Source of the DNA: an uncultured Pelagibacteraceae bacterium
GTDB lineage: Bacteria > Pseudomonadota > Alphaproteobacteria > Pelagibacterales > Pelagibacteraceae
Direction: 5' to 3'
Length of the DNA stretch: 44,019 nt
Assembly: GCA_902592325.1 (NCBI GenBank)
Contig: CACJEC010000003.1
Coordinates: 1-44,019, forward strand
The notes under the pieces are model-generated. The model was given only the letters and a program-made list of their open reading frames with translations, was not told where the DNA came from and made no database searches. Positions 1-44,019 of the stretch are shown here, in pieces. The first letter of the stretch is position 1. Each line of letters begins with the position of its first letter. The translations under genes were made by a program, and so were the position numbers.

Positions 1-2
1 GC

Positions 3-1418
3 GCAGCACATGATATTGCAGGCATTAGTGATGTAATCATTGAGTCAGCTATTTCTACCATTTGTGACAATGAAGATAGCGTTGCAGCTGTAGACTCAAA
101 TGATAAAATTATTTGTTATAAAAATTGGTTAGGTTTAATGAAAGGAAATTTAAAAATCCAATTTGAAAAAAACGGTAAAAATTTAGAAAGAAAACTAAAT
201 CCAGACAGAAGCTATGTTTCTAAAGACGGCAAAGGTTTAAAACTACACGGAAGAAGCTTGCTTTTAATTAGGAATGTTGGACATCTTATGACCAATCCAT
301 CTATTATTTTAAAAGATGGAACTGAAATTCCAGAAGGAATAATGGATGCTTTTTTTACAACTGCAGCCGCTCTTCATGATTTAAAGTTAAAAAAGAATTC
401 AAGAAAAGGATCAATTTATATTGTTAAACCAAAAATGCATGGACCTGAAGAAACTAAATTTACAGATTTAATTTTTTCTAAAGTTGAAGATTTGCTTGGA
501 TTAAAAAAATACACTTGCAAAATTGGGATTATGGATGAAGAGAGAAGAACTTCTACCAACTTAAAAGAATGTATTAGAACTCTTAAAAACAGAGTTTTTT
601 TTATTAACACTGGCTTTTTAGATAGAACTGGTGATGAAATGCACACATCAATGGAGGCTGGTCCTATGATTAAAAAAGGGGACATGAAAACCTCAAAGTG
701 GATACAAGCCTACGAAAATAACAATGTTGATGTTGGTTTAAAATGTGGTTTTTCAGGAAAAGCTCAAATTGGAAAAGGAATGTGGGCGATGCCAGATAAA
801 ATGAAAGAAATGTTAGAAGATAAAATCAACCATTTAAAAGCTGGAGCAAACTGCGCATGGGTTCCCTCTCCTACTGCAGCATCACTACATGCTCTTCACT
901 ATCATCAAATAAATATTTTTAACGAACAACAAAAAATAAAAAAAAGAGAGCATGCAAAATTAGATGATCTTTTGCAAATTCCTGTAGCTTCTAAACCTGA
1001 TTGGAAAGAAGACGAAATTTATAAAGAAATATCTAATTCAGCACAAACTCTATTAGGATATGTTGTTCGGTGGATTGATCAAGGAATAGGTTGTTCAAAA
1101 GTTCCTGATATAAATAATGTTGGCCTTATGGAAGATAGAGCAACACTTAGAATTTCATCACAACACATTGCAAATTGGATACATCATGGAATTACAACAA
1201 AAGATAAAGTTTTGGAAATAATGAAAGAAATGGCTAAAGTTGTCGATAAACAAAATAGTGATGATGAAAAGTATATAAATATGAGTGATGATTATGAAAG
1301 ATCTAGATCATTTAAAACTGCTTGTGATTTAATTTTTAAAGGAAAAGAGCAACCATCTGGTTATACTGAACCACTTTTACATTTAAACAGATTAAAAAGA
1401 AAAATTAATCAGAACTAG
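3..1418 (+). CDS. glcB: Malate synthase G, 5'-truncated
   Basis: Condenses glyoxylate with acetyl-CoA to malate. The reading frame is open from the window edge, so the N-terminal part lies outside; about 471 residues of a protein usually near 720 are visible. The C-terminal half is very well conserved: the GKGMWAMPD segment, WVPSPTAA, and the GIGCSKVPD...[13 protein letters not shown] block with the reactive Cys and the catalytic Asp of the family. The internal ATG at 138 lies inside a conserved stretch ([10 protein letters not shown]) and is not the start. The 3' end overlaps the convergent recR by 14 bases. In cultured SAR11 this gene is known to be controlled by a glycine riboswitch; its leader is not in this window. 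Confidence 0.96.
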
Positions 1419-2016
1419 AGTTTATCTTAGATCTATTTTTAAAGGCAGAAAATAAAGTTCCATCATCTAAACTTTCGATTTCTCCTCCAACAGGTAATCC
1501 TTGAGCTAATTTTGTAATTTTTACATTAGTTTGTTTTAAACTGTCTTGAATATAATAAGCAGTAGTTTGTCCCTCAACAGTGGCACTAGTTGCTAAAATA
1601 ACTTCATCAATTTTATCTTTAATTACTCTTTCAACTAATGAATTTATCAGGAGATCTTCTTTTCTATGACCTGCTGATGCAATAGTACCTCCTAAAATAT
1701 GAAAATATCCTTTATAAATATTTGAATTTTCAATTGACCATTGATCAGCTATATCTTCAACAACACATATTTTGCTAAATTTTTCTTTTACATTTTCACA
1801 ATTGGAACAACCCTCGGTATTAGATTTTAAGGATCCACATAAGTTACAGCGAGTAATATTTTTATAAACAAGAGCCAAGGTATTTGCCATTGGTTTAATT
1901 ATTTCATCTCTGTTATTAATTAATTTTAATACTATTCGTTTTGCAGATTTTGGTCCTAGACCAGGTAACTTTGAAATTAATTTTACTAATTCCTCTATTT
2001 CAGAAATATTTTGCAT
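1405..2016 (-). CDS. recR: Recombination mediator RecR
   Basis: RecR acts with RecO (and RecF) to load RecA at single-stranded gaps. The 203-residue length is normal for the family. Visible features are an N-terminal helix-hairpin-helix region (about 1-50, with [11 protein letters not shown]), a four-cysteine zinc site (Cys57, 60, 70, 73) and a Toprim domain starting near residue 80 ([12 protein letters not shown]). It is the last gene of a leftward block dnaX-ybaB-recR, an order common across bacteria, with a 3-base gap after ybaB. The last 14 bases are shared with the convergent malate synthase gene, leaving no room for a conventional terminator. Confidence 0.96.
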
Positions 2017-2019
2017 TAA

Positions 2020-2337
2020 CTATAAGGGCCATTTAAAGCCAGGGATACCTAAACCTCCCGCTGCCTTCGTGATTTCTTCATTTGTTTTCGACTTTAACTG
2101 AGCTTTTGCATTATTATGAGCCGCAACAATTAAATCTTCAACAATCGACTTTTCCTCTTTTAATATTTCATCAGAAATTTCAATTTTTTGCATTTCTCCT
2201 TCTCCATCTAAAGTAACTTTTACAGAGTTAGAGCCTGAAACCCCTTCAACTTTAATATTCTTAATTTTTTCTTGGCTTTCTTTCATCTTAGCTTCTAACT
2301 CTTTTGCTTTATCAAGTATTTTATTAAAATCTGTCAT
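2020..2337 (-). CDS. ybaB: YbaB/EbfC-family nucleoid-associated protein
   Basis: Small DNA-binding protein of the YbaB/EbfC family, 105 residues, the usual size. The N-terminal half is a charged amphipathic helix (KILDKAKELEAKMKESQEKI). The middle holds the family's beta strands (VKVTLDGEGEMQKIEIS) and the C-terminus has the characteristic A-G-G-L-x-I-P-G-F segment. The start codon overlaps the last base of dnaX, and recR follows by 3 bases, so all three are probably translated from one message. In this family the protein binds DNA as a dimer; a specific role here cannot be read from sequence. Confidence 0.93.
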   Translation of the reverse strand: MTDFNKILDKAKELEAKMKESQEKIKNIKVEGVSGSNSVKVTLDGEGEMQKIEISDEILKEEKSIVEDLIVAAHNNAKAQLKSKTNEEITKAAGGLGIPGFKWPL

Positions 2338-3995
2338 TATTCTTCATCTCTTTCTAAAGTTTTAACATCAATTAATTCTGCATCTGAAAAAAAATCTAAC
2401 ATAGTTTTATACAAGTCTGATTTTTTTGCATTTTCAATTAATTGTTTTTTTTTATTTTTTTCTTTATCTTTTATTGAAATTTCTCCTTTATCTTTACTAA
2501 AACTAATTATCCATCTTTCGCCAGTCCAATCAAACAGTCTCATGGATAAATCTTTAACAAAATTTTTATCTAAATTATCATTAAAAGAAATTTCTATTCT
2601 TCTATTTTCAAATTTAACTAAATTAACATTTTTTTCTAGTTCATATTTAAGCTTCATTTCTCTTTTAGTATTGCAAATATCAATTAGTTCACCAAATGAC
2701 TTTATTATATTTCCATTTGTAGTTTTTGTTTCAATTTTAGTTTGTGGCTTTAAATTTTTTTCCTGAGCTACATTCTTAATTTGGTTAACAGTTTCTTTCT
2801 CTAATTTTTGTGAAGGGATGTTGCTTTGTTCCTTATTTTCTTGATTATTAATTTTCAACTCATTTTTTTTAGTTTCATTAATTTCTCTAAAGCCTTTTAG
2901 ATGAATTAATCTGAGTAAAAACATTTCAATTGATAAATGCTGATTTGATACAATGTCTAATTCACTTAATGTTTTAATAGTAAATTGCCAAAACAAAATT
3001 AATATTTCACTATCTATATTGATTGAAATTTTTTTGATTTTATCAAATTCTTCATCATTTAATGAAAAATTAGTACTTTCCATAGTCAGAGAATTTATAT
3101 TCTTAAAATAATATAAAATTTCTAAAAAATCATTTATAAATGTTTTTGGCTCAACACCCTGGTCATAAATTTTTCGATAATTTTCGATTACTTTGTTCTC
3201 CTCTCCTTTTAGAATTAAATCAAATAAATTTATTAATTGTGATTTATCAAAATAACCAAATATTTTCTGAGCTGAACTAAGATCTAATTCTTTTTCACTA
3301 TCAAGACTTAGTAAAGCTCTGTCTAACAAAGAAAGTGCGTCTCTAACTGAACCTTCAGAAATTTTTACTATTAATTTTAGAGCCTCATCGGTAGCTTTCC
3401 CTTTTTCAAGATCTTTAATTTTTTTAATGAATTCAAATAACTCTTTTGATTTAATTCGTGCTAGATCAAATCTTTGACATCTTGATACAACTGTAATAGG
3501 GATCTTTTTGATTTCAGTAGTCGCAAATATAAACTTTAAATATTCTGGAGGTTCTTCAAGCGTTTTCAGTAATGCATTAAAAGCTTGTTTGCTTAGCATA
3601 TGAACTTCATCAATAATAAAAATTTTATATTTTGATGAAGTAGGTCCATATCTTGAAAATTCTATTAGATCTCTTACATCATCGACACCTGTTTTACTTG
3701 CAGCATCCATTTCGAGAACATCTATGTGGCTAGATCTCGTTATTCCTTCACAATTTTCACATAATTTATCTTTGCATAAATCTTTAGTTCTGTTTGCACA
3801 GTTTAAGGATTTTGCAACAATCCTAGCTATAGTTGTTTTTCCAATACCTCGTATCCCAGTAAAAAGATAAGCATTAGGAACCTTGTTTGCTTTAATAGAG
3901 TTTAAAATAGTTTCAGAAATTACTTCTTGACCAATCAAATCATCAAATGTTTGAGGCCTATATTTAAGCGCTAAGACTTTAGAATTTATATTCAT
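2337..3995 (-). CDS. dnaX: DNA polymerase III subunit gamma/tau
   Basis: Clamp-loader ATPase of the replicative polymerase. Residues 12-25 (YRPQTFDDLIGQ) are the family signature, followed by the Walker A loop at 47-54 (GIRGIGKT), a zinc module (Cys66, 74, 79, 82), Walker B at 127-130 (IIDE) and the sensor/SRC region (SRCQRF). After about residue 370 the sequence becomes Lys/Glu/Asn-rich and poorly conserved, as in tau tails; 552 residues is at the short end for alphaproteobacteria. The start is fixed by the conserved N-terminus and lies only 7 bases after the 3' end of the SRP RNA, with no Shine-Dalgarno sequence. The A-rich 3' part could in principle slip to give a gamma form, but I see no convincing signal. 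Confidence 0.96.
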   Translation of the reverse strand: MNINSKVLALKYRPQTFDDLIGQEVISETILNSIKANKVPNAYLFTGIRGIGKTTIARIVAKSLNCANRTKDLCKDKLCENCEGITRSSHIDVLEMDAASKTGVDDVRDLIEFSRYGPTSSKYKIFIIDEVHMLSKQAFNALLKTLEEPPEYLKFIFATTEIKKIPITVVSRCQRFDLARIKSKELFEFIKKIKDLEKGKATDEALKLIVKISEGSVRDALSLLDRALLSLDSEKELDLSSAQKIFGYFDKSQLINLFDLILKGEENKVIENYRKIYDQGVEPKTFINDFLEILYYFKNINSLTMESTNFSLNDEEFDKIKKISINIDSEILILFWQFTIKTLSELDIVSNQHLSIEMFLLRLIHLKGFREINETKKNELKINNQENKEQSNIPSQKLEKETVNQIKNVAQEKNLKPQTKIETKTTNGNIIKSFGELIDICNTKREMKLKYELEKNVNLVKFENRRIEISFNDNLDKNFVKDLSMRLFDWTGERWIISFSKDKGEISIKDKEKNKKKQLIENAKKSDLYKTMLDFFSDAELIDVKTLERDEE

Positions 3996-4002
3996 TTTTT
4001 TA

Positions 4003-4086
4003 GGAGACTAGAACCTGAATAACTGTCTTTACGACTGCTTCTGTTAAGATCTGGTCGGGTTCAAGCAGCTTTCACCTCTAGCCTCC
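4003..4086 (-). ncRNA. ffs: Small SRP RNA (4.5S RNA)
   Basis: The minus strand folds into one long hairpin. The ends pair over 9 bp with one G-U (4078-4086 with 4003-4011). The apical part has the SRP core layout, GACCAGATC - TTAAC - AGAAGCAGTCG, matching the conserved AGCAG-containing internal loop of bacterial 4.5S RNAs. The apical loop reads UAAC, a URRC-type tetraloop, which is a known alternative to GGAA. Length is about 84 nt. The RNA scaffolds Ffh and stimulates FtsY in co-translational membrane targeting. It lies between pheA and dnaX and has its own promoter just upstream. Confidence 0.9.
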
Positions 4087-4092
4087 AAAAGT

Positions 4093-4122
4093 ATTATAGC
4101 AGTATTGTTTTCTAATCCACAA
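4093..4122 (-). promoter_or_regulatory. Sigma70-type promoter for the SRP RNA
   Basis: On the minus strand, a perfect TATAAT (4093-4098) sits 6 bases before the predicted RNA 5' end at 4086, with TTGTGG (4117-4122) as -35 at an 18-base spacing. Position and spacing fit transcription starting exactly at the base of the terminal stem. It is likely also to drive dnaX-ybaB-recR downstream. Confidence 0.72.
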
Positions 4123-4129
4123 TAAAAGA

Positions 4130-4966
4130 TTAAGTTTTTTTTTGTCTTACAGGATCTGCATCAAAAACACCTAGAACATGAAAATCCTGACAATGAAGTC
4201 CAAGCTCCTCCAATGATTTTTGTACTTTTGGATCTTCTATATGTCCATCCAGATCACATAAAAAAAAGAAGGAATCAAAAGAATTTTTTTCAGGGTAACT
4301 TTGAAGTTTAGTTAAATTGACACCATTAATAGCAAAACCACCTAGGGATTGATATAGAGCAGCTGGTTTACTTTTGAGTTTAAATAAAAAAGAAGTTATA
4401 TATTTTTTTTTTTCAAAATCTGGTTGAATTACATCTTTTCCCATAACTAAAAACCTAGTTAAATTACCTTTTTCATTTTCAATATTTTTTTGAATAACTT
4501 TTAATCCATAAGTTTCAGCACTTAAAGTTGAAGCTATTGCAGCTTCATCTTTTTTTTTATTTTTTGAAATCATTTCTGCTGAACCTGCTGTATCTGCTCT
4601 AATGTGTTCATTGAAATTATTCTTCTTAATAAATTGAGAACACTGAGACAAAGCTTGAGCATGAGAATAGACATTTTTAATATCTGTTATTTTTGCATCT
4701 GGTTGACCTAGTAAATTATGTTCAATTTTTTGAAAATATTCCGCATAAATATTTAATCGATATTTAAAGATAAGATATTCAATACCTATATTTCCTGTAA
4801 TTCTATTAGACTCTGGTATTACTATTTTCGCATCTTTTTCTTTTGAGGCTTTTAAAAAACATTCATCAAAAGTTTTACAAGGAATAATTTTTGCTTTCGA
4901 GTCAATCGAAATTGAAGCAAGATGAGAATATGCTCCATAAGTACCTTGAAAATAAATTTTACTCAT
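4130..4966 (-). CDS. pheA: Prephenate dehydratase
   Basis: Converts prephenate to phenylpyruvate in phenylalanine synthesis. The 278 residues form a monofunctional enzyme without a chorismate mutase domain. The N-terminal part opens with the family signature YFQGTYGAYSH, and GNLTRFLVMG matches the catalytic TRF motif. From about 192 onward there is a C-terminal ACT domain (SKPAALYQSLGGFAINGVN), the phenylalanine-sensing feedback module. The usual ESRP motif of that domain reads QSYP here, so feedback behaviour may differ. It lies 2 bases downstream of kdsB and upstream of the SRP RNA promoter, which overlaps nothing essential at its 3' end. Confidence 0.93.
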   Translation of the reverse strand: MSKIYFQGTYGAYSHLASISIDSKAKIIPCKTFDECFLKASKEKDAKIVIPESNRITGNIGIEYLIFKYRLNIYAEYFQKIEHNLLGQPDAKITDIKNVYSHAQALSQCSQFIKKNNFNEHIRADTAGSAEMISKNKKKDEAAIASTLSAETYGLKVIQKNIENEKGNLTRFLVMGKDVIQPDFEKKKYITSFLFKLKSKPAALYQSLGGFAINGVNLTKLQSYPEKNSFDSFFFLCDLDGHIEDPKVQKSLEELGLHCQDFHVLGVFDADPVRQKKT

Positions 4967-4968
4967 GA

Positions 4969-5697
4969 TTATTTATATTGCATTATTTTTTTTATAGCTA
5001 GATAATCTTCTTTTGTATCAACTCCTATTGGAGATTTATTTGCTAGTGCTACATTAATATTAATATTATTATCTAATGCTCTAAGTTGTTCTAATCTATT
5101 TGCTAATTCATTTTTAGACTGATTAAATGATACAAACTCTTTTAAAGTTTCTATGTAATAACTATAAATTCCCATATGATGAAACAAATTATCTTTATTT
5201 TCTGTTCTTCTCACAAAGTTAATGGCATGTGGAAAAGTGTCTTTGTTTAATTTATCTTTAACTTCTACTTTAACCACGTTTTCATCTTTATAAACATCTT
5301 GACTAGAAATTTTTGCTGCCAATGTTCCAATCCTTGAATTATTAATTTTCATTTTAAAATCTAAGCTTTTTATATCATTGACATCAATATCAGGCTCATC
5401 ACCTTGAACATTCATGATAAAATCAATATCATTTCTTCCTATCATGCAAAATGCTTCATATATTCTATCAGTTCCAGTTTTATGATTTTTAGATGTTAAA
5501 ATAGCATTTCCACCATTGCTTTTAACATCATCTATTATCTCTTGGTCTTCAGCAGCAACAATTACATCTCCTATATTTGCACTTTCTGCTCTTTTAAAAA
5601 CATGAGAGATGATAGAAACACCATTAATTTTAAGTAAAGGTTTACCTGGCAATCTTGTGGCTGACATTCTTGAAGGTATAATTATTAATGTTTTCAT
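4969..5697 (-). CDS. kdsB: CMP-KDO synthetase
   Basis: Activates 3-deoxy-manno-octulosonate (KDO) with CTP for lipopolysaccharide core synthesis in the cytoplasm. The N-terminus IIPSRMSATRLPGKPL is the nucleotide-binding signature of the family, and VQGDEP (about residue 96) is the second conserved substrate motif. The length, 242 residues, is standard. It is the first gene of the leftward kdsB-pheA pair, divergent from the cytochrome gene across about 107 bases. Together with kdsD, lptC and lptB further along it shows this cell builds a KDO-containing LPS. Confidence 0.95.
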   Translation of the reverse strand: MKTLIIIPSRMSATRLPGKPLLKINGVSIISHVFKRAESANIGDVIVAAEDQEIIDDVKSNGGNAILTSKNHKTGTDRIYEAFCMIGRNDIDFIMNVQGDEPDIDVNDIKSLDFKMKINNSRIGTLAAKISSQDVYKDENVVKVEVKDKLNKDTFPHAINFVRRTENKDNLFHHMGIYSYYIETLKEFVSFNQSKNELANRLEQLRALDNNININVALANKSPIGVDTKEDYLAIKKIMQYK

Positions 5698-5804
5698 AGA
5701 TTATTTATATTTATTCAGATTATAAATAGGGGCAAAATTGTACAGTAAAATATAAGCAATTTTAAAATATTAATGTTATAGGTTCTCTATAAAATTTATC
5801 AAAA

Positions 5805-6347
5805 ATGGATTCTTTTGAAATTAATAAAATAGTGGCTGCCATATTAATGGTTGCACTTCTTGTGATTGGAATTGGAAAAATAACAGACATAATTTTTCAT
5901 GTAGATAAACCTAATACACCTGGTTATACCGTAGAGGTAGAGCAAGCAGTCACTACTAGTTCACAAACAACACCTGAATTAGCTGAGGAAAAAATTGACA
6001 TAGTTGCTTTAATGGCTTTAGGAGATCTTGCTACTGGAGAAAAAGTTTTTAAAAAATGTGCTGCTTGTCATTCAATTATTAAGGGAGGAAAAAATAATAT
6101 TGGTCCTGCATTATATAATGTTGTTGGTAGAGAGGTTGGGTCAATTAGCGATTACAAATATTCAAATGCTCTTTCTCAATATGGAAAGGTATGGACCTTT
6201 GAAGAATTAAATGGATATTTAATTAAGCCAGCTAAATGGATCAAAGGTACTAAGATGGCTTTCGCAGGATTAAGAAAAGAAAAAGATAGAGCTTCAGTGA
6301 TAAAATATTTAAACCAAAATTCAGACAAGCCTCTTCCCTTACCTTAA
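5805..6347 (+). CDS. Membrane-anchored c-type cytochrome (CycM/c552-like)
   Basis: Class I cytochrome c held in the inner membrane and facing the periplasm. Residues about 9-31 form one uncleaved hydrophobic anchor, followed by a Thr/Ser/Glu-rich linker (about 35-65) and a haem domain. Cys85-Ala-Ala-Cys88-His89 is the haem attachment site and Met151 in KGTKMAF is the likely distal ligand. The organisation matches alphaproteobacterial CycM/c552, which carries electrons from the bc1 complex to terminal oxidase. The 3' end overlaps convergent argF by 9 bases. The family call is firm; the exact partner oxidase is inferred. Confidence 0.88.
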   Translation: MDSFEINKIVAAILMVALLVIGIGKITDIIFHVDKPNTPGYTVEVEQAVTTSSQTTPELAEEKIDIVALMALGDLATGEKVFKKCAACHSIIKGGKNNIGPALYNVVGREVGSISDYKYSNALSQYGKVWTFEELNGYLIKPAKWIKGTKMAFAGLRKEKDRASVIKYLNQNSDKPLPLP

Positions 6348-7268
6348 TTTACCAAAACAATATAACAAAATACTTTTTTGAACGTGAACTCTATTTAAAG
6401 CCTGTAACCAAACTTTAGAGTTACTACTTTTGAATACTTTTTCTTCAACTTCTGATCCTCTTGGAAGGCAATGTAAAAATATACAATTTTTTTTTGCATA
6501 ACTAATCAAATTTTTATCAATTTTAAAATCTTTAAAATGCTTTAGTTTAATCTTTTTGTTCACTTTATCATTAAGAGATATTACTTTATCTGAAAATATC
6601 ACGTCAGCATTTAAGGCAGCCTTTTTAGCATTGTTAAAAATATGAATTTTTTTATTTTTACTTCTAGCCCAATCTAAAATAAATTTTTTAGGCTCATACT
6701 TTTTTGGACATCCAATATTAAGTTTAAAAGAAAATTTTACAGAGGCAGCGATCAAGCTATTAAGGACATTATTTGAGTCTCCTATCCAAGTGATATTTAA
6801 ATCTGAAATAGGTTTTTTTTTAATTTCCTCAACTGTAAAAACATCTGATAAAACTTGGGTTGGATGAGAAGATGGAGACAAACCATTAATTATTGGTATT
6901 GATAAATGTTTTTTAAAACTATCTACTTTTTTATCACTATCAGTTCTAAACATAAATCCATCTCCATAAGTAGATAAAATTTTTGCAGTATCTTCTAATG
7001 ACTCACTTCCTTTACCTAAATGCAATTCATTTGATCTAAGTGTAATTGTTCCACCACCTAGTTGTTTAATTGCTAAGTAAAAGCTTAGTCTTGTTCTTAA
7101 ACTTGTTTTTTCAAACATTTGAATTAATAATTTATCTTTTAAAGGAGCATCATTATCAGGCTTTAAAATGCTTAATTTTGATCTTTTTTTCTTTCTAATC
7201 TTTGCATCTATTAATATTTTTCTAAGATCTTTAGATGAAATATCTTTTAGGTCAGTAAAATGTTTCAT
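6339..7268 (-). CDS. argF: Ornithine carbamoyltransferase
   Basis: Makes citrulline from ornithine and carbamoyl phosphate. The carbamoyl-phosphate motif is seen as SLRTR (usually STRTR), HPTQ is intact in SPSSHPTQVLSD, and the ornithine-binding HCLP motif is present near the C-terminus (HCLPRGSEV), a shortened version of the common HCLPAHRGEEV. The length of 309 residues is typical. It follows argD on the same strand with 4 bases between them, so the two form an arginine operon. It overlaps the end of the cytochrome gene on the other strand. Confidence 0.95.
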   Translation of the reverse strand: MKHFTDLKDISSKDLRKILIDAKIRKKKRSKLSILKPDNDAPLKDKLLIQMFEKTSLRTRLSFYLAIKQLGGGTITLRSNELHLGKGSESLEDTAKILSTYGDGFMFRTDSDKKVDSFKKHLSIPIINGLSPSSHPTQVLSDVFTVEEIKKKPISDLNITWIGDSNNVLNSLIAASVKFSFKLNIGCPKKYEPKKFILDWARSKNKKIHIFNNAKKAALNADVIFSDKVISLNDKVNKKIKLKHFKDFKIDKNLISYAKKNCIFLHCLPRGSEVEEKVFKSSNSKVWLQALNRVHVQKSILLYCFGKLR

Positions 7269-7272
7269 TATA

Positions 7273-8436
7273 TTAAAAACTTGAACAAACTTTCTTAATT
7301 ATTTTTAAAGCAAAATTAATTTCGGCTTTTTTAACATTCAAAGGAGGTAATATTCTTACAACATTTTCTGCCGCTCTAATTGTTAACAGTTTATTCTCCA
7401 TTAATTTTTTTATAAAGTACGTTTGATCTGTATATAATTTTAATCCAATTAAAAAACCTCTGCCTCTTACTTCTTTTATAATTTTTGGATACTTTTTTTG
7501 AATTTCAATCAATTGTTTAATAAGATAAGTTGAATTTGTTTTTACATTATTTAAAAATTTTTTTTTAGAAATTATATCAAAAACAGCACTTCCTATTTGC
7601 ATAGCTAAAGGATTTCCTCCAAAGGTCGAGCCATGAGTACCGGGTGTCATGCCCAAAGCAACTTTTTTATTCATTAAAACAGCGCCTATAGGAAATCCCC
7701 CACCAATACCTTTTGCGATTGGAACAATATCTGGTTTGACTTTAGATTTTTCAAATGCAAAAAAGTCTCCTGTTCTTCCAATACCACACTGAACTTCATC
7801 AAGAATTAATAAAATATTTTTATCATTACATATTTTTCTAAGTTCTTTTAGGCACCAATCCGGAATAGTTTTGATACCACCTTCACCCATGATTGTTTCA
7901 ACCATAATAGCTGCTGTATTTTTGGTTATTTTTTTTTTAAAAGAATTATGATTCCCAAAAGTGAAGTGATCAAAACCACCTACTTTAGGACCAAATCCCT
8001 CTGTCATTTTCTTAGATCCGCTTGCAAAAATTGCAGCTAATGTTCTGCCATGAAAAGAATTTTTAATACATAAAATTCTATTTTTATGAGGTTTTCCTAT
8101 AGAATAAAAATATCTTCTAGCGACTTTAATTGCAGCTTCAGTCGCTTCTGTTCCACTATTTTGAAACATTACATAATTTGCGAAAGTTTTTTTGCATAAT
8201 TTTTCAGCTAATTTTTCTCCCTCCGGAATTTGAAAAGCATTAGAAACATGCCATAATTTTTTTGATTGATCCTTAATAGCTTTTATAAGTTTTGGATGAG
8301 CATGACCTAAAGAGTTAACAGCTATCCCTTGTACGAAATCTAAATATTTTTTATTATCAGTAGAGTATAAATAACTTCCCTTACCATATTTAAAGGAAAT
8401 TTTTTTTCTATTATAATTTTTTGCCAAATAGCTCAT
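7273..8436 (-). CDS. argD: Acetylornithine aminotransferase
   Basis: PLP-dependent class III aminotransferase acting on N-acetylornithine, and possibly also on succinyl-diaminopimelate, a dual role known for ArgD. Visible are the cofactor-contacting segment NSGTEATEAAIK, LDEVQCGIGRTG with the Asp that contacts the pyridine nitrogen, and the Schiff-base lysine in AKGIGGGFPIGA. The full length of 387 residues is normal. It is the first gene of argD-argF, and its start faces gcrA across about 171 bases. The dual role would matter here because dapD and dapE, which use succinylated intermediates, are in the same window. Confidence 0.95.
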   Translation of the reverse strand: MSYLAKNYNRKKISFKYGKGSYLYSTDNKKYLDFVQGIAVNSLGHAHPKLIKAIKDQSKKLWHVSNAFQIPEGEKLAEKLCKKTFANYVMFQNSGTEATEAAIKVARRYFYSIGKPHKNRILCIKNSFHGRTLAAIFASGSKKMTEGFGPKVGGFDHFTFGNHNSFKKKITKNTAAIMVETIMGEGGIKTIPDWCLKELRKICNDKNILLILDEVQCGIGRTGDFFAFEKSKVKPDIVPIAKGIGGGFPIGAVLMNKKVALGMTPGTHGSTFGGNPLAMQIGSAVFDIISKKKFLNNVKTNSTYLIKQLIEIQKKYPKIIKEVRGRGFLIGLKLYTDQTYFIKKLMENKLLTIRAAENVVRILPPLNVKKAEINFALKIIKKVCSSF

Positions 8437-8607
8437 AAATTTAATTTGTTTTTATAAATTTTAATTATTAGATACAAGTTATGATTGAAAATGAATCAAA
8501 GTTAATTAAAAAGATTTGTGTTGATAACTCTGACATTTTGATTGTTTAATTTAATTTAATATCAGTATATTGTTATTGTAATAAATAAATATACTACATA
8601 TTGATAT
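8437..8607. other. Divergent intergenic region argD / gcrA
   Basis: About 171 bases of very AT-rich sequence between two divergent start codons, one of the longest non-coding stretches here. I see one GANTC site (GAATC, 8493-8497), the sequence methylated by CcrM and read by GcrA. I see no convincing -35/-10 pair with normal spacing, no riboswitch-like fold and no small gene. Confidence 0.5.
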
Positions 8608-9102
8608 ATGAGCTGGACAGATGAAAAAGTAGCAAAATTAAAAGAGTTATGGGGCAAAGGTAATATGACTGCTAGTCAAATTGCTGAAATTATAGGTGGA
8701 ATAAGTAGGAATGCTGTAATTGGTAAAGCTCATAGGCTCAATCTTTCAGCAAAAATAAAAACTAGAACAGCAACATCAAATAAAAATTTCGACTCCTCTG
8801 AAGTAAATAATATTAAATCTAAAAGAGGAAGAAAAAATAAATTTAAATCACTGATAATCGAAAAAGATTTTGAGCCAGAAAATCCAAAACAATTGGAAGA
8901 ACTAGATGAAAATTCTTGTAAGTGGCCTATAGGTCATCCTGATGAAAAGGATTTTTATTTTTGTGGACGATCATCACTAAAAGATTTTTCATACTGCAAA
9001 CTTCATTTACTTTATGCTTATCAACCAAAAGGTAAGAAAGAAGAAGTTGCAAATAAAGATGAGGTTCCAGAATTTTTAGAAAAAAAAATTCAGTCTGCTT
9101 AA
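8608..9102 (+). CDS. gcrA: GcrA cell-cycle regulator
   Basis: GcrA is an alphaproteobacterial transcription factor that binds sigma70-RNA polymerase and activates promoters carrying CcrM-methylated GANTC sites. The N-terminal DNA-binding domain is clear (MSWTDEKVAKLKELW, then a helix-turn-helix with SRNAVIGKAHRL). After a basic linker, the C-terminal polymerase-binding domain is recognised by CKWPIGHP, FCGR, YCKLH and AYQP. The 164-residue length is normal. It is a single-gene unit, with the convergent neighbour starting 27 bases past its stop. A CcrM gene would be expected elsewhere in the genome. Confidence 0.94.
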   Translation: MSWTDEKVAKLKELWGKGNMTASQIAEIIGGISRNAVIGKAHRLNLSAKIKTRTATSNKNFDSSEVNNIKSKRGRKNKFKSLIIEKDFEPENPKQLEELDENSCKWPIGHPDEKDFYFCGRSSLKDFSYCKLHLLYAYQPKGKKEEVANKDEVPEFLEKKIQSA

Positions 9103-9129
9103 TTATAAATTTAAATACTAATAACTATT

Positions 9130-10092
9130 CTATTTAGAGAGATATTTTTCAGTTGAAAATTCTCCACCCTCACGCCACATGTAGCTATATTTTTTTACCT
9201 CTTTATCAAAATATCTCTTACTAGGCATTCCGATATCAAAATTACTCTTATATCTTTTTGACAATACATTATCATATTTAAGCAATCTTAATTGATCCTC
9301 TGTAAGTATTGGATTTGGCATCAATTGAAATATTTTTGCAGAAATTGAGGCCAAAGGTAATGGTAAGGGCACCAGAATTCTTTTTTTATCAATTAATACT
9401 AATAATCTCTCAATTATATTTTTAAACGTAATAACCTCTGGGCCAACACATTCAATTATTTTTGAATTAATATTACTATTGATAATATAATAAATTATAT
9501 CTGTTAAATCTGAACAATGAATTGGGGTAAATTTTGTTTTTCCAGAATAATAAAGAGGGAAAATTGGAAGTCTATTTAAAAGTGTCATAAAATTAGTGGT
9601 AAAATTATCATCAACAGAAAAAACTACTGAAGGTCTTAATATAGTTGCAAGAGGAAAATTATTTAAGATATTTTTTTCGCCTTCTAATTTACTTTTTGCA
9701 TAATTACTATCGATTGACTCGTTAATTCCTAAAGCAGATAAATGAATAAAATTTTTTAATTTAAATTCTTTTGATAATTTCGCCAACAAGGAAGGAAAAA
9801 CTGTATGTATGTTATGAAATGTATTCCCTCTTTTTTTTTCAAATAAAATACCTACCAAATTTATACAAATATCTGTATTTGCAAATAATTCTCTTATCTT
9901 TTTTTCATCATAAATATTAGCTTCGACGATATCAATAAAACCAGCGTTTCCTTGAGTTTTTATAAGATAACTTTTTTGATGGATGTTACGTGTTACAACA
10001 GTTACTTTTATGTTATTCTTGGTTAATTTTCTAATTAAGTGTCTACCTATTTGACCACTACCACCAAAAATTAGACAATTTTTAAGATTCAT
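9130..10092 (-). CDS. NAD(P)-binding SDR protein, NDUFA9-like
   Basis: Extended/atypical short-chain dehydrogenase with an N-terminal Rossmann fold: IFGGSGQIGRHLIRKL gives the glycine-rich nucleotide loop. Conserved downstream features are INLVGILFE, HLSALGI, YAKSKLEGE with Tyr and Lys in the YxxxK arrangement, and ILRPSVVF. This pattern is that of the alphaproteobacterial homologues of mitochondrial complex I subunit NDUFA9, which bind NADPH and help stabilise the complex. The catalytic role is uncertain. The start codon lies only 16 bases from that of the divergent RNase D gene, so the promoters must overlap coding sequence. Confidence 0.8.
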   Translation of the reverse strand: MNLKNCLIFGGSGQIGRHLIRKLTKNNIKVTVVTRNIHQKSYLIKTQGNAGFIDIVEANIYDEKKIRELFANTDICINLVGILFEKKRGNTFHNIHTVFPSLLAKLSKEFKLKNFIHLSALGINESIDSNYAKSKLEGEKNILNNFPLATILRPSVVFSVDDNFTTNFMTLLNRLPIFPLYYSGKTKFTPIHCSDLTDIIYYIINSNINSKIIECVGPEVITFKNIIERLLVLIDKKRILVPLPLPLASISAKIFQLMPNPILTEDQLRLLKYDNVLSKRYKSNFDIGMPSKRYFDKEVKKYSYMWREGGEFSTEKYLSK

Positions 10093-10108
10093 ATATATAT
10101 CTTTAAGA

Positions 10109-10720
10109 ATGAATATTGATATTAAACTTCACAAAAATGATTTACCAGATGATTTAAAATTAGGCAATGTAATTGCAGTAGATGGCGAATTCATGGGACT
10201 AAATGTTAGAAGAGACCCATTGTGCCTCATACAGATTTCCTCAGGTAATTCAGACGCACATATAGTCCAATTTGATAGAAATAATTATGATGCTCCTAAT
10301 TTGGTGAAAGTATTAAGCGATGAAAAAATTACAAAAATTTTCCACTTCTCACGTGCAGATTTGGCGCACATCAAGTATTATTTAAAAACTGACACAAATA
10401 ATGTTCTTGATACTAAGATAGCCTCAAAACTTGCAAGATCTTATTCTGATAATCATTCACTAAAAACCTTAATCAAAGAATTTGTAAACGTAGATATTAG
10501 TAAACAATTTCAAAGCTCTGATTTTGGTGGAGAACTGTCTCCTGCACAATTAAAATATTGTGCAAATGATGTAATATACCTTCACAAAATACACAGTGAA
10601 TTAAATAAAATTCTTGAAAGGGAAAATAGAATTGAGCTTTATAAAAGTTGTTTAGGTTTTTTAAAAACAAGAGTTGATCTTGATTTAGCTCTATTCAAAG
10701 AAGATATCTGGTCACATTAA
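10109..10720 (+). CDS. rnd: RNase D-like 3'-5' exonuclease (short form)
   Basis: DEDDy-family exonuclease domain with no HRDC domain, 203 residues against about 375 for E. coli RNase D; the short form is common in alphaproteobacteria. The motifs are in order: VDGEFMG (Asp and Glu of ExoI), FHFSRADLAHI (ExoII) and YCANDVIYL (ExoIII with the Tyr and Asp). It probably trims tRNA or other stable RNA 3' ends. It leads a rightward block; kdsD begins 1 base after its stop. The start is the only sensible one and sits 16 bases from the divergent start codon. Confidence 0.88.
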   Translation: MNIDIKLHKNDLPDDLKLGNVIAVDGEFMGLNVRRDPLCLIQISSGNSDAHIVQFDRNNYDAPNLVKVLSDEKITKIFHFSRADLAHIKYYLKTDTNNVLDTKIASKLARSYSDNHSLKTLIKEFVNVDISKQFQSSDFGGELSPAQLKYCANDVIYLHKIHSELNKILERENRIELYKSCLGFLKTRVDLDLALFKEDIWSH

Positions 10721-10721
10721 T

Positions 10722-11687
10722 ATGAAATATGAAATAAATAAAATAGCAAACGATGTTATTGAGCTGCAAATCAAAGCTTTGAAAAAACTAAAAAGTTCTT
10801 TAGATAAATCATTTGAAAAGGCTGTAAAAGAAATTAGTAAATGTAAATCTAAAGTTATAATTTGTGGTGTTGGAAAAAGTGGAAAGATTGCCTCAAAAAT
10901 TTCTGCAACATTATCATCTGTTGGAACACCATCATTTTCTATTTCAGCTAATGATTGCTCCCATGGTGATCTGGGAAGAATTTCAAAAGAAGATATATTA
11001 ATTTTAATAAGTCATTCAGGAAACACAGATGAATTGAAAAATATTATTAAATATGCCAAATCTAATAAAATTACACTAATTGGAATTGTCTCAAATAAAG
11101 ACTCTAACCTATATCGGTCTGCAGATATTAAAATATTAACTCCTAATGTAGAAGAAGCTGGTTATGGGATAGTACCAACATCAAGTACAACTACTCAATT
11201 ATCTTTAGGCGATGCATTATCTATTGCTTTGATGAAAGTCAAAAATTTTGGAAAGTTAGATTTTAAAAAATTTCATCCTGAGGGAAATTTAGCTAACAAG
11301 TTAAAAACAGCATCTGATTTAATGTTAACTAAAAACAAAATTCCCTTTGTTAATGAGAATAAGATTATGAAAGATGCTTTAAAAGTTCTTAATAAAAAAA
11401 AACTTGGTTTCTTGGTTGTTATAAACCATTATGGTTTAAACAAAGGTGTTTTTACTGATGGAGATTTAAAAAGATTATTACAAAAAAAAAATTTTATAGA
11501 CAATCTAAAAATTAAATCAGTTATGACAAAAAAACCCTATGTTGTTGAACAAAATACTTTAATTTCTGATATTCTAACACAAATGAATAGAAAAAAAATT
11601 ACAAATGTTTGTGTTTATAACAAAAAAAATAAAAAAAAAACTATTGGCGTGATTCATATTCATCAGATTTTAAAATTTTTAAAATAA
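10722..11687 (+). CDS. kdsD: Arabinose-5-phosphate isomerase (SIS-CBS)
   Basis: Interconverts ribulose-5-phosphate and arabinose-5-phosphate, the first step to KDO. The N-terminal sugar isomerase (SIS) domain shows GVGKSGKIASKISATLSSVG and the ISHSGNTDE phosphate-sugar loop; STTTQL and LGDALSIAL complete it. Two CBS repeats follow from about residue 200 (VFTDGDLKR in the first). The length of 321 matches the KpsF/GutQ/KdsD family. Its neighbours rnd, lptC and lptB are the standard alphaproteobacterial setting and support the LPS role. Confidence 0.94.
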   Translation: MKYEINKIANDVIELQIKALKKLKSSLDKSFEKAVKEISKCKSKVIICGVGKSGKIASKISATLSSVGTPSFSISANDCSHGDLGRISKEDILILISHSGNTDELKNIIKYAKSNKITLIGIVSNKDSNLYRSADIKILTPNVEEAGYGIVPTSSTTTQLSLGDALSIALMKVKNFGKLDFKKFHPEGNLANKLKTASDLMLTKNKIPFVNENKIMKDALKVLNKKKLGFLVVINHYGLNKGVFTDGDLKRLLQKKNFIDNLKIKSVMTKKPYVVEQNTLISDILTQMNRKKITNVCVYNKKNKKKTIGVIHIHQILKFLK

Positions 11688-11692
11688 AATAA

Positions 11693-12271
11693 ATGAAAAG
11701 GGTTATTCAGTTAGTTCTTTTATTAATTCTAATCTTAATCATAATTATTTTTTATAATTTCTATTTTAAAGAAAGTGATAAAGTTGAAGTAAATAATTTG
11801 ATTGAAACCAATCAGCCAGTTGAACAAACTGAAAATAATATTATTAAAAACTTAGAGTACAAAATTAATATAGAGGATAATAATGAATATCATATATCGG
11901 CAGAATTAAGTGAAATAACTAACAATGATGGAGTAGAATTAGTTTTAATGAAAAAAGTAAAAGCTAGATTAACTGATAAAAATAATATTACTTTGTTTAT
12001 TACTTCAGAAGAAGCTAGTTATAATAATGATAATTATTACACAAAATTTGAAAACAACGTCAAAATTAAATATTTAGATAACATTATTTATGCACAAAAT
12101 ATGATTTTAAATTTTGAGAATAATTCAATATCAATATTTAAAAATGTAATATATAATGGACCTAGAGGTGAGCTAAAAGCAGATAATATAAGGATAAATT
12201 TGATCACAAAAAAAATTGATATATTCATGAATGATGTTAATGAAAGTGTTGAGATTACATCAAGCAAATAA
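11693..12271 (+). CDS. lptC: LPS export protein LptC
   Basis: Single-pass inner-membrane protein of the Lpt bridge that takes LPS from LptB2FG. Residues about 4-24 form one hydrophobic anchor (LVLLLILILIIIIFYNFYF), and the rest is a periplasmic beta-rich domain of the LptC/LptA fold, with repeats resembling 'FENNVKIKYLDN' and 'FKNVIYNGPRGELKAD'. Length is 192 residues. The stop overlaps the lptB start (TAATG). In most relatives an lptA gene lies between lptC and lptB; none is present here. Identification rests on the anchor, the fold-like repeats and the position. Confidence 0.85.
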   Translation: MKRVIQLVLLLILILIIIIFYNFYFKESDKVEVNNLIETNQPVEQTENNIIKNLEYKINIEDNNEYHISAELSEITNNDGVELVLMKKVKARLTDKNNITLFITSEEASYNNDNYYTKFENNVKIKYLDNIIYAQNMILNFENNSISIFKNVIYNGPRGELKADNIRINLITKKIDIFMNDVNESVEITSSK

Positions 12272-13047
12272 TGTCAAATATTAAAAAATTTAGAATAAAA
12301 TCGTTTAAAAAAAATAATGAAATTTTAAGTGTAGAAAAATTATCATTAAAGTTTGGAAAAAAAGTTATTTTAGATAATTTAAATTTACAATTAAATTACG
12401 GAGAAATATTGGGTCTTTTGGGACCTAATGGTGTTGGAAAATCAACTATATTTAACTTAATTATTGGTTTAGTAAAACCTGACTTTGGTAAAATAAAAAT
12501 TAATTCAGAAATAGTAAATAAATTTCCAATATATGAGAGAGCAAAAAAATTTAAAATTGGTTTTGTACCTCAAAATGGTGGTTACTTTCATAATCTAACT
12601 GTTTATGAAAATCTGACAGCTATATCTGAAATAACGTTAGCTAATAAAAGTTACAGAGAAGAAAAAATAAATTTATTAATATCTAAATTTGAATTAGATA
12701 ATATCAGAGATATTAAAGCCACCTTTTTATCTGGAGGTCAAAAGAAAAAATTGGTTATTGCTTTAGCATTAATCTCTGATCCAAAGATACTATTGCTTGA
12801 TGAACCGTTTGCTGCACTTGATGTGATGACTATTAAAATGCTACAGGAAATTATAGTCAATTTACAAAATTTAGGAGGAATTTCAATTATACTATGCGAT
12901 CACCAAGCTAGAGATTTATTAAACTGTGTTGATAATGCAGCAATAATAAACAATGGAAAAGTTATTGCTCAAGGAACGCCTTCTAATTTAATTCAAAATA
13001 TTGACGCAAAAAATGCATATTTTGGAGAGTCTTTCAAAATTAGTTAA
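12271..13047 (+). CDS. lptB: LPS export ABC transporter ATPase LptB
   Basis: Cytoplasmic ATPase driving LPS extraction together with LptF and LptG. Walker A is GPNGVGKST, the Q-loop is in VPQNGG, the ABC signature reads LSGGQKKKL (usually LSGGERRR), Walker B is ILLLDEPF followed by the D-loop, and the switch histidine is in CDHQARD. The length of 258 includes about 15 extra basic residues at the N-terminus compared with E. coli. It overlaps lptC by one base. The usual downstream rpoN gene is absent; aroA follows instead. Confidence 0.93.
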   Translation: MSNIKKFRIKSFKKNNEILSVEKLSLKFGKKVILDNLNLQLNYGEILGLLGPNGVGKSTIFNLIIGLVKPDFGKIKINSEIVNKFPIYERAKKFKIGFVPQNGGYFHNLTVYENLTAISEITLANKSYREEKINLLISKFELDNIRDIKATFLSGGQKKKLVIALALISDPKILLLDEPFAALDVMTIKMLQEIIVNLQNLGGISIILCDHQARDLLNCVDNAAIINNGKVIAQGTPSNLIQNIDAKNAYFGESFKIS

Positions 13048-13059
13048 TCTTAATAATAT

Positions 13060-14376
13060 ATGAATAATAAAACTCTGGTTAAAAATACTATAAAACCATT
13101 TAATAAGACTGTTAGAATTGAAGGTGATAAGAGCTTATCAATAAGATGGGCTTTATTAGCATCTCAATGTGTTGGAAAATCTACATCAACTAACCTTTTA
13201 AAATCTGAAGATGTATTAAGCACTATAAATTGTCTTAAAAAACTTGGTGTTAAAATTTCTTTATTTAAAAATAAATGTCAAATCAATGGAATGGGCTTAA
13301 ATGGCTTTAAAATAAAAAAAAATACTATATTGAATACTGGAAATTCAGGAACACTTGCAAGATTAATTTTAGGATTATTAGTACATTCAAAAAATAAAAT
13401 TAAAATAGTTGGTGATAAAAGTTTATCAAAAAGAGATTTCTTGAGAGTTACTAAACCTCTGGAAAAGTTTGGAGCAAAATTCAAAACAAATTCGGGAAAA
13501 CTTCCAATAATAATTAAAGGAGTTAAAAAATCTAGACCAATTAATTACTATGAAAAAAAAGGATCAGCACAATGTAAGAGTGCTGTAATGCTTGCTGCTC
13601 TAAATACTGAAGGACAAACTATTATTAAAGCAAAAAAATCTAGAAATCATAGTGAATTACTTTTTAAGCATTTAAAAATACCTATTAAAATAATTAAAAA
13701 AAATAAATTTGAACTAATTAAAATTAGGGGTAAAAAAAAGATTAAATCATTTAACTATAAAATTCCATCTGATATCAGTTCAGGATCTTTTTTCATAGTA
13801 CTTACAGCTTTATCAAAAAACTCAAAGATAAATCTAAAAAATGTAAATATTAATCCATCAAGAGTTGGTATTCTCAAAATTTTGAGAATAATGGGTGTTA
13901 GAATTTTGTTAAAAAACATTACTATTTATAAGGGTGAAAAAATTGCTGATATTCATGTTGAGAGCGTAAAATCATTAAAACCAATCAATTGTCCCTCTAA
14001 TTTAAATAGTGCTGCAATCGATGAATTTTTATTAATTTTTTTAGTAGCTGCAAAAGCTAAAGGAGTATCTTATTTTAAAGACCTATCCGAATTAAATCAA
14101 AAAGAAAGCCCTCGTTTAAAATGGGGTTCAAAGATTTTAAATTTAATGGGTATAAAAACAATTACCACCTCAAATTCAATTAAAATTTTTGGCAATCCAG
14201 ATTTAAAAATAAATAAAAAAATTATAATAAAAAACTATCTAAAAGATCATAGAATATTCATGACTAGCATAATTGCAGCTTTAACATTTGGTGGAGAGTG
14301 GCTTATTCACGATAAAGATTCTATTAAGACTTCATTTCCATCATTTTTAAAGATTATTGATAAACTAAAGAAATAA
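13060..14376 (+). CDS. aroA: EPSP synthase, class II-like
   Basis: Transfers enolpyruvyl from PEP to shikimate-3-phosphate. The 438 residues cover the two-domain fold, with GNSGTLAR (95-101) at the shikimate/PEP site. Three of the four motifs that define class II (intrinsically glyphosate-tolerant) enzymes are present: GDKS (22-25), SAQCK (169-173) and RNHSE (195-199). The fourth is N-P-S-R (265-268) where class II usually has N-P-T-R. It begins 12 bases after lptB. Downstream, the gene normally following in this context (cmk) is missing. Confidence 0.94.
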   Translation: MNNKTLVKNTIKPFNKTVRIEGDKSLSIRWALLASQCVGKSTSTNLLKSEDVLSTINCLKKLGVKISLFKNKCQINGMGLNGFKIKKNTILNTGNSGTLARLILGLLVHSKNKIKIVGDKSLSKRDFLRVTKPLEKFGAKFKTNSGKLPIIIKGVKKSRPINYYEKKGSAQCKSAVMLAALNTEGQTIIKAKKSRNHSELLFKHLKIPIKIIKKNKFELIKIRGKKKIKSFNYKIPSDISSGSFFIVLTALSKNSKINLKNVNINPSRVGILKILRIMGVRILLKNITIYKGEKIADIHVESVKSLKPINCPSNLNSAAIDEFLLIFLVAAKAKGVSYFKDLSELNQKESPRLKWGSKILNLMGIKTITTSNSIKIFGNPDLKINKKIIIKNYLKDHRIFMTSIIAALTFGGEWLIHDKDSIKTSFPSFLKIIDKLKK

Positions 14377-14544
14377 AATTGATTATCTTTATACTCATAA
14401 GACATATTGCTTAAAAAACCCTTCAAAACATTCACATTATCGAGATTTATTTGATTATTATAATCTAGGATTTGCTATTGATTTAAATGATAAATTTATC
14501 TAAAAGATCGTGTTTTTATAAAACAGATTGGAATTAACTAATTA
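14377..14544. other. Intergenic region aroA / rpsA (no cmk)
   Basis: A 168-base stretch upstream of rpsA where most Gram-negative genomes carry the roughly 630-base cytidylate kinase gene. No kinase P-loop can be read in any frame. One frame is open for about 41 codons (ending near 14503, peptide tail ...YYNLGFAIDLNDKFI) but has no ATG and resembles nothing I know; it may be chance or a remnant. The rpsA promoter and leader should lie here; no clear boxes were seen. Confidence 0.5.
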
Positions 14545-16272
14545 ATGGAAATATATAAAGATCTATCAAGTCCAGCATCCCAAGAGTTTGAAAAATTATT
14601 AAACAGCCAACTATCTAAAGTCAATATTGAAGAAGGAAAGATAATTGAAGGTAAAATCAATAAGATCACTGAAAAATTTGTTTTTCTTTTTGTTGAAGGA
14701 CTAAAAAGTGAACCAGTATTAGATGTCAATGAACTTAAAAGCATGGGTTTAGCTGACAAGATTAAAGTTGGTGAAAAAATACCTGTTTTATTAGAAAAAA
14801 TTGAAGACAAAAATGGTGAAGTTTTAGTCTCTGCAAGCAAAGCGCAAAAGATTAAGGGCTGGGACAAATTAGTAGAGGCCTATGAAAAAAATGAACCTAT
14901 TATGGGAAAAATAACTTCTAAATGTAAAGGTGGATGTATCGTAGAGCATATAGATACAGGATCTTTAATGTTTTTACCTGGTTCACAGATTAGCGATAAA
15001 CCATTAAAAGATATCAGTCATTTAATGAATGAACCTCAGAAATTTGCTTTAATCAAATTAGATAAAGTTAGAGGAAATGCTTGTGTTTCAAGAAGAGAGA
15101 TTATTTCATCTTTCAAAAAAGAGGATAAAGCAAAAATTATAGAAAAATTTAAAGTTGGAGATATCATTAAAGGTGCTGAGGTTAAGGGCTACAGTTCATT
15201 TGGATGTTTCTTTAATGTAAATAATGAACTTGATGTTTTGGTTCACTTACAAGAAATTTCATATTCAAGAGTCAATCACCCAGATGAAGTTTTTAATATT
15301 GGGGAAAAACACGACCTAAAAGTTATATCAGTTGATAAAGAAAAGTTGCAAGTTGGTTGCTCTGTAAAACAATTATCTAAAGATCCTTTTGAACACATAG
15401 AAAATTATGAATTAAATAAAATGTACAAAGTTAAAGTGGTTAAGATTATGGATTTTGGTGCATTTTGTGAATTAGAACCTGGTTTAACAACTTTGCTTCA
15501 TTCTAGTGAATTAAGCTGGACTAAAAAAAACTTATCTGCAAAAAAAATGTTTAAAGTTGGTGACGAAATTGATTGTGTAATAACAGAGGTGGATAAAGAA
15601 AAACGAAGAGTAGCAATATCTCATCGTCTAACTCAAGATAATCCTTATGAAGTTTTTGATAAAAAATACCCGGTTGGTACAATTGTAGAGGGTGAAGTAA
15701 TAAACAAAAATGAATATTCTTTATTTGTTAAAGTGGAAGATTTAGATGTAGATGCTTTTTTACATTGTAATGATTTAACATATTCAAATAATGGTGAAGA
15801 AGAATTAACTAAATATAAAAAAGGTGACAAAATAAAAGTTAAAGTATTAGAAATTAAAGCTCCAGAGCAAAAAGTTAGAGTAGGCTTAAGACAGACACAA
15901 CCAGATCCTTTTGAATGGTTCAATGATAAAAAGGTTAACCAAACTATCACAGTTAAGATCATATCAACTGACAACAAAGGTTTGATAGTAAAACCAGAGG
16001 GATGTGAAATGGATTTTCAAATTAAAAAATCTCAAATTGCAATAAATATTGCTGACGCTAGACCTTCAAGATTTACTGGAGGTGAAAGAATTGACTGTGC
16101 AATAAGTGAGCTTGATACAACAAAGCGAAAGGTAACTTTAAGTATTAAGCACTTAGAGGAAATTCAAAAAAAAGAAGCTTTGGAAAAATATGGTTCAGAA
16201 GGTTCAGGTAAAAATCTTCCTTTTTCATCTTTATCGGAAGATTTAAAAAAAAAAGATGAGGAAAAAGATTAA
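14545..16272 (+). CDS. rpsA: 30S ribosomal protein S1
   Basis: The mRNA-binding protein of the small ribosomal subunit. Six S1-type OB-fold repeats can be traced over 575 residues, the clearest being GAEVKGYSSFGCFFNV, VKIMDFGAFCELEPGLTTLLHSSELS and GEVINKNEYSLFVKVEDL. The first two and the last are diverged, as in other S1 proteins, where they bind the ribosome. The C-terminal tail is charged (Lys/Asp/Glu). It is followed after 16 bases by ihfB, the classic rpsA-ihfB pairing. Confidence 0.96.
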   Translation: MEIYKDLSSPASQEFEKLLNSQLSKVNIEEGKIIEGKINKITEKFVFLFVEGLKSEPVLDVNELKSMGLADKIKVGEKIPVLLEKIEDKNGEVLVSASKAQKIKGWDKLVEAYEKNEPIMGKITSKCKGGCIVEHIDTGSLMFLPGSQISDKPLKDISHLMNEPQKFALIKLDKVRGNACVSRREIISSFKKEDKAKIIEKFKVGDIIKGAEVKGYSSFGCFFNVNNELDVLVHLQEISYSRVNHPDEVFNIGEKHDLKVISVDKEKLQVGCSVKQLSKDPFEHIENYELNKMYKVKVVKIMDFGAFCELEPGLTTLLHSSELSWTKKNLSAKKMFKVGDEIDCVITEVDKEKRRVAISHRLTQDNPYEVFDKKYPVGTIVEGEVINKNEYSLFVKVEDLDVDAFLHCNDLTYSNNGEEELTKYKKGDKIKVKVLEIKAPEQKVRVGLRQTQPDPFEWFNDKKVNQTITVKIISTDNKGLIVKPEGCEMDFQIKKSQIAINIADARPSRFTGGERIDCAISELDTTKRKVTLSIKHLEEIQKKEALEKYGSEGSGKNLPFSSLSEDLKKKDEEKD

Positions 16273-16288
16273 ATAAAAGAAGACTAAA

Positions 16289-16579
16289 TTGGCTATTGTA
16301 AAATCAAAGCTTTTAAAACAACTCTCAAGAAATTATCCAAATTTTTTAAATAAAGACCTTGAAAAATTTACTAATATAATTTTAAAAGAAATAAAAAGAA
16401 CCTTAAAACGTGGAGAAAGAGTAGAACTTAGGGGTTTTGGTGTTTTTTCCACAAATATACAAAAAGCAAGAATTTCAAGAAATCCAAAAACTGGGGAAAA
16501 GGTTCACACACCTGAAAAGAAAACAATTCACTTCAAAATGGCCAAAGATTTGTTTAAGAAATTAAATAATCATGAATAA
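16289..16579 (+). CDS. ihfB: Integration host factor subunit beta
   Basis: HU/IHF-family DNA-bending protein, 96 residues. The N-terminal helices (VKSKLLKQLSRNYPNF) and the beta-arm region RGFGVFSTN...ARISRNPKTGEKV are typical, and the Pro in RNPKTGE is the residue that intercalates into DNA. The start is TTG rather than ATG: TTG-GCT-ATT-GTA gives the expected M-A-I-V-K-S, preceded by a purine-rich AAGAAGA. It lies 16 bases after rpsA and overlaps pyrF by 8 bases. IHF-beta is favoured over HU by its position next to rpsA. Confidence 0.92.
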   Translation: MAIVKSKLLKQLSRNYPNFLNKDLEKFTNIILKEIKRTLKRGERVELRGFGVFSTNIQKARISRNPKTGEKVHTPEKKTIHFKMAKDLFKKLNNHE

Positions 16580-17246
16580 AAATATCTTTGTTGCTTGCGA
16601 TGTATCAAGTCAAAAGGAAATCTTAGAGTTGCTCAAAGAAATTCATCAAGAAATTTCAGGAATTAAAATAGGTTTACAGTATATTACTAAACACTCTAAA
16701 GAGGAAATTAAAGCTCTTGGAAAGTTTAATAAGCCAATTTTTTATGATGGTAAATTTTTTGATATTAAAAATACTTTAGTTGAATCTGTTAAGTCTCTTA
16801 AAGATCTCAATGTAAGTTATGCAACTGTTCATTTATTAAATGGGCTGGAGTCTTTAAAAGCTGCTAACGAAGCTGCAAATTTAATTAATATAAAATTATT
16901 AGGTGTTTCGGTATTAACTAGTTTCAGTAATGAAGATTTAGACCAACTAGGCTTTAAAGATGAAGTAGAGGCCCAAGTTTTAAGGCTAATTAAAATTGCA
17001 GAAAAAGCAAATCTACACGGTGTAATTTGTAGCCCATTAGAAATACAGATAATTAAAAAAATTGCTCCTAATCTAAAATGTTTCACCCCAGGTATAAGAC
17101 AGGATCATAATAAAGATGATCAGAAAAGAACCATGAATGCAAAACAAGCTTTAGAGGCAGGTAGTGATTGTTTGATTATTGGAAGACCAATTACTAACGG
17201 TAATCCAAAAGAAAATATTCAAAAAATTTTATCTTCTTTAAAATAA
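16572..17246 (+). CDS. pyrF: Orotidine 5'-phosphate decarboxylase
   Basis: Final step of UMP synthesis. The TIM-barrel enzyme shows Asp10 in FVACDVS, KIGLQY, and the catalytic Asp-x-Lys-x-x-Asp array as FYDGKFFDIKNT (usually DLKFHDIPNT). Near the C-terminus TPGIR and IIGRPIT form the phosphate-binding strands. The length of 224 residues is normal. It overlaps ihfB by 8 bases and abuts trpF directly, so the whole rpsA-to-folC block is likely one transcriptional unit or closely linked ones. Confidence 0.95.
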   Translation: MNKNIFVACDVSSQKEILELLKEIHQEISGIKIGLQYITKHSKEEIKALGKFNKPIFYDGKFFDIKNTLVESVKSLKDLNVSYATVHLLNGLESLKAANEAANLINIKLLGVSVLTSFSNEDLDQLGFKDEVEAQVLRLIKIAEKANLHGVICSPLEIQIIKKIAPNLKCFTPGIRQDHNKDDQKRTMNAKQALEAGSDCLIIGRPITNGNPKENIQKILSSLK

Positions 17247-17861
17247 ATGAAGTCTAAAATTTGTGGAATATCAGATAAAAATACTCTTAAATTTTTAACT
17301 GAACACCCTCTATCACCTCAGTATATTGGTTTTATTGTTAATTTTCCTAAATCAAAAAGATACGTCGACCCTGATAAATTAAAAGATTTATTAAAAATAG
17401 AAAAAAGAAATTCATCATATGTAGCAGTTTTGGTCAAACCAGATAAAGAAGTTTTGGAAAGAATCAAAGATTTACCTTTTGATTACTATCAAATTTATGA
17501 TTGTGAGCCTCATGAAATTAGAAATATTAAAATACAATATAATAAAAAGATAATTACAGCTTTCACAGTTCAAACATTAGATGATGTTAAAAAATATAAG
17601 TTTTATAACGATGTTTCTGATATATTTTTATTTGATAGCAAAGGTTATGAAAAAAGTATGTCTTTCGAGCATGCTTTAATAAAAGATTTAAAATTTAATA
17701 AAGAAGTAATGTTAGCAGGCAATATTAAGATCAATGATGAGCTTGAAAATTATAAAGAAATAGCTGATATTATAGATATATCTGGAGGTGTAGAAACTTC
17801 TGGAGTAAAAGATATTTCCAAAATAGAAATTTTCTTAAATAAAATAAATTATGAAACTTAA
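17247..17861 (+). CDS. trpF: Phosphoribosylanthranilate isomerase, divergent
   Basis: Third step of tryptophan synthesis from anthranilate, a (beta-alpha)8 barrel of 204 residues. The general base Cys6 sits in KICG, general acid Asp130 in LFDSKG, the Arg of the KSKRYV segment (Arg38) is kept, and the phosphate loop is seen as AGNI and ISGGVETSGVKD. The usually invariant QLHG segment reads QIYD (82-85), an unusual change. It begins immediately after the pyrF stop and its last 11 bases overlap trpB. The identification is firm from the catalytic pair and from the adjoining trpB and trpA. Confidence 0.88.
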   Translation: MKSKICGISDKNTLKFLTEHPLSPQYIGFIVNFPKSKRYVDPDKLKDLLKIEKRNSSYVAVLVKPDKEVLERIKDLPFDYYQIYDCEPHEIRNIKIQYNKKIITAFTVQTLDDVKKYKFYNDVSDIFLFDSKGYEKSMSFEHALIKDLKFNKEVMLAGNIKINDELENYKEIADIIDISGGVETSGVKDISKIEIFLNKINYET

Positions 17862-19083
17862 AAAAAAAATTCCATTAATTGATCAGCATGATAAATTTGG
17901 ATTTTGGGGTGGTAAGTTTGGTGGAAGTTTTATTCCTGAAACTTTAAAAAAACCTGTAGAAGATTTGACAAAAGAATTTGAGAAACTTAGAAAAAATAAA
18001 AAATTTATTAAACAAAGAGACTATTATTTTAAAAATTATATTGGATCTCCTACCTCTTTTATAAAATTAGAGAATTTGTCTAAACATTTGGGAGGTGCTC
18101 AAATTTGGGCCAAGGTTGTTTCTGAGGCAAATGGTGGTGCACACAAAATTTATAATGCTACTGTCCATGCTTTAATATGCAAAGCAATGGGAAAAAAGTA
18201 TATTGTGGGCGATACAGGTGCAGGATACGCAGGAAAAATGCTCAGTATGGCAGCCAGAAAATTTGGTCTTAAATGTAAAATTTTTATGGGGGCGAAAGAT
18301 ATTAAGAGACAAAAACCAAACTGTGATGCAATGAAGAAGAATGGTGCTGAAATAGTTCCAGTTTATTCTGGAAGTCAAACATTAGTTGATGCAGTAAGTG
18401 AATGCATGAGATATTGGGTTTCTAATTGTGATAATACTCACATGTGTGTTGGCTCAACAGTAGGGCCTAATATTTTTGTGAAAATTTGTGGTTGGAGCAC
18501 TGCTCAAATTTCTAGAGAACTTAAAACCCAACTAAAAGATGAATTTAAAAAGATTCCAAAAAAATTAAAACTTATTAATTGTGTTGGAGGTGGAAGCTCA
18601 GCATATGGTTTTTGGAGTGAGTTTATCAATTATGATAAAAGACATATTGAATTAGTAGGAGTTGAGGCTGGAGGACCAAAAAAATCTAAACTTCATGCAG
18701 CACCTTTAAGTAGAAATGCTAAAATTGGGATTCTACATGGAGCTGCTTCTTACGTTTGCCAAAACAAAGAAGGGCAAATTCAAGAAACAGAGTCTATAAG
18801 TGCTGGATTAGATTATCCAGGTGTAAGTCCAATCCATTGTTTCTTGAAAGATACTAAAAGAGCAAGATACACTTATGCGACAGATGAAGATGCATTAAAT
18901 GCTTATCAAATGGTTACCAAATTTGAAAAACTTAATCCAAGTTTAGAGCCAAGTCACGCATTTGCTGAAGCAATAAAAATTGCTCCTAAATTAAGTAAAG
19001 ATACAATCATTATTTGTAATTCTTGTGGGGATGCATCTAAAGATAGAGATATTTTAAAAGAAAGATTAGGTAAAAAAAAATGA
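17851..19083 (+). CDS. trpB: Tryptophan synthase beta chain, highly divergent
   Basis: PLP fold-type II enzyme, 410 residues, that normally joins indole to serine. Position-by-position comparison with the Salmonella enzyme from the PLP lysine onward needs no gap for about 80 residues. The Schiff-base Lys99 (K87) is in GGAHKIYN. The catalytic Glu109 is Asp121 here (DTGAGYAG for ETGAGQHG). Arg153 and Asp321, which form the domain-closing pair, are kept, as are GGGSS and ISAGLDYPGV. The KREDL segment before the lysine, the GPHPYP segment and the SGRGDKD C-terminal motif are all altered (SEANGG, GPNIFV, SCGDASKD), and Lys167, which contacts TrpA, is Val179. It overlaps trpF by 11 and trpA by 4 bases. 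Family membership is certain; the exact substrate is less so. Confidence 0.85.
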   Translation: MKLKKKIPLIDQHDKFGFWGGKFGGSFIPETLKKPVEDLTKEFEKLRKNKKFIKQRDYYFKNYIGSPTSFIKLENLSKHLGGAQIWAKVVSEANGGAHKIYNATVHALICKAMGKKYIVGDTGAGYAGKMLSMAARKFGLKCKIFMGAKDIKRQKPNCDAMKKNGAEIVPVYSGSQTLVDAVSECMRYWVSNCDNTHMCVGSTVGPNIFVKICGWSTAQISRELKTQLKDEFKKIPKKLKLINCVGGGSSAYGFWSEFINYDKRHIELVGVEAGGPKKSKLHAAPLSRNAKIGILHGAASYVCQNKEGQIQETESISAGLDYPGVSPIHCFLKDTKRARYTYATDEDALNAYQMVTKFEKLNPSLEPSHAFAEAIKIAPKLSKDTIIICNSCGDASKDRDILKERLGKKK

Positions 19084-19880
19084 TTTCTCTTATTAAAAAA
19101 ACTTTTGAAAATACTAAAAAAGAAAATAGACCCGCATTACTTACTTATACAGTTGCTGGTGATAATACAAAAAAAAAATCATTAGAAATCTTAAAATCTA
19201 TCTCAAAATATTCTGATATTTGTGAACTAGGCTTTCCACATAACACTCCAATTGCAGATGGTGGTCAAATACAAACAAGTGCTTATAGAGCTATTAAAAA
19301 TGGCATTAAGATCAATGATGTTTTTTCAATAGCAAATCAATTCAAAAGGTTAAAAAAAAATAAGCCAATAATTTTGATGGGTTATTATAATATGATTTAT
19401 CAATACAATGAAAATAAATTTATAAATAAATGTAAAAAATCGAAAATTGATGGATTGATTGTTGTTGATTTGCCTTATCCAGAAAATAAGTCTTTTTCTT
19501 TAAGATGTAAAAAAAAGGGAATTAATTTTATTCAATTGGTCTCACCAACTACATCAAGAGAGAGGTTAACACAAATTATTAGAAATAGTCATGATATGGT
19601 TTATTACATTTCTATGCTGTCAACAACTGGTGGGAAATTGAAAGTAGCACCTAAAAAAATTCTAGAAAGATATAAAAAGATAAAGTCATTAAATAAAAAT
19701 AAAAATATTGTAATAGGTTTTGGAATAACAGAAAAAACAATCAAATCTCTTAAAAAAGCTGATGGTTTAGTTGTTGGAAGTGCAATTTGTAAAGAAATAA
19801 CAAATTCTATAAATAAAAGACAAAATGCTGTCACAAATGTTACTAATATAGTAAAAAAGTTGAGAAATAAAATTAGATGA
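19080..19880 (+). CDS. trpA: Tryptophan synthase alpha chain, divergent
   Basis: The TIM-barrel subunit that releases indole from indole-3-glycerol phosphate and channels it to TrpB. Catalytic Glu49 (CELGFP) and Asp60 (IADGG) are at exactly the Salmonella positions, GFGIT and VVGSAI make the phosphate site, and a Tyr pair precedes loop 6. Differences are PHNTP instead of PFSDP at 53-57, so the Asp56 that bridges to TrpB is Thr, and loop 6 reads SMLSTTGG in place of SRAGVTG. The length of 266 is normal. It starts within the trpB stop (ATGA) and ends within the accD start (ATGA). Confidence 0.87.
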   Translation: MISLIKKTFENTKKENRPALLTYTVAGDNTKKKSLEILKSISKYSDICELGFPHNTPIADGGQIQTSAYRAIKNGIKINDVFSIANQFKRLKKNKPIILMGYYNMIYQYNENKFINKCKKSKIDGLIVVDLPYPENKSFSLRCKKKGINFIQLVSPTTSRERLTQIIRNSHDMVYYISMLSTTGGKLKVAPKKILERYKKIKSLNKNKNIVIGFGITEKTIKSLKKADGLVVGSAICKEITNSINKRQNAVTNVTNIVKKLRNKIR

Positions 19881-20806
19881 ACTGGATTACAAAAATAATT
19901 AAAGCAGGTGAAAAAATTAAAACTGCCATACATAAAAGAGCATCAAAAGAAGAAATTGCAAATAGTGACTGGACTTCTTGTTGTAAAGGTCCAATTTTAA
20001 AAAAAGATTTGGAAAATAATTTATGGGTTTGTCCAGACTGTACCAAGCATCATAGAATTAAGCCTAAACAGAGGTTTGATATTCTATTTGGAAAAAATAA
20101 TTATGAGGTATTTAAAACACCAGTTCCAAATGATGATCCATTGGAATGGACAGACTCAAAATCTTATAAAGACAGATTAAAAAGTGCGCGGAAAAAAACT
20201 GGTCTTAATTGTGGAATGATGGTTGCTTGTGGAAATATTAATAATATTAAAGTAACTTCTGTTGCTTCTGACTTTGATTTTTTAGGTGCCTCCATGGCAT
20301 CCGCTGAAGGAGAGGCTTTTTTATATGGAATTCAACATGCTATAGAAAATAACACTCCTTTTATTTGTGTAAGTGCGGGTGGAGGTATGAGAATGATGGA
20401 AAGTTTAATATCATTATCTCAAATGACCAGAACCACACTAGCTATAAACGAGCTTAAAAGTAAAAATCTTCCATATCTTGTTTTAATAACAGATCCAACT
20501 GCTGGAGGTATCACTGCATCTTATGCAATGTTAGGTGATATTCATATTGCTGAGCCAGGATCATTAATTGCTTTTGCTGGTAAAAGAGTAATTCAAGGAA
20601 CTGTTAAAGAGGAACTACCTGAAAATTTTCAAACAAGTGAATATGTTGAAAAAACAGGTTTTGTTGATTTAATTGTTGAAAGAAAAGATTTAGTTGAAAA
20701 GATTGGAACTTTATTATCAATATTGTTAAAGAAAAATTCTGCTATAAACTCTGAAGAAAATGAACCTTCAGAAGATAGTCAATCGCTTACAAAAGCTGCA
20801 TCCTAA
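19877..20806 (+). CDS. accD: Acetyl-CoA carboxylase carboxyltransferase subunit beta
   Basis: With AccA transfers carboxyl from biotin to acetyl-CoA, the committed step of fatty acid synthesis. The crotonase-like core is clear: DFDFLGASMASAEGE, SAGGGMRMMES, DPTAGGITASYAMLGD and the oxyanion-forming glycines. The N-terminal zinc ribbon is unusual: the first pair reads Cys35-Cys36 directly, where the family has Cys-x-x-Cys, while the second pair (Cys52, Cys55) is normal. The 309-residue length is typical. It overlaps trpA by 4 bases and folC by 47 bases; accD-folC is a widespread pairing. Confidence 0.95.
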   Translation: MNWITKIIKAGEKIKTAIHKRASKEEIANSDWTSCCKGPILKKDLENNLWVCPDCTKHHRIKPKQRFDILFGKNNYEVFKTPVPNDDPLEWTDSKSYKDRLKSARKKTGLNCGMMVACGNINNIKVTSVASDFDFLGASMASAEGEAFLYGIQHAIENNTPFICVSAGGGMRMMESLISLSQMTRTTLAINELKSKNLPYLVLITDPTAGGITASYAMLGDIHIAEPGSLIAFAGKRVIQGTVKEELPENFQTSEYVEKTGFVDLIVERKDLVEKIGTLLSILLKKNSAINSEENEPSEDSQSLTKAAS

Positions 20807-22025
20807 AGAAATAGATCTTAGTTTAGATCGTATAAAAAAACTCTGTAAAAAATTAGGTAACCCTCAAGATAAAATTAAAGCGATATCTGTAGTTGGAACT
20901 AACGGCAAGAACAGTACAATAAGTGCAATGTTTTCTATTTTAAAAGAAGCTAATATAAAATGTAATGTTTATACTAGTCCTCATATTTTAAAAATAAATG
21001 AAAGATTTGTCTTTAATAATAAAGAATTAAGCGATGATGAATTAGCTAATTTATTTGAAGAAGTAGAAAAAGTTAATGATAACAATCAAATTACTTTATT
21101 TGAACTTTTATCAGCTTGTTTTTTTTACAAAGCTGCTCAATATCCAAATAATATAAACCTGGTAGAGGCAGGACTTTTTTTTAGATTTGATGCAACTAAT
21201 ATATTCCAAAAAAATCTAGCTAGTGTAGTAACTTCTATAAGTAAAGACCACCTTGATTGGTTACCAAAAAATCATAGAACTATTGAAAGAATTGTCTTTG
21301 AAAAAACGTCAGCATTACCCAACTCAAACATTATAATTGCTAAACAAAGTACTAAAGAAACTATGGATTATATAAAAAACACGATCTCTGAAAAAACTTC
21401 TAATAAATTATTTTTCAATGAGAATTTTAGTTACTCAGTTAGTGAAAATGATTTCTTTTACTATGAAGATGAATTAGGTGGTCTGAAACTTCCAATGCCA
21501 AATGTTCTAGGTCAATTCCAATTAGAAAATATATCAACAGCAATAGCGACTCTTAGAAGTTTAGATATTGGTATCAAAAATGAGTACATTCAAAGTGGAA
21601 TTAAAAAGATATCTACCTTAGCAAGACTTCAAGAAATTAAATCTGGAAAATTAAAAGAATTAGTTAAAAATAATAAATTAATAATTGATGGAAGTCATAA
21701 TGAAGATGGAGCAAGAGTGCTAAATGAATATCTTCAAATCTTGGATTGTAACAAGCATATTATTATTGGAATGATGGCAAACAAAGAACATGAAAAATAT
21801 ATTAGTTACTTTAAGGATATTTCATCAATAACTACTATAGATCTAAAGACTCAACCTAATTCTATTAGTGGTAAAGATTTAAAAGAGAAATTTAAAAATT
21901 TATCGAATGTTCAGTATCAACCAGATGTAAAACAAGCAATTAAATCTATAGATTTAAAAGAAGGTGATCTTTTATTAATTACAGGATCTTTATACGGTGC
22001 TGCTGAAATATTAAATTTAAATTAG
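20760..22025 (+). CDS. folC: Folylpolyglutamate / dihydrofolate synthase
   Basis: Mur-ligase-family enzyme that adds glutamate to folates. The conserved opening RLQKLHPKEIDLSLDRI begins at residue 9, so the 47-base overlap with accD appears real rather than a start error. The P-loop at 46-53 reads GTNGKNST, with Asn in place of the usual Gly after the Lys. Further motifs are TSPHILKINERF, SISKDHLDWL (with the metal-binding His) and IDGSHNEDGAR. The 421 residues match the family. Its last 4 bases overlap the convergent thioredoxin gene. Confidence 0.94.
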   Translation: MNLQKIVNRLQKLHPKEIDLSLDRIKKLCKKLGNPQDKIKAISVVGTNGKNSTISAMFSILKEANIKCNVYTSPHILKINERFVFNNKELSDDELANLFEEVEKVNDNNQITLFELLSACFFYKAAQYPNNINLVEAGLFFRFDATNIFQKNLASVVTSISKDHLDWLPKNHRTIERIVFEKTSALPNSNIIIAKQSTKETMDYIKNTISEKTSNKLFFNENFSYSVSENDFFYYEDELGGLKLPMPNVLGQFQLENISTAIATLRSLDIGIKNEYIQSGIKKISTLARLQEIKSGKLKELVKNNKLIIDGSHNEDGARVLNEYLQILDCNKHIIIGMMANKEHEKYISYFKDISSITTIDLKTQPNSISGKDLKEKFKNLSNVQYQPDVKQAIKSIDLKEGDLLLITGSLYGAAEILNLN

Positions 22026-22339
22026 ATATTTTTATCTAAAAATTCTTTCATGTGGCTTTCGGGAACTCCACCAACTTTTCTGTCCACCTCAACACCTTTT
22101 TTGTAGACTATAACAGTTGGAACTCCACGAATTCCAGCCGCACTTCCAGTATTTATTCCACCATCTTCAATATCTGCATAATAAAAACCAGCCTTGTCTT
22201 TAAATTCACCCGCTAATTTATCCATAACAGGTTTTAAAGCTTTACAAGGACCACACCATGCAGCAGAGAATTGTATAACTGATACGTCTTCTTTTTTGAT
22301 TTTATTTTCAAAATCTTCATCTTTGAAATCTATAAGCAT
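22022..22339 (-). CDS. trxA: Thioredoxin
   Basis: Small cytoplasmic disulfide reductase, 105 residues. The active site Trp28-Cys-Gly-Pro-Cys32 lies in SAAWCGPCKALKPV, and the cis-proline is in GVPTVIVYKKG. No signal peptide is seen, so it should be a cytoplasmic thioredoxin fed by thioredoxin reductase. It follows sbcB on the same strand after about 66 bases and may have its own promoter there. It overlaps the folC stop by 4 bases in a tail-to-tail arrangement. Confidence 0.94.
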   Translation of the reverse strand: MLIDFKDEDFENKIKKEDVSVIQFSAAWCGPCKALKPVMDKLAGEFKDKAGFYYADIEDGGINTGSAAGIRGVPTVIVYKKGVEVDRKVGGVPESHMKEFLDKNI

Positions 22340-22405
22340 AAATTGGATATAATTGATTCAATAAAATTTTCAATGGTCAAAAAGAACTTTTTTCTTTCAA
22401 TCAAA

Positions 22406-23854
22406 TTATGCATCTGAATATTTTTGCTCTAAATTCATCACATAATCGTTAATTCCATCAAGAAATTTTAACTTTTCATCGACCGTTTTAAATGAAAACA
22501 TCTTATCCTCATTTTCTCTAATTTCATCACACTCAGAATAGAAAGCTGAAACTGTCCACCATTTCTCTTTATTAGTACTTAAAATTCTAGAGGCTATTCT
22601 TCTTTTTATTTTTTTGTGAATATCTTTTGGTAGAATTTCTGGAGCCTCATTATATATCAGACTATGACCAAAAGTTACCAATCTATCATCTTTAAACTTA
22701 TCTAATAAAGCCAGTCGCTCTTTCCATTCTAAAGAGTGAAATTTTTCGAATAATGGAACATCTTTGTTAAATGTATCAAAACCTCCAGAATAAATTGTCT
22801 CCTCTGGTTCAGCATCTTCTTGTGATCCTGTTTCAATTTTTTCTTCTGCAGCTTCTTTTAAAATATTACATATATCTTGAGAAAATTTTTCATTTGATTT
22901 CATTAATTCTGCTCTTTTGTTTAGTAAATTAATTCCAATTTTCTTGTAAGGATCTACCTTTAAACCTAAACTTTTATCTAAAATTATAGGAGCTTTATTA
23001 GATTTAATTGTTTTATAAAAACGAGGTGATTTTTTCATTTCTTTTTTTAAATCTTGATAATTAAGTTTTTGAAGCTCTTCTATGTTTGCGGATAAATTTA
23101 CCACTTGTCCCCATTTATAAACTGGATGCATCCATGAATTAGGGTGTAAGGGTGCAACTAAAAATAAATAGTTTTTACCAAAAAAATTTTCATTAATTGT
23201 AAACATTTTTTCTTGTTTGATTAAATTTTCAACTACAACCTTGCTCTTGGTTTTTATATATTCATGCCATAAATCGTGCTGTTTATTTTTTAACAATCTA
23301 AGAACCTTTACAGTTAATTCAGTATCAAAAAGAGCCCCGTGAGCTCCCGAGGAATCAAAGCCATTGAGTCTTGCTAGCGACTCTAATTTCATAGATTTAT
23401 TTCCTTTAGGATTAAGCTCAGTTTTTAGAACATTTTCATCAATAGCAAATGCTGCTTTGATCATATTTAATGCATCATGCCTTGAGTTACCCTCTGTATT
23501 AATCAAATATGGCTTTCTTAATGATTTAAAAAACTCTCGTCTAAGAATTTCATCATCAAATCCGATTGAGCTAAATCCCATAAAAGTTGCAGGTGACCAT
23601 TCACGAAATTTTTTCTCTACTTGAGCAATCATTTGGTAATGACTCAAGTTGCCCTTAGTAATCAAATCAACATTTGATTTATTTATACATAAAGCAGTTG
23701 CTGAAGGAACTCTATCTTGTGGCATTCTACATCTGGCTGTAAATCTATCTTTCTCATTAAAATTTTCATCTAATAAAATAGCACCGATCTCAATCATGGT
23801 GGCCCAATCTAATTGAGCAGAGTCTGTTTCGATGTCCCAAACTACATAATTCAA
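22406..23854 (-). CDS. sbcB: Exodeoxyribonuclease I
   Basis: Single-strand-specific 3'-5' DNA exonuclease used in recombination and mismatch repair. The N-terminal DEDDh domain is recognised from Asp7/Glu9 in VVWDIETDS, the segment GFSSIGFDDEILRREFF (ExoII), and HGALFDTELT (ExoIII His and Asp). The ExoI-specific regions follow: FLVAPLHPNSW and the SH3-like and helical C-terminal parts ending in WWTVSAFYSEC. The length of 482 is close to that of E. coli (475). Its start overlaps the stop of the upstream PD-(D/E)XK gene by 4 bases, which implies coupled expression. Confidence 0.9.
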   Translation of the reverse strand: MNYVVWDIETDSAQLDWATMIEIGAILLDENFNEKDRFTARCRMPQDRVPSATALCINKSNVDLITKGNLSHYQMIAQVEKKFREWSPATFMGFSSIGFDDEILRREFFKSLRKPYLINTEGNSRHDALNMIKAAFAIDENVLKTELNPKGNKSMKLESLARLNGFDSSGAHGALFDTELTVKVLRLLKNKQHDLWHEYIKTKSKVVVENLIKQEKMFTINENFFGKNYLFLVAPLHPNSWMHPVYKWGQVVNLSANIEELQKLNYQDLKKEMKKSPRFYKTIKSNKAPIILDKSLGLKVDPYKKIGINLLNKRAELMKSNEKFSQDICNILKEAAEEKIETGSQEDAEPEETIYSGGFDTFNKDVPLFEKFHSLEWKERLALLDKFKDDRLVTFGHSLIYNEAPEILPKDIHKKIKRRIASRILSTNKEKWWTVSAFYSECDEIRENEDKMFSFKTVDEKLKFLDGINDYVMNLEQKYSDA

Positions 23855-24537
23855 TTTATAATCCTCTGTGAATAAAATTGTTCGACCTTTTCTAAAAATT
23901 GGTTTTGATAATTTAATAATCTTTCGCCTTCAACCAAGAATCTTTGAAAAATATTTTCTTTAGTGCATAAAAGAATTACAACTTGAGTTATGTTTGAGCT
24001 GTGAACTTTATTATGAGCTAATGAATATGCTGCACATTGTAAATAATAATCATCAATCCACTCATCTTTTTTAGGTTTGTTACTTTGTTTAAAATCTATA
24101 ATAGTCTCTTTATTTTCATAAATGCCAATACAATCTGCAGCACCTGCATATTTTCCAGGATAATATAATGTTGCTTCACAACCCCAAATCTCACTTAATT
24201 TATCTCTAAGTCCCTTTTCTATTATTTGATCTGCCATCATTTTTTCACGAGTATTGTCCCCGAGTAAATCCATATTCAATTTTCCAAGCAAAAATTTTTC
24301 TAAATAGTCATGCATAGAACTTCCGCGACTAGTTGCTTCTCTTGAAATAATTTCGGCTTGTTTGTGACCAACTCTATTTTTCCATTTGGCTAGTTTTGCT
24401 TTTTTTTCTTCAGATTCTGTTGCTTTTAATATTGTTGTTACTGAGGGTAGGTTTTCCTCATTTACTGAATAGTGTCTAGAGCCTTGTACGATTGATCTTG
24501 TAGATTTAGGATAAACAAATTTATTATTCCATTGCAT
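23851..24537 (-). CDS. PD-(D/E)XK nuclease, MGME1/RecB-like
   Basis: Putative DNA exonuclease. Features are SVTTILKAT near the start, GSSMHDYLEKF with a helix-borne metal ligand, ADCIGIYENKETIIDFKQS carrying the catalytic Asp...Asp-x-Lys, and the QCAAYSLAH motif that follows the core in this superfamily. The layout resembles mitochondrial MGME1 and phage/RecB-type nucleases. I place the start at 24537 (228 residues, M-Q-W-N-N). An upstream ATG at 24606 would add 23 hydrophobic residues read within the end of rmuC and is less likely. It is flanked by rmuC and sbcB in one operon. Confidence 0.78.
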   Translation of the reverse strand: MQWNNKFVYPKSTRSIVQGSRHYSVNEENLPSVTTILKATESEEKKAKLAKWKNRVGHKQAEIISREATSRGSSMHDYLEKFLLGKLNMDLLGDNTREKMMADQIIEKGLRDKLSEIWGCEATLYYPGKYAGAADCIGIYENKETIIDFKQSNKPKKDEWIDDYYLQCAAYSLAHNKVHSSNITQVVILLCTKENIFQRFLVEGERLLNYQNQFLEKVEQFYSQRIIN

Positions 24538-24574
24538 GTGATTTCTTATAATCGGTATTATTGAAAAAAAGAAA

Positions 24575-25678
24575 TTAATTTTTAAGTTGTTTATTTCTCT
24601 CAACAAATTTTTCTACATTTTCTGTTTGTACAGCTTTCTCAACCTGCTCGGGATCTTTTATGTTTTCTAAAGTTCTACTAATTGATCTCGCATCAGTCCC
24701 AAATTTATCAACTACTGTTATAGCTTCTTCTAATTTTTTTCTAAGTGTAATAATATTATCAAAATGTTTTCCAAATCTAGTAGTGATATTTTTAAGGTGA
24801 TTGTATATTTCTGTGGCACCTTTTTGAACTTTCAATGATTGAAAACCCATATGTAAGGATTGTAAATAAGCTGAAAGAGTATTAGGCCCACAAATTACTA
24901 TTTTATATTTTTTCATTAATTCTTGAGTTAATAATTCTTTAGTACTTGGGTCTTGATATTCAGTTAATTCTTTATAAAGACTTTCTGTTGGTGCATACAC
25001 TATTGCAAAATCTGTTGTTTTAGGTGGCACTATATATTTTTCCATTACACTTTTAGCTTTAGCTTTAAAAGCACTTGCTAATTTTGTTCTAGCGTCGGCA
25101 ACCGCTTTTTTATCATCTGCATCATAAGCATTTGTGATCGCTTTAAACTTTTCAACTGGAAAATGAGAGTCTACTGAAACTAAAACATCACCTTGAAGTT
25201 TAATCGCAAATTCTACATTTTCACTTGTATCCTCTTTCATCTTTACGTTTGTCATAAATTGAGATGCTGGTAACAAGTCTTTAATTAAAGCATCCAAAGA
25301 ATATTCAGCGAGTGTTCCATATTTTTTAACACCTGCTAAAATTTTGGTAATGCTCTCTTGGCTTTGATTTAATAACTGTACTTGTTGGTTAAAATTACCA
25401 ACCTTTTCATCAACCTTAGTAAGGGCCTCAGTCATATCTTTTGTAACTCCAGTTGATAAAGCATTGAAGGAAGTCGACATTGTTCCAAGTGAGGTATTAA
25501 TAGTATTATTTAATGTATCTTTTAATCTAACTATTTCAGTTTTTAAATTAGCTATTTCTTCTGCCTCTTGATTTTCATTTTTATCTTTGGGTTTTGATCT
25601 CAAATTCAAGTATAAAATACCTAAGGTCGCGCTAAGCAAAAAAATTAATATAACTAATAGAATCGTATCCATATGCAC
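24575..25678 (-). CDS. rmuC: RmuC-family DNA recombination protein
   Basis: Membrane-anchored predicted nuclease-like protein; RmuC limits recombination at inverted repeats in E. coli. Residues about 5-24 form a transmembrane helix, followed by a long coiled coil (about 35-115, rich in Lys/Glu/Thr heptads). The RmuC core then runs from SLDALIKDLLP through VSVDSHFPVEKF and FAIVYAPTESLYKEL to ISRTLENIKDPE. The length of 367 is at the short end. A second ATG two codons in (25672) is an equally good start. It lies 47 bases downstream of hisG on the same strand. Confidence 0.9.
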   Translation of the reverse strand: MHMDTILLVILIFLLSATLGILYLNLRSKPKDKNENQEAEEIANLKTEIVRLKDTLNNTINTSLGTMSTSFNALSTGVTKDMTEALTKVDEKVGNFNQQVQLLNQSQESITKILAGVKKYGTLAEYSLDALIKDLLPASQFMTNVKMKEDTSENVEFAIKLQGDVLVSVDSHFPVEKFKAITNAYDADDKKAVADARTKLASAFKAKAKSVMEKYIVPPKTTDFAIVYAPTESLYKELTEYQDPSTKELLTQELMKKYKIVICGPNTLSAYLQSLHMGFQSLKVQKGATEIYNHLKNITTRFGKHFDNIITLRKKLEEAITVVDKFGTDARSISRTLENIKDPEQVEKAVQTENVEKFVERNKQLKN

Positions 25679-25725
25679 AAAGATATACGTGATTTTTTAA
25701 ATTACAAATTTATTTTAAAGAAAAA

Positions 25726-26412
25726 TTATTTAGAAAGTAAATGAATTAATTTCTTAAATCCTTTTTTTTTTGAATTTTTCTTTGAAGTAAGAATACATGC
25801 TTGAGACTTAAGAATTTTACCATCTTTTAAAACTCTCAAATTATTTGCTTTTAATGTTTCTCCTGTAGAACTAATGTCAGAAATTAATTCTGCTGATCCT
25901 GTAAAAGGATATGCTTCAGTCGCCCCGAGGCTATCAACCAATCTGAATTGAGTAACACCTTTTGAAAATAAAAATTCTCTTGTTAAATTTGGATACTTGG
26001 TTGCAACCCTTAATCTTTTTCTCTTTTTATCTCTAAATTCAAATGCAATTTCCTCAAGATCAGCTATTGTTTGAACATCAATCCATGGGTCAGGAATAGC
26101 AATAACCAAATTAGCTTTTCCAAAATTATATTTTTTTACAACATTTATTTTTTTTTGATTATTAATTTCACTTTCTTTATATAAATCAAAACCTGAAAAA
26201 CCAATATCTAAAGAATTATCACCAAGTCTCTCTATAATTTCTCTTGCATGTAAATATAAAATTTTGATATTTTTTTTATTTTTAATTGAGCCGATTAAAT
26301 CTCTCTCCCCTCTTTCTGAAATCAAACTCAATCTCTTCTTTTTAAAAATTTTTAAAACATCCTTTCTTAATCTGCCTTTACTTGGAATTCCTATATTTAT
26401 TATATTATCCAT
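25726..26412 (-). CDS. hisG: ATP phosphoribosyltransferase, short form
   Basis: Catalytic subunit of the first step of histidine synthesis. At 228 residues it is the short HisG form that lacks the histidine-sensing C-terminal domain and needs HisZ. Seen are IGIPSKGRLRKDV at the N-terminus, IGFSGFDLYKES and the PRPP-binding loop ATEAYPFTGSAELISDI. The start lies 2 bases after the hisZ stop, so the two subunits are encoded together. Feedback by histidine is expected to act through HisZ. Confidence 0.94.
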   Translation of the reverse strand: MDNIINIGIPSKGRLRKDVLKIFKKKRLSLISERGERDLIGSIKNKKNIKILYLHAREIIERLGDNSLDIGFSGFDLYKESEINNQKKINVVKKYNFGKANLVIAIPDPWIDVQTIADLEEIAFEFRDKKRKRLRVATKYPNLTREFLFSKGVTQFRLVDSLGATEAYPFTGSAELISDISSTGETLKANNLRVLKDGKILKSQACILTSKKNSKKKGFKKLIHLLSK

Positions 26413-26414
26413 AA

Positions 26415-27467
26415 TTAATAATTTAAATTTAATGCAGCCCCAACTGCTGAAACTTGTTTTGTAGAACCTAGATCAGAGATTAATTGATCATATCTACCCC
26501 CATTTATTATATTCTTAATTTTATTATTAGATTTAATATCAATTTTAAAAACCATTCCTGTATAATATTCAAGTTGTCTTCCAAAAGAAGTAGAGAAAAT
26601 TATATCTAATTTTGAAATTTTATTATTTGATAAGGGAAAATATTTTTGATCCACAACAAGATTAATTTGATATTTTTTAAAAAATTTATTTAATTCTTGA
26701 GCAGCCTTTTTTATTGGGCACTTAATTTTTAAAAACTCTCTAATAATTTTAGATACATTTTTCCCTTTGCTCGCACGTCTTGGATCTTTAATTTTATTAT
26801 CAAATCTGCTTAAAATTTCTTCAACAGATCTACCAGCTATGATTGATGATTTTTCTTCTTTTAACATTTTCAAGTAACGTCTTTTATCAATTTCGACAAT
26901 AGTTGGATCAACATCTGAATTTGTTTCTAATCTTTTTAACAAAACGTTGAAATAATCTTCTCTCCAAAAGTGTCTATAAAGTCTTAACTTCCATCTTTTT
27001 GGAATATCTAATTTTGATATTAAAAGATTAAAAATTTCTACGTTTCCAAGAGTTAATTTTCCTGATGAATATTTAAGATTTTTTAACGAATTTAAAGATG
27101 TATTAATAATTTCTTTATCATCATTTTTTTCATTTTTTGAGCCAATAATTTCAAATCCTATTTGATCTCTAATTATTGAGTCTTTTTTATTATTTGATTT
27201 TCTATATGCTTGACCAGAATAAAATATTTTTTCCTTCCCTTTGAAATTATTTTCTAAATATCTCAGGCATGAAACGATTGTTAAATCAGGACGTAAACAT
27301 AGTTCATTTCCATTTTGATCAGTAAACGAAAAAATGAATTTTCTAAAATTTTCGCCTGATCTTTGTACAATGTGATTTGTTTCAATTACCGACGGTAATT
27401 CAACATATTTAAATCCTTTAGTTTTTACAGATTTAAGAATTTTTTCAGATAAGTTTTTTGATTTCAT
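26415..27467 (-). CDS. hisZ: ATP phosphoribosyltransferase regulatory subunit
   Basis: HisZ is a histidyl-tRNA synthetase paralogue without aminoacylation activity that forms an octamer with short HisG. The 350 residues show the class II synthetase core: ELCLRPDLTIVSCLRYL (motif 2 region), IFYSGQAYRK, and near the end RQLEYYTGMVFKI and NGGRYDQLISDLG. There is no C-terminal anticodon-binding domain. It sits directly after hisS, its own paralogue, overlapping it by 23 bases, and before hisG. Confidence 0.92.
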   Translation of the reverse strand: MKSKNLSEKILKSVKTKGFKYVELPSVIETNHIVQRSGENFRKFIFSFTDQNGNELCLRPDLTIVSCLRYLENNFKGKEKIFYSGQAYRKSNNKKDSIIRDQIGFEIIGSKNEKNDDKEIINTSLNSLKNLKYSSGKLTLGNVEIFNLLISKLDIPKRWKLRLYRHFWREDYFNVLLKRLETNSDVDPTIVEIDKRRYLKMLKEEKSSIIAGRSVEEILSRFDNKIKDPRRASKGKNVSKIIREFLKIKCPIKKAAQELNKFFKKYQINLVVDQKYFPLSNNKISKLDIIFSTSFGRQLEYYTGMVFKIDIKSNNKIKNIINGGRYDQLISDLGSTKQVSAVGAALNLNY

Positions 27468-28839
27468 TTATCAAATTTGATTTAGGTATTGTTTGGCTAT
27501 TTTCACCCTTTTTACCTCTTAGGTCTTTAATTGTAATAGTATTATTTTTAAACTCATTTTCTCCACAAATGATCGCAACAGGTAATTTACGCTTATTTGC
27601 TAAATCAAGCTGCTTCCCAAGATTTTTTTTGGCACTTAAAAATACTTCAGCGTTAATATTATTTTTTCTTAATAAATCAACAATTTCATAATAATTTTTC
27701 AAATATTCTTGATCCATTACACAGACTAAAATAGGTTTTTGATCTTCTACTTTAATTTGATCTAGCTGCATTAATGCAAATACTAATCGATCAACTCCAA
27801 AACTAATTCCTGTACCAGGAATATCAACTCCTCTAAATCTTGAAATAAGTTTAGCATAAGCACCTCCTGAACAAATGCTTCCAATATCAACTTCTTTACC
27901 TTTGGTATTTGTGACCTTAAAATTTAAATTAGTTTCTATTATAAAATCAGAATAATAAGCTAATCCTCTTACAATTGTAAAATTTGTTTTTACTTGGTTT
28001 AAATTAGATCCATATCCGAGTACTTCAAATAAATCTTCTAATTCTTTTATTCCTTCTTGAGATAATGGGTTTTTTAAAATCTCTTTTAATTCTTTAATAT
28101 TTTTTATCTTTAAAAAATTTAATATTTGTGCTGCTTGATCATCTGATAAACCAGCTCCTTTAGTAATAGCACCACTTTGATCTTTTCTCTCTTTTTTTAA
28201 TAAATCTTCAACTCCCTTTAAACCAAAACCTGGCTTATCTAATTTATCTATAGCCCTAATAACTTTAACTTGTTTTTCTTCAGAAATTTTTAATCCATCA
28301 ATTAGTCCTTGAACTATTTTTCTGTTGCTTACGTTAATCGTAAATTGATCTTTTTTTAATCCACAATCTGATAGTGTGCTTGATATTAAGTTACAAAGCT
28401 CTGCATTAGCCTGTGAAGGATTTACTATTCCAACAATATCAAAATCTGCTTGCATAAATTCTCTATATCTGCCATTGCCAGCTTTTTCATTTCTGAATAC
28501 ATTCTGAATTTGATAACGCTTAAATATTGATGGTAGTTCTTGATTATTCTGAGCATAAAATCTTGCTAGCGGACTTGAAAGATCATAACGAAGAGTAATA
28601 TTTTTGTCTCGGTCTTCAAATGAAAATACATCAGACATAGGATTAGCTTCATCTTCCGCCAAAAAAGATCCAATATTTTCGGTAATTTCAAATGAAGGAG
28701 TTTCAAGAGCTTCTGCTCCAAACTTAATAAAATTTTTCTCAATTGCTCTTAAAAGCTTTTTTTTGAGAAGAATTTTTTTCCCCCAACGGTCTTCGAATCC
28801 TGGAGGTAATCCAGGAACTAATTTATTTTCTTTGCTCAT
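27445..28839 (-). CDS. hisS: Histidyl-tRNA synthetase
   Basis: Class II synthetase charging tRNA-His. Motif 2 is seen around FKRYQIQNVFRNEKAGNGRYREFMQ, the histidine motifs as GLAYYSDF and SGGAYAKLISRF, motif 3 as GISFGVDRL, and an anticodon-binding domain occupies about the last 90 residues (PILVCVMDQEYL onward). I set the start at 28839 (MSKENKLVPG, 464 residues), because the upstream ATG at 28872 would put the first 11 codons inside the tRNA-His gene. The start lies 5 bases after the tRNA CCA end, with no room for a Shine-Dalgarno sequence. Confidence 0.94.
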   Translation of the reverse strand: MSKENKLVPGLPPGFEDRWGKKILLKKKLLRAIEKNFIKFGAEALETPSFEITENIGSFLAEDEANPMSDVFSFEDRDKNITLRYDLSSPLARFYAQNNQELPSIFKRYQIQNVFRNEKAGNGRYREFMQADFDIVGIVNPSQANAELCNLISSTLSDCGLKKDQFTINVSNRKIVQGLIDGLKISEEKQVKVIRAIDKLDKPGFGLKGVEDLLKKERKDQSGAITKGAGLSDDQAAQILNFLKIKNIKELKEILKNPLSQEGIKELEDLFEVLGYGSNLNQVKTNFTIVRGLAYYSDFIIETNLNFKVTNTKGKEVDIGSICSGGAYAKLISRFRGVDIPGTGISFGVDRLVFALMQLDQIKVEDQKPILVCVMDQEYLKNYYEIVDLLRKNNINAEVFLSAKKNLGKQLDLANKRKLPVAIICGENEFKNNTITIKDLRGKKGENSQTIPKSNLINEIKKLI

Positions 28840-28844
28840 TTTTT

Positions 28845-28919
28845 TGGTACCCGGGCTGAGAATCGAACTCAAACTTAAAGTTCCACAAACTTTCGTGCTA
28901 ACCGTTACACCACCCAGGC
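28845..28919 (-). tRNA. tRNA-His (GTG), without G-1
   Basis: A full cloverleaf on the minus strand. The 7-bp acceptor stem starts GCCTGGG and ends CCCGGGT, with a G1-U72 pair. The D-arm, a 5-bp anticodon stem (AAAGT/ACTTT) and T-loop TTCGATT are normal. The anticodon GTG is at 28886-28884, discriminator A73 is followed by an encoded CCA. The base before position 1 is T, so the G-1 that identifies tRNA-His in most organisms is absent; this matches the unusual tRNA-His described in many alphaproteobacteria. It lies directly upstream of hisS. Confidence 0.93.
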
Positions 28920-28972
28920 ATTCCTTATTTTTATATTATTTTTGTATGGATTTAAAATTATATTATAAATAA

Positions 28973-28988
28973 ATAGCCTATAGGCTAT
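28973..28988. other. 16-bp perfect palindrome upstream of tRNA-His
   Basis: The sequence ATAGCCTATAGGCTAT is a perfect inverted repeat without spacer in an otherwise AT-rich intergenic region, 54 bases upstream of the tRNA-His 5' end. No T-run follows, so it is not a terminator. It could be an operator for the tRNA-His/hisS/hisZ/hisG operon, but no regulator is identified. Confidence 0.45.
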
Positions 28989-29091
28989 GAAAACAGATGC
29001 CGTGTGTACTTTTTAGAGTCTTTTTATTTATAATATTAATGATCATGGCAATGTTTTAGACAATAATTATGATTATTCAAGGATAAAATAA
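28989..29091. other. Intergenic sequence with no recognised feature
   Basis: About 100 bases between the palindrome and the cold-shock gene terminator. Only open frames of under 10 codons begin with ATG. It probably contains upstream sequence for the tRNA-His operon; nothing specific can be supported. Confidence 0.4.
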
Positions 29092-29133
29092 AAAAAGGAC
29101 GTTTATCTATTTTCAGAGATAAAACGCCCTTTT
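29092..29133 (-). terminator. Rho-independent terminator of the cold-shock gene
   Basis: A long hairpin: AAAGGGCGTTTTATCT pairs with AGATAAACGTCCTTT (one bulged base, one G-U) around a short loop, followed on the minus strand by a T-run. It lies 15 bases after the cspA stop. A T-rich stretch also follows on the plus strand, so it may work in both directions. It separates the murA-to-cspA block from the tRNA-His operon. Confidence 0.82.
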
Positions 29134-29148
29134 AAATTTTTTTGATAA

Positions 29149-29361
29149 TTAATCTAATTTTTTTAAATTAACTGCAGAAGGGCCTTTGGGACCATCTTCT
29201 AACGTAAACTCTAGTTTATCACCTTCGTTTAAATATCTCATTCCAGCAGCTTTTAATGCTGAGGCGTGTACGAATGCATCTTTTTCTTTATCATCTCTTT
29301 CGATGAATCCGTAACCTTTTTTACCATTAAACCACTTTACTTTACCTTGTAATGTACTCAT
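29149..29361 (-). CDS. cspA: Cold-shock domain protein
   Basis: Single cold-shock domain, 70 residues, an RNA chaperone. RNP1 is seen as KGYGFIERD and RNP2 as DAFVHASAL, with the opening [13 protein letters not shown] and the closing [12 protein letters not shown]. An AAGGA ribosome-binding sequence precedes the ATG. It lies downstream of infA and tRNA-Phe on the same strand and ends at a strong terminator, so it is probably the last gene of that unit. The 77-base leader between tRNA-Phe and the start could carry regulation, but no fold was recognised. Confidence 0.93.
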
Positions 29362-29438
29362 CTTATTTCTTAGTCCTTTATGTTATTTATATTTAATCAA
29401 GTTAAATTCTTTTTAAATTATTTCAAGATGAAAAGTGG

Positions 29439-29513
29439 TGGTGGCTGAGGAAGGATTCGCACCTCCGACACAAGCCTTTTCAGGGCTCTGCTCTACTCCT
29501 GAGCTACTCAGCC
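29439..29513 (-). tRNA. tRNA-Phe (GAA)
   Basis: Full cloverleaf on the minus strand: acceptor GGCTGAG/CTCAGCC, D-arm GCTC/GAGC, anticodon stem GAGCC/GGCTT with anticodon GAA at 29481-29479, A73 and encoded CCA. The T-loop reads TGCGAAT, with G at position 55 where almost all tRNAs have U (pseudouridine). It starts 5 bases after the infA stop codon, so it is probably cut out of the infA-cspA transcript. Confidence 0.93.
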
Positions 29514-29518
29514 TTATA

Positions 29519-29734
29519 TTAACCTCTAAAGATAATTCTGCCTTTAGTAAGATCATAAGGGGTCATTTCTACTGTCACATTATCTCCTTGTAAAACTCTA
29601 ATTCTATTTTTTCTTAGTTTTCCTGCTGTATGAGCTGTAACAGTATGACCATTTTCTAATTGAACTCTAAACATAGCATTAGGCAACAAATCAGTAACTT
29701 TACCTTTGAATTCAAGTAGGTCTTGTTTTGACAA
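29519..29734 (-). CDS. infA: Translation initiation factor IF-1
   Basis: S1-like OB-fold protein that occupies the ribosomal A site during initiation. The 71 residues align well with other IF-1 proteins: [40 protein letters not shown] and [12 protein letters not shown]. It lies 2 bases downstream of hisD and 5 bases upstream of tRNA-Phe, all on the same strand. Confidence 0.96.
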
Positions 29735-29736
29735 AT

Positions 29737-31020
29737 TTATTTTCTCCCAATTCTTTTTTTTATTGAGTAAGCATGTCCTGCTAACCCTTCGTAATTTGCA
29801 AGAGTTATAACTGATGGTCCAAGACTTTCAATACCCTTTTTTGATAAATTTATATAAGAAATTCTTTTATAGAATTCATTTACACTTATACCTGAAGAAT
29901 ATTTCGCTGAACTATTAGTTGGCAATACGTGATTTGATCCAACATTATAATCTGTCATTGCCATTACAGCATACTTACCTAAACAAATTGATCCAGCATT
30001 ATAAATCTTGGTAACGAGTGATTTAAAATTTTTAACGTTAAGCTCTAAATGTTCAGGTGCAATTTTATTTACTACTTGACAAATTTTTTTATCAGAATTG
30101 ATATATATTAATATTCCATTACCAATGATACTTTTTCTTGCAATTGATTTTCTAGGAATTTTTTGTAATTGTTTTAAGATTTCTAATTTAACTTTTTCAA
30201 TTAATTTTTTATCTTTTGAAATTAAAATACATTGTGCTAAAGGATCATGTTCAGCTTGGGCAATAAGATCACTTGCTACCCAAACTGGATTTGAATATTT
30301 ATCACAAACAATTGTAATTTCTGAAGGACCTGCAGTCATTCCCTCGATTCCAACGTCGCCAAAAACTTCTTTTTTAGCAGCCGCAACATAAGCATTTCCA
30401 GGACCTACAATCTTATCTACTTTTTTAATTTTTTTTGTTCCATAAGCAGCAGCTGCAACAGCAGAAGGACCTCCAATTGAATATATTTCTTTAATTTTAC
30501 ACTTTCTCGCTGCATACAAAACTGCCGGGTTTAGTTTTCCTTTAAAACTAGGGTTCATCATTATTATTCTTTTTACACCTGCAACAATAGCAGGAATAGC
30601 ATTCATCAATACACTTGAAGGATAAGAAGCTGTAGATCCAGGAACATAAATAGCTATAGATTCTATTGGTAGATATTTATAATCAAGTTTATTTTTAAAT
30701 TTATCAGTGTAAGAAATATTTTTTACTTTCTGTAAAGAGTGAAATTTATAAATTCGCTTGTAAGCAATATCAATTGCTTGTTTTACTTTTTTATCTAAAC
30801 TTTTAATCAAATTAGAAATTTTATTTGATTTAGGAATAATAACTGAATTCTTATTAAATCTCTTTTCATATTTTATTAAAGCTTTATCGCCATTTTTTTT
30901 GACATCTTTAATGATATTAATAACTGATACATTGCTAGACTGAACTTTTCTTTTTCTATCAAATAAAATTTGTTCTAATCTATTGTCAAAGCTTTTATTT
31001 TTGCTATTAAGTACTTTCAT
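29737..31020 (-). CDS. hisD: Histidinol dehydrogenase
   Basis: Zinc enzyme performing the last two oxidations of histidine synthesis. Residues known to bind zinc or act in catalysis are visible: Gln and His in LIAQAEHDP, Glu and His in IAPEHLEL, Asp in [14 protein letters not shown] and His in EGLAGHAYS. The NAD-binding part contains [19 protein letters not shown]. The full length of 427 residues is standard. It lies 3 bases after the DUF2948 gene and 2 before infA, away from the hisS-hisZ-hisG cluster. Confidence 0.95.
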
Positions 31021-31023
31021 AAA

Positions 31024-31419
31024 TCATTTAATCTCATTTTGATCCTCTAGACTTACTTCAATTGTTTCTGTCATCAAAGAAATGTGAGCATTATTTTTAA
31101 AAATCAAATTAATCTCATAATCATCTTTATTTTTCAAATAATCAATTCCAATAAGCTCTAAAACTGTATCATGATCTTTTTGATCTATATTTTTTGATTT
31201 AACGTGATCAACAAAATCAAACTTGCAAATACTATTAATCTTTTTATCTTCTTGACCAGTCTCGACTCTAGTTCTTTCAATTGAAAGCAAAAATACCTTA
31301 TTAGATTGTAGAAATTTAATGTCTGAAATATTCACTTTTGCTCCAGCGCAGCATGCAGAAATCATTTGAAGTCCTTCATTATCTGTTGCTATAATTTTTG
31401 CAAAATATTTTTTATTCAT
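31024..31419 (-). CDS. DUF2948 family protein
   Basis: Uncharacterised alphaproteobacterial family, 131 residues. Recognised from the N-terminal pattern (IIATDNEGLQMISACCAGAKVNISDIKFL) and the C-terminal strand pattern ending in IEVSLEDQNE, as well as its usual place between murA and hisD. No signal peptide or membrane segment is present. The start overlaps the murA stop by 8 bases, so it is co-translated with murA. Function is unknown; the conserved position suggests nothing more definite. Confidence 0.82.
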   Translation of the reverse strand: MNKKYFAKIIATDNEGLQMISACCAGAKVNISDIKFLQSNKVFLLSIERTRVETGQEDKKINSICKFDFVDHVKSKNIDQKDHDTVLELIGIDYLKNKDDYEINLIFKNNAHISLMTETIEVSLEDQNEIK

Positions 31420-32671
31420 TATTTACTCTTTTAATTTTAGCACCAAGCTTCTTTAATTTTTTTTCAATATTCTCATAACCTCTATCAAGATGATAAATTC
31501 TGTTAATAACTGATTTTCCCTTAGCTGTTAATGCAGCTAAAACTAAAGAAACAGAGGCTCTCAAATCTGTGGCCATCAACTCCGCTGATGCAAAATTAAT
31601 ATTACCCTCAATAATTGCTTTATTTCCTATTGTTAAAATTTTAGCTCCCATTCGATTTAATTCTGCAACATGCATAAATCTATTTTCGAAAATATCCTCT
31701 TGAATAATTGAACTTTTATTAGCTTTACAAAGCAATACCATTATTTGAGCCTGTAAATCTGTTGGAAAACCAGGATAAGGAGCAGTTTTAATTTTCATAT
31801 TTCTAATTTTTTTATTTCCTATCACTTGAACCTCATTTTTTCTTATTTTGATTTTTAAACCTATCTTTTTTAGAACATTTATTTCTGTTTTAATAATTTC
31901 AGGAATTACATTCTTAATTGTCAAATTTCCACCAGTAACACCAGCGGCAACACAATAAGTACCAGCTTCTATTCGATCAAACATTACAGAATAAGAAATT
32001 TCATTTATTTCACTTACACCAATTATTCTTATTGTTCTTTTAGAAACCCATTTAATCCTACAGCCCATTTTATTTAAAAAATTAGTCAAATCTTTTATTT
32101 CAGGTTCAATTGCACAATTTGATAGTATCGTAGTTCCTTTTGCTAAGCATGCTGCGATAATTAAATTTTCTGTAGCTCCTACTGAAATTTTTGAAAAGTT
32201 AATTTTGTTTCCTTTTAATCCATATGGTGCATTAGCAATCACATAACCTTGATTAATTTTATACTTAACTCCTAATTTTGATAATGCTTTTAAATGAATA
32301 TCTACTGGACGTGAACCTATTGCACATCCTCCTGGTAAGGATACTTTGGCAGATCTATATTTAGCAAGTAAAGGACCTAAAACCAGAATACCTGCTCTCA
32401 TAGTTTTTACTAAATTATAAGAAGCAAATTTTTTTTTCTGTTGAGTATTATCTATTATTGTTTGATTGATATTAAATCTAACTTTTGAGCCTAATGATTT
32501 CAATAAAGTAATCATTGTTTGAATATCTTTAACCTTAGGTAGATTTTTAAGAATTATCTTCTTTTTTGATAATAAAGTTGCTGCAAGAATAGGTAATGAA
32601 GCATTTTTTGAACCTGAAATTTTGACTTGTCCTTTGAGCTTATTGGCTCCCAAGACTTCTAATTTTTGCAT
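31412..32671 (-). CDS. murA: UDP-GlcNAc 1-carboxyvinyltransferase
   Basis: First committed step of peptidoglycan synthesis, transferring enolpyruvate from PEP. The catalytic Lys22 lies in SGSKNASLP and the reactive Cys116, target of fosfomycin in other species, is present in LPGGCAIGSRPVD. The inside-out alpha/beta barrel repeats extend over 419 residues, and FPTDLQAQIM and ATDLRASVSL are the conserved late motifs. It follows dcd after 2 bases and overlaps the DUF2948 gene. Confidence 0.96.
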   Translation of the reverse strand: MQKLEVLGANKLKGQVKISGSKNASLPILAATLLSKKKIILKNLPKVKDIQTMITLLKSLGSKVRFNINQTIIDNTQQKKKFASYNLVKTMRAGILVLGPLLAKYRSAKVSLPGGCAIGSRPVDIHLKALSKLGVKYKINQGYVIANAPYGLKGNKINFSKISVGATENLIIAACLAKGTTILSNCAIEPEIKDLTNFLNKMGCRIKWVSKRTIRIIGVSEINEISYSVMFDRIEAGTYCVAAGVTGGNLTIKNVIPEIIKTEINVLKKIGLKIKIRKNEVQVIGNKKIRNMKIKTAPYPGFPTDLQAQIMVLLCKANKSSIIQEDIFENRFMHVAELNRMGAKILTIGNKAIIEGNINFASAELMATDLRASVSLVLAALTAKGKSVINRIYHLDRGYENIEKKLKKLGAKIKRVNNE

Positions 32672-32673
32672 GA

Positions 32674-33228
32674 TTAAACTTTTGGTAATGTTACTCCAGT
32701 CTGACCCATATACTTACCATTTCGGTCTGCATAAGTTACCTCGGGTTTCTCATTACCCTTTAAAAAGATAAATTGAGCAACACCCTCATTTGCATAAATT
32801 TTTGCTGGTAAAGGAGTAGTGTTTGAAAATTCTAATGTTACAAAGCCTTCCCAACCTGGTTCTAATGGGGTGACATTAACAATAATTCCACATCTTGCAT
32901 ATGTTGATTTTCCTAAGCATATAACAAGTACATCATTAGGGATTTTGAATTTTTCTACAGTTCTAGCCAATACAAATGAATTAGGTGGAATAATACACTC
33001 AGAAACATTTTTTGTTACAAAATTTGTAGGTTTGAAATTTTTGGGATCTACTATCTCAGAGTTAACGTTAGTGAAAATTTTAAATTCATCTGAAACTCTT
33101 GCATCATAGCCAAAAGATGAGAGCCCATAAGAAATACGGTCTCCTCTCACTTGCTTTTCCTCAAAGGGAGCAATCATACCTTTTTCTATAGACATCTTTT
33201 TAATCCACTTGTCTGAAAGAACTGTCAT
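32674..33228 (-). CDS. dcd: dCTP deaminase
   Basis: Converts dCTP to dUTP, the main source of dUMP for thymidylate synthesis. The 184 residues show [13 protein letters not shown], the [10 protein letters not shown] strand, KSTYARCGI, and the catalytic Glu in [16 protein letters not shown], with VAQFIFL near the end. The monofunctional dUTP-releasing type fits; a bifunctional dCTP deaminase/dUTPase is less likely from this length. The start overlaps the stop of the 33-residue gene upstream (TAATG). Confidence 0.94.
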
Positions 33229-33329
33229 TATTTACTTTTTTTTTTATTTTTTTTTTGAAAAATCTTTCTCTTTTTTAAATTTTTTCTGAGAGCCAAGCTT
33301 AAACGCTCATTTTTTTCTTTATCGTTCAT
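33228..33329 (-). CDS. 33-residue basic protein
   Basis: A very small gene tucked between two annotated genes. ATG at 33329 overlaps the stop of the 66-residue gene (ATGA) and its TAA overlaps the dcd ATG (TAATG), so it is translationally coupled at both ends. The product is [20 protein letters not shown] followed by a Lys-rich tail, 33 residues. The core RLSxALRxNLKxRK resembles small hypothetical proteins common in alphaproteobacteria. Function is unknown; a nucleic-acid or ribosome partner is only a guess from the charge. Confidence 0.65.
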
Positions 33330-33526
33330 TCTTTATTTGGATTAGTTAAAAAATCTAAAGTAATTGGTTTAGATGTATCTAAAGTTGACTGCTTATCATT
33401 AATTTTTTTGGGGCCCTCTTTGGCTAATCTTTTTGCTTTTTTTTCAGCAAGTTTTTTTTCTCTTTTAGCTTGCTTTTCCATAAGCTTTGCACTTTTAGTA
33501 GATTTATAATCATAATGAATGCCCAT
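33326..33526 (-). CDS. 66-residue Lys-rich hypothetical protein
   Basis: First gene of the leftward block leading into dcd and murA. The product starts MGIHYDYKSTKSAKLMEKQA, then has a Lys/Glu/Ala-rich predicted helix (about 14-40) and a Thr/Pro-containing tail. A GAGG ribosome-binding sequence sits about 8 bases before the ATG, which supports translation. No domain is recognised; similar short N-termini occur in alphaproteobacterial hypothetical proteins. It overlaps the 33-residue gene by 4 bases. Confidence 0.75.
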   Translation of the reverse strand: MGIHYDYKSTKSAKLMEKQAKREKKLAEKKAKRLAKEGPKKINDKQSTLDTSKPITLDFLTNPNKE

Positions 33527-33626
33527 AAAAAATCCTCACGTTTGTATAATGCATATTAGTAAAAAAATTAAGGCAATAATTTGAAAAAAATGCTTTATTA
33601 TCAATGAAATACAATTGTTTATATGT

Positions 33627-33700
33627 GCTCCTGTAGTTAAATGGCATAACAAGTCATTGGTAATGACTAGTTCCCTGGTCAGTACAGGGTGGGAGCACCA
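33627..33700 (+). tRNA. tRNA-Thr (GGT), atypical T-loop
   Basis: Cloverleaf on the plus strand: acceptor GCTCCTG/TGGGAGC, D-arm GTTA/TAAC, anticodon stem AGTCA/TGACT with anticodon GGT at 33659-33661, T-stem CCCTG/CAGGG, A73 and encoded CCA. The T-loop reads GTCAGTA, so T54 and A58 are both G. All stems are fully paired, which argues against a pseudogene. Its last base directly abuts the stop codon of the convergent membrane protein gene. Confidence 0.88.
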
Positions 33701-34420
33701 TTAATTTTTATAAAACATTTTTCTGAAAAAAATTGTGATACCTAATAAAACAAAAAAAGCGATCATAGGAATATAGATCGATGGAGAAGTTATTAAATCA
33801 ATCATTTTTGGTGCTTCCAAATTTTGATCAATTATTTCTTCAAGACCACTACCAATAGAAATTACCAAAAATAATGAAGGCATCATTCCTAAAAATGTAG
33901 ACCATAAAAAGTTAGATACTTTTACATCAAAAATACATGGTAAAACATTTTGTATTTGAAATGGAATTCCTCCAACGAATCTATAAATTAATAAATAAAT
34001 GAATTCAGATTTTCTAAATTTTTCTTCAAGTTTTTTAAAACGATTTAAAAATTTATCTCTTATCATTTCTTTCAAAAAAAAATTAGCAAAGATGTAAAGT
34101 AAAGTTGCACCTAATGTCATTCCTATAATAGCGAACAATAGGCCAAACCATTTCCCAAAAATAAATCCAGCAAATAATGCTATTGGAGATCCAAAACCTG
34201 CAGCAAAAACCCATAAAGTAGAAAAAAGAATAAATATTATACCTAGTAAAAATATGTTGGACTGCCTAAGTTCATAAAAATAATCTCGATTATTTTTTAT
34301 AAACTCATAACTAGTAATTTCTTGAAGGCTGAAATTTGTAAATATAAAATATAAAAATATGCTAACAGCAGAAATATAAAATAGACCAATAAATAATTTA
34401 ATTTTTTTAGATTTTGCCAT
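33701..34420 (-). CDS. VTT-domain membrane protein (TVP38/TMEM64, DedA-like)
   Basis: Polytopic inner-membrane protein, 239 residues. Hydrophobic segments are seen near 8-28, 54-100, 101-120, 175-195 and 213-233. The VTT core includes GSPIALFAGFIFGKWFGLL, a glycine-rich stretch (GMTLGATLLYIFAN), then the Arg/Gly segment YRFVGGIPFQIQNVLPCIF and SNFLWSTFLGMMPS. Members of this family are linked to lipid movement across the membrane; substrate here is unknown. It is divergent from rpmH, and its stop codon touches the 3' end of tRNA-Thr. Confidence 0.85.
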   Translation of the reverse strand: MAKSKKIKLFIGLFYISAVSIFLYFIFTNFSLQEITSYEFIKNNRDYFYELRQSNIFLLGIIFILFSTLWVFAAGFGSPIALFAGFIFGKWFGLLFAIIGMTLGATLLYIFANFFLKEMIRDKFLNRFKKLEEKFRKSEFIYLLIYRFVGGIPFQIQNVLPCIFDVKVSNFLWSTFLGMMPSLFLVISIGSGLEEIIDQNLEAPKMIDLITSPSIYIPMIAFFVLLGITIFFRKMFYKN

Positions 34421-34451
34421 TAATTTAGATGTTAATAATAAAATCTTCTAT

Positions 34452-34480
34452 TTGCTATTTATATATTTAATTACTATAAA
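34452..34480 (+). promoter_or_regulatory. Probable promoter of rpmH-rnpA
   Basis: TTGCTA (34452-34457) and TATAAA (34475-34480) are separated by 17 bases, a good sigma70 arrangement, 33 bases upstream of the rpmH ATG. It would drive the ribosomal protein L34, RNase P, YidD and YidC genes. Confidence 0.55.
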
Positions 34481-34513
34481 GGGCCAAATTTAATAAAATT
34501 TAACCACATTTTT

Positions 34514-34669
34514 ATGAAAAGAACATACCAACCCAAAAAAGGCAAACGCTTAAAAAAACACGGATTTCGATCTAAGATGAAAACTAAAGGTGGTCGAAAA
34601 CTTCTTAAAAGAAGAAGAGCGAGGGGTAGAAAAAATTTAACTGTTTCATCAACTGTTAAAAAAAAGTAA
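34514..34669 (+). CDS. rpmH: 50S ribosomal protein L34
   Basis: A 51-residue, extremely basic protein. It opens [20 protein letters not shown] and contains the family pattern [19 protein letters not shown]. It is a few residues longer than E. coli L34 (46), with a short basic C-terminal extension. It sits 10 bases upstream of rnpA, the near-universal rpmH-rnpA pairing. The gene is short and easily missed by length filters, but both sequence and context are decisive. Confidence 0.97.
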
Positions 34670-34679
34670 TCTGATTTAA

Positions 34680-35021
34680 ATGAAAAGCAAAATACTTGCT
34701 CTTTCAAAAAATGAAGACTTCAAAAATCTCTTAAGAGAAAGAAAAATTTCTAACAAATATGTAAATATTTTTTTTGGAAAATTAATTAATAAAAATAAAA
34801 ATAAATTAAATATTAGCTTTGTAACTAAGAAAAAAATTGGCAATGCTGTAAAAAGAAATAAAATTAAAAGGCGATTGAGAAATATAGTGAATGATGCGAT
34901 AAAAAAAATATCTTTACAATATAGTTATTCATATCTTGTTATTGCTAAGCCAACTATGCTAAACAATGAATATACAATTATAAAAGAAACTATATTTCGT
35001 GACTTAGAAAGAATATATTAA
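34680..35021 (+). CDS. rnpA: Ribonuclease P protein component
   Basis: Protein subunit of RNase P, which removes tRNA 5' leaders. The diagnostic RNR motif region is present in [21 protein letters not shown], preceded by the strand NISFVTKKK. The 113-residue length and high Lys/Arg content are normal. It lies between rpmH and yidD and shares one base with yidD (TAATG). Its activity bears directly on the tRNA-His and tRNA-Phe genes of this window that are embedded in mRNAs. Confidence 0.95.
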
Positions 35022-35272
35022 TGAATATTTTAACAATCATCCTCATACAATTTATCAAAATTTATCGATTAATTATTAGTCCTTTGTTGGGTCAATCTTG
35101 TCGTTATTTACCTACTTGTTCTGAATATAGTATTGAAGCGTTAAAAACTTTTGGTTTTTTTAAAGGTATTTTTATGAGTAGTAAAAGAATTTTATCTTGT
35201 CATCCAATTAAGTTTCTTGGTGGTGGTGAAGGCTTAGATCCAGTAATTAAAAAAATAAAAATTAAAAAATAA
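35021..35272 (+). CDS. yidD: Membrane protein insertion efficiency factor YidD
   Basis: Small amphipathic membrane-associated protein, 83 residues, that assists YidC-dependent insertion. The signature is clear: [20 protein letters not shown], then [12 protein letters not shown] and the [16 protein letters not shown] end, including the conserved cysteines. The start overlaps rnpA by one base and its stop overlaps yidC by one base (TAATG at both junctions), so rnpA-yidD-yidC are tightly coupled. Confidence 0.95.
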
Positions 35273-36954
35273 TGGATACAAGAAATGTAATAGCAGCAAT
35301 TTCTCTTTCAGCAGCAGTAATAGTGCTATATGCATTATTTTTTGCTCCAGAACCAACAAAAAGATCTCAAAATAATACTGAAAAAAATAAAATTGAAAAA
35401 AATTCAGATGCACCAAGCTTAGAGCAAAAAGAAACAAAAATTAAAATTTCACGAGATGAAGCAATAATTGAAAATGAAAGAATTAATTTTGAAAATAATA
35501 ATATTAAAGGATCTATATCTCTTAAAGGTGCAATTATAGATGATCTTACATTTAAGCAATATAATACAGAGTTAGAAAGTAATGAAAATGTAACCCTATT
35601 ACATCCAAGAAATATAGAAGAAGGTTATTTTATTGAAAGTGGATTTGTTACGTCTGATAAAAATATTAATATTCCAAATTCAGAGTCTTTGTGGTCAGTT
35701 GAAGGTAATAATAAATTAACTGATCAAACTCCAATAAAACTTTATTGGAAAAATAATCAAGGATTAACTTTCCAAAAAGAGATTTTATTAGATGATAAAT
35801 TTTTATTTACGATTAAACAAAAAGTGATCAATTCCACAGACAAGAGATTTGATTTTTATTCTTACGGTCAAATTATAAGAAATAAAATACCAGACGGCCT
35901 TTCAAACTTCTACATCTTACACGAGGGTTTGCTTGCTGCACTTGATGGAGAACTTTTTGAAGAAGATTATGACGATATAAAAGAAGAAAAATTTAAAAAA
36001 AATGCTAACAAGGGCTGGTTTGGTATAGGAGACAAATATTGGATTAGCTCTATAGTTCCTCCAAGGAATATTGAATTTAAAACTACATTTGATTATAAAA
36101 ATAAATTCAGAGCAAATTATATTGCCATTCAACCTATTGAACTTGATAGAAACTCTTCCATTGAAGAGGAGATGCAGATAATTATTGCAGCTAAAAGAGT
36201 TGATGTAGTTGATGGTTACGCTGAAGAATTAAATATTGAAAAGTTTGACTTAGTAATCGATTGGGGTTTCTTATATTTTATTACAAAGCCTCTATTTTAT
36301 GGAATTGACTATTTTTTTAAATTACTTGGAAATTATGGGCTAGCAATTATCGCTATTACAGTTTGTATTCGTTTAGTATTTTTTCCATTAGCTAATTTTT
36401 CTTTTAGAAGTATGGCAAAAATGAAAGCGCTTCAGCCTGAAATGGTCCGTCTAAAAGAACTTCACAAAGATGATAAAATGAAGCTTCAACAAGAAATGAT
36501 GGCACTTTATAAAAAAGAAAAAGTAAATCCAATGTCGGGTTGTTTGCCAATTCTGGTTCAAATCCCAGTTTTTTTTGCCTTATATAAAGTATTGTTTGTA
36601 ACAATCGAGATGAGACAAATGCCTTTCTATGGCTGGATTCAAGATTTATCTGAGAGAGATCCAACGTCTATATTTAATTTATTTGGGCTGCTACCCTACG
36701 ATGTTCCTTCATTTTTGGTTATTGGAGCATGGCCAGTTGCAATGGGAGTATCTATGTGGGTTCAGCAGAAATTAAATCCTGCTCCTACAGACGCAATGCA
36801 AGCAAAAATATTTATGTTCTTCCCTCTTTTCCTGACAGTGATATTAGCTCCTTTCCCAGCTGGATTAGTGATTTATTGGACTGTTAACAATATTTTAACT
36901 ATGGCACAACAAGTTTTCATTATGAAGAGAACAACTATAAAAACTGCGACCTAA
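35272..36954 (+). CDS. yidC: Membrane protein insertase YidC
   Basis: Inserts and folds inner-membrane proteins, with or without SecYEG. The N-terminal transmembrane helix (about 7-26) is followed by a large periplasmic beta-domain (about 50-330), then the conserved core of five helices from YGIDYFFKLLGNYGLAII to WTVNNILTMAQQ. The hydrophilic-groove Arg is in ITVCIRLVFFPL, the coiled coil loop is MAKMKALQPEM...LKELH, and NPMSGCLPILVQIPVFFALY is the family hallmark. The length of 560 residues is typical for Gram-negatives. In many relatives engB follows; here argB does, after 27 bases. Confidence 0.96.
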   Translation: MDTRNVIAAISLSAAVIVLYALFFAPEPTKRSQNNTEKNKIEKNSDAPSLEQKETKIKISRDEAIIENERINFENNNIKGSISLKGAIIDDLTFKQYNTELESNENVTLLHPRNIEEGYFIESGFVTSDKNINIPNSESLWSVEGNNKLTDQTPIKLYWKNNQGLTFQKEILLDDKFLFTIKQKVINSTDKRFDFYSYGQIIRNKIPDGLSNFYILHEGLLAALDGELFEEDYDDIKEEKFKKNANKGWFGIGDKYWISSIVPPRNIEFKTTFDYKNKFRANYIAIQPIELDRNSSIEEEMQIIIAAKRVDVVDGYAEELNIEKFDLVIDWGFLYFITKPLFYGIDYFFKLLGNYGLAIIAITVCIRLVFFPLANFSFRSMAKMKALQPEMVRLKELHKDDKMKLQQEMMALYKKEKVNPMSGCLPILVQIPVFFALYKVLFVTIEMRQMPFYGWIQDLSERDPTSIFNLFGLLPYDVPSFLVIGAWPVAMGVSMWVQQKLNPAPTDAMQAKIFMFFPLFLTVILAPFPAGLVIYWTVNNILTMAQQVFIMKRTTIKTAT

Positions 36955-36981
36955 TTTTTATATTAAAATAATAATAAGTTA

Positions 36982-37830
36982 ATGGACTTAACAAAGATAC
37001 TACCCAAAAATGGACCACCAACGAACGAAGTAAAAAAATATATAGAAAAATATAAAAACGATATAATAGTTATTAAGTATGGAGGAAATGTTTTTATTGA
37101 TAGAAATATATTTGATAACTTTATAACAGATATAAATATTTTAAATAAACTTGGTCTTTCAATTGTTGTTATTCATGGAGGTGGACCAAGAATTAAAAGA
37201 GAATTAGACAAATCAAATATTAAATCGAAATTCATCAGAGGACTAAGAGTAACTGATAAAAAGATAATAAATATAGTTGAATCAGTTTTAATTGATTTTA
37301 ATGATGACATTGTAAACTCTTTAGAAAAACAAGGTTCAAAGGCAATTTCAATACATACAAAAAAAAATAATATTATCGAAATCATTCCTGAAAAAAAAGA
37401 ACTAGGATTCGTTGGCATACCGAGCAAAATTAATAATGAGACTTTATTGAAAATGGTAAAACAAAATAAAATACCCATTATCTCACCCTTGGGTTTAGAT
37501 AAAAAGAACCAAACTCATAATATAAATGGTGATACTGCTGCAATGGCAATAGCAAAATCTTTAAAATCTAGAAGATTATTATTAATGACAAATGTTGATG
37601 GAGTTTTAGATAAAGAAAAAAAACTTATAGAAGAAATTTCTTCATCAAAAATTTCAGAATTGATTAAAAATAAAACTATTACTGAAGGCATGATACCTAA
37701 AATAAATGCTTGCCTGGATGCTGTAAATAATGGAGTTACAGCAGTTGGTATAATTAATGGAACAAAACAGCATTCATGTCTATGGGAAATATTTTCAGAT
37801 AAAGGTTCAGGTACATTGATAAGAAAATGA
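36982..37830 (+). CDS. argB: Acetylglutamate kinase
   Basis: Phosphorylates N-acetylglutamate, the second arginine step. The amino-acid-kinase fold is recognised from VIKYGGNVF (catalytic Lys), VVIHGGGPRIKRELDK, GLRVTD, NGDTAAMAIAKSL and LMTNVDGVLD, with GMIPKINACLDAV near the end. The 282 residues are normal. An extended N-terminal helix precedes the core, as in arginine-inhibited forms, so feedback by arginine is plausible but not shown. It overlaps the HAD hydrolase gene by 4 bases. The other arginine genes in view are argD and argF at 6-8 kb. Confidence 0.95.
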   Translation: MDLTKILPKNGPPTNEVKKYIEKYKNDIIVIKYGGNVFIDRNIFDNFITDINILNKLGLSIVVIHGGGPRIKRELDKSNIKSKFIRGLRVTDKKIINIVESVLIDFNDDIVNSLEKQGSKAISIHTKKNNIIEIIPEKKELGFVGIPSKINNETLLKMVKQNKIPIISPLGLDKKNQTHNINGDTAAMAIAKSLKSRRLLLMTNVDGVLDKEKKLIEEISSSKISELIKNKTITEGMIPKINACLDAVNNGVTAVGIINGTKQHSCLWEIFSDKGSGTLIRK

Positions 37831-38516
37831 ATTTAAAAGAAAAAAAATATCTCTTACTAGATCTTGATGGGGTGTGTTATGGAAAACATAATAATTATTC
37901 TCTTGAAAAAGTATTTGGTCAAGTATCAAAAAGGATGACTAAATTTATTTCTGAAAGACTTAAAATAGATATGCATGAGGCTAAAGAGCTTCAAACAAGT
38001 TATTTTTATAAATATAATACAAGTCTAAATGGTCTCATGATTCATCATGATATTCCACCACAAGAATTTTTAAAATATGTCCACACTATTGACCTCTCAT
38101 TCATGAAAAAGGATAAGATTATGAGAAATGAACTTGAGAAATTGGATATGGAAAAATTTATTTTTACTAATGGAAGTGCAGAACATGCTGAAAATATTTT
38201 AACGCATCTAGGTGTATATGATTTATTTGGAAGAGATAGAATATTCGATATTGAGGATGCTAAATATGTGCCTAAGCCTGAGTCAAAAACATTTGATTTA
38301 ATGGTTAAAAAATTTGGAATTAATCCAAAAGAGACTATCTACATAGAAGATATTGCAAAAAATCTCAGTATTGGTCATCAACGTGGCTGCACAACTGTTT
38401 GGTTAATTAATGATGAACATTTCGGAAAATTAGACTCCGATAAAGATTATATTTCTCATAAAATTGAAAATCTGTCTTTATTTCTAAAAGAAATAAGGCT
38501 ATTAAAAAGTACATAA
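37827..38516 (+). CDS. HAD hydrolase, pyrimidine 5'-nucleotidase-like
   Basis: Haloacid dehalogenase-superfamily phosphatase, 229 residues. Motif I is LLLDLDGVCYG (nucleophile Asp and acid Asp), motif II FTNGS, motif III the Lys in PKPESKTFD, and motif IV IYIEDIAKNLSIG with the metal-binding Asp. The helical cap and the spacing match the pyrimidine 5'-nucleotidase subgroup that resembles yeast Sdt1/Phm8, often found beside argB in alphaproteobacteria. Nucleotide specificity is inferred. It overlaps argB by 4 bases and precedes dapD by 3. Confidence 0.82.
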   Translation: MNLKEKKYLLLDLDGVCYGKHNNYSLEKVFGQVSKRMTKFISERLKIDMHEAKELQTSYFYKYNTSLNGLMIHHDIPPQEFLKYVHTIDLSFMKKDKIMRNELEKLDMEKFIFTNGSAEHAENILTHLGVYDLFGRDRIFDIEDAKYVPKPESKTFDLMVKKFGINPKETIYIEDIAKNLSIGHQRGCTTVWLINDEHFGKLDSDKDYISHKIENLSLFLKEIRLLKST

Positions 38517-38519
38517 ATT

Positions 38520-39347
38520 ATGTCTCTAGAAAAAATTATAAATGAAGCTTGGGAAAATAAAGATCAAGTAAATCCAAATTCAGATCAGTCATTAAAAGAT
38601 GCAATTAATCAAGTAATCAATGATTTGGATAGTGGCAAATCTCGTGTAGCAGAAAAAATTAATGGTGAATGGATTACACATCAACATTTAAAAAAAGCAA
38701 TTATGCTTAGTTTTAGAATTTACCCTATGGAAAATTTAAACGGCCCATATAGTAGTTGGTATGACAAATTACATTTATTAAAAGGTAAAACAGCAGGATG
38801 GTCAAAAGAAGATCATGAGAGAGCAGGTTTCCGAATGGTACCAAACTCTCCTGTGAGAAAAGGATCATTTGTTGGGAGGAATGCTGTCCTGATGCCATGT
38901 TATGTAAACATTGGCGCATATATCGACGAAGGTACGATGATTGATACTTTTGCAAGAGCTGGTAGCTGTAGTCAGATCGGAAAGAATTGCCATATATCTG
39001 CAGGATCTGGTGTTGGTGGTGTGTTAGAACCTGCTCAAGCATTACCAACAATTATTGAAGATAATGTTTTCTTAGGTGCAATGTCTGAAGTTGTTGAAGG
39101 TGTAATAGTTGGTGAAGGATCAGTTTTAAGTATGGGAATGTATATTGGTCAATCAACAAAAATTGTTGATAGAAAAACTGGTGAAATCTCTTATGGGAAA
39201 ATTCCACCTTACTCAGTGGTAGTTCCAGGTTCTTTACCAAATAAAAATAATCCACAAGCACCTTCTTTATATTGTGCTGTAATAATTAAAAAGGTTGATG
39301 AAAAAACAAGGTCGAAAACATCTGTTAACGATCTTTTAAGAGAGTGA
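38520..39347 (+). CDS. dapD: Tetrahydrodipicolinate N-succinyltransferase
   Basis: Succinylates tetrahydrodipicolinate in the lysine/diaminopimelate pathway. The N-terminal helical domain (about 1-100) is followed by a left-handed parallel beta-helix of hexapeptide repeats: [45 protein letters not shown] and GGVLEP. The 275-residue length agrees with E. coli (274). The segment usually reading TWATVGSCAQI is [12 protein letters not shown] here. It starts 3 bases after the HAD gene and is followed by dapE after 4 bases. Confidence 0.95.
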
Positions 39348-39351
39348 ATTA

Positions 39352-40494
39352 ATGAAAACTTATAATGAAATAAAATTAGCACAAGAGCTGATAAGATTTC
39401 CAACAATTAAAACAGAAGATAAGGGCATAATGAAATTCTTAACAAAAAAATTAACTGCTCTCGGTTTTAAATGTGCAATAATAAAATCAAAAGGAACTGG
39501 ACCAAAATCTGCTCTTAATTTATATGCCCGGTTTGGTAAATCAAAACCACACATTATGTATTTAGGTCATACTGATGTAGTTGCAAATCTGGATAACTGG
39601 AAATTTCCACCATTCAAAGCTGTTGTAAAAAAAGGGTATTTAAATGGTAGAGGTGCACAAGATATGAAGGGCAGTATAGCTTGTTGGATAAGCGCTGTAA
39701 GTAATTTTATCAAAAATAACAAATTTAGGGGATCAATCTCAATAATTATTTCAGCAGATGAAGAAACAACAGGATTTGGATGTCCTGCAGTTATGAAATA
39801 TCTTAGAAAAAAAGGTGAAAAAATAGATTTTTCAGTAGTAGGTGAGCCATCTTCGAATAAATCGGTTGGAGATGAAATAAGAATTGGAAGAAGAGGATCT
39901 ATGAATGGAATTATTACTGTATACGGAAAAAGTGGTCACTCAGCATTTTATGGCTCTTATATAAATCCGTGTACTGCTTTAGCTAAAATAATAGAAAAAT
40001 TAAAAAGTTCACCTTTAGATGGAGGTACTAAATATATGCCTGCATCAAATTTAGAGTTTACAAAAATAAATGTTGATAATTTATCAGAAAATGTAGTACC
40101 AGAAACTGCAAGTGCAAAATTTAATGTTAGATTTAATTCTAAACATAAATCATCTGCTTTGAAAAAGAAGCTAAATAAAATAATTAACGCTGTAGCAAAA
40201 AAACAAAAATGTAAAACAAAAATTGAATATAAAGTGAGCGGTGAGGCTTTTTATACAGAACCAAACAAAGAAATTCTTATGGTAAAAAAAATTGTTAAAC
40301 AAATAACTGGAAATACAGCAAAATTAAATTGCAGAGGTGGAACCAGTGATAGTCGCTTTTTAGGATCTATTCCAAGACTTGAACTAGGTTTAAAAAATAA
40401 CAGTATTCACCAAGTAAATGAAAGAACATCAATTTTAGATTTAAAAAAATTAACCTTAATTTACTCAAATATTTTAAAGAATTACTTTAAGTGA
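39352..40494 (+). CDS. dapE: Succinyl-diaminopimelate desuccinylase
   Basis: Di-zinc M20-family hydrolase releasing L,L-diaminopimelate. Metal ligands and catalytic residues are seen: His in MYLGHTDVV, Asp in GRGAQDMKGSI, Glu-Glu in SADEETTGFG, Glu in VGEPSS, and the late His in NNSIHQVNE, with the substrate segment GGTSDSRFL. The dimerisation (lid) domain occupies about 180-290. The length is 380 residues. It pairs with dapD and so marks the succinylase branch. Its stop overlaps the GTG start of the next gene (GTGA). Confidence 0.95.
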   Translation: MKTYNEIKLAQELIRFPTIKTEDKGIMKFLTKKLTALGFKCAIIKSKGTGPKSALNLYARFGKSKPHIMYLGHTDVVANLDNWKFPPFKAVVKKGYLNGRGAQDMKGSIACWISAVSNFIKNNKFRGSISIIISADEETTGFGCPAVMKYLRKKGEKIDFSVVGEPSSNKSVGDEIRIGRRGSMNGIITVYGKSGHSAFYGSYINPCTALAKIIEKLKSSPLDGGTKYMPASNLEFTKINVDNLSENVVPETASAKFNVRFNSKHKSSALKKKLNKIINAVAKKQKCKTKIEYKVSGEAFYTEPNKEILMVKKIVKQITGNTAKLNCRGGTSDSRFLGSIPRLELGLKNNSIHQVNERTSILDLKKLTLIYSNILKNYFK

Positions 40495-41420
40495 AAACTG
40501 GTTTAATTACCTCAGATTCTTATAAAAATCATGATACTGGTGACGGACATCCTGAAAAAATTGATAGAGTTACAGTTGTTATTGATAATTTCAAAAAATT
40601 AAATAATAAAAATCTTATATGGAAAAAACCTGCAAAATTTGATGAATCTTATTTACTAAATACTCACTCGTCTAAATATATAGAACAAGTTAAACAATCT
40701 TTTCCTCAAAAAGGATTTACTTTTCTTGATGGTGATACTGTTGTTTCCCCTGGAAGTAAAGATGCAAGTAAAGATGCAGCTGGATCAATTATAACAGCAA
40801 TTGATGGGGTAGAAAATAGAGAATTTAAAAACGCTTTTTGTGCTGTAAGGCCCCCAGGACATCATGCAGAAAAAGAAAAAGCTATGGGTTTTTGTATTTA
40901 TAATAATGTTGCTGTTGGAGCTAATTATTTATTAGAAAAATATAAATATAAAAAAGTTGCAATTATTGATTTTGATGTTCACCATGGAAATGGTACACAA
41001 AACATTTTTTATAATAATAATAAAGTTTTATACATTTCTACTCATCAATACCCTTACTATCCAGGTTCAGGATCAAATAAGGAAAAAGGCAAATTCAACA
41101 ATATTCTTAATATTCCTCTTGATGCAGGAACAACCTCTGAGGAATATCTCAATGCATATGAAAATGTGTTAGATAAACTTAAGGAATTTAAGCCAGAATT
41201 TTTGTTATTTTCTGCTGGCTTTGATGCGCATATTAATGATCCTTTGGCGCAACTTAGATTAAATTCTGAGGATTTTTATAAAATCACAAAAAGAACATTA
41301 GAAATTTCAAAATTATTTTGCAATGGAAACGTTGTGTCTATACTAGAGGGTGGGTACGATCTTAAAGCACTACAAGATAGTACCAAGAGACATGTTGATG
41401 CTCTTATAGAATTTAATTGA
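40491..41420 (+). CDS. Class II HDAC-family deacetylase
   Basis: Arginase/deacetylase-fold zinc hydrolase related to eukaryotic class II histone deacetylases, AcuC and acetylpolyamine amidohydrolases. The His pair is His124-His125 (RPPGHHAE), zinc ligands are Asp162, His164 and Asp245 (IDFDVHHGNG, SAGFDAHINDP), and the transition-state Tyr is in EGGYD (289). The length of 309 is usual for the bacterial members. The start is GTG, overlapping dapE. A bacterium has no histones, so the substrate may be an acetylated protein lysine, polyamine or small molecule. A SET-domain gene follows 33 bases later. Confidence 0.88.
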   Translation: MKTGLITSDSYKNHDTGDGHPEKIDRVTVVIDNFKKLNNKNLIWKKPAKFDESYLLNTHSSKYIEQVKQSFPQKGFTFLDGDTVVSPGSKDASKDAAGSIITAIDGVENREFKNAFCAVRPPGHHAEKEKAMGFCIYNNVAVGANYLLEKYKYKKVAIIDFDVHHGNGTQNIFYNNNKVLYISTHQYPYYPGSGSNKEKGKFNNILNIPLDAGTTSEEYLNAYENVLDKLKEFKPEFLLFSAGFDAHINDPLAQLRLNSEDFYKITKRTLEISKLFCNGNVVSILEGGYDLKALQDSTKRHVDALIEFN

Positions 41421-41453
41421 TAATTATTAATAACCCTCTAAATAAAAATCTTT

Positions 41454-41945
41454 ATGAAATTATATAAAATTAAAAAATCTACTATTGATAAAAAAGGTAG
41501 GGGACTTTATGCAACAAGAGATATAAAAAAAGGAACAAAAATAATCGATTATGTAGGAAAATTAATTACAAAAAAACAAACTGAAAAATCTAATAAATAT
41601 GATAATGATAAACCAATCTATTTATTTACCATTAACAAAAGATACGATTTAGACGGAGATTTTTCTTGGAATACAGCTGGATTAATCAATCACTCGTGTG
41701 ACAATAATTGTGATTATGATGGAAAAGGACTCAAAATTTGGGTTAAAGCAATTAAAGATATTAAAAAAGGTGAGGAGTTTACTTGCGATTATGGATTTGG
41801 TTATGATGAAAATTACAAACAATTTCCATGTAAATGTAAATCTAAAAATTGCTGTGGTTATATTGTAAGAGCAGAAAGTAGATGGCGTATAAATATGAAA
41901 TTTGCAATGAAAAATAGGAAAAAACTAATAAATAATCTTCGTTAA
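41454..41945 (+). CDS. SET-domain lysine methyltransferase-like protein
   Basis: 163 residues forming almost nothing but a SET domain. The N-terminal strand GRGLYATRDIKKGTKIIDYVG, the pseudoknot motif NHSC (79-82), and EEFTCDYGF (107-115) with the catalytic Tyr are all present. A post-SET cysteine cluster follows (Cys126, 128, 133/134), which binds zinc with the NHSC Cys in active enzymes. It would use S-adenosylmethionine to methylate a lysine; the target is unknown. Bacterial SET proteins are uncommon outside chlamydiae and some marine groups. The last 21 bases overlap the convergent truA gene. Confidence 0.88.
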   Translation: MKLYKIKKSTIDKKGRGLYATRDIKKGTKIIDYVGKLITKKQTEKSNKYDNDKPIYLFTINKRYDLDGDFSWNTAGLINHSCDNNCDYDGKGLKIWVKAIKDIKKGEEFTCDYGFGYDENYKQFPCKCKSKNCCGYIVRAESRWRINMKFAMKNRKKLINNLR

Positions 41946-42665
41946 AAAAAGTCCTTCTGGTGGTGCTGGAGGTGCACATAATGCTCTTTTTTTTGAATTA
42001 AATGCTTTATTAAAGGTTTTCAAGTCCCATTTTTTTTCTCCTAAATATTTTAAACAACCAACCATAGATCTCACTTGTTGTTGTAAAAAAGATCTAGATC
42101 TAAATTCAATCTCAATTTTATTTTTTAAAGTTTTAATTTTAATCGATTTAATAGTTCTAATTGGACTTTTAGCATGACAACTTGAAGATCTGAATGTTGA
42201 ATAATCATTAGTTCCAACTAGCTTTTTAGCACCTTTTTTTATTAAACTAATATCCAAATTTTTTCTAACGTGCCAACCTCTTTTTTTTTCAATGATAGGT
42301 GAACTAATTTGATTAAAAATTATATATTTATAAACTCGTTGTTTTGCTGAAAATCTCGAATGAAAATTATTGCTTCTTTTTCTAATTTTTGTAATAGCAA
42401 TATCCTTTTTATTCAAAAAATAATTTATAGAATTCAAAAATTTATTTGTATCCATAATTTCATTTTCACAATCAAAATGTGCAGATTGCTCTATAGCATG
42501 AACACCTGCATCTGTTCTGCCTGAACCAATTAGAATAATTTTTTCTTTTAAAAGTTTTGAAACTTTATCTTGAATAAGTCCTTGAATTGTCAAACCTTTT
42601 TTTTGAATCTGCCAACCCCTAAAATTTGTACCAACATACTCTATAAGCAATTGATATCTTGCCAT
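41925..42665 (-). CDS. truA: tRNA pseudouridine synthase A
   Basis: Modifies U38-U40 of the anticodon stem. The opening RYQLLIEYVGTNFRGWQIQ, the catalytic Asp in GSGRTDAGVHA, FSAKQRVYKY and SFLQQQVRSMVG are all diagnostic. The length of 246 residues is normal. It directly follows fmt on the same strand (adjacent bases), giving a def-fmt-truA order that is widespread in alphaproteobacteria. Its 3' end overlaps the SET-domain gene. Confidence 0.95.
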   Translation of the reverse strand: MARYQLLIEYVGTNFRGWQIQKKGLTIQGLIQDKVSKLLKEKIILIGSGRTDAGVHAIEQSAHFDCENEIMDTNKFLNSINYFLNKKDIAITKIRKRSNNFHSRFSAKQRVYKYIIFNQISSPIIEKKRGWHVRKNLDISLIKKGAKKLVGTNDYSTFRSSSCHAKSPIRTIKSIKIKTLKNKIEIEFRSRSFLQQQVRSMVGCLKYLGEKKWDLKTFNKAFNSKKRALCAPPAPPEGLFLTKIIY

Positions 42666-43589
42666 TTAAATTTTTGTACCTTTTTTAATATGAGTTCCAA
42701 GCATGAATTCATTTATATTTTGAGCTTTTTTTCCTTCCCTTTGAATTTGTGTAATTTTTATTGATCGATTGTTACCACATATAACTTCTAAATAATCTGA
42801 AACAATCTCTCCAGGATTTCCTTTTCCATTTGCAATCTCAGCTCTTAATATTTTATACCTCTCTCCTTTAAAAGTAAAAAAAGCACCAGGTGAAGGATAT
42901 AAACCATTAATTTTCCCAATAATATTTTCAGCGGAATCTGTCCAATTAATATTGCCCTCTATTTTTTTAATCTTAGATGCGTAGGTTGCTTTTGAATGAT
43001 CTTGTTCAATAAATTTTACCTTATCCTCAAGAATATCATCAATATTATCTAAAATATTTTCTGCTGCAATTAATGAAAGTTTTTCAGAGATATCACTTGC
43101 GTTAGAGTTATTTTCTAAATTCATTTTGTATATATTACACACAGGGCCAGCATCTAGTTTATCATTAATTTTCATAATGCTAATACCAGTTTCTTTATCT
43201 AGATTCATTATTGATCTTTGGATTGGTGCTGCACCTCTCCAATTAGGAAGTATTGATGCATGAATATTTATAAATCCTTTTTTAGATAAATTTAAAAACT
43301 CTTTTGGAATAATTTGACCATAGGCAACTACTATTACAAGATCAGGATTTATTTTTTTAATACGCTCATACTCTTCAGTATTATCTTTTAAGGAGTAAGG
43401 AGTTCTATATTCAATATTTAAAGTTTCAGAAATACCTTGAATAGGTGATTTATTTATTTTTTGGCCACGGTGAGATTTTTGTGGTGGCTGGGTATAAACA
43501 AGAGTAATAGGATATCCGTTTTGATAAAGTGATTTTAAAATTGGCACTGCAAATAAAGGAGTGCCCATAAAGATAATTTTTCTTGCCAT
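42666..43589 (-). CDS. fmt: Methionyl-tRNA formyltransferase
   Basis: Formylates initiator Met-tRNA using 10-formyltetrahydrofolate. The N-terminal formyltransferase domain (about 1-190) shows IIFMGTPLFAVPIL, the catalytic segment INIHASILPNWRGAAPIQR with Asn and His, and ISIMKINDKLDAGP with the Asp. A C-terminal OB-like domain (about 205-300) binds tRNA, beginning KIKKIEGNINW. The length of 307 is standard. It lies 1 base downstream of def, the deformylase that later removes the formyl group. Confidence 0.95.
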   Translation of the reverse strand: MARKIIFMGTPLFAVPILKSLYQNGYPITLVYTQPPQKSHRGQKINKSPIQGISETLNIEYRTPYSLKDNTEEYERIKKINPDLVIVVAYGQIIPKEFLNLSKKGFINIHASILPNWRGAAPIQRSIMNLDKETGISIMKINDKLDAGPVCNIYKMNLENNSNASDISEKLSLIAAENILDNIDDILEDKVKFIEQDHSKATYASKIKKIEGNINWTDSAENIIGKINGLYPSPGAFFTFKGERYKILRAEIANGKGNPGEIVSDYLEVICGNNRSIKITQIQREGKKAQNINEFMLGTHIKKGTKI

Positions 43590-43590
43590 T

Positions 43591-44019
43591 TCAAACTATT
43601 ACTCTGTCAGGATTTTTTTTAATTTTTGAAATTTTCTTAATAATCATGTCTTTTTTTAATTTCGACAAATGATCTATAATAAGTTTTCCATCCAAATGAT
43701 TTATTTCGTGCTGAATACAAGTTGATAGAAGGCCATCAAATTCTTGAATTCTAATTTTACCATCTAGATCTATATATTCTACTTCACAAATTTTCGGCCT
43801 TTGAATTTCAATAAAAGTATCAGGAATAGATAAACATCCTTCCTCATATACTGATTTTTCATCACTAGTTTTTTTAATGGAAGGATTAATAAAACAAATT
43901 GGTTTTTTTTCCTCTTCTTTTGATGATACATCAACAACTAAAACTCTTTTCAGTATACCCACTTGGACAGCCGCAAGACCTATACCATTTGAGTTATACA
44001 TAGTTTCGAATAAGTCATT
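43591..44019 (-). CDS. def: Peptide deformylase, 5'-truncated
   Basis: Removes the N-formyl group from new proteins. The frame is open to the window edge (…NDLFETMYNSNGIGLAAVQ), so the first roughly 30 residues lie outside. All three metal-site motifs are seen: GIGLAAVQVG (Val for the more usual Pro), EEGCLSIPD with the metal-binding Cys, and QHEINHLDG with the HExxH pair. The ATG at 44001 falls inside motif-bearing sequence and is not the real start. It leads the def-fmt-truA unit. Confidence 0.95.
   Translation of the reverse strand, partial: NDLFETMYNSNGIGLAAVQVGILKRVLVVDVSSKEEEKKPICFINPSIKKTSDEKSVYEEGCLSIPDTFIEIQRPKICEVEYIDLDGKIRIQEFDGLLSTCIQHEINHLDGKLIIDHLSKLKKDMIIKKISKIKKNPDRVIV

Follow-up and report, generated by a model that had tools for sequence, protein, structure and literature searches.

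RESULTS

Organization of the trpBA locus

The window, by which we mean the whole 44,019-nucleotide stretch of DNA that was analyzed, contains a run of three genes on the forward strand, trpF, trpB, and trpA. We call its TrpB-TrpA pair type I. The trpF-trpB-trpA locus is conserved across type I, and trpA adjoins trpB both in the window and in the 21 loci of the order that were compared. For the residue counts, TrpB sequences of at least 385 amino acids were used and exact duplicates were removed, which took 323 loci to 297, and 282 of these 297 also had a TrpA of at least 235 amino acids. Type I was represented by 233 nonidentical TrpB and 227 TrpA sequences. The comparison set consisted of 72 TrpBs (52 proteobacterial, 11 from the SAR11 order, and 9 from plasmid records, one of which is that of E. 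coli), 59 of them with TrpA; it is made up mostly of best-scoring matches and does not represent TrpB at large fairly. One very divergent pair (L322, see below) and two TrpB2 rows were left out of the column counts. The features of the locus, all on the + strand, are as follows.

17247 to 17861, +: trpF, directly upstream of trpB and opening the trpF-trpB-trpA run (PF00697, 84.5 bits)
17851 to 19083, +: trpB, SAR11 type I tryptophan synthase beta chain, 410 aa (score given below)
18121 to 18132, +: TrpB SEAN (91 to 94), the segment preceding the PLP lysine; Asn94 replaces His82 (His in 72/72 comparison; type I Asn 191, Thr 36, Pro 3, Arg 2; n = 233)
18145 to 18147, +: TrpB Lys99, the PLP lysine (Lys87), kept (233/233 type I)
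18211 to 18213, +: TrpB Asp121, replacing catalytic Glu109 (Asp in 233/233 type I; Glu in 72/72 comparison)
18226 to 18231, +: TrpB Tyr126-Ala127, replacing Gln114-His115 (type I Tyr 222, Met 11 and Ala 221, Phe 6, Asn 5, Gln 1; comparison Gln 64, Met 5, Ala 3 and His 72)
18328 to 18330, +: TrpB Ala160, replacing Arg148 (type I Ala 183, Ser 40, Phe 6, Arg 2, Val 2; n = 233; comparison Arg 59, Lys 13)
18385 to 18387, +: TrpB Val179, replacing Lys167 (type I Val 230, Ile 3; n = 233; comparison Lys 71, Ala 1)
18463 to 18480, +: TrpB GPNIFV, GPHPYP elsewhere (Pro at both window residue 208 and window residue 210 in 72/72 comparison, mostly Ile or Val in type I)
18598 to 18600, +: TrpB Ser250, replacing Asn236 (Ser in 233/233 type I; Asn in 72/72 comparison)
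19024 to 19044, +: TrpB CGDASKD (392 to 398) (Cys in 233/233 type I and 49/72 comparison; Asp for Arg379 in 223/233, compared to Arg in 69/72)
19080 to 19880, +: trpA, encoding the 266-aa tryptophan synthase alpha chain that pairs with type I TrpB (TIGR00262, score given below; PF00290, 225.7 bits)
19224 to 19226, +: TrpA Glu49, catalytic, kept (227/227 type I)
19245 to 19247, +: TrpA Thr56, replacing Asp56 (type I Thr 181, Ala 38, Cys 8; n = 227; comparison Asp 51, Glu 8; n = 59)
19257 to 19259, +: TrpA Asp60, catalytic, kept (Asp 226, Glu 1; n = 227)
19620 to 19622, +: TrpA Ser181, replacing loop-6 Gly181, with the adjoining Thr183 kept (type I Ser 223, Gly 2, Asn 2; n = 227; comparison Gly 58, Thr 1; n = 59)

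Residues replaced and residues kept in type I

Each residue named by the first-pass annotation of this DNA was present in the window where that annotation had placed it. Its gap-free alignment with Salmonella TrpB over about 80 residues proved to be conservative: compared to the E. coli TrpB (L327), the offset was +12 at every position tested from 77 to 194 of the E. coli protein, so the two proteins align without gaps over more residues than had been stated. The readings of Asp121, Tyr126, Ala127, and Val179 for Glu109, Gln114, His115, and Lys167 all held, as did AKVVSEAN in place of the KREDLNH region, GPNIFV in place of GPHPYP, and, in TrpA, the retention of Glu49 and Asp60 together with the change of Asp56 to Thr56. 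The replacement of SGRGDKD by CGDASKD was also found, but the Cys in place of Ser377, which had been singled out, was rejected as a special feature because 49 of the 72 comparison TrpBs have it. Three changes lay outside the earlier list, namely, Asn236 to Ser in all 233 type I TrpBs, Arg148 to Ala or Ser in 223 of 233, and Gly181 to Ser in 223 of 227 TrpAs. Altogether, 31 residue columns and 6 insertion columns were altered in type I TrpB among the 92 columns that are otherwise constant.

At the position of Glu109, which we take to be a catalytic residue of TrpB, type I keeps a carboxylate that is one carbon shorter. His115 was never His (0 of 233), and Arg148 presumably partners Gln114 in the known TrpB network. 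The PLP lysine within HK, the GGGS phosphate loop, His86, Arg141, Asp305, and Glu350 were each found in 233 of 233 type I TrpBs, and Glu49 and Thr183 were invariant in the 227 type I TrpAs. The PLP, serine-binding, and alpha-catalytic residues that were tested are kept in type I with the exception of Asn236 (Asp60 is kept in 226 of 227), a residue described in one source as helping to anchor the PLP phosphate in TrpB (PMC6608616).

The first-pass annotation had further stated that both partners of one contact, TrpA Asp56 and TrpB Lys167, had been lost, and this was borne out well beyond the window. Position 167 was Val or Ile in 233 of 233 type I TrpBs and position 56 was nonacidic in 227 of 227 type I TrpAs, compared to Lys167 in 71 of 72 and Asp or Glu56 in 59 of 59 comparison sequences. 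Taken with the Asp109 of all 233 type I TrpBs and the low dN/dS of trpB (see below), this uniformity goes beyond chance. The combination of Asp or Glu56 with Lys167, presumably an intersubunit contact, was found in none of the 227 type I pairs and in all 59 comparison pairs, and the states of the two positions thus agree in every pair of both sets. Because type I is a single clade, this coevolution mostly represents one event. Lys167 is not universal in the comparison set, given that one TrpB (L329) has Ala167, and a second very divergent pair, L322 from genome G082, combines Leu167 with Thr56.

A rewiring focused on the subunit interface was also considered and was not supported. Within the COMM region, which we take to be residues 114 to 201 of the window TrpB, 7 of 22 otherwise constant columns were changed, compared to 30 of 70 outside it, a difference in the opposite direction (Fisher p 0.083); all 6 insertion columns fall outside the region, where the count without them was 24 of 64.

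Class assignment and phylogeny

The first-pass annotation held that this TrpB matched neither TrpB1 nor TrpB2. It is not TrpB2, with a score of 89.9 bits for TIGR01415 (TrpB2-like) against a cut-off of 518.85, but it does pass TIGR00263 (TrpB1) at 392.8 bits against a cut-off of 392.45, a borderline result for a cut-off that is passed by only 72 of 197 genomes of the order, ordinary-type ones included. Taken together, these scores make the window TrpB a marginal TrpB1, and the Asp in place of Glu109 makes type I a variant on the TrpB1 side rather than a standard TrpB1. TrpA scored 213.5 bits with TIGR00262 against a cut-off of 102.35, and it carries Glu49 and Asp60. The predicted fold of the window TrpB matched TrpB structures, including serine-bound TrpB, with a best Z of 64.5 at 1.1 Å over 387 residues. 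In the tree, the two TrpB2 rows were separated by the longest inner branch, and type I formed a single clade on the TrpB1 side with a stem of 1.16 changes per column. As judged by score, predicted fold, and tree, type I TrpB belongs on the TrpB1 side. The ordinary SAR11-order TrpBs L002 and L004, which also have Cys377, were placed within the Alphaproteobacteria.

Distribution and history of type I

Type I was found in 167 of the 179 Pelagibacterales genomes in which TrpB was readable whole or in part, and in the sets searched its clade did not extend beyond Pelagibacterales. In GTDB genome contigs, the best 80 of at least 561 relatives were all from Pelagibacterales, and carriers in other phyla may exist. 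G011, a single contig of 1,308,759 bases, has the type I residues at every listed position; we take G011 to be strain HTCC1062, and G026 and G158 to be HIMB5 and IMCC9063, respectively. No place with at least 60% identity was present in 125 plasmid and 20 phage records, and type I trpBA was not found in viral contigs. Both genes are under strong purifying selection, with dN/dS values of 0.035 to 0.059 for trpB and 0.050 to 0.113 for trpA (five pairs each, window versus relatives). Across 54 type I loci, TrpB-TrpA distances were correlated with an r of 0.82, above those for TrpB-trpF (0.59) and TrpB-accD (0.58), but the values for trpF-accD (0.84) and TrpA-accD (0.73) mean that coinheritance of TrpB with TrpA is not singled out.

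Sixteen genomes of the order lacked a full trpBA. A real loss in some SAR11 was considered and rejected: 13 of the 16 also had no accD beyond a scrap at a contig edge (G087) and weak matches of 21 to 64 bits, and 2 (G166 and G192) had a contig end inside the trp locus, so the missing genes look like assembly gaps. accD was found in three control genomes with trpBA. The exception is G057, where a shortened accD lies beside folC and neither trpA nor trpB occurs within about 1.4 kb. Weak matches of the same kind to the accD model also occur in a control genome.

How type I arose is a matter separate from its function. Transfer of trpBA from an unsampled donor, replacing an alphaproteobacterial pair, has in our view somewhat less than an even chance compared to fast evolution in place. 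It would account for the long type I stem alongside L002 and L004 within the Alphaproteobacteria, and a few SAR11 genomes do carry other TrpBA types at this same locus, between SAR11 neighbors. However, a tree holding type I with the Alphaproteobacteria was not rejected and had a slightly higher likelihood, by 3.55 (p-AU 0.545), nor was one grouping it with ordinary SAR11-order TrpBs (p-AU 0.294), and no nearer outside relative was found, the best non-SAR11 matches scoring 418 and 419 bits compared to 655 to 841 for full-length type I.

Type I as the probable tryptophan synthase of SAR11

The genome to which the window belongs is a draft in 43 contigs and is 75% complete. It was considered together with eight others at 99 to 100% completeness. 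Each of the nine had one PALP-family match at the trp locus and both trpD and trpC. None of the nine had a TrpB2-like match over the TIGR01415 cut-off, and no second TrpB1 match from them was among the 150 TrpB1 matches listed. Weaker second matches to the TrpB1 model occur in several genomes. HTCC1062 has been grown in artificial seawater with glycine, glycine betaine, pyruvate, DMSP, and vitamins, and tryptophan is not among the nutrients that this source lists (PMC5069961). With no second TrpB-grade match listed in the eight near-complete genomes and with this growth, the most likely activity of the type I pair is the synthesis of tryptophan from indole and L-serine. From its sequence and context, it is very probably functional and the only tryptophan synthase that this SAR11 bacterium has.

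The first-pass annotation had offered a shifted substrate as an alternative. In one form of this reading, indole would give way to another nucleophile; in a second, O-phosphoserine would replace L-serine, as in the TrpB2o enzymes. The altered positions 109, 114, 115, and 148 are indeed those of the indole pocket, the Salmonella Asp109 mutant reportedly has altered specificity (Brzovic et al., 1992), and serABC in subclade IIIa and some other SAR11 genomes could make phosphoserine available. Nevertheless, the source reporting those genes also states that the complete set is absent from subclade I isolates (PMC10030771), the only TrpB-grade match listed adjoins trpA and trpF in genomes that keep trpC and trpD, the TrpB2-like score is far below its cut-off, and HTCC1062 grows without listed tryptophan. 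We therefore consider a shifted substrate improbable. A TrpB that has given up catalysis and only activates TrpA for indole release would fit the many altered constant positions, but it is very improbable with the PLP lysine, the GGGS loop, His86, Arg141, Asp305, and Glu350 present in 233 of 233 and no other TrpB found to take over. A chimeric or erroneous assembly, conceivable for a draft genome, can be dismissed, given that closely similar pairs, in which TrpB identity reaches 94%, occur in single-contig genomes as well as in those derived from single cells and metagenomes.

DISCUSSION

We propose that the type I pair carries out the reaction of other bacteria, in which TrpA would cleave indole-glycerol phosphate to indole and TrpB would join indole to L-serine through PLP. 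The indole pocket may have been rebuilt as a set, with Glu109 changed to Asp, Gln114, His115, and Arg148 to Tyr, Ala, and Ala or Ser, and Asn236 to Ser; Asp at position 109 would still polarize indole N1, and Tyr at position 114 may fill the room vacated by His115 and Arg148. In Salmonella, Glu109 to Asp reportedly alters activity as well as specificity, so full activity of type I is not to be assumed. With a Thr, Ala, or Cys to Val or Ile contact in place of Asp56-Lys167, and with Ser181, coupling of the subunits could be weaker or could run through Arg141-Asp305 and loop 6, which makes altered allostery plausible. We suggest, tentatively, that an Asp-based, reshaped indole site and an uncharged subunit contact might form an alternative design that retains channeling with little ligand-driven allosteric switching.

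Tryptophan synthase is a standard case for allostery and substrate channeling, and views on Glu109, Gln114, Lys167, and alpha-Asp56 rest largely on single Salmonella mutants. A major marine bacterial group appears to catalyze this reaction while lacking Glu109, Gln114, His115, Arg148, Lys167, and alpha-Asp56. Should type I prove fully active, the network has several solutions, of which those residues are one; if it is slow, this may reflect a slow-growth physiology. The alternative design, if true, would be the natural equivalent of regulatory streamlining and would provide a multisite variant, already made, of positions studied singly in Salmonella.

The distinct tryptophan synthase lineage suggested by the first-pass annotation is supported but is not new, having been known since Kagan et al. 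(2008; PMC2395257) described a SAR11 trpB cluster as a trpB_1 group that diverged early. That description drew on the metagenome of one sea and, in the portion available to us, gives neither a residue-level account nor the TrpA change. No residue-level account of SAR11 TrpB was found in the open-licence literature searched, and this aspect of type I seems to be undescribed.

Compared to TrpB1 of Salmonella, E. coli, and Pyrococcus furiosus, type I has a similar predicted fold (Z 60.5 to 64.5 at 1.0 to 2.0 Å for the 50 structures listed) and keeps the PLP lysine, Arg141, Asp305, Glu350, and the TGAG loop, which we take to bind serine, but it is only 36 to 44% identical to those structures and has Glu109, Gln114, His115, Arg148, Lys167, Asn236, and Arg379 replaced. 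It differs from the ordinary enzyme at the same positions as the Salmonella mutants with solved structures, Q114A, Q114N, K167T, and S377A, and as the Glu109-to-Asp mutant. Unlike these single changes in an ordinary enzyme, however, type I shares the mutant residue only at position 109 and adds changes at Arg148, His115, Asn236, and TrpA positions 56 and 181. To TrpB2 and TrpB-like enzymes, type I is related as a homologous PLP-dependent enzyme with a weak match, and it differs from them in falling far under the TIGR01415 cut-off and in standing apart from the TrpB2 rows in the tree.

The trp locus of the window

The window, 44,019 bases long, lies on contig C3 of a draft genome of 925,153 bases that is 75% complete. 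It belongs to Pelagibacterales: the best 80 of the window's 561 relatives in the named-genome collection were all records of that order, most of them genomes from single cells or metagenomes. The genes under study were scored as follows.

trpB, 17851-19083: 392.8 bits with the TrpB1 model (cut-off 392.45)
trpA, 19080-19880: 213.5 bits (cut-off 102.35)

The TrpB2-like model gave the window TrpB 89.9 bits (cut-off 518.85). Two neighbors of the locus carry names that we assumed, ihfB and folC. The window pyrF (16572-17246) had a median identity of merely 38.7% to pyrF in 270 other loci, and window-like pyrF (81 to 84% identity) was found in few (L129, L043/L075, L137). Since identity is low despite 85 to 90% identity to the window of the ihfB and trpB beside pyrF in loci L064, L069, and L071, and sharers are few, the sequences suggest that pyrF may be a replaced gene. 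The window trpF (17247-17861), which shares approximately 32 to 38% identity with its counterparts in several other SAR11 genera, evolves faster than trpB (dN/dS of 0.14 to 0.29 versus 0.035 to 0.06 with the same five relatives).

Residues that distinguish type I TrpB and TrpA

The set of 297 non-identical TrpBs, each 385 aa or longer, separated at 50% identity into 233 of the window's lineage (type I), 63 others, and 1 outlier. Type I was compared with 72 sequences, the 63 others plus 9 from plasmid records, with numbering by the E. coli record; for TrpA, 227 type I sequences were compared with 59 others.

Residue counts in type I and other proteins (position; type I; others)
TrpB 109; D233; E72
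TrpB 114; Y222/M11; Q64/M5/A3
TrpB 115; A221/F6/N5/Q1; H72
TrpB 148; A183/S40/F6/R2/V2; R59/K13
TrpB 167; V230/I3; K71/A1
TrpB 236; S233; N72
TrpB 377; C233; C49/S23
TrpB 379; D223 and other residues; R69/T3
TrpA 56; T181/A38/C8; D51/E8
TrpA 181; S223/G2/N2; G58/T1

The altered residues named in the first-pass annotation were confirmed in both subunits; Cys377 is present as described but is not special, being also Cys in 49 of the 72 comparison TrpBs. TrpB positions 114, 115, and 148 are changed together as a set: of the 233 type I proteins, 218 have Tyr-Ala-Ala or Tyr-Ala-Ser there, whereas 64 of 72 others have Gln-His-Arg/Lys. H86, K87, T110, R141, N145, S235, D305, E350, and K382 were unchanged in all 233. 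Type I deviated at 37 (six of them insertions) of the 92 columns at least 95% constant in the others, with no concentration of changed columns in the COMM region (7/22 inside versus 30/70 outside, p 0.083). TrpA Glu49 and Thr183 were kept in 227/227 type I proteins and Asp60 in 226/227. As the first-pass annotation noted, TrpA Asp56 and TrpB Lys167 form an inter-subunit salt bridge. In each of the 286 pairs counted, TrpA 56 and TrpB 167 were both charged or both uncharged, with no mixed pairs.

Several of these positions have known roles. In the Salmonella enzyme, as far as the available part of PMC9512447 describes it, the carboxylate of Glu109 forms a bond to indole N1 and stabilizes C-C bond formation, and Gln114 bonds to Asn145 and Arg148 in the closed form, with His115 and Phe306 as the frame of the indole pocket. 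Excerpts of PMC6608616 describe a PLP phosphate anchored by a His, a Ser, and an Asn, the last being Asn236 here by alignment, and reduced TrpA activity within the complex upon alpha-Asp56 changes. Simulations, in an excerpt of PMC8187860, have alpha-Asp56 and beta-Lys167 each contacting beta-Tyr279.

Distribution and origin

A TrpB1-model search of 197 genomes of the order gave some match in 191 and one over the cut-off in 72. The 179 in which TrpB was readable, whole or in part, were each assigned to the best-matching of five query TrpBs: the window's for 165 and L008 for 2 (together type I, 167), L009 (type II) for 5, L005 for 3, and the ordinary L002 for 4, one of these being G082, whose TrpB is a very divergent outlier. 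Nothing near type I was found outside the order, the best non-SAR11 matches scoring 418 bits among 385 class genomes and 419 bits among 299 phylum genomes. SAR11 genomes in these samples (5 of the matched genomes in the class sample) scored 797 to 841 bits, and full-length type I TrpBs elsewhere scored down to 655.

In the TrpB tree, type I formed one clade (100/100) whose stem measured 1.16 changes per column, and ordinary TrpBs of the order fell among Alphaproteobacteria; the TrpA tree gave the same clade (100/100). Grouping of type I with type II/L005 had support of 94/91. Holding type I with Alphaproteobacteria was not rejected (p 0.545; likelihood 3.55 above the free tree), nor was holding it with the order's ordinary TrpBs (p 0.294). 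Across 54 loci, distances correlated at r 0.82 for TrpB-TrpA, 0.59 for TrpB-trpF, and 0.58 for TrpB-accD; because trpF-accD (0.84) and TrpA-accD (0.73) were as high or nearly so, the TrpB-TrpA value is not by itself a sign of special coevolution.

In five genomes from the window's genus (L052-L056; G171, G024, G103, G184, G026), the same place between trpF and accD is taken by type II trpBA, with 34 to 38% (TrpB) and 27 to 30% (TrpA) identity to the window and flanking trpF and accD at 53 to 58% and 45 to 86%. The carriers include the 1,343,202-base single-contig genome G026, presumably HIMB5, whose TrpA carries Glu at both 56 and 60. The type II TrpB L009 keeps Glu109, Gln114, His115, Lys167, and Asn236 but shows Gln at position 305; Glu occupies 56 and 60 in the accompanying TrpA. 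Two more kinds of TrpBA come from another family of the order, one intermediate (L005-L007, TrpB1-model scores of 462 to 468 bits) and one ordinary and alphaproteobacterial (L002-L004, 633 to 649 bits); L004 and L005 have the order pyrF-trpF-trpB-trpA-accD. The very divergent pair of G082 (L322; 28% TrpB identity, end branch 2.82) has Leu167 and TrpA Thr56, with Lys382 and Asp383 also replaced, beside a typical ihfB (84% identity) and an accD of merely 49%.

Sixteen genomes of the order lacked full trpBA. The accD model, run on these beside three control genomes having trpBA and accD, found nothing beyond a contig-edge scrap in 13 of the 16 (G078, G101, G162, G163, G154, and G106 were among the drafts without trpBA, mostly also without accD), so the region seems prone to assembly gaps, which could mislead automated tryptophan-auxotrophy calls on SAR11 drafts. 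Contigs end inside the trp locus in G166 and G192. In G057 (L321) a shortened accD adjoins folC, with trpA and trpB absent within ~1.4 kb, possibly a real rearrangement or loss. The complete single-contig genome G158 (L062), which we take to be IMCC9063, gave two matches each for trpA and trpC, which may reflect sequencing error or decay.

Function of the type I pair

The dN/dS values against five relatives were 0.035 to 0.059 for trpB and 0.050 to 0.113 for trpA. Each of nine genomes (that of the window and eight others at 99 to 100% completeness) had a single PALP-family match at the trp locus together with trpD and trpC, and none of the nine had a TrpB2-like match over the cut-off. Their other PALP-family matches, a single one for the window's genome and two or three for each of the eight, lie elsewhere, and several of the genomes had a second, weaker TrpB1-model match. 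The predicted TrpB fold (mean pLDDT 93.4, from an input alignment that also contained ordinary TrpBs) matched serine-bound TrpB with Z 64.4 and 1.1 A over 387 residues; solved Salmonella structures among the fold matches include Q114A, Q114N, K167T, and S377A. The 1,308,759-base single-contig genome G011, which we take to be HTCC1062, has type I residues at all positions listed for it.

According to an excerpt of PMC5069961, the culture medium of HTCC1062 is artificial seawater to which glycine, glycine betaine, pyruvate, DMSP, and vitamins are supplied. The single trpB of this strain has to be functional, in the argument made by Kagan et al. (PMC2395257). The first-pass annotation had proposed a distinct lineage with different allostery or a shifted substrate. 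In the accessible part of PMC10030771, the complete serABC set is absent in subclade I isolates and present in subclade IIIa and some other genomes; its incompleteness in subclade I speaks against phosphoserine use there. Altered allostery is plausible from the residue changes and is the testable part of the proposal. No description of the residue set, its order-wide fixation, or the matched TrpA changes was found in the open-licence literature searched; the type I lineage itself has been known since 2008, and the pair most likely performs the ordinary reaction as an unusual variant.
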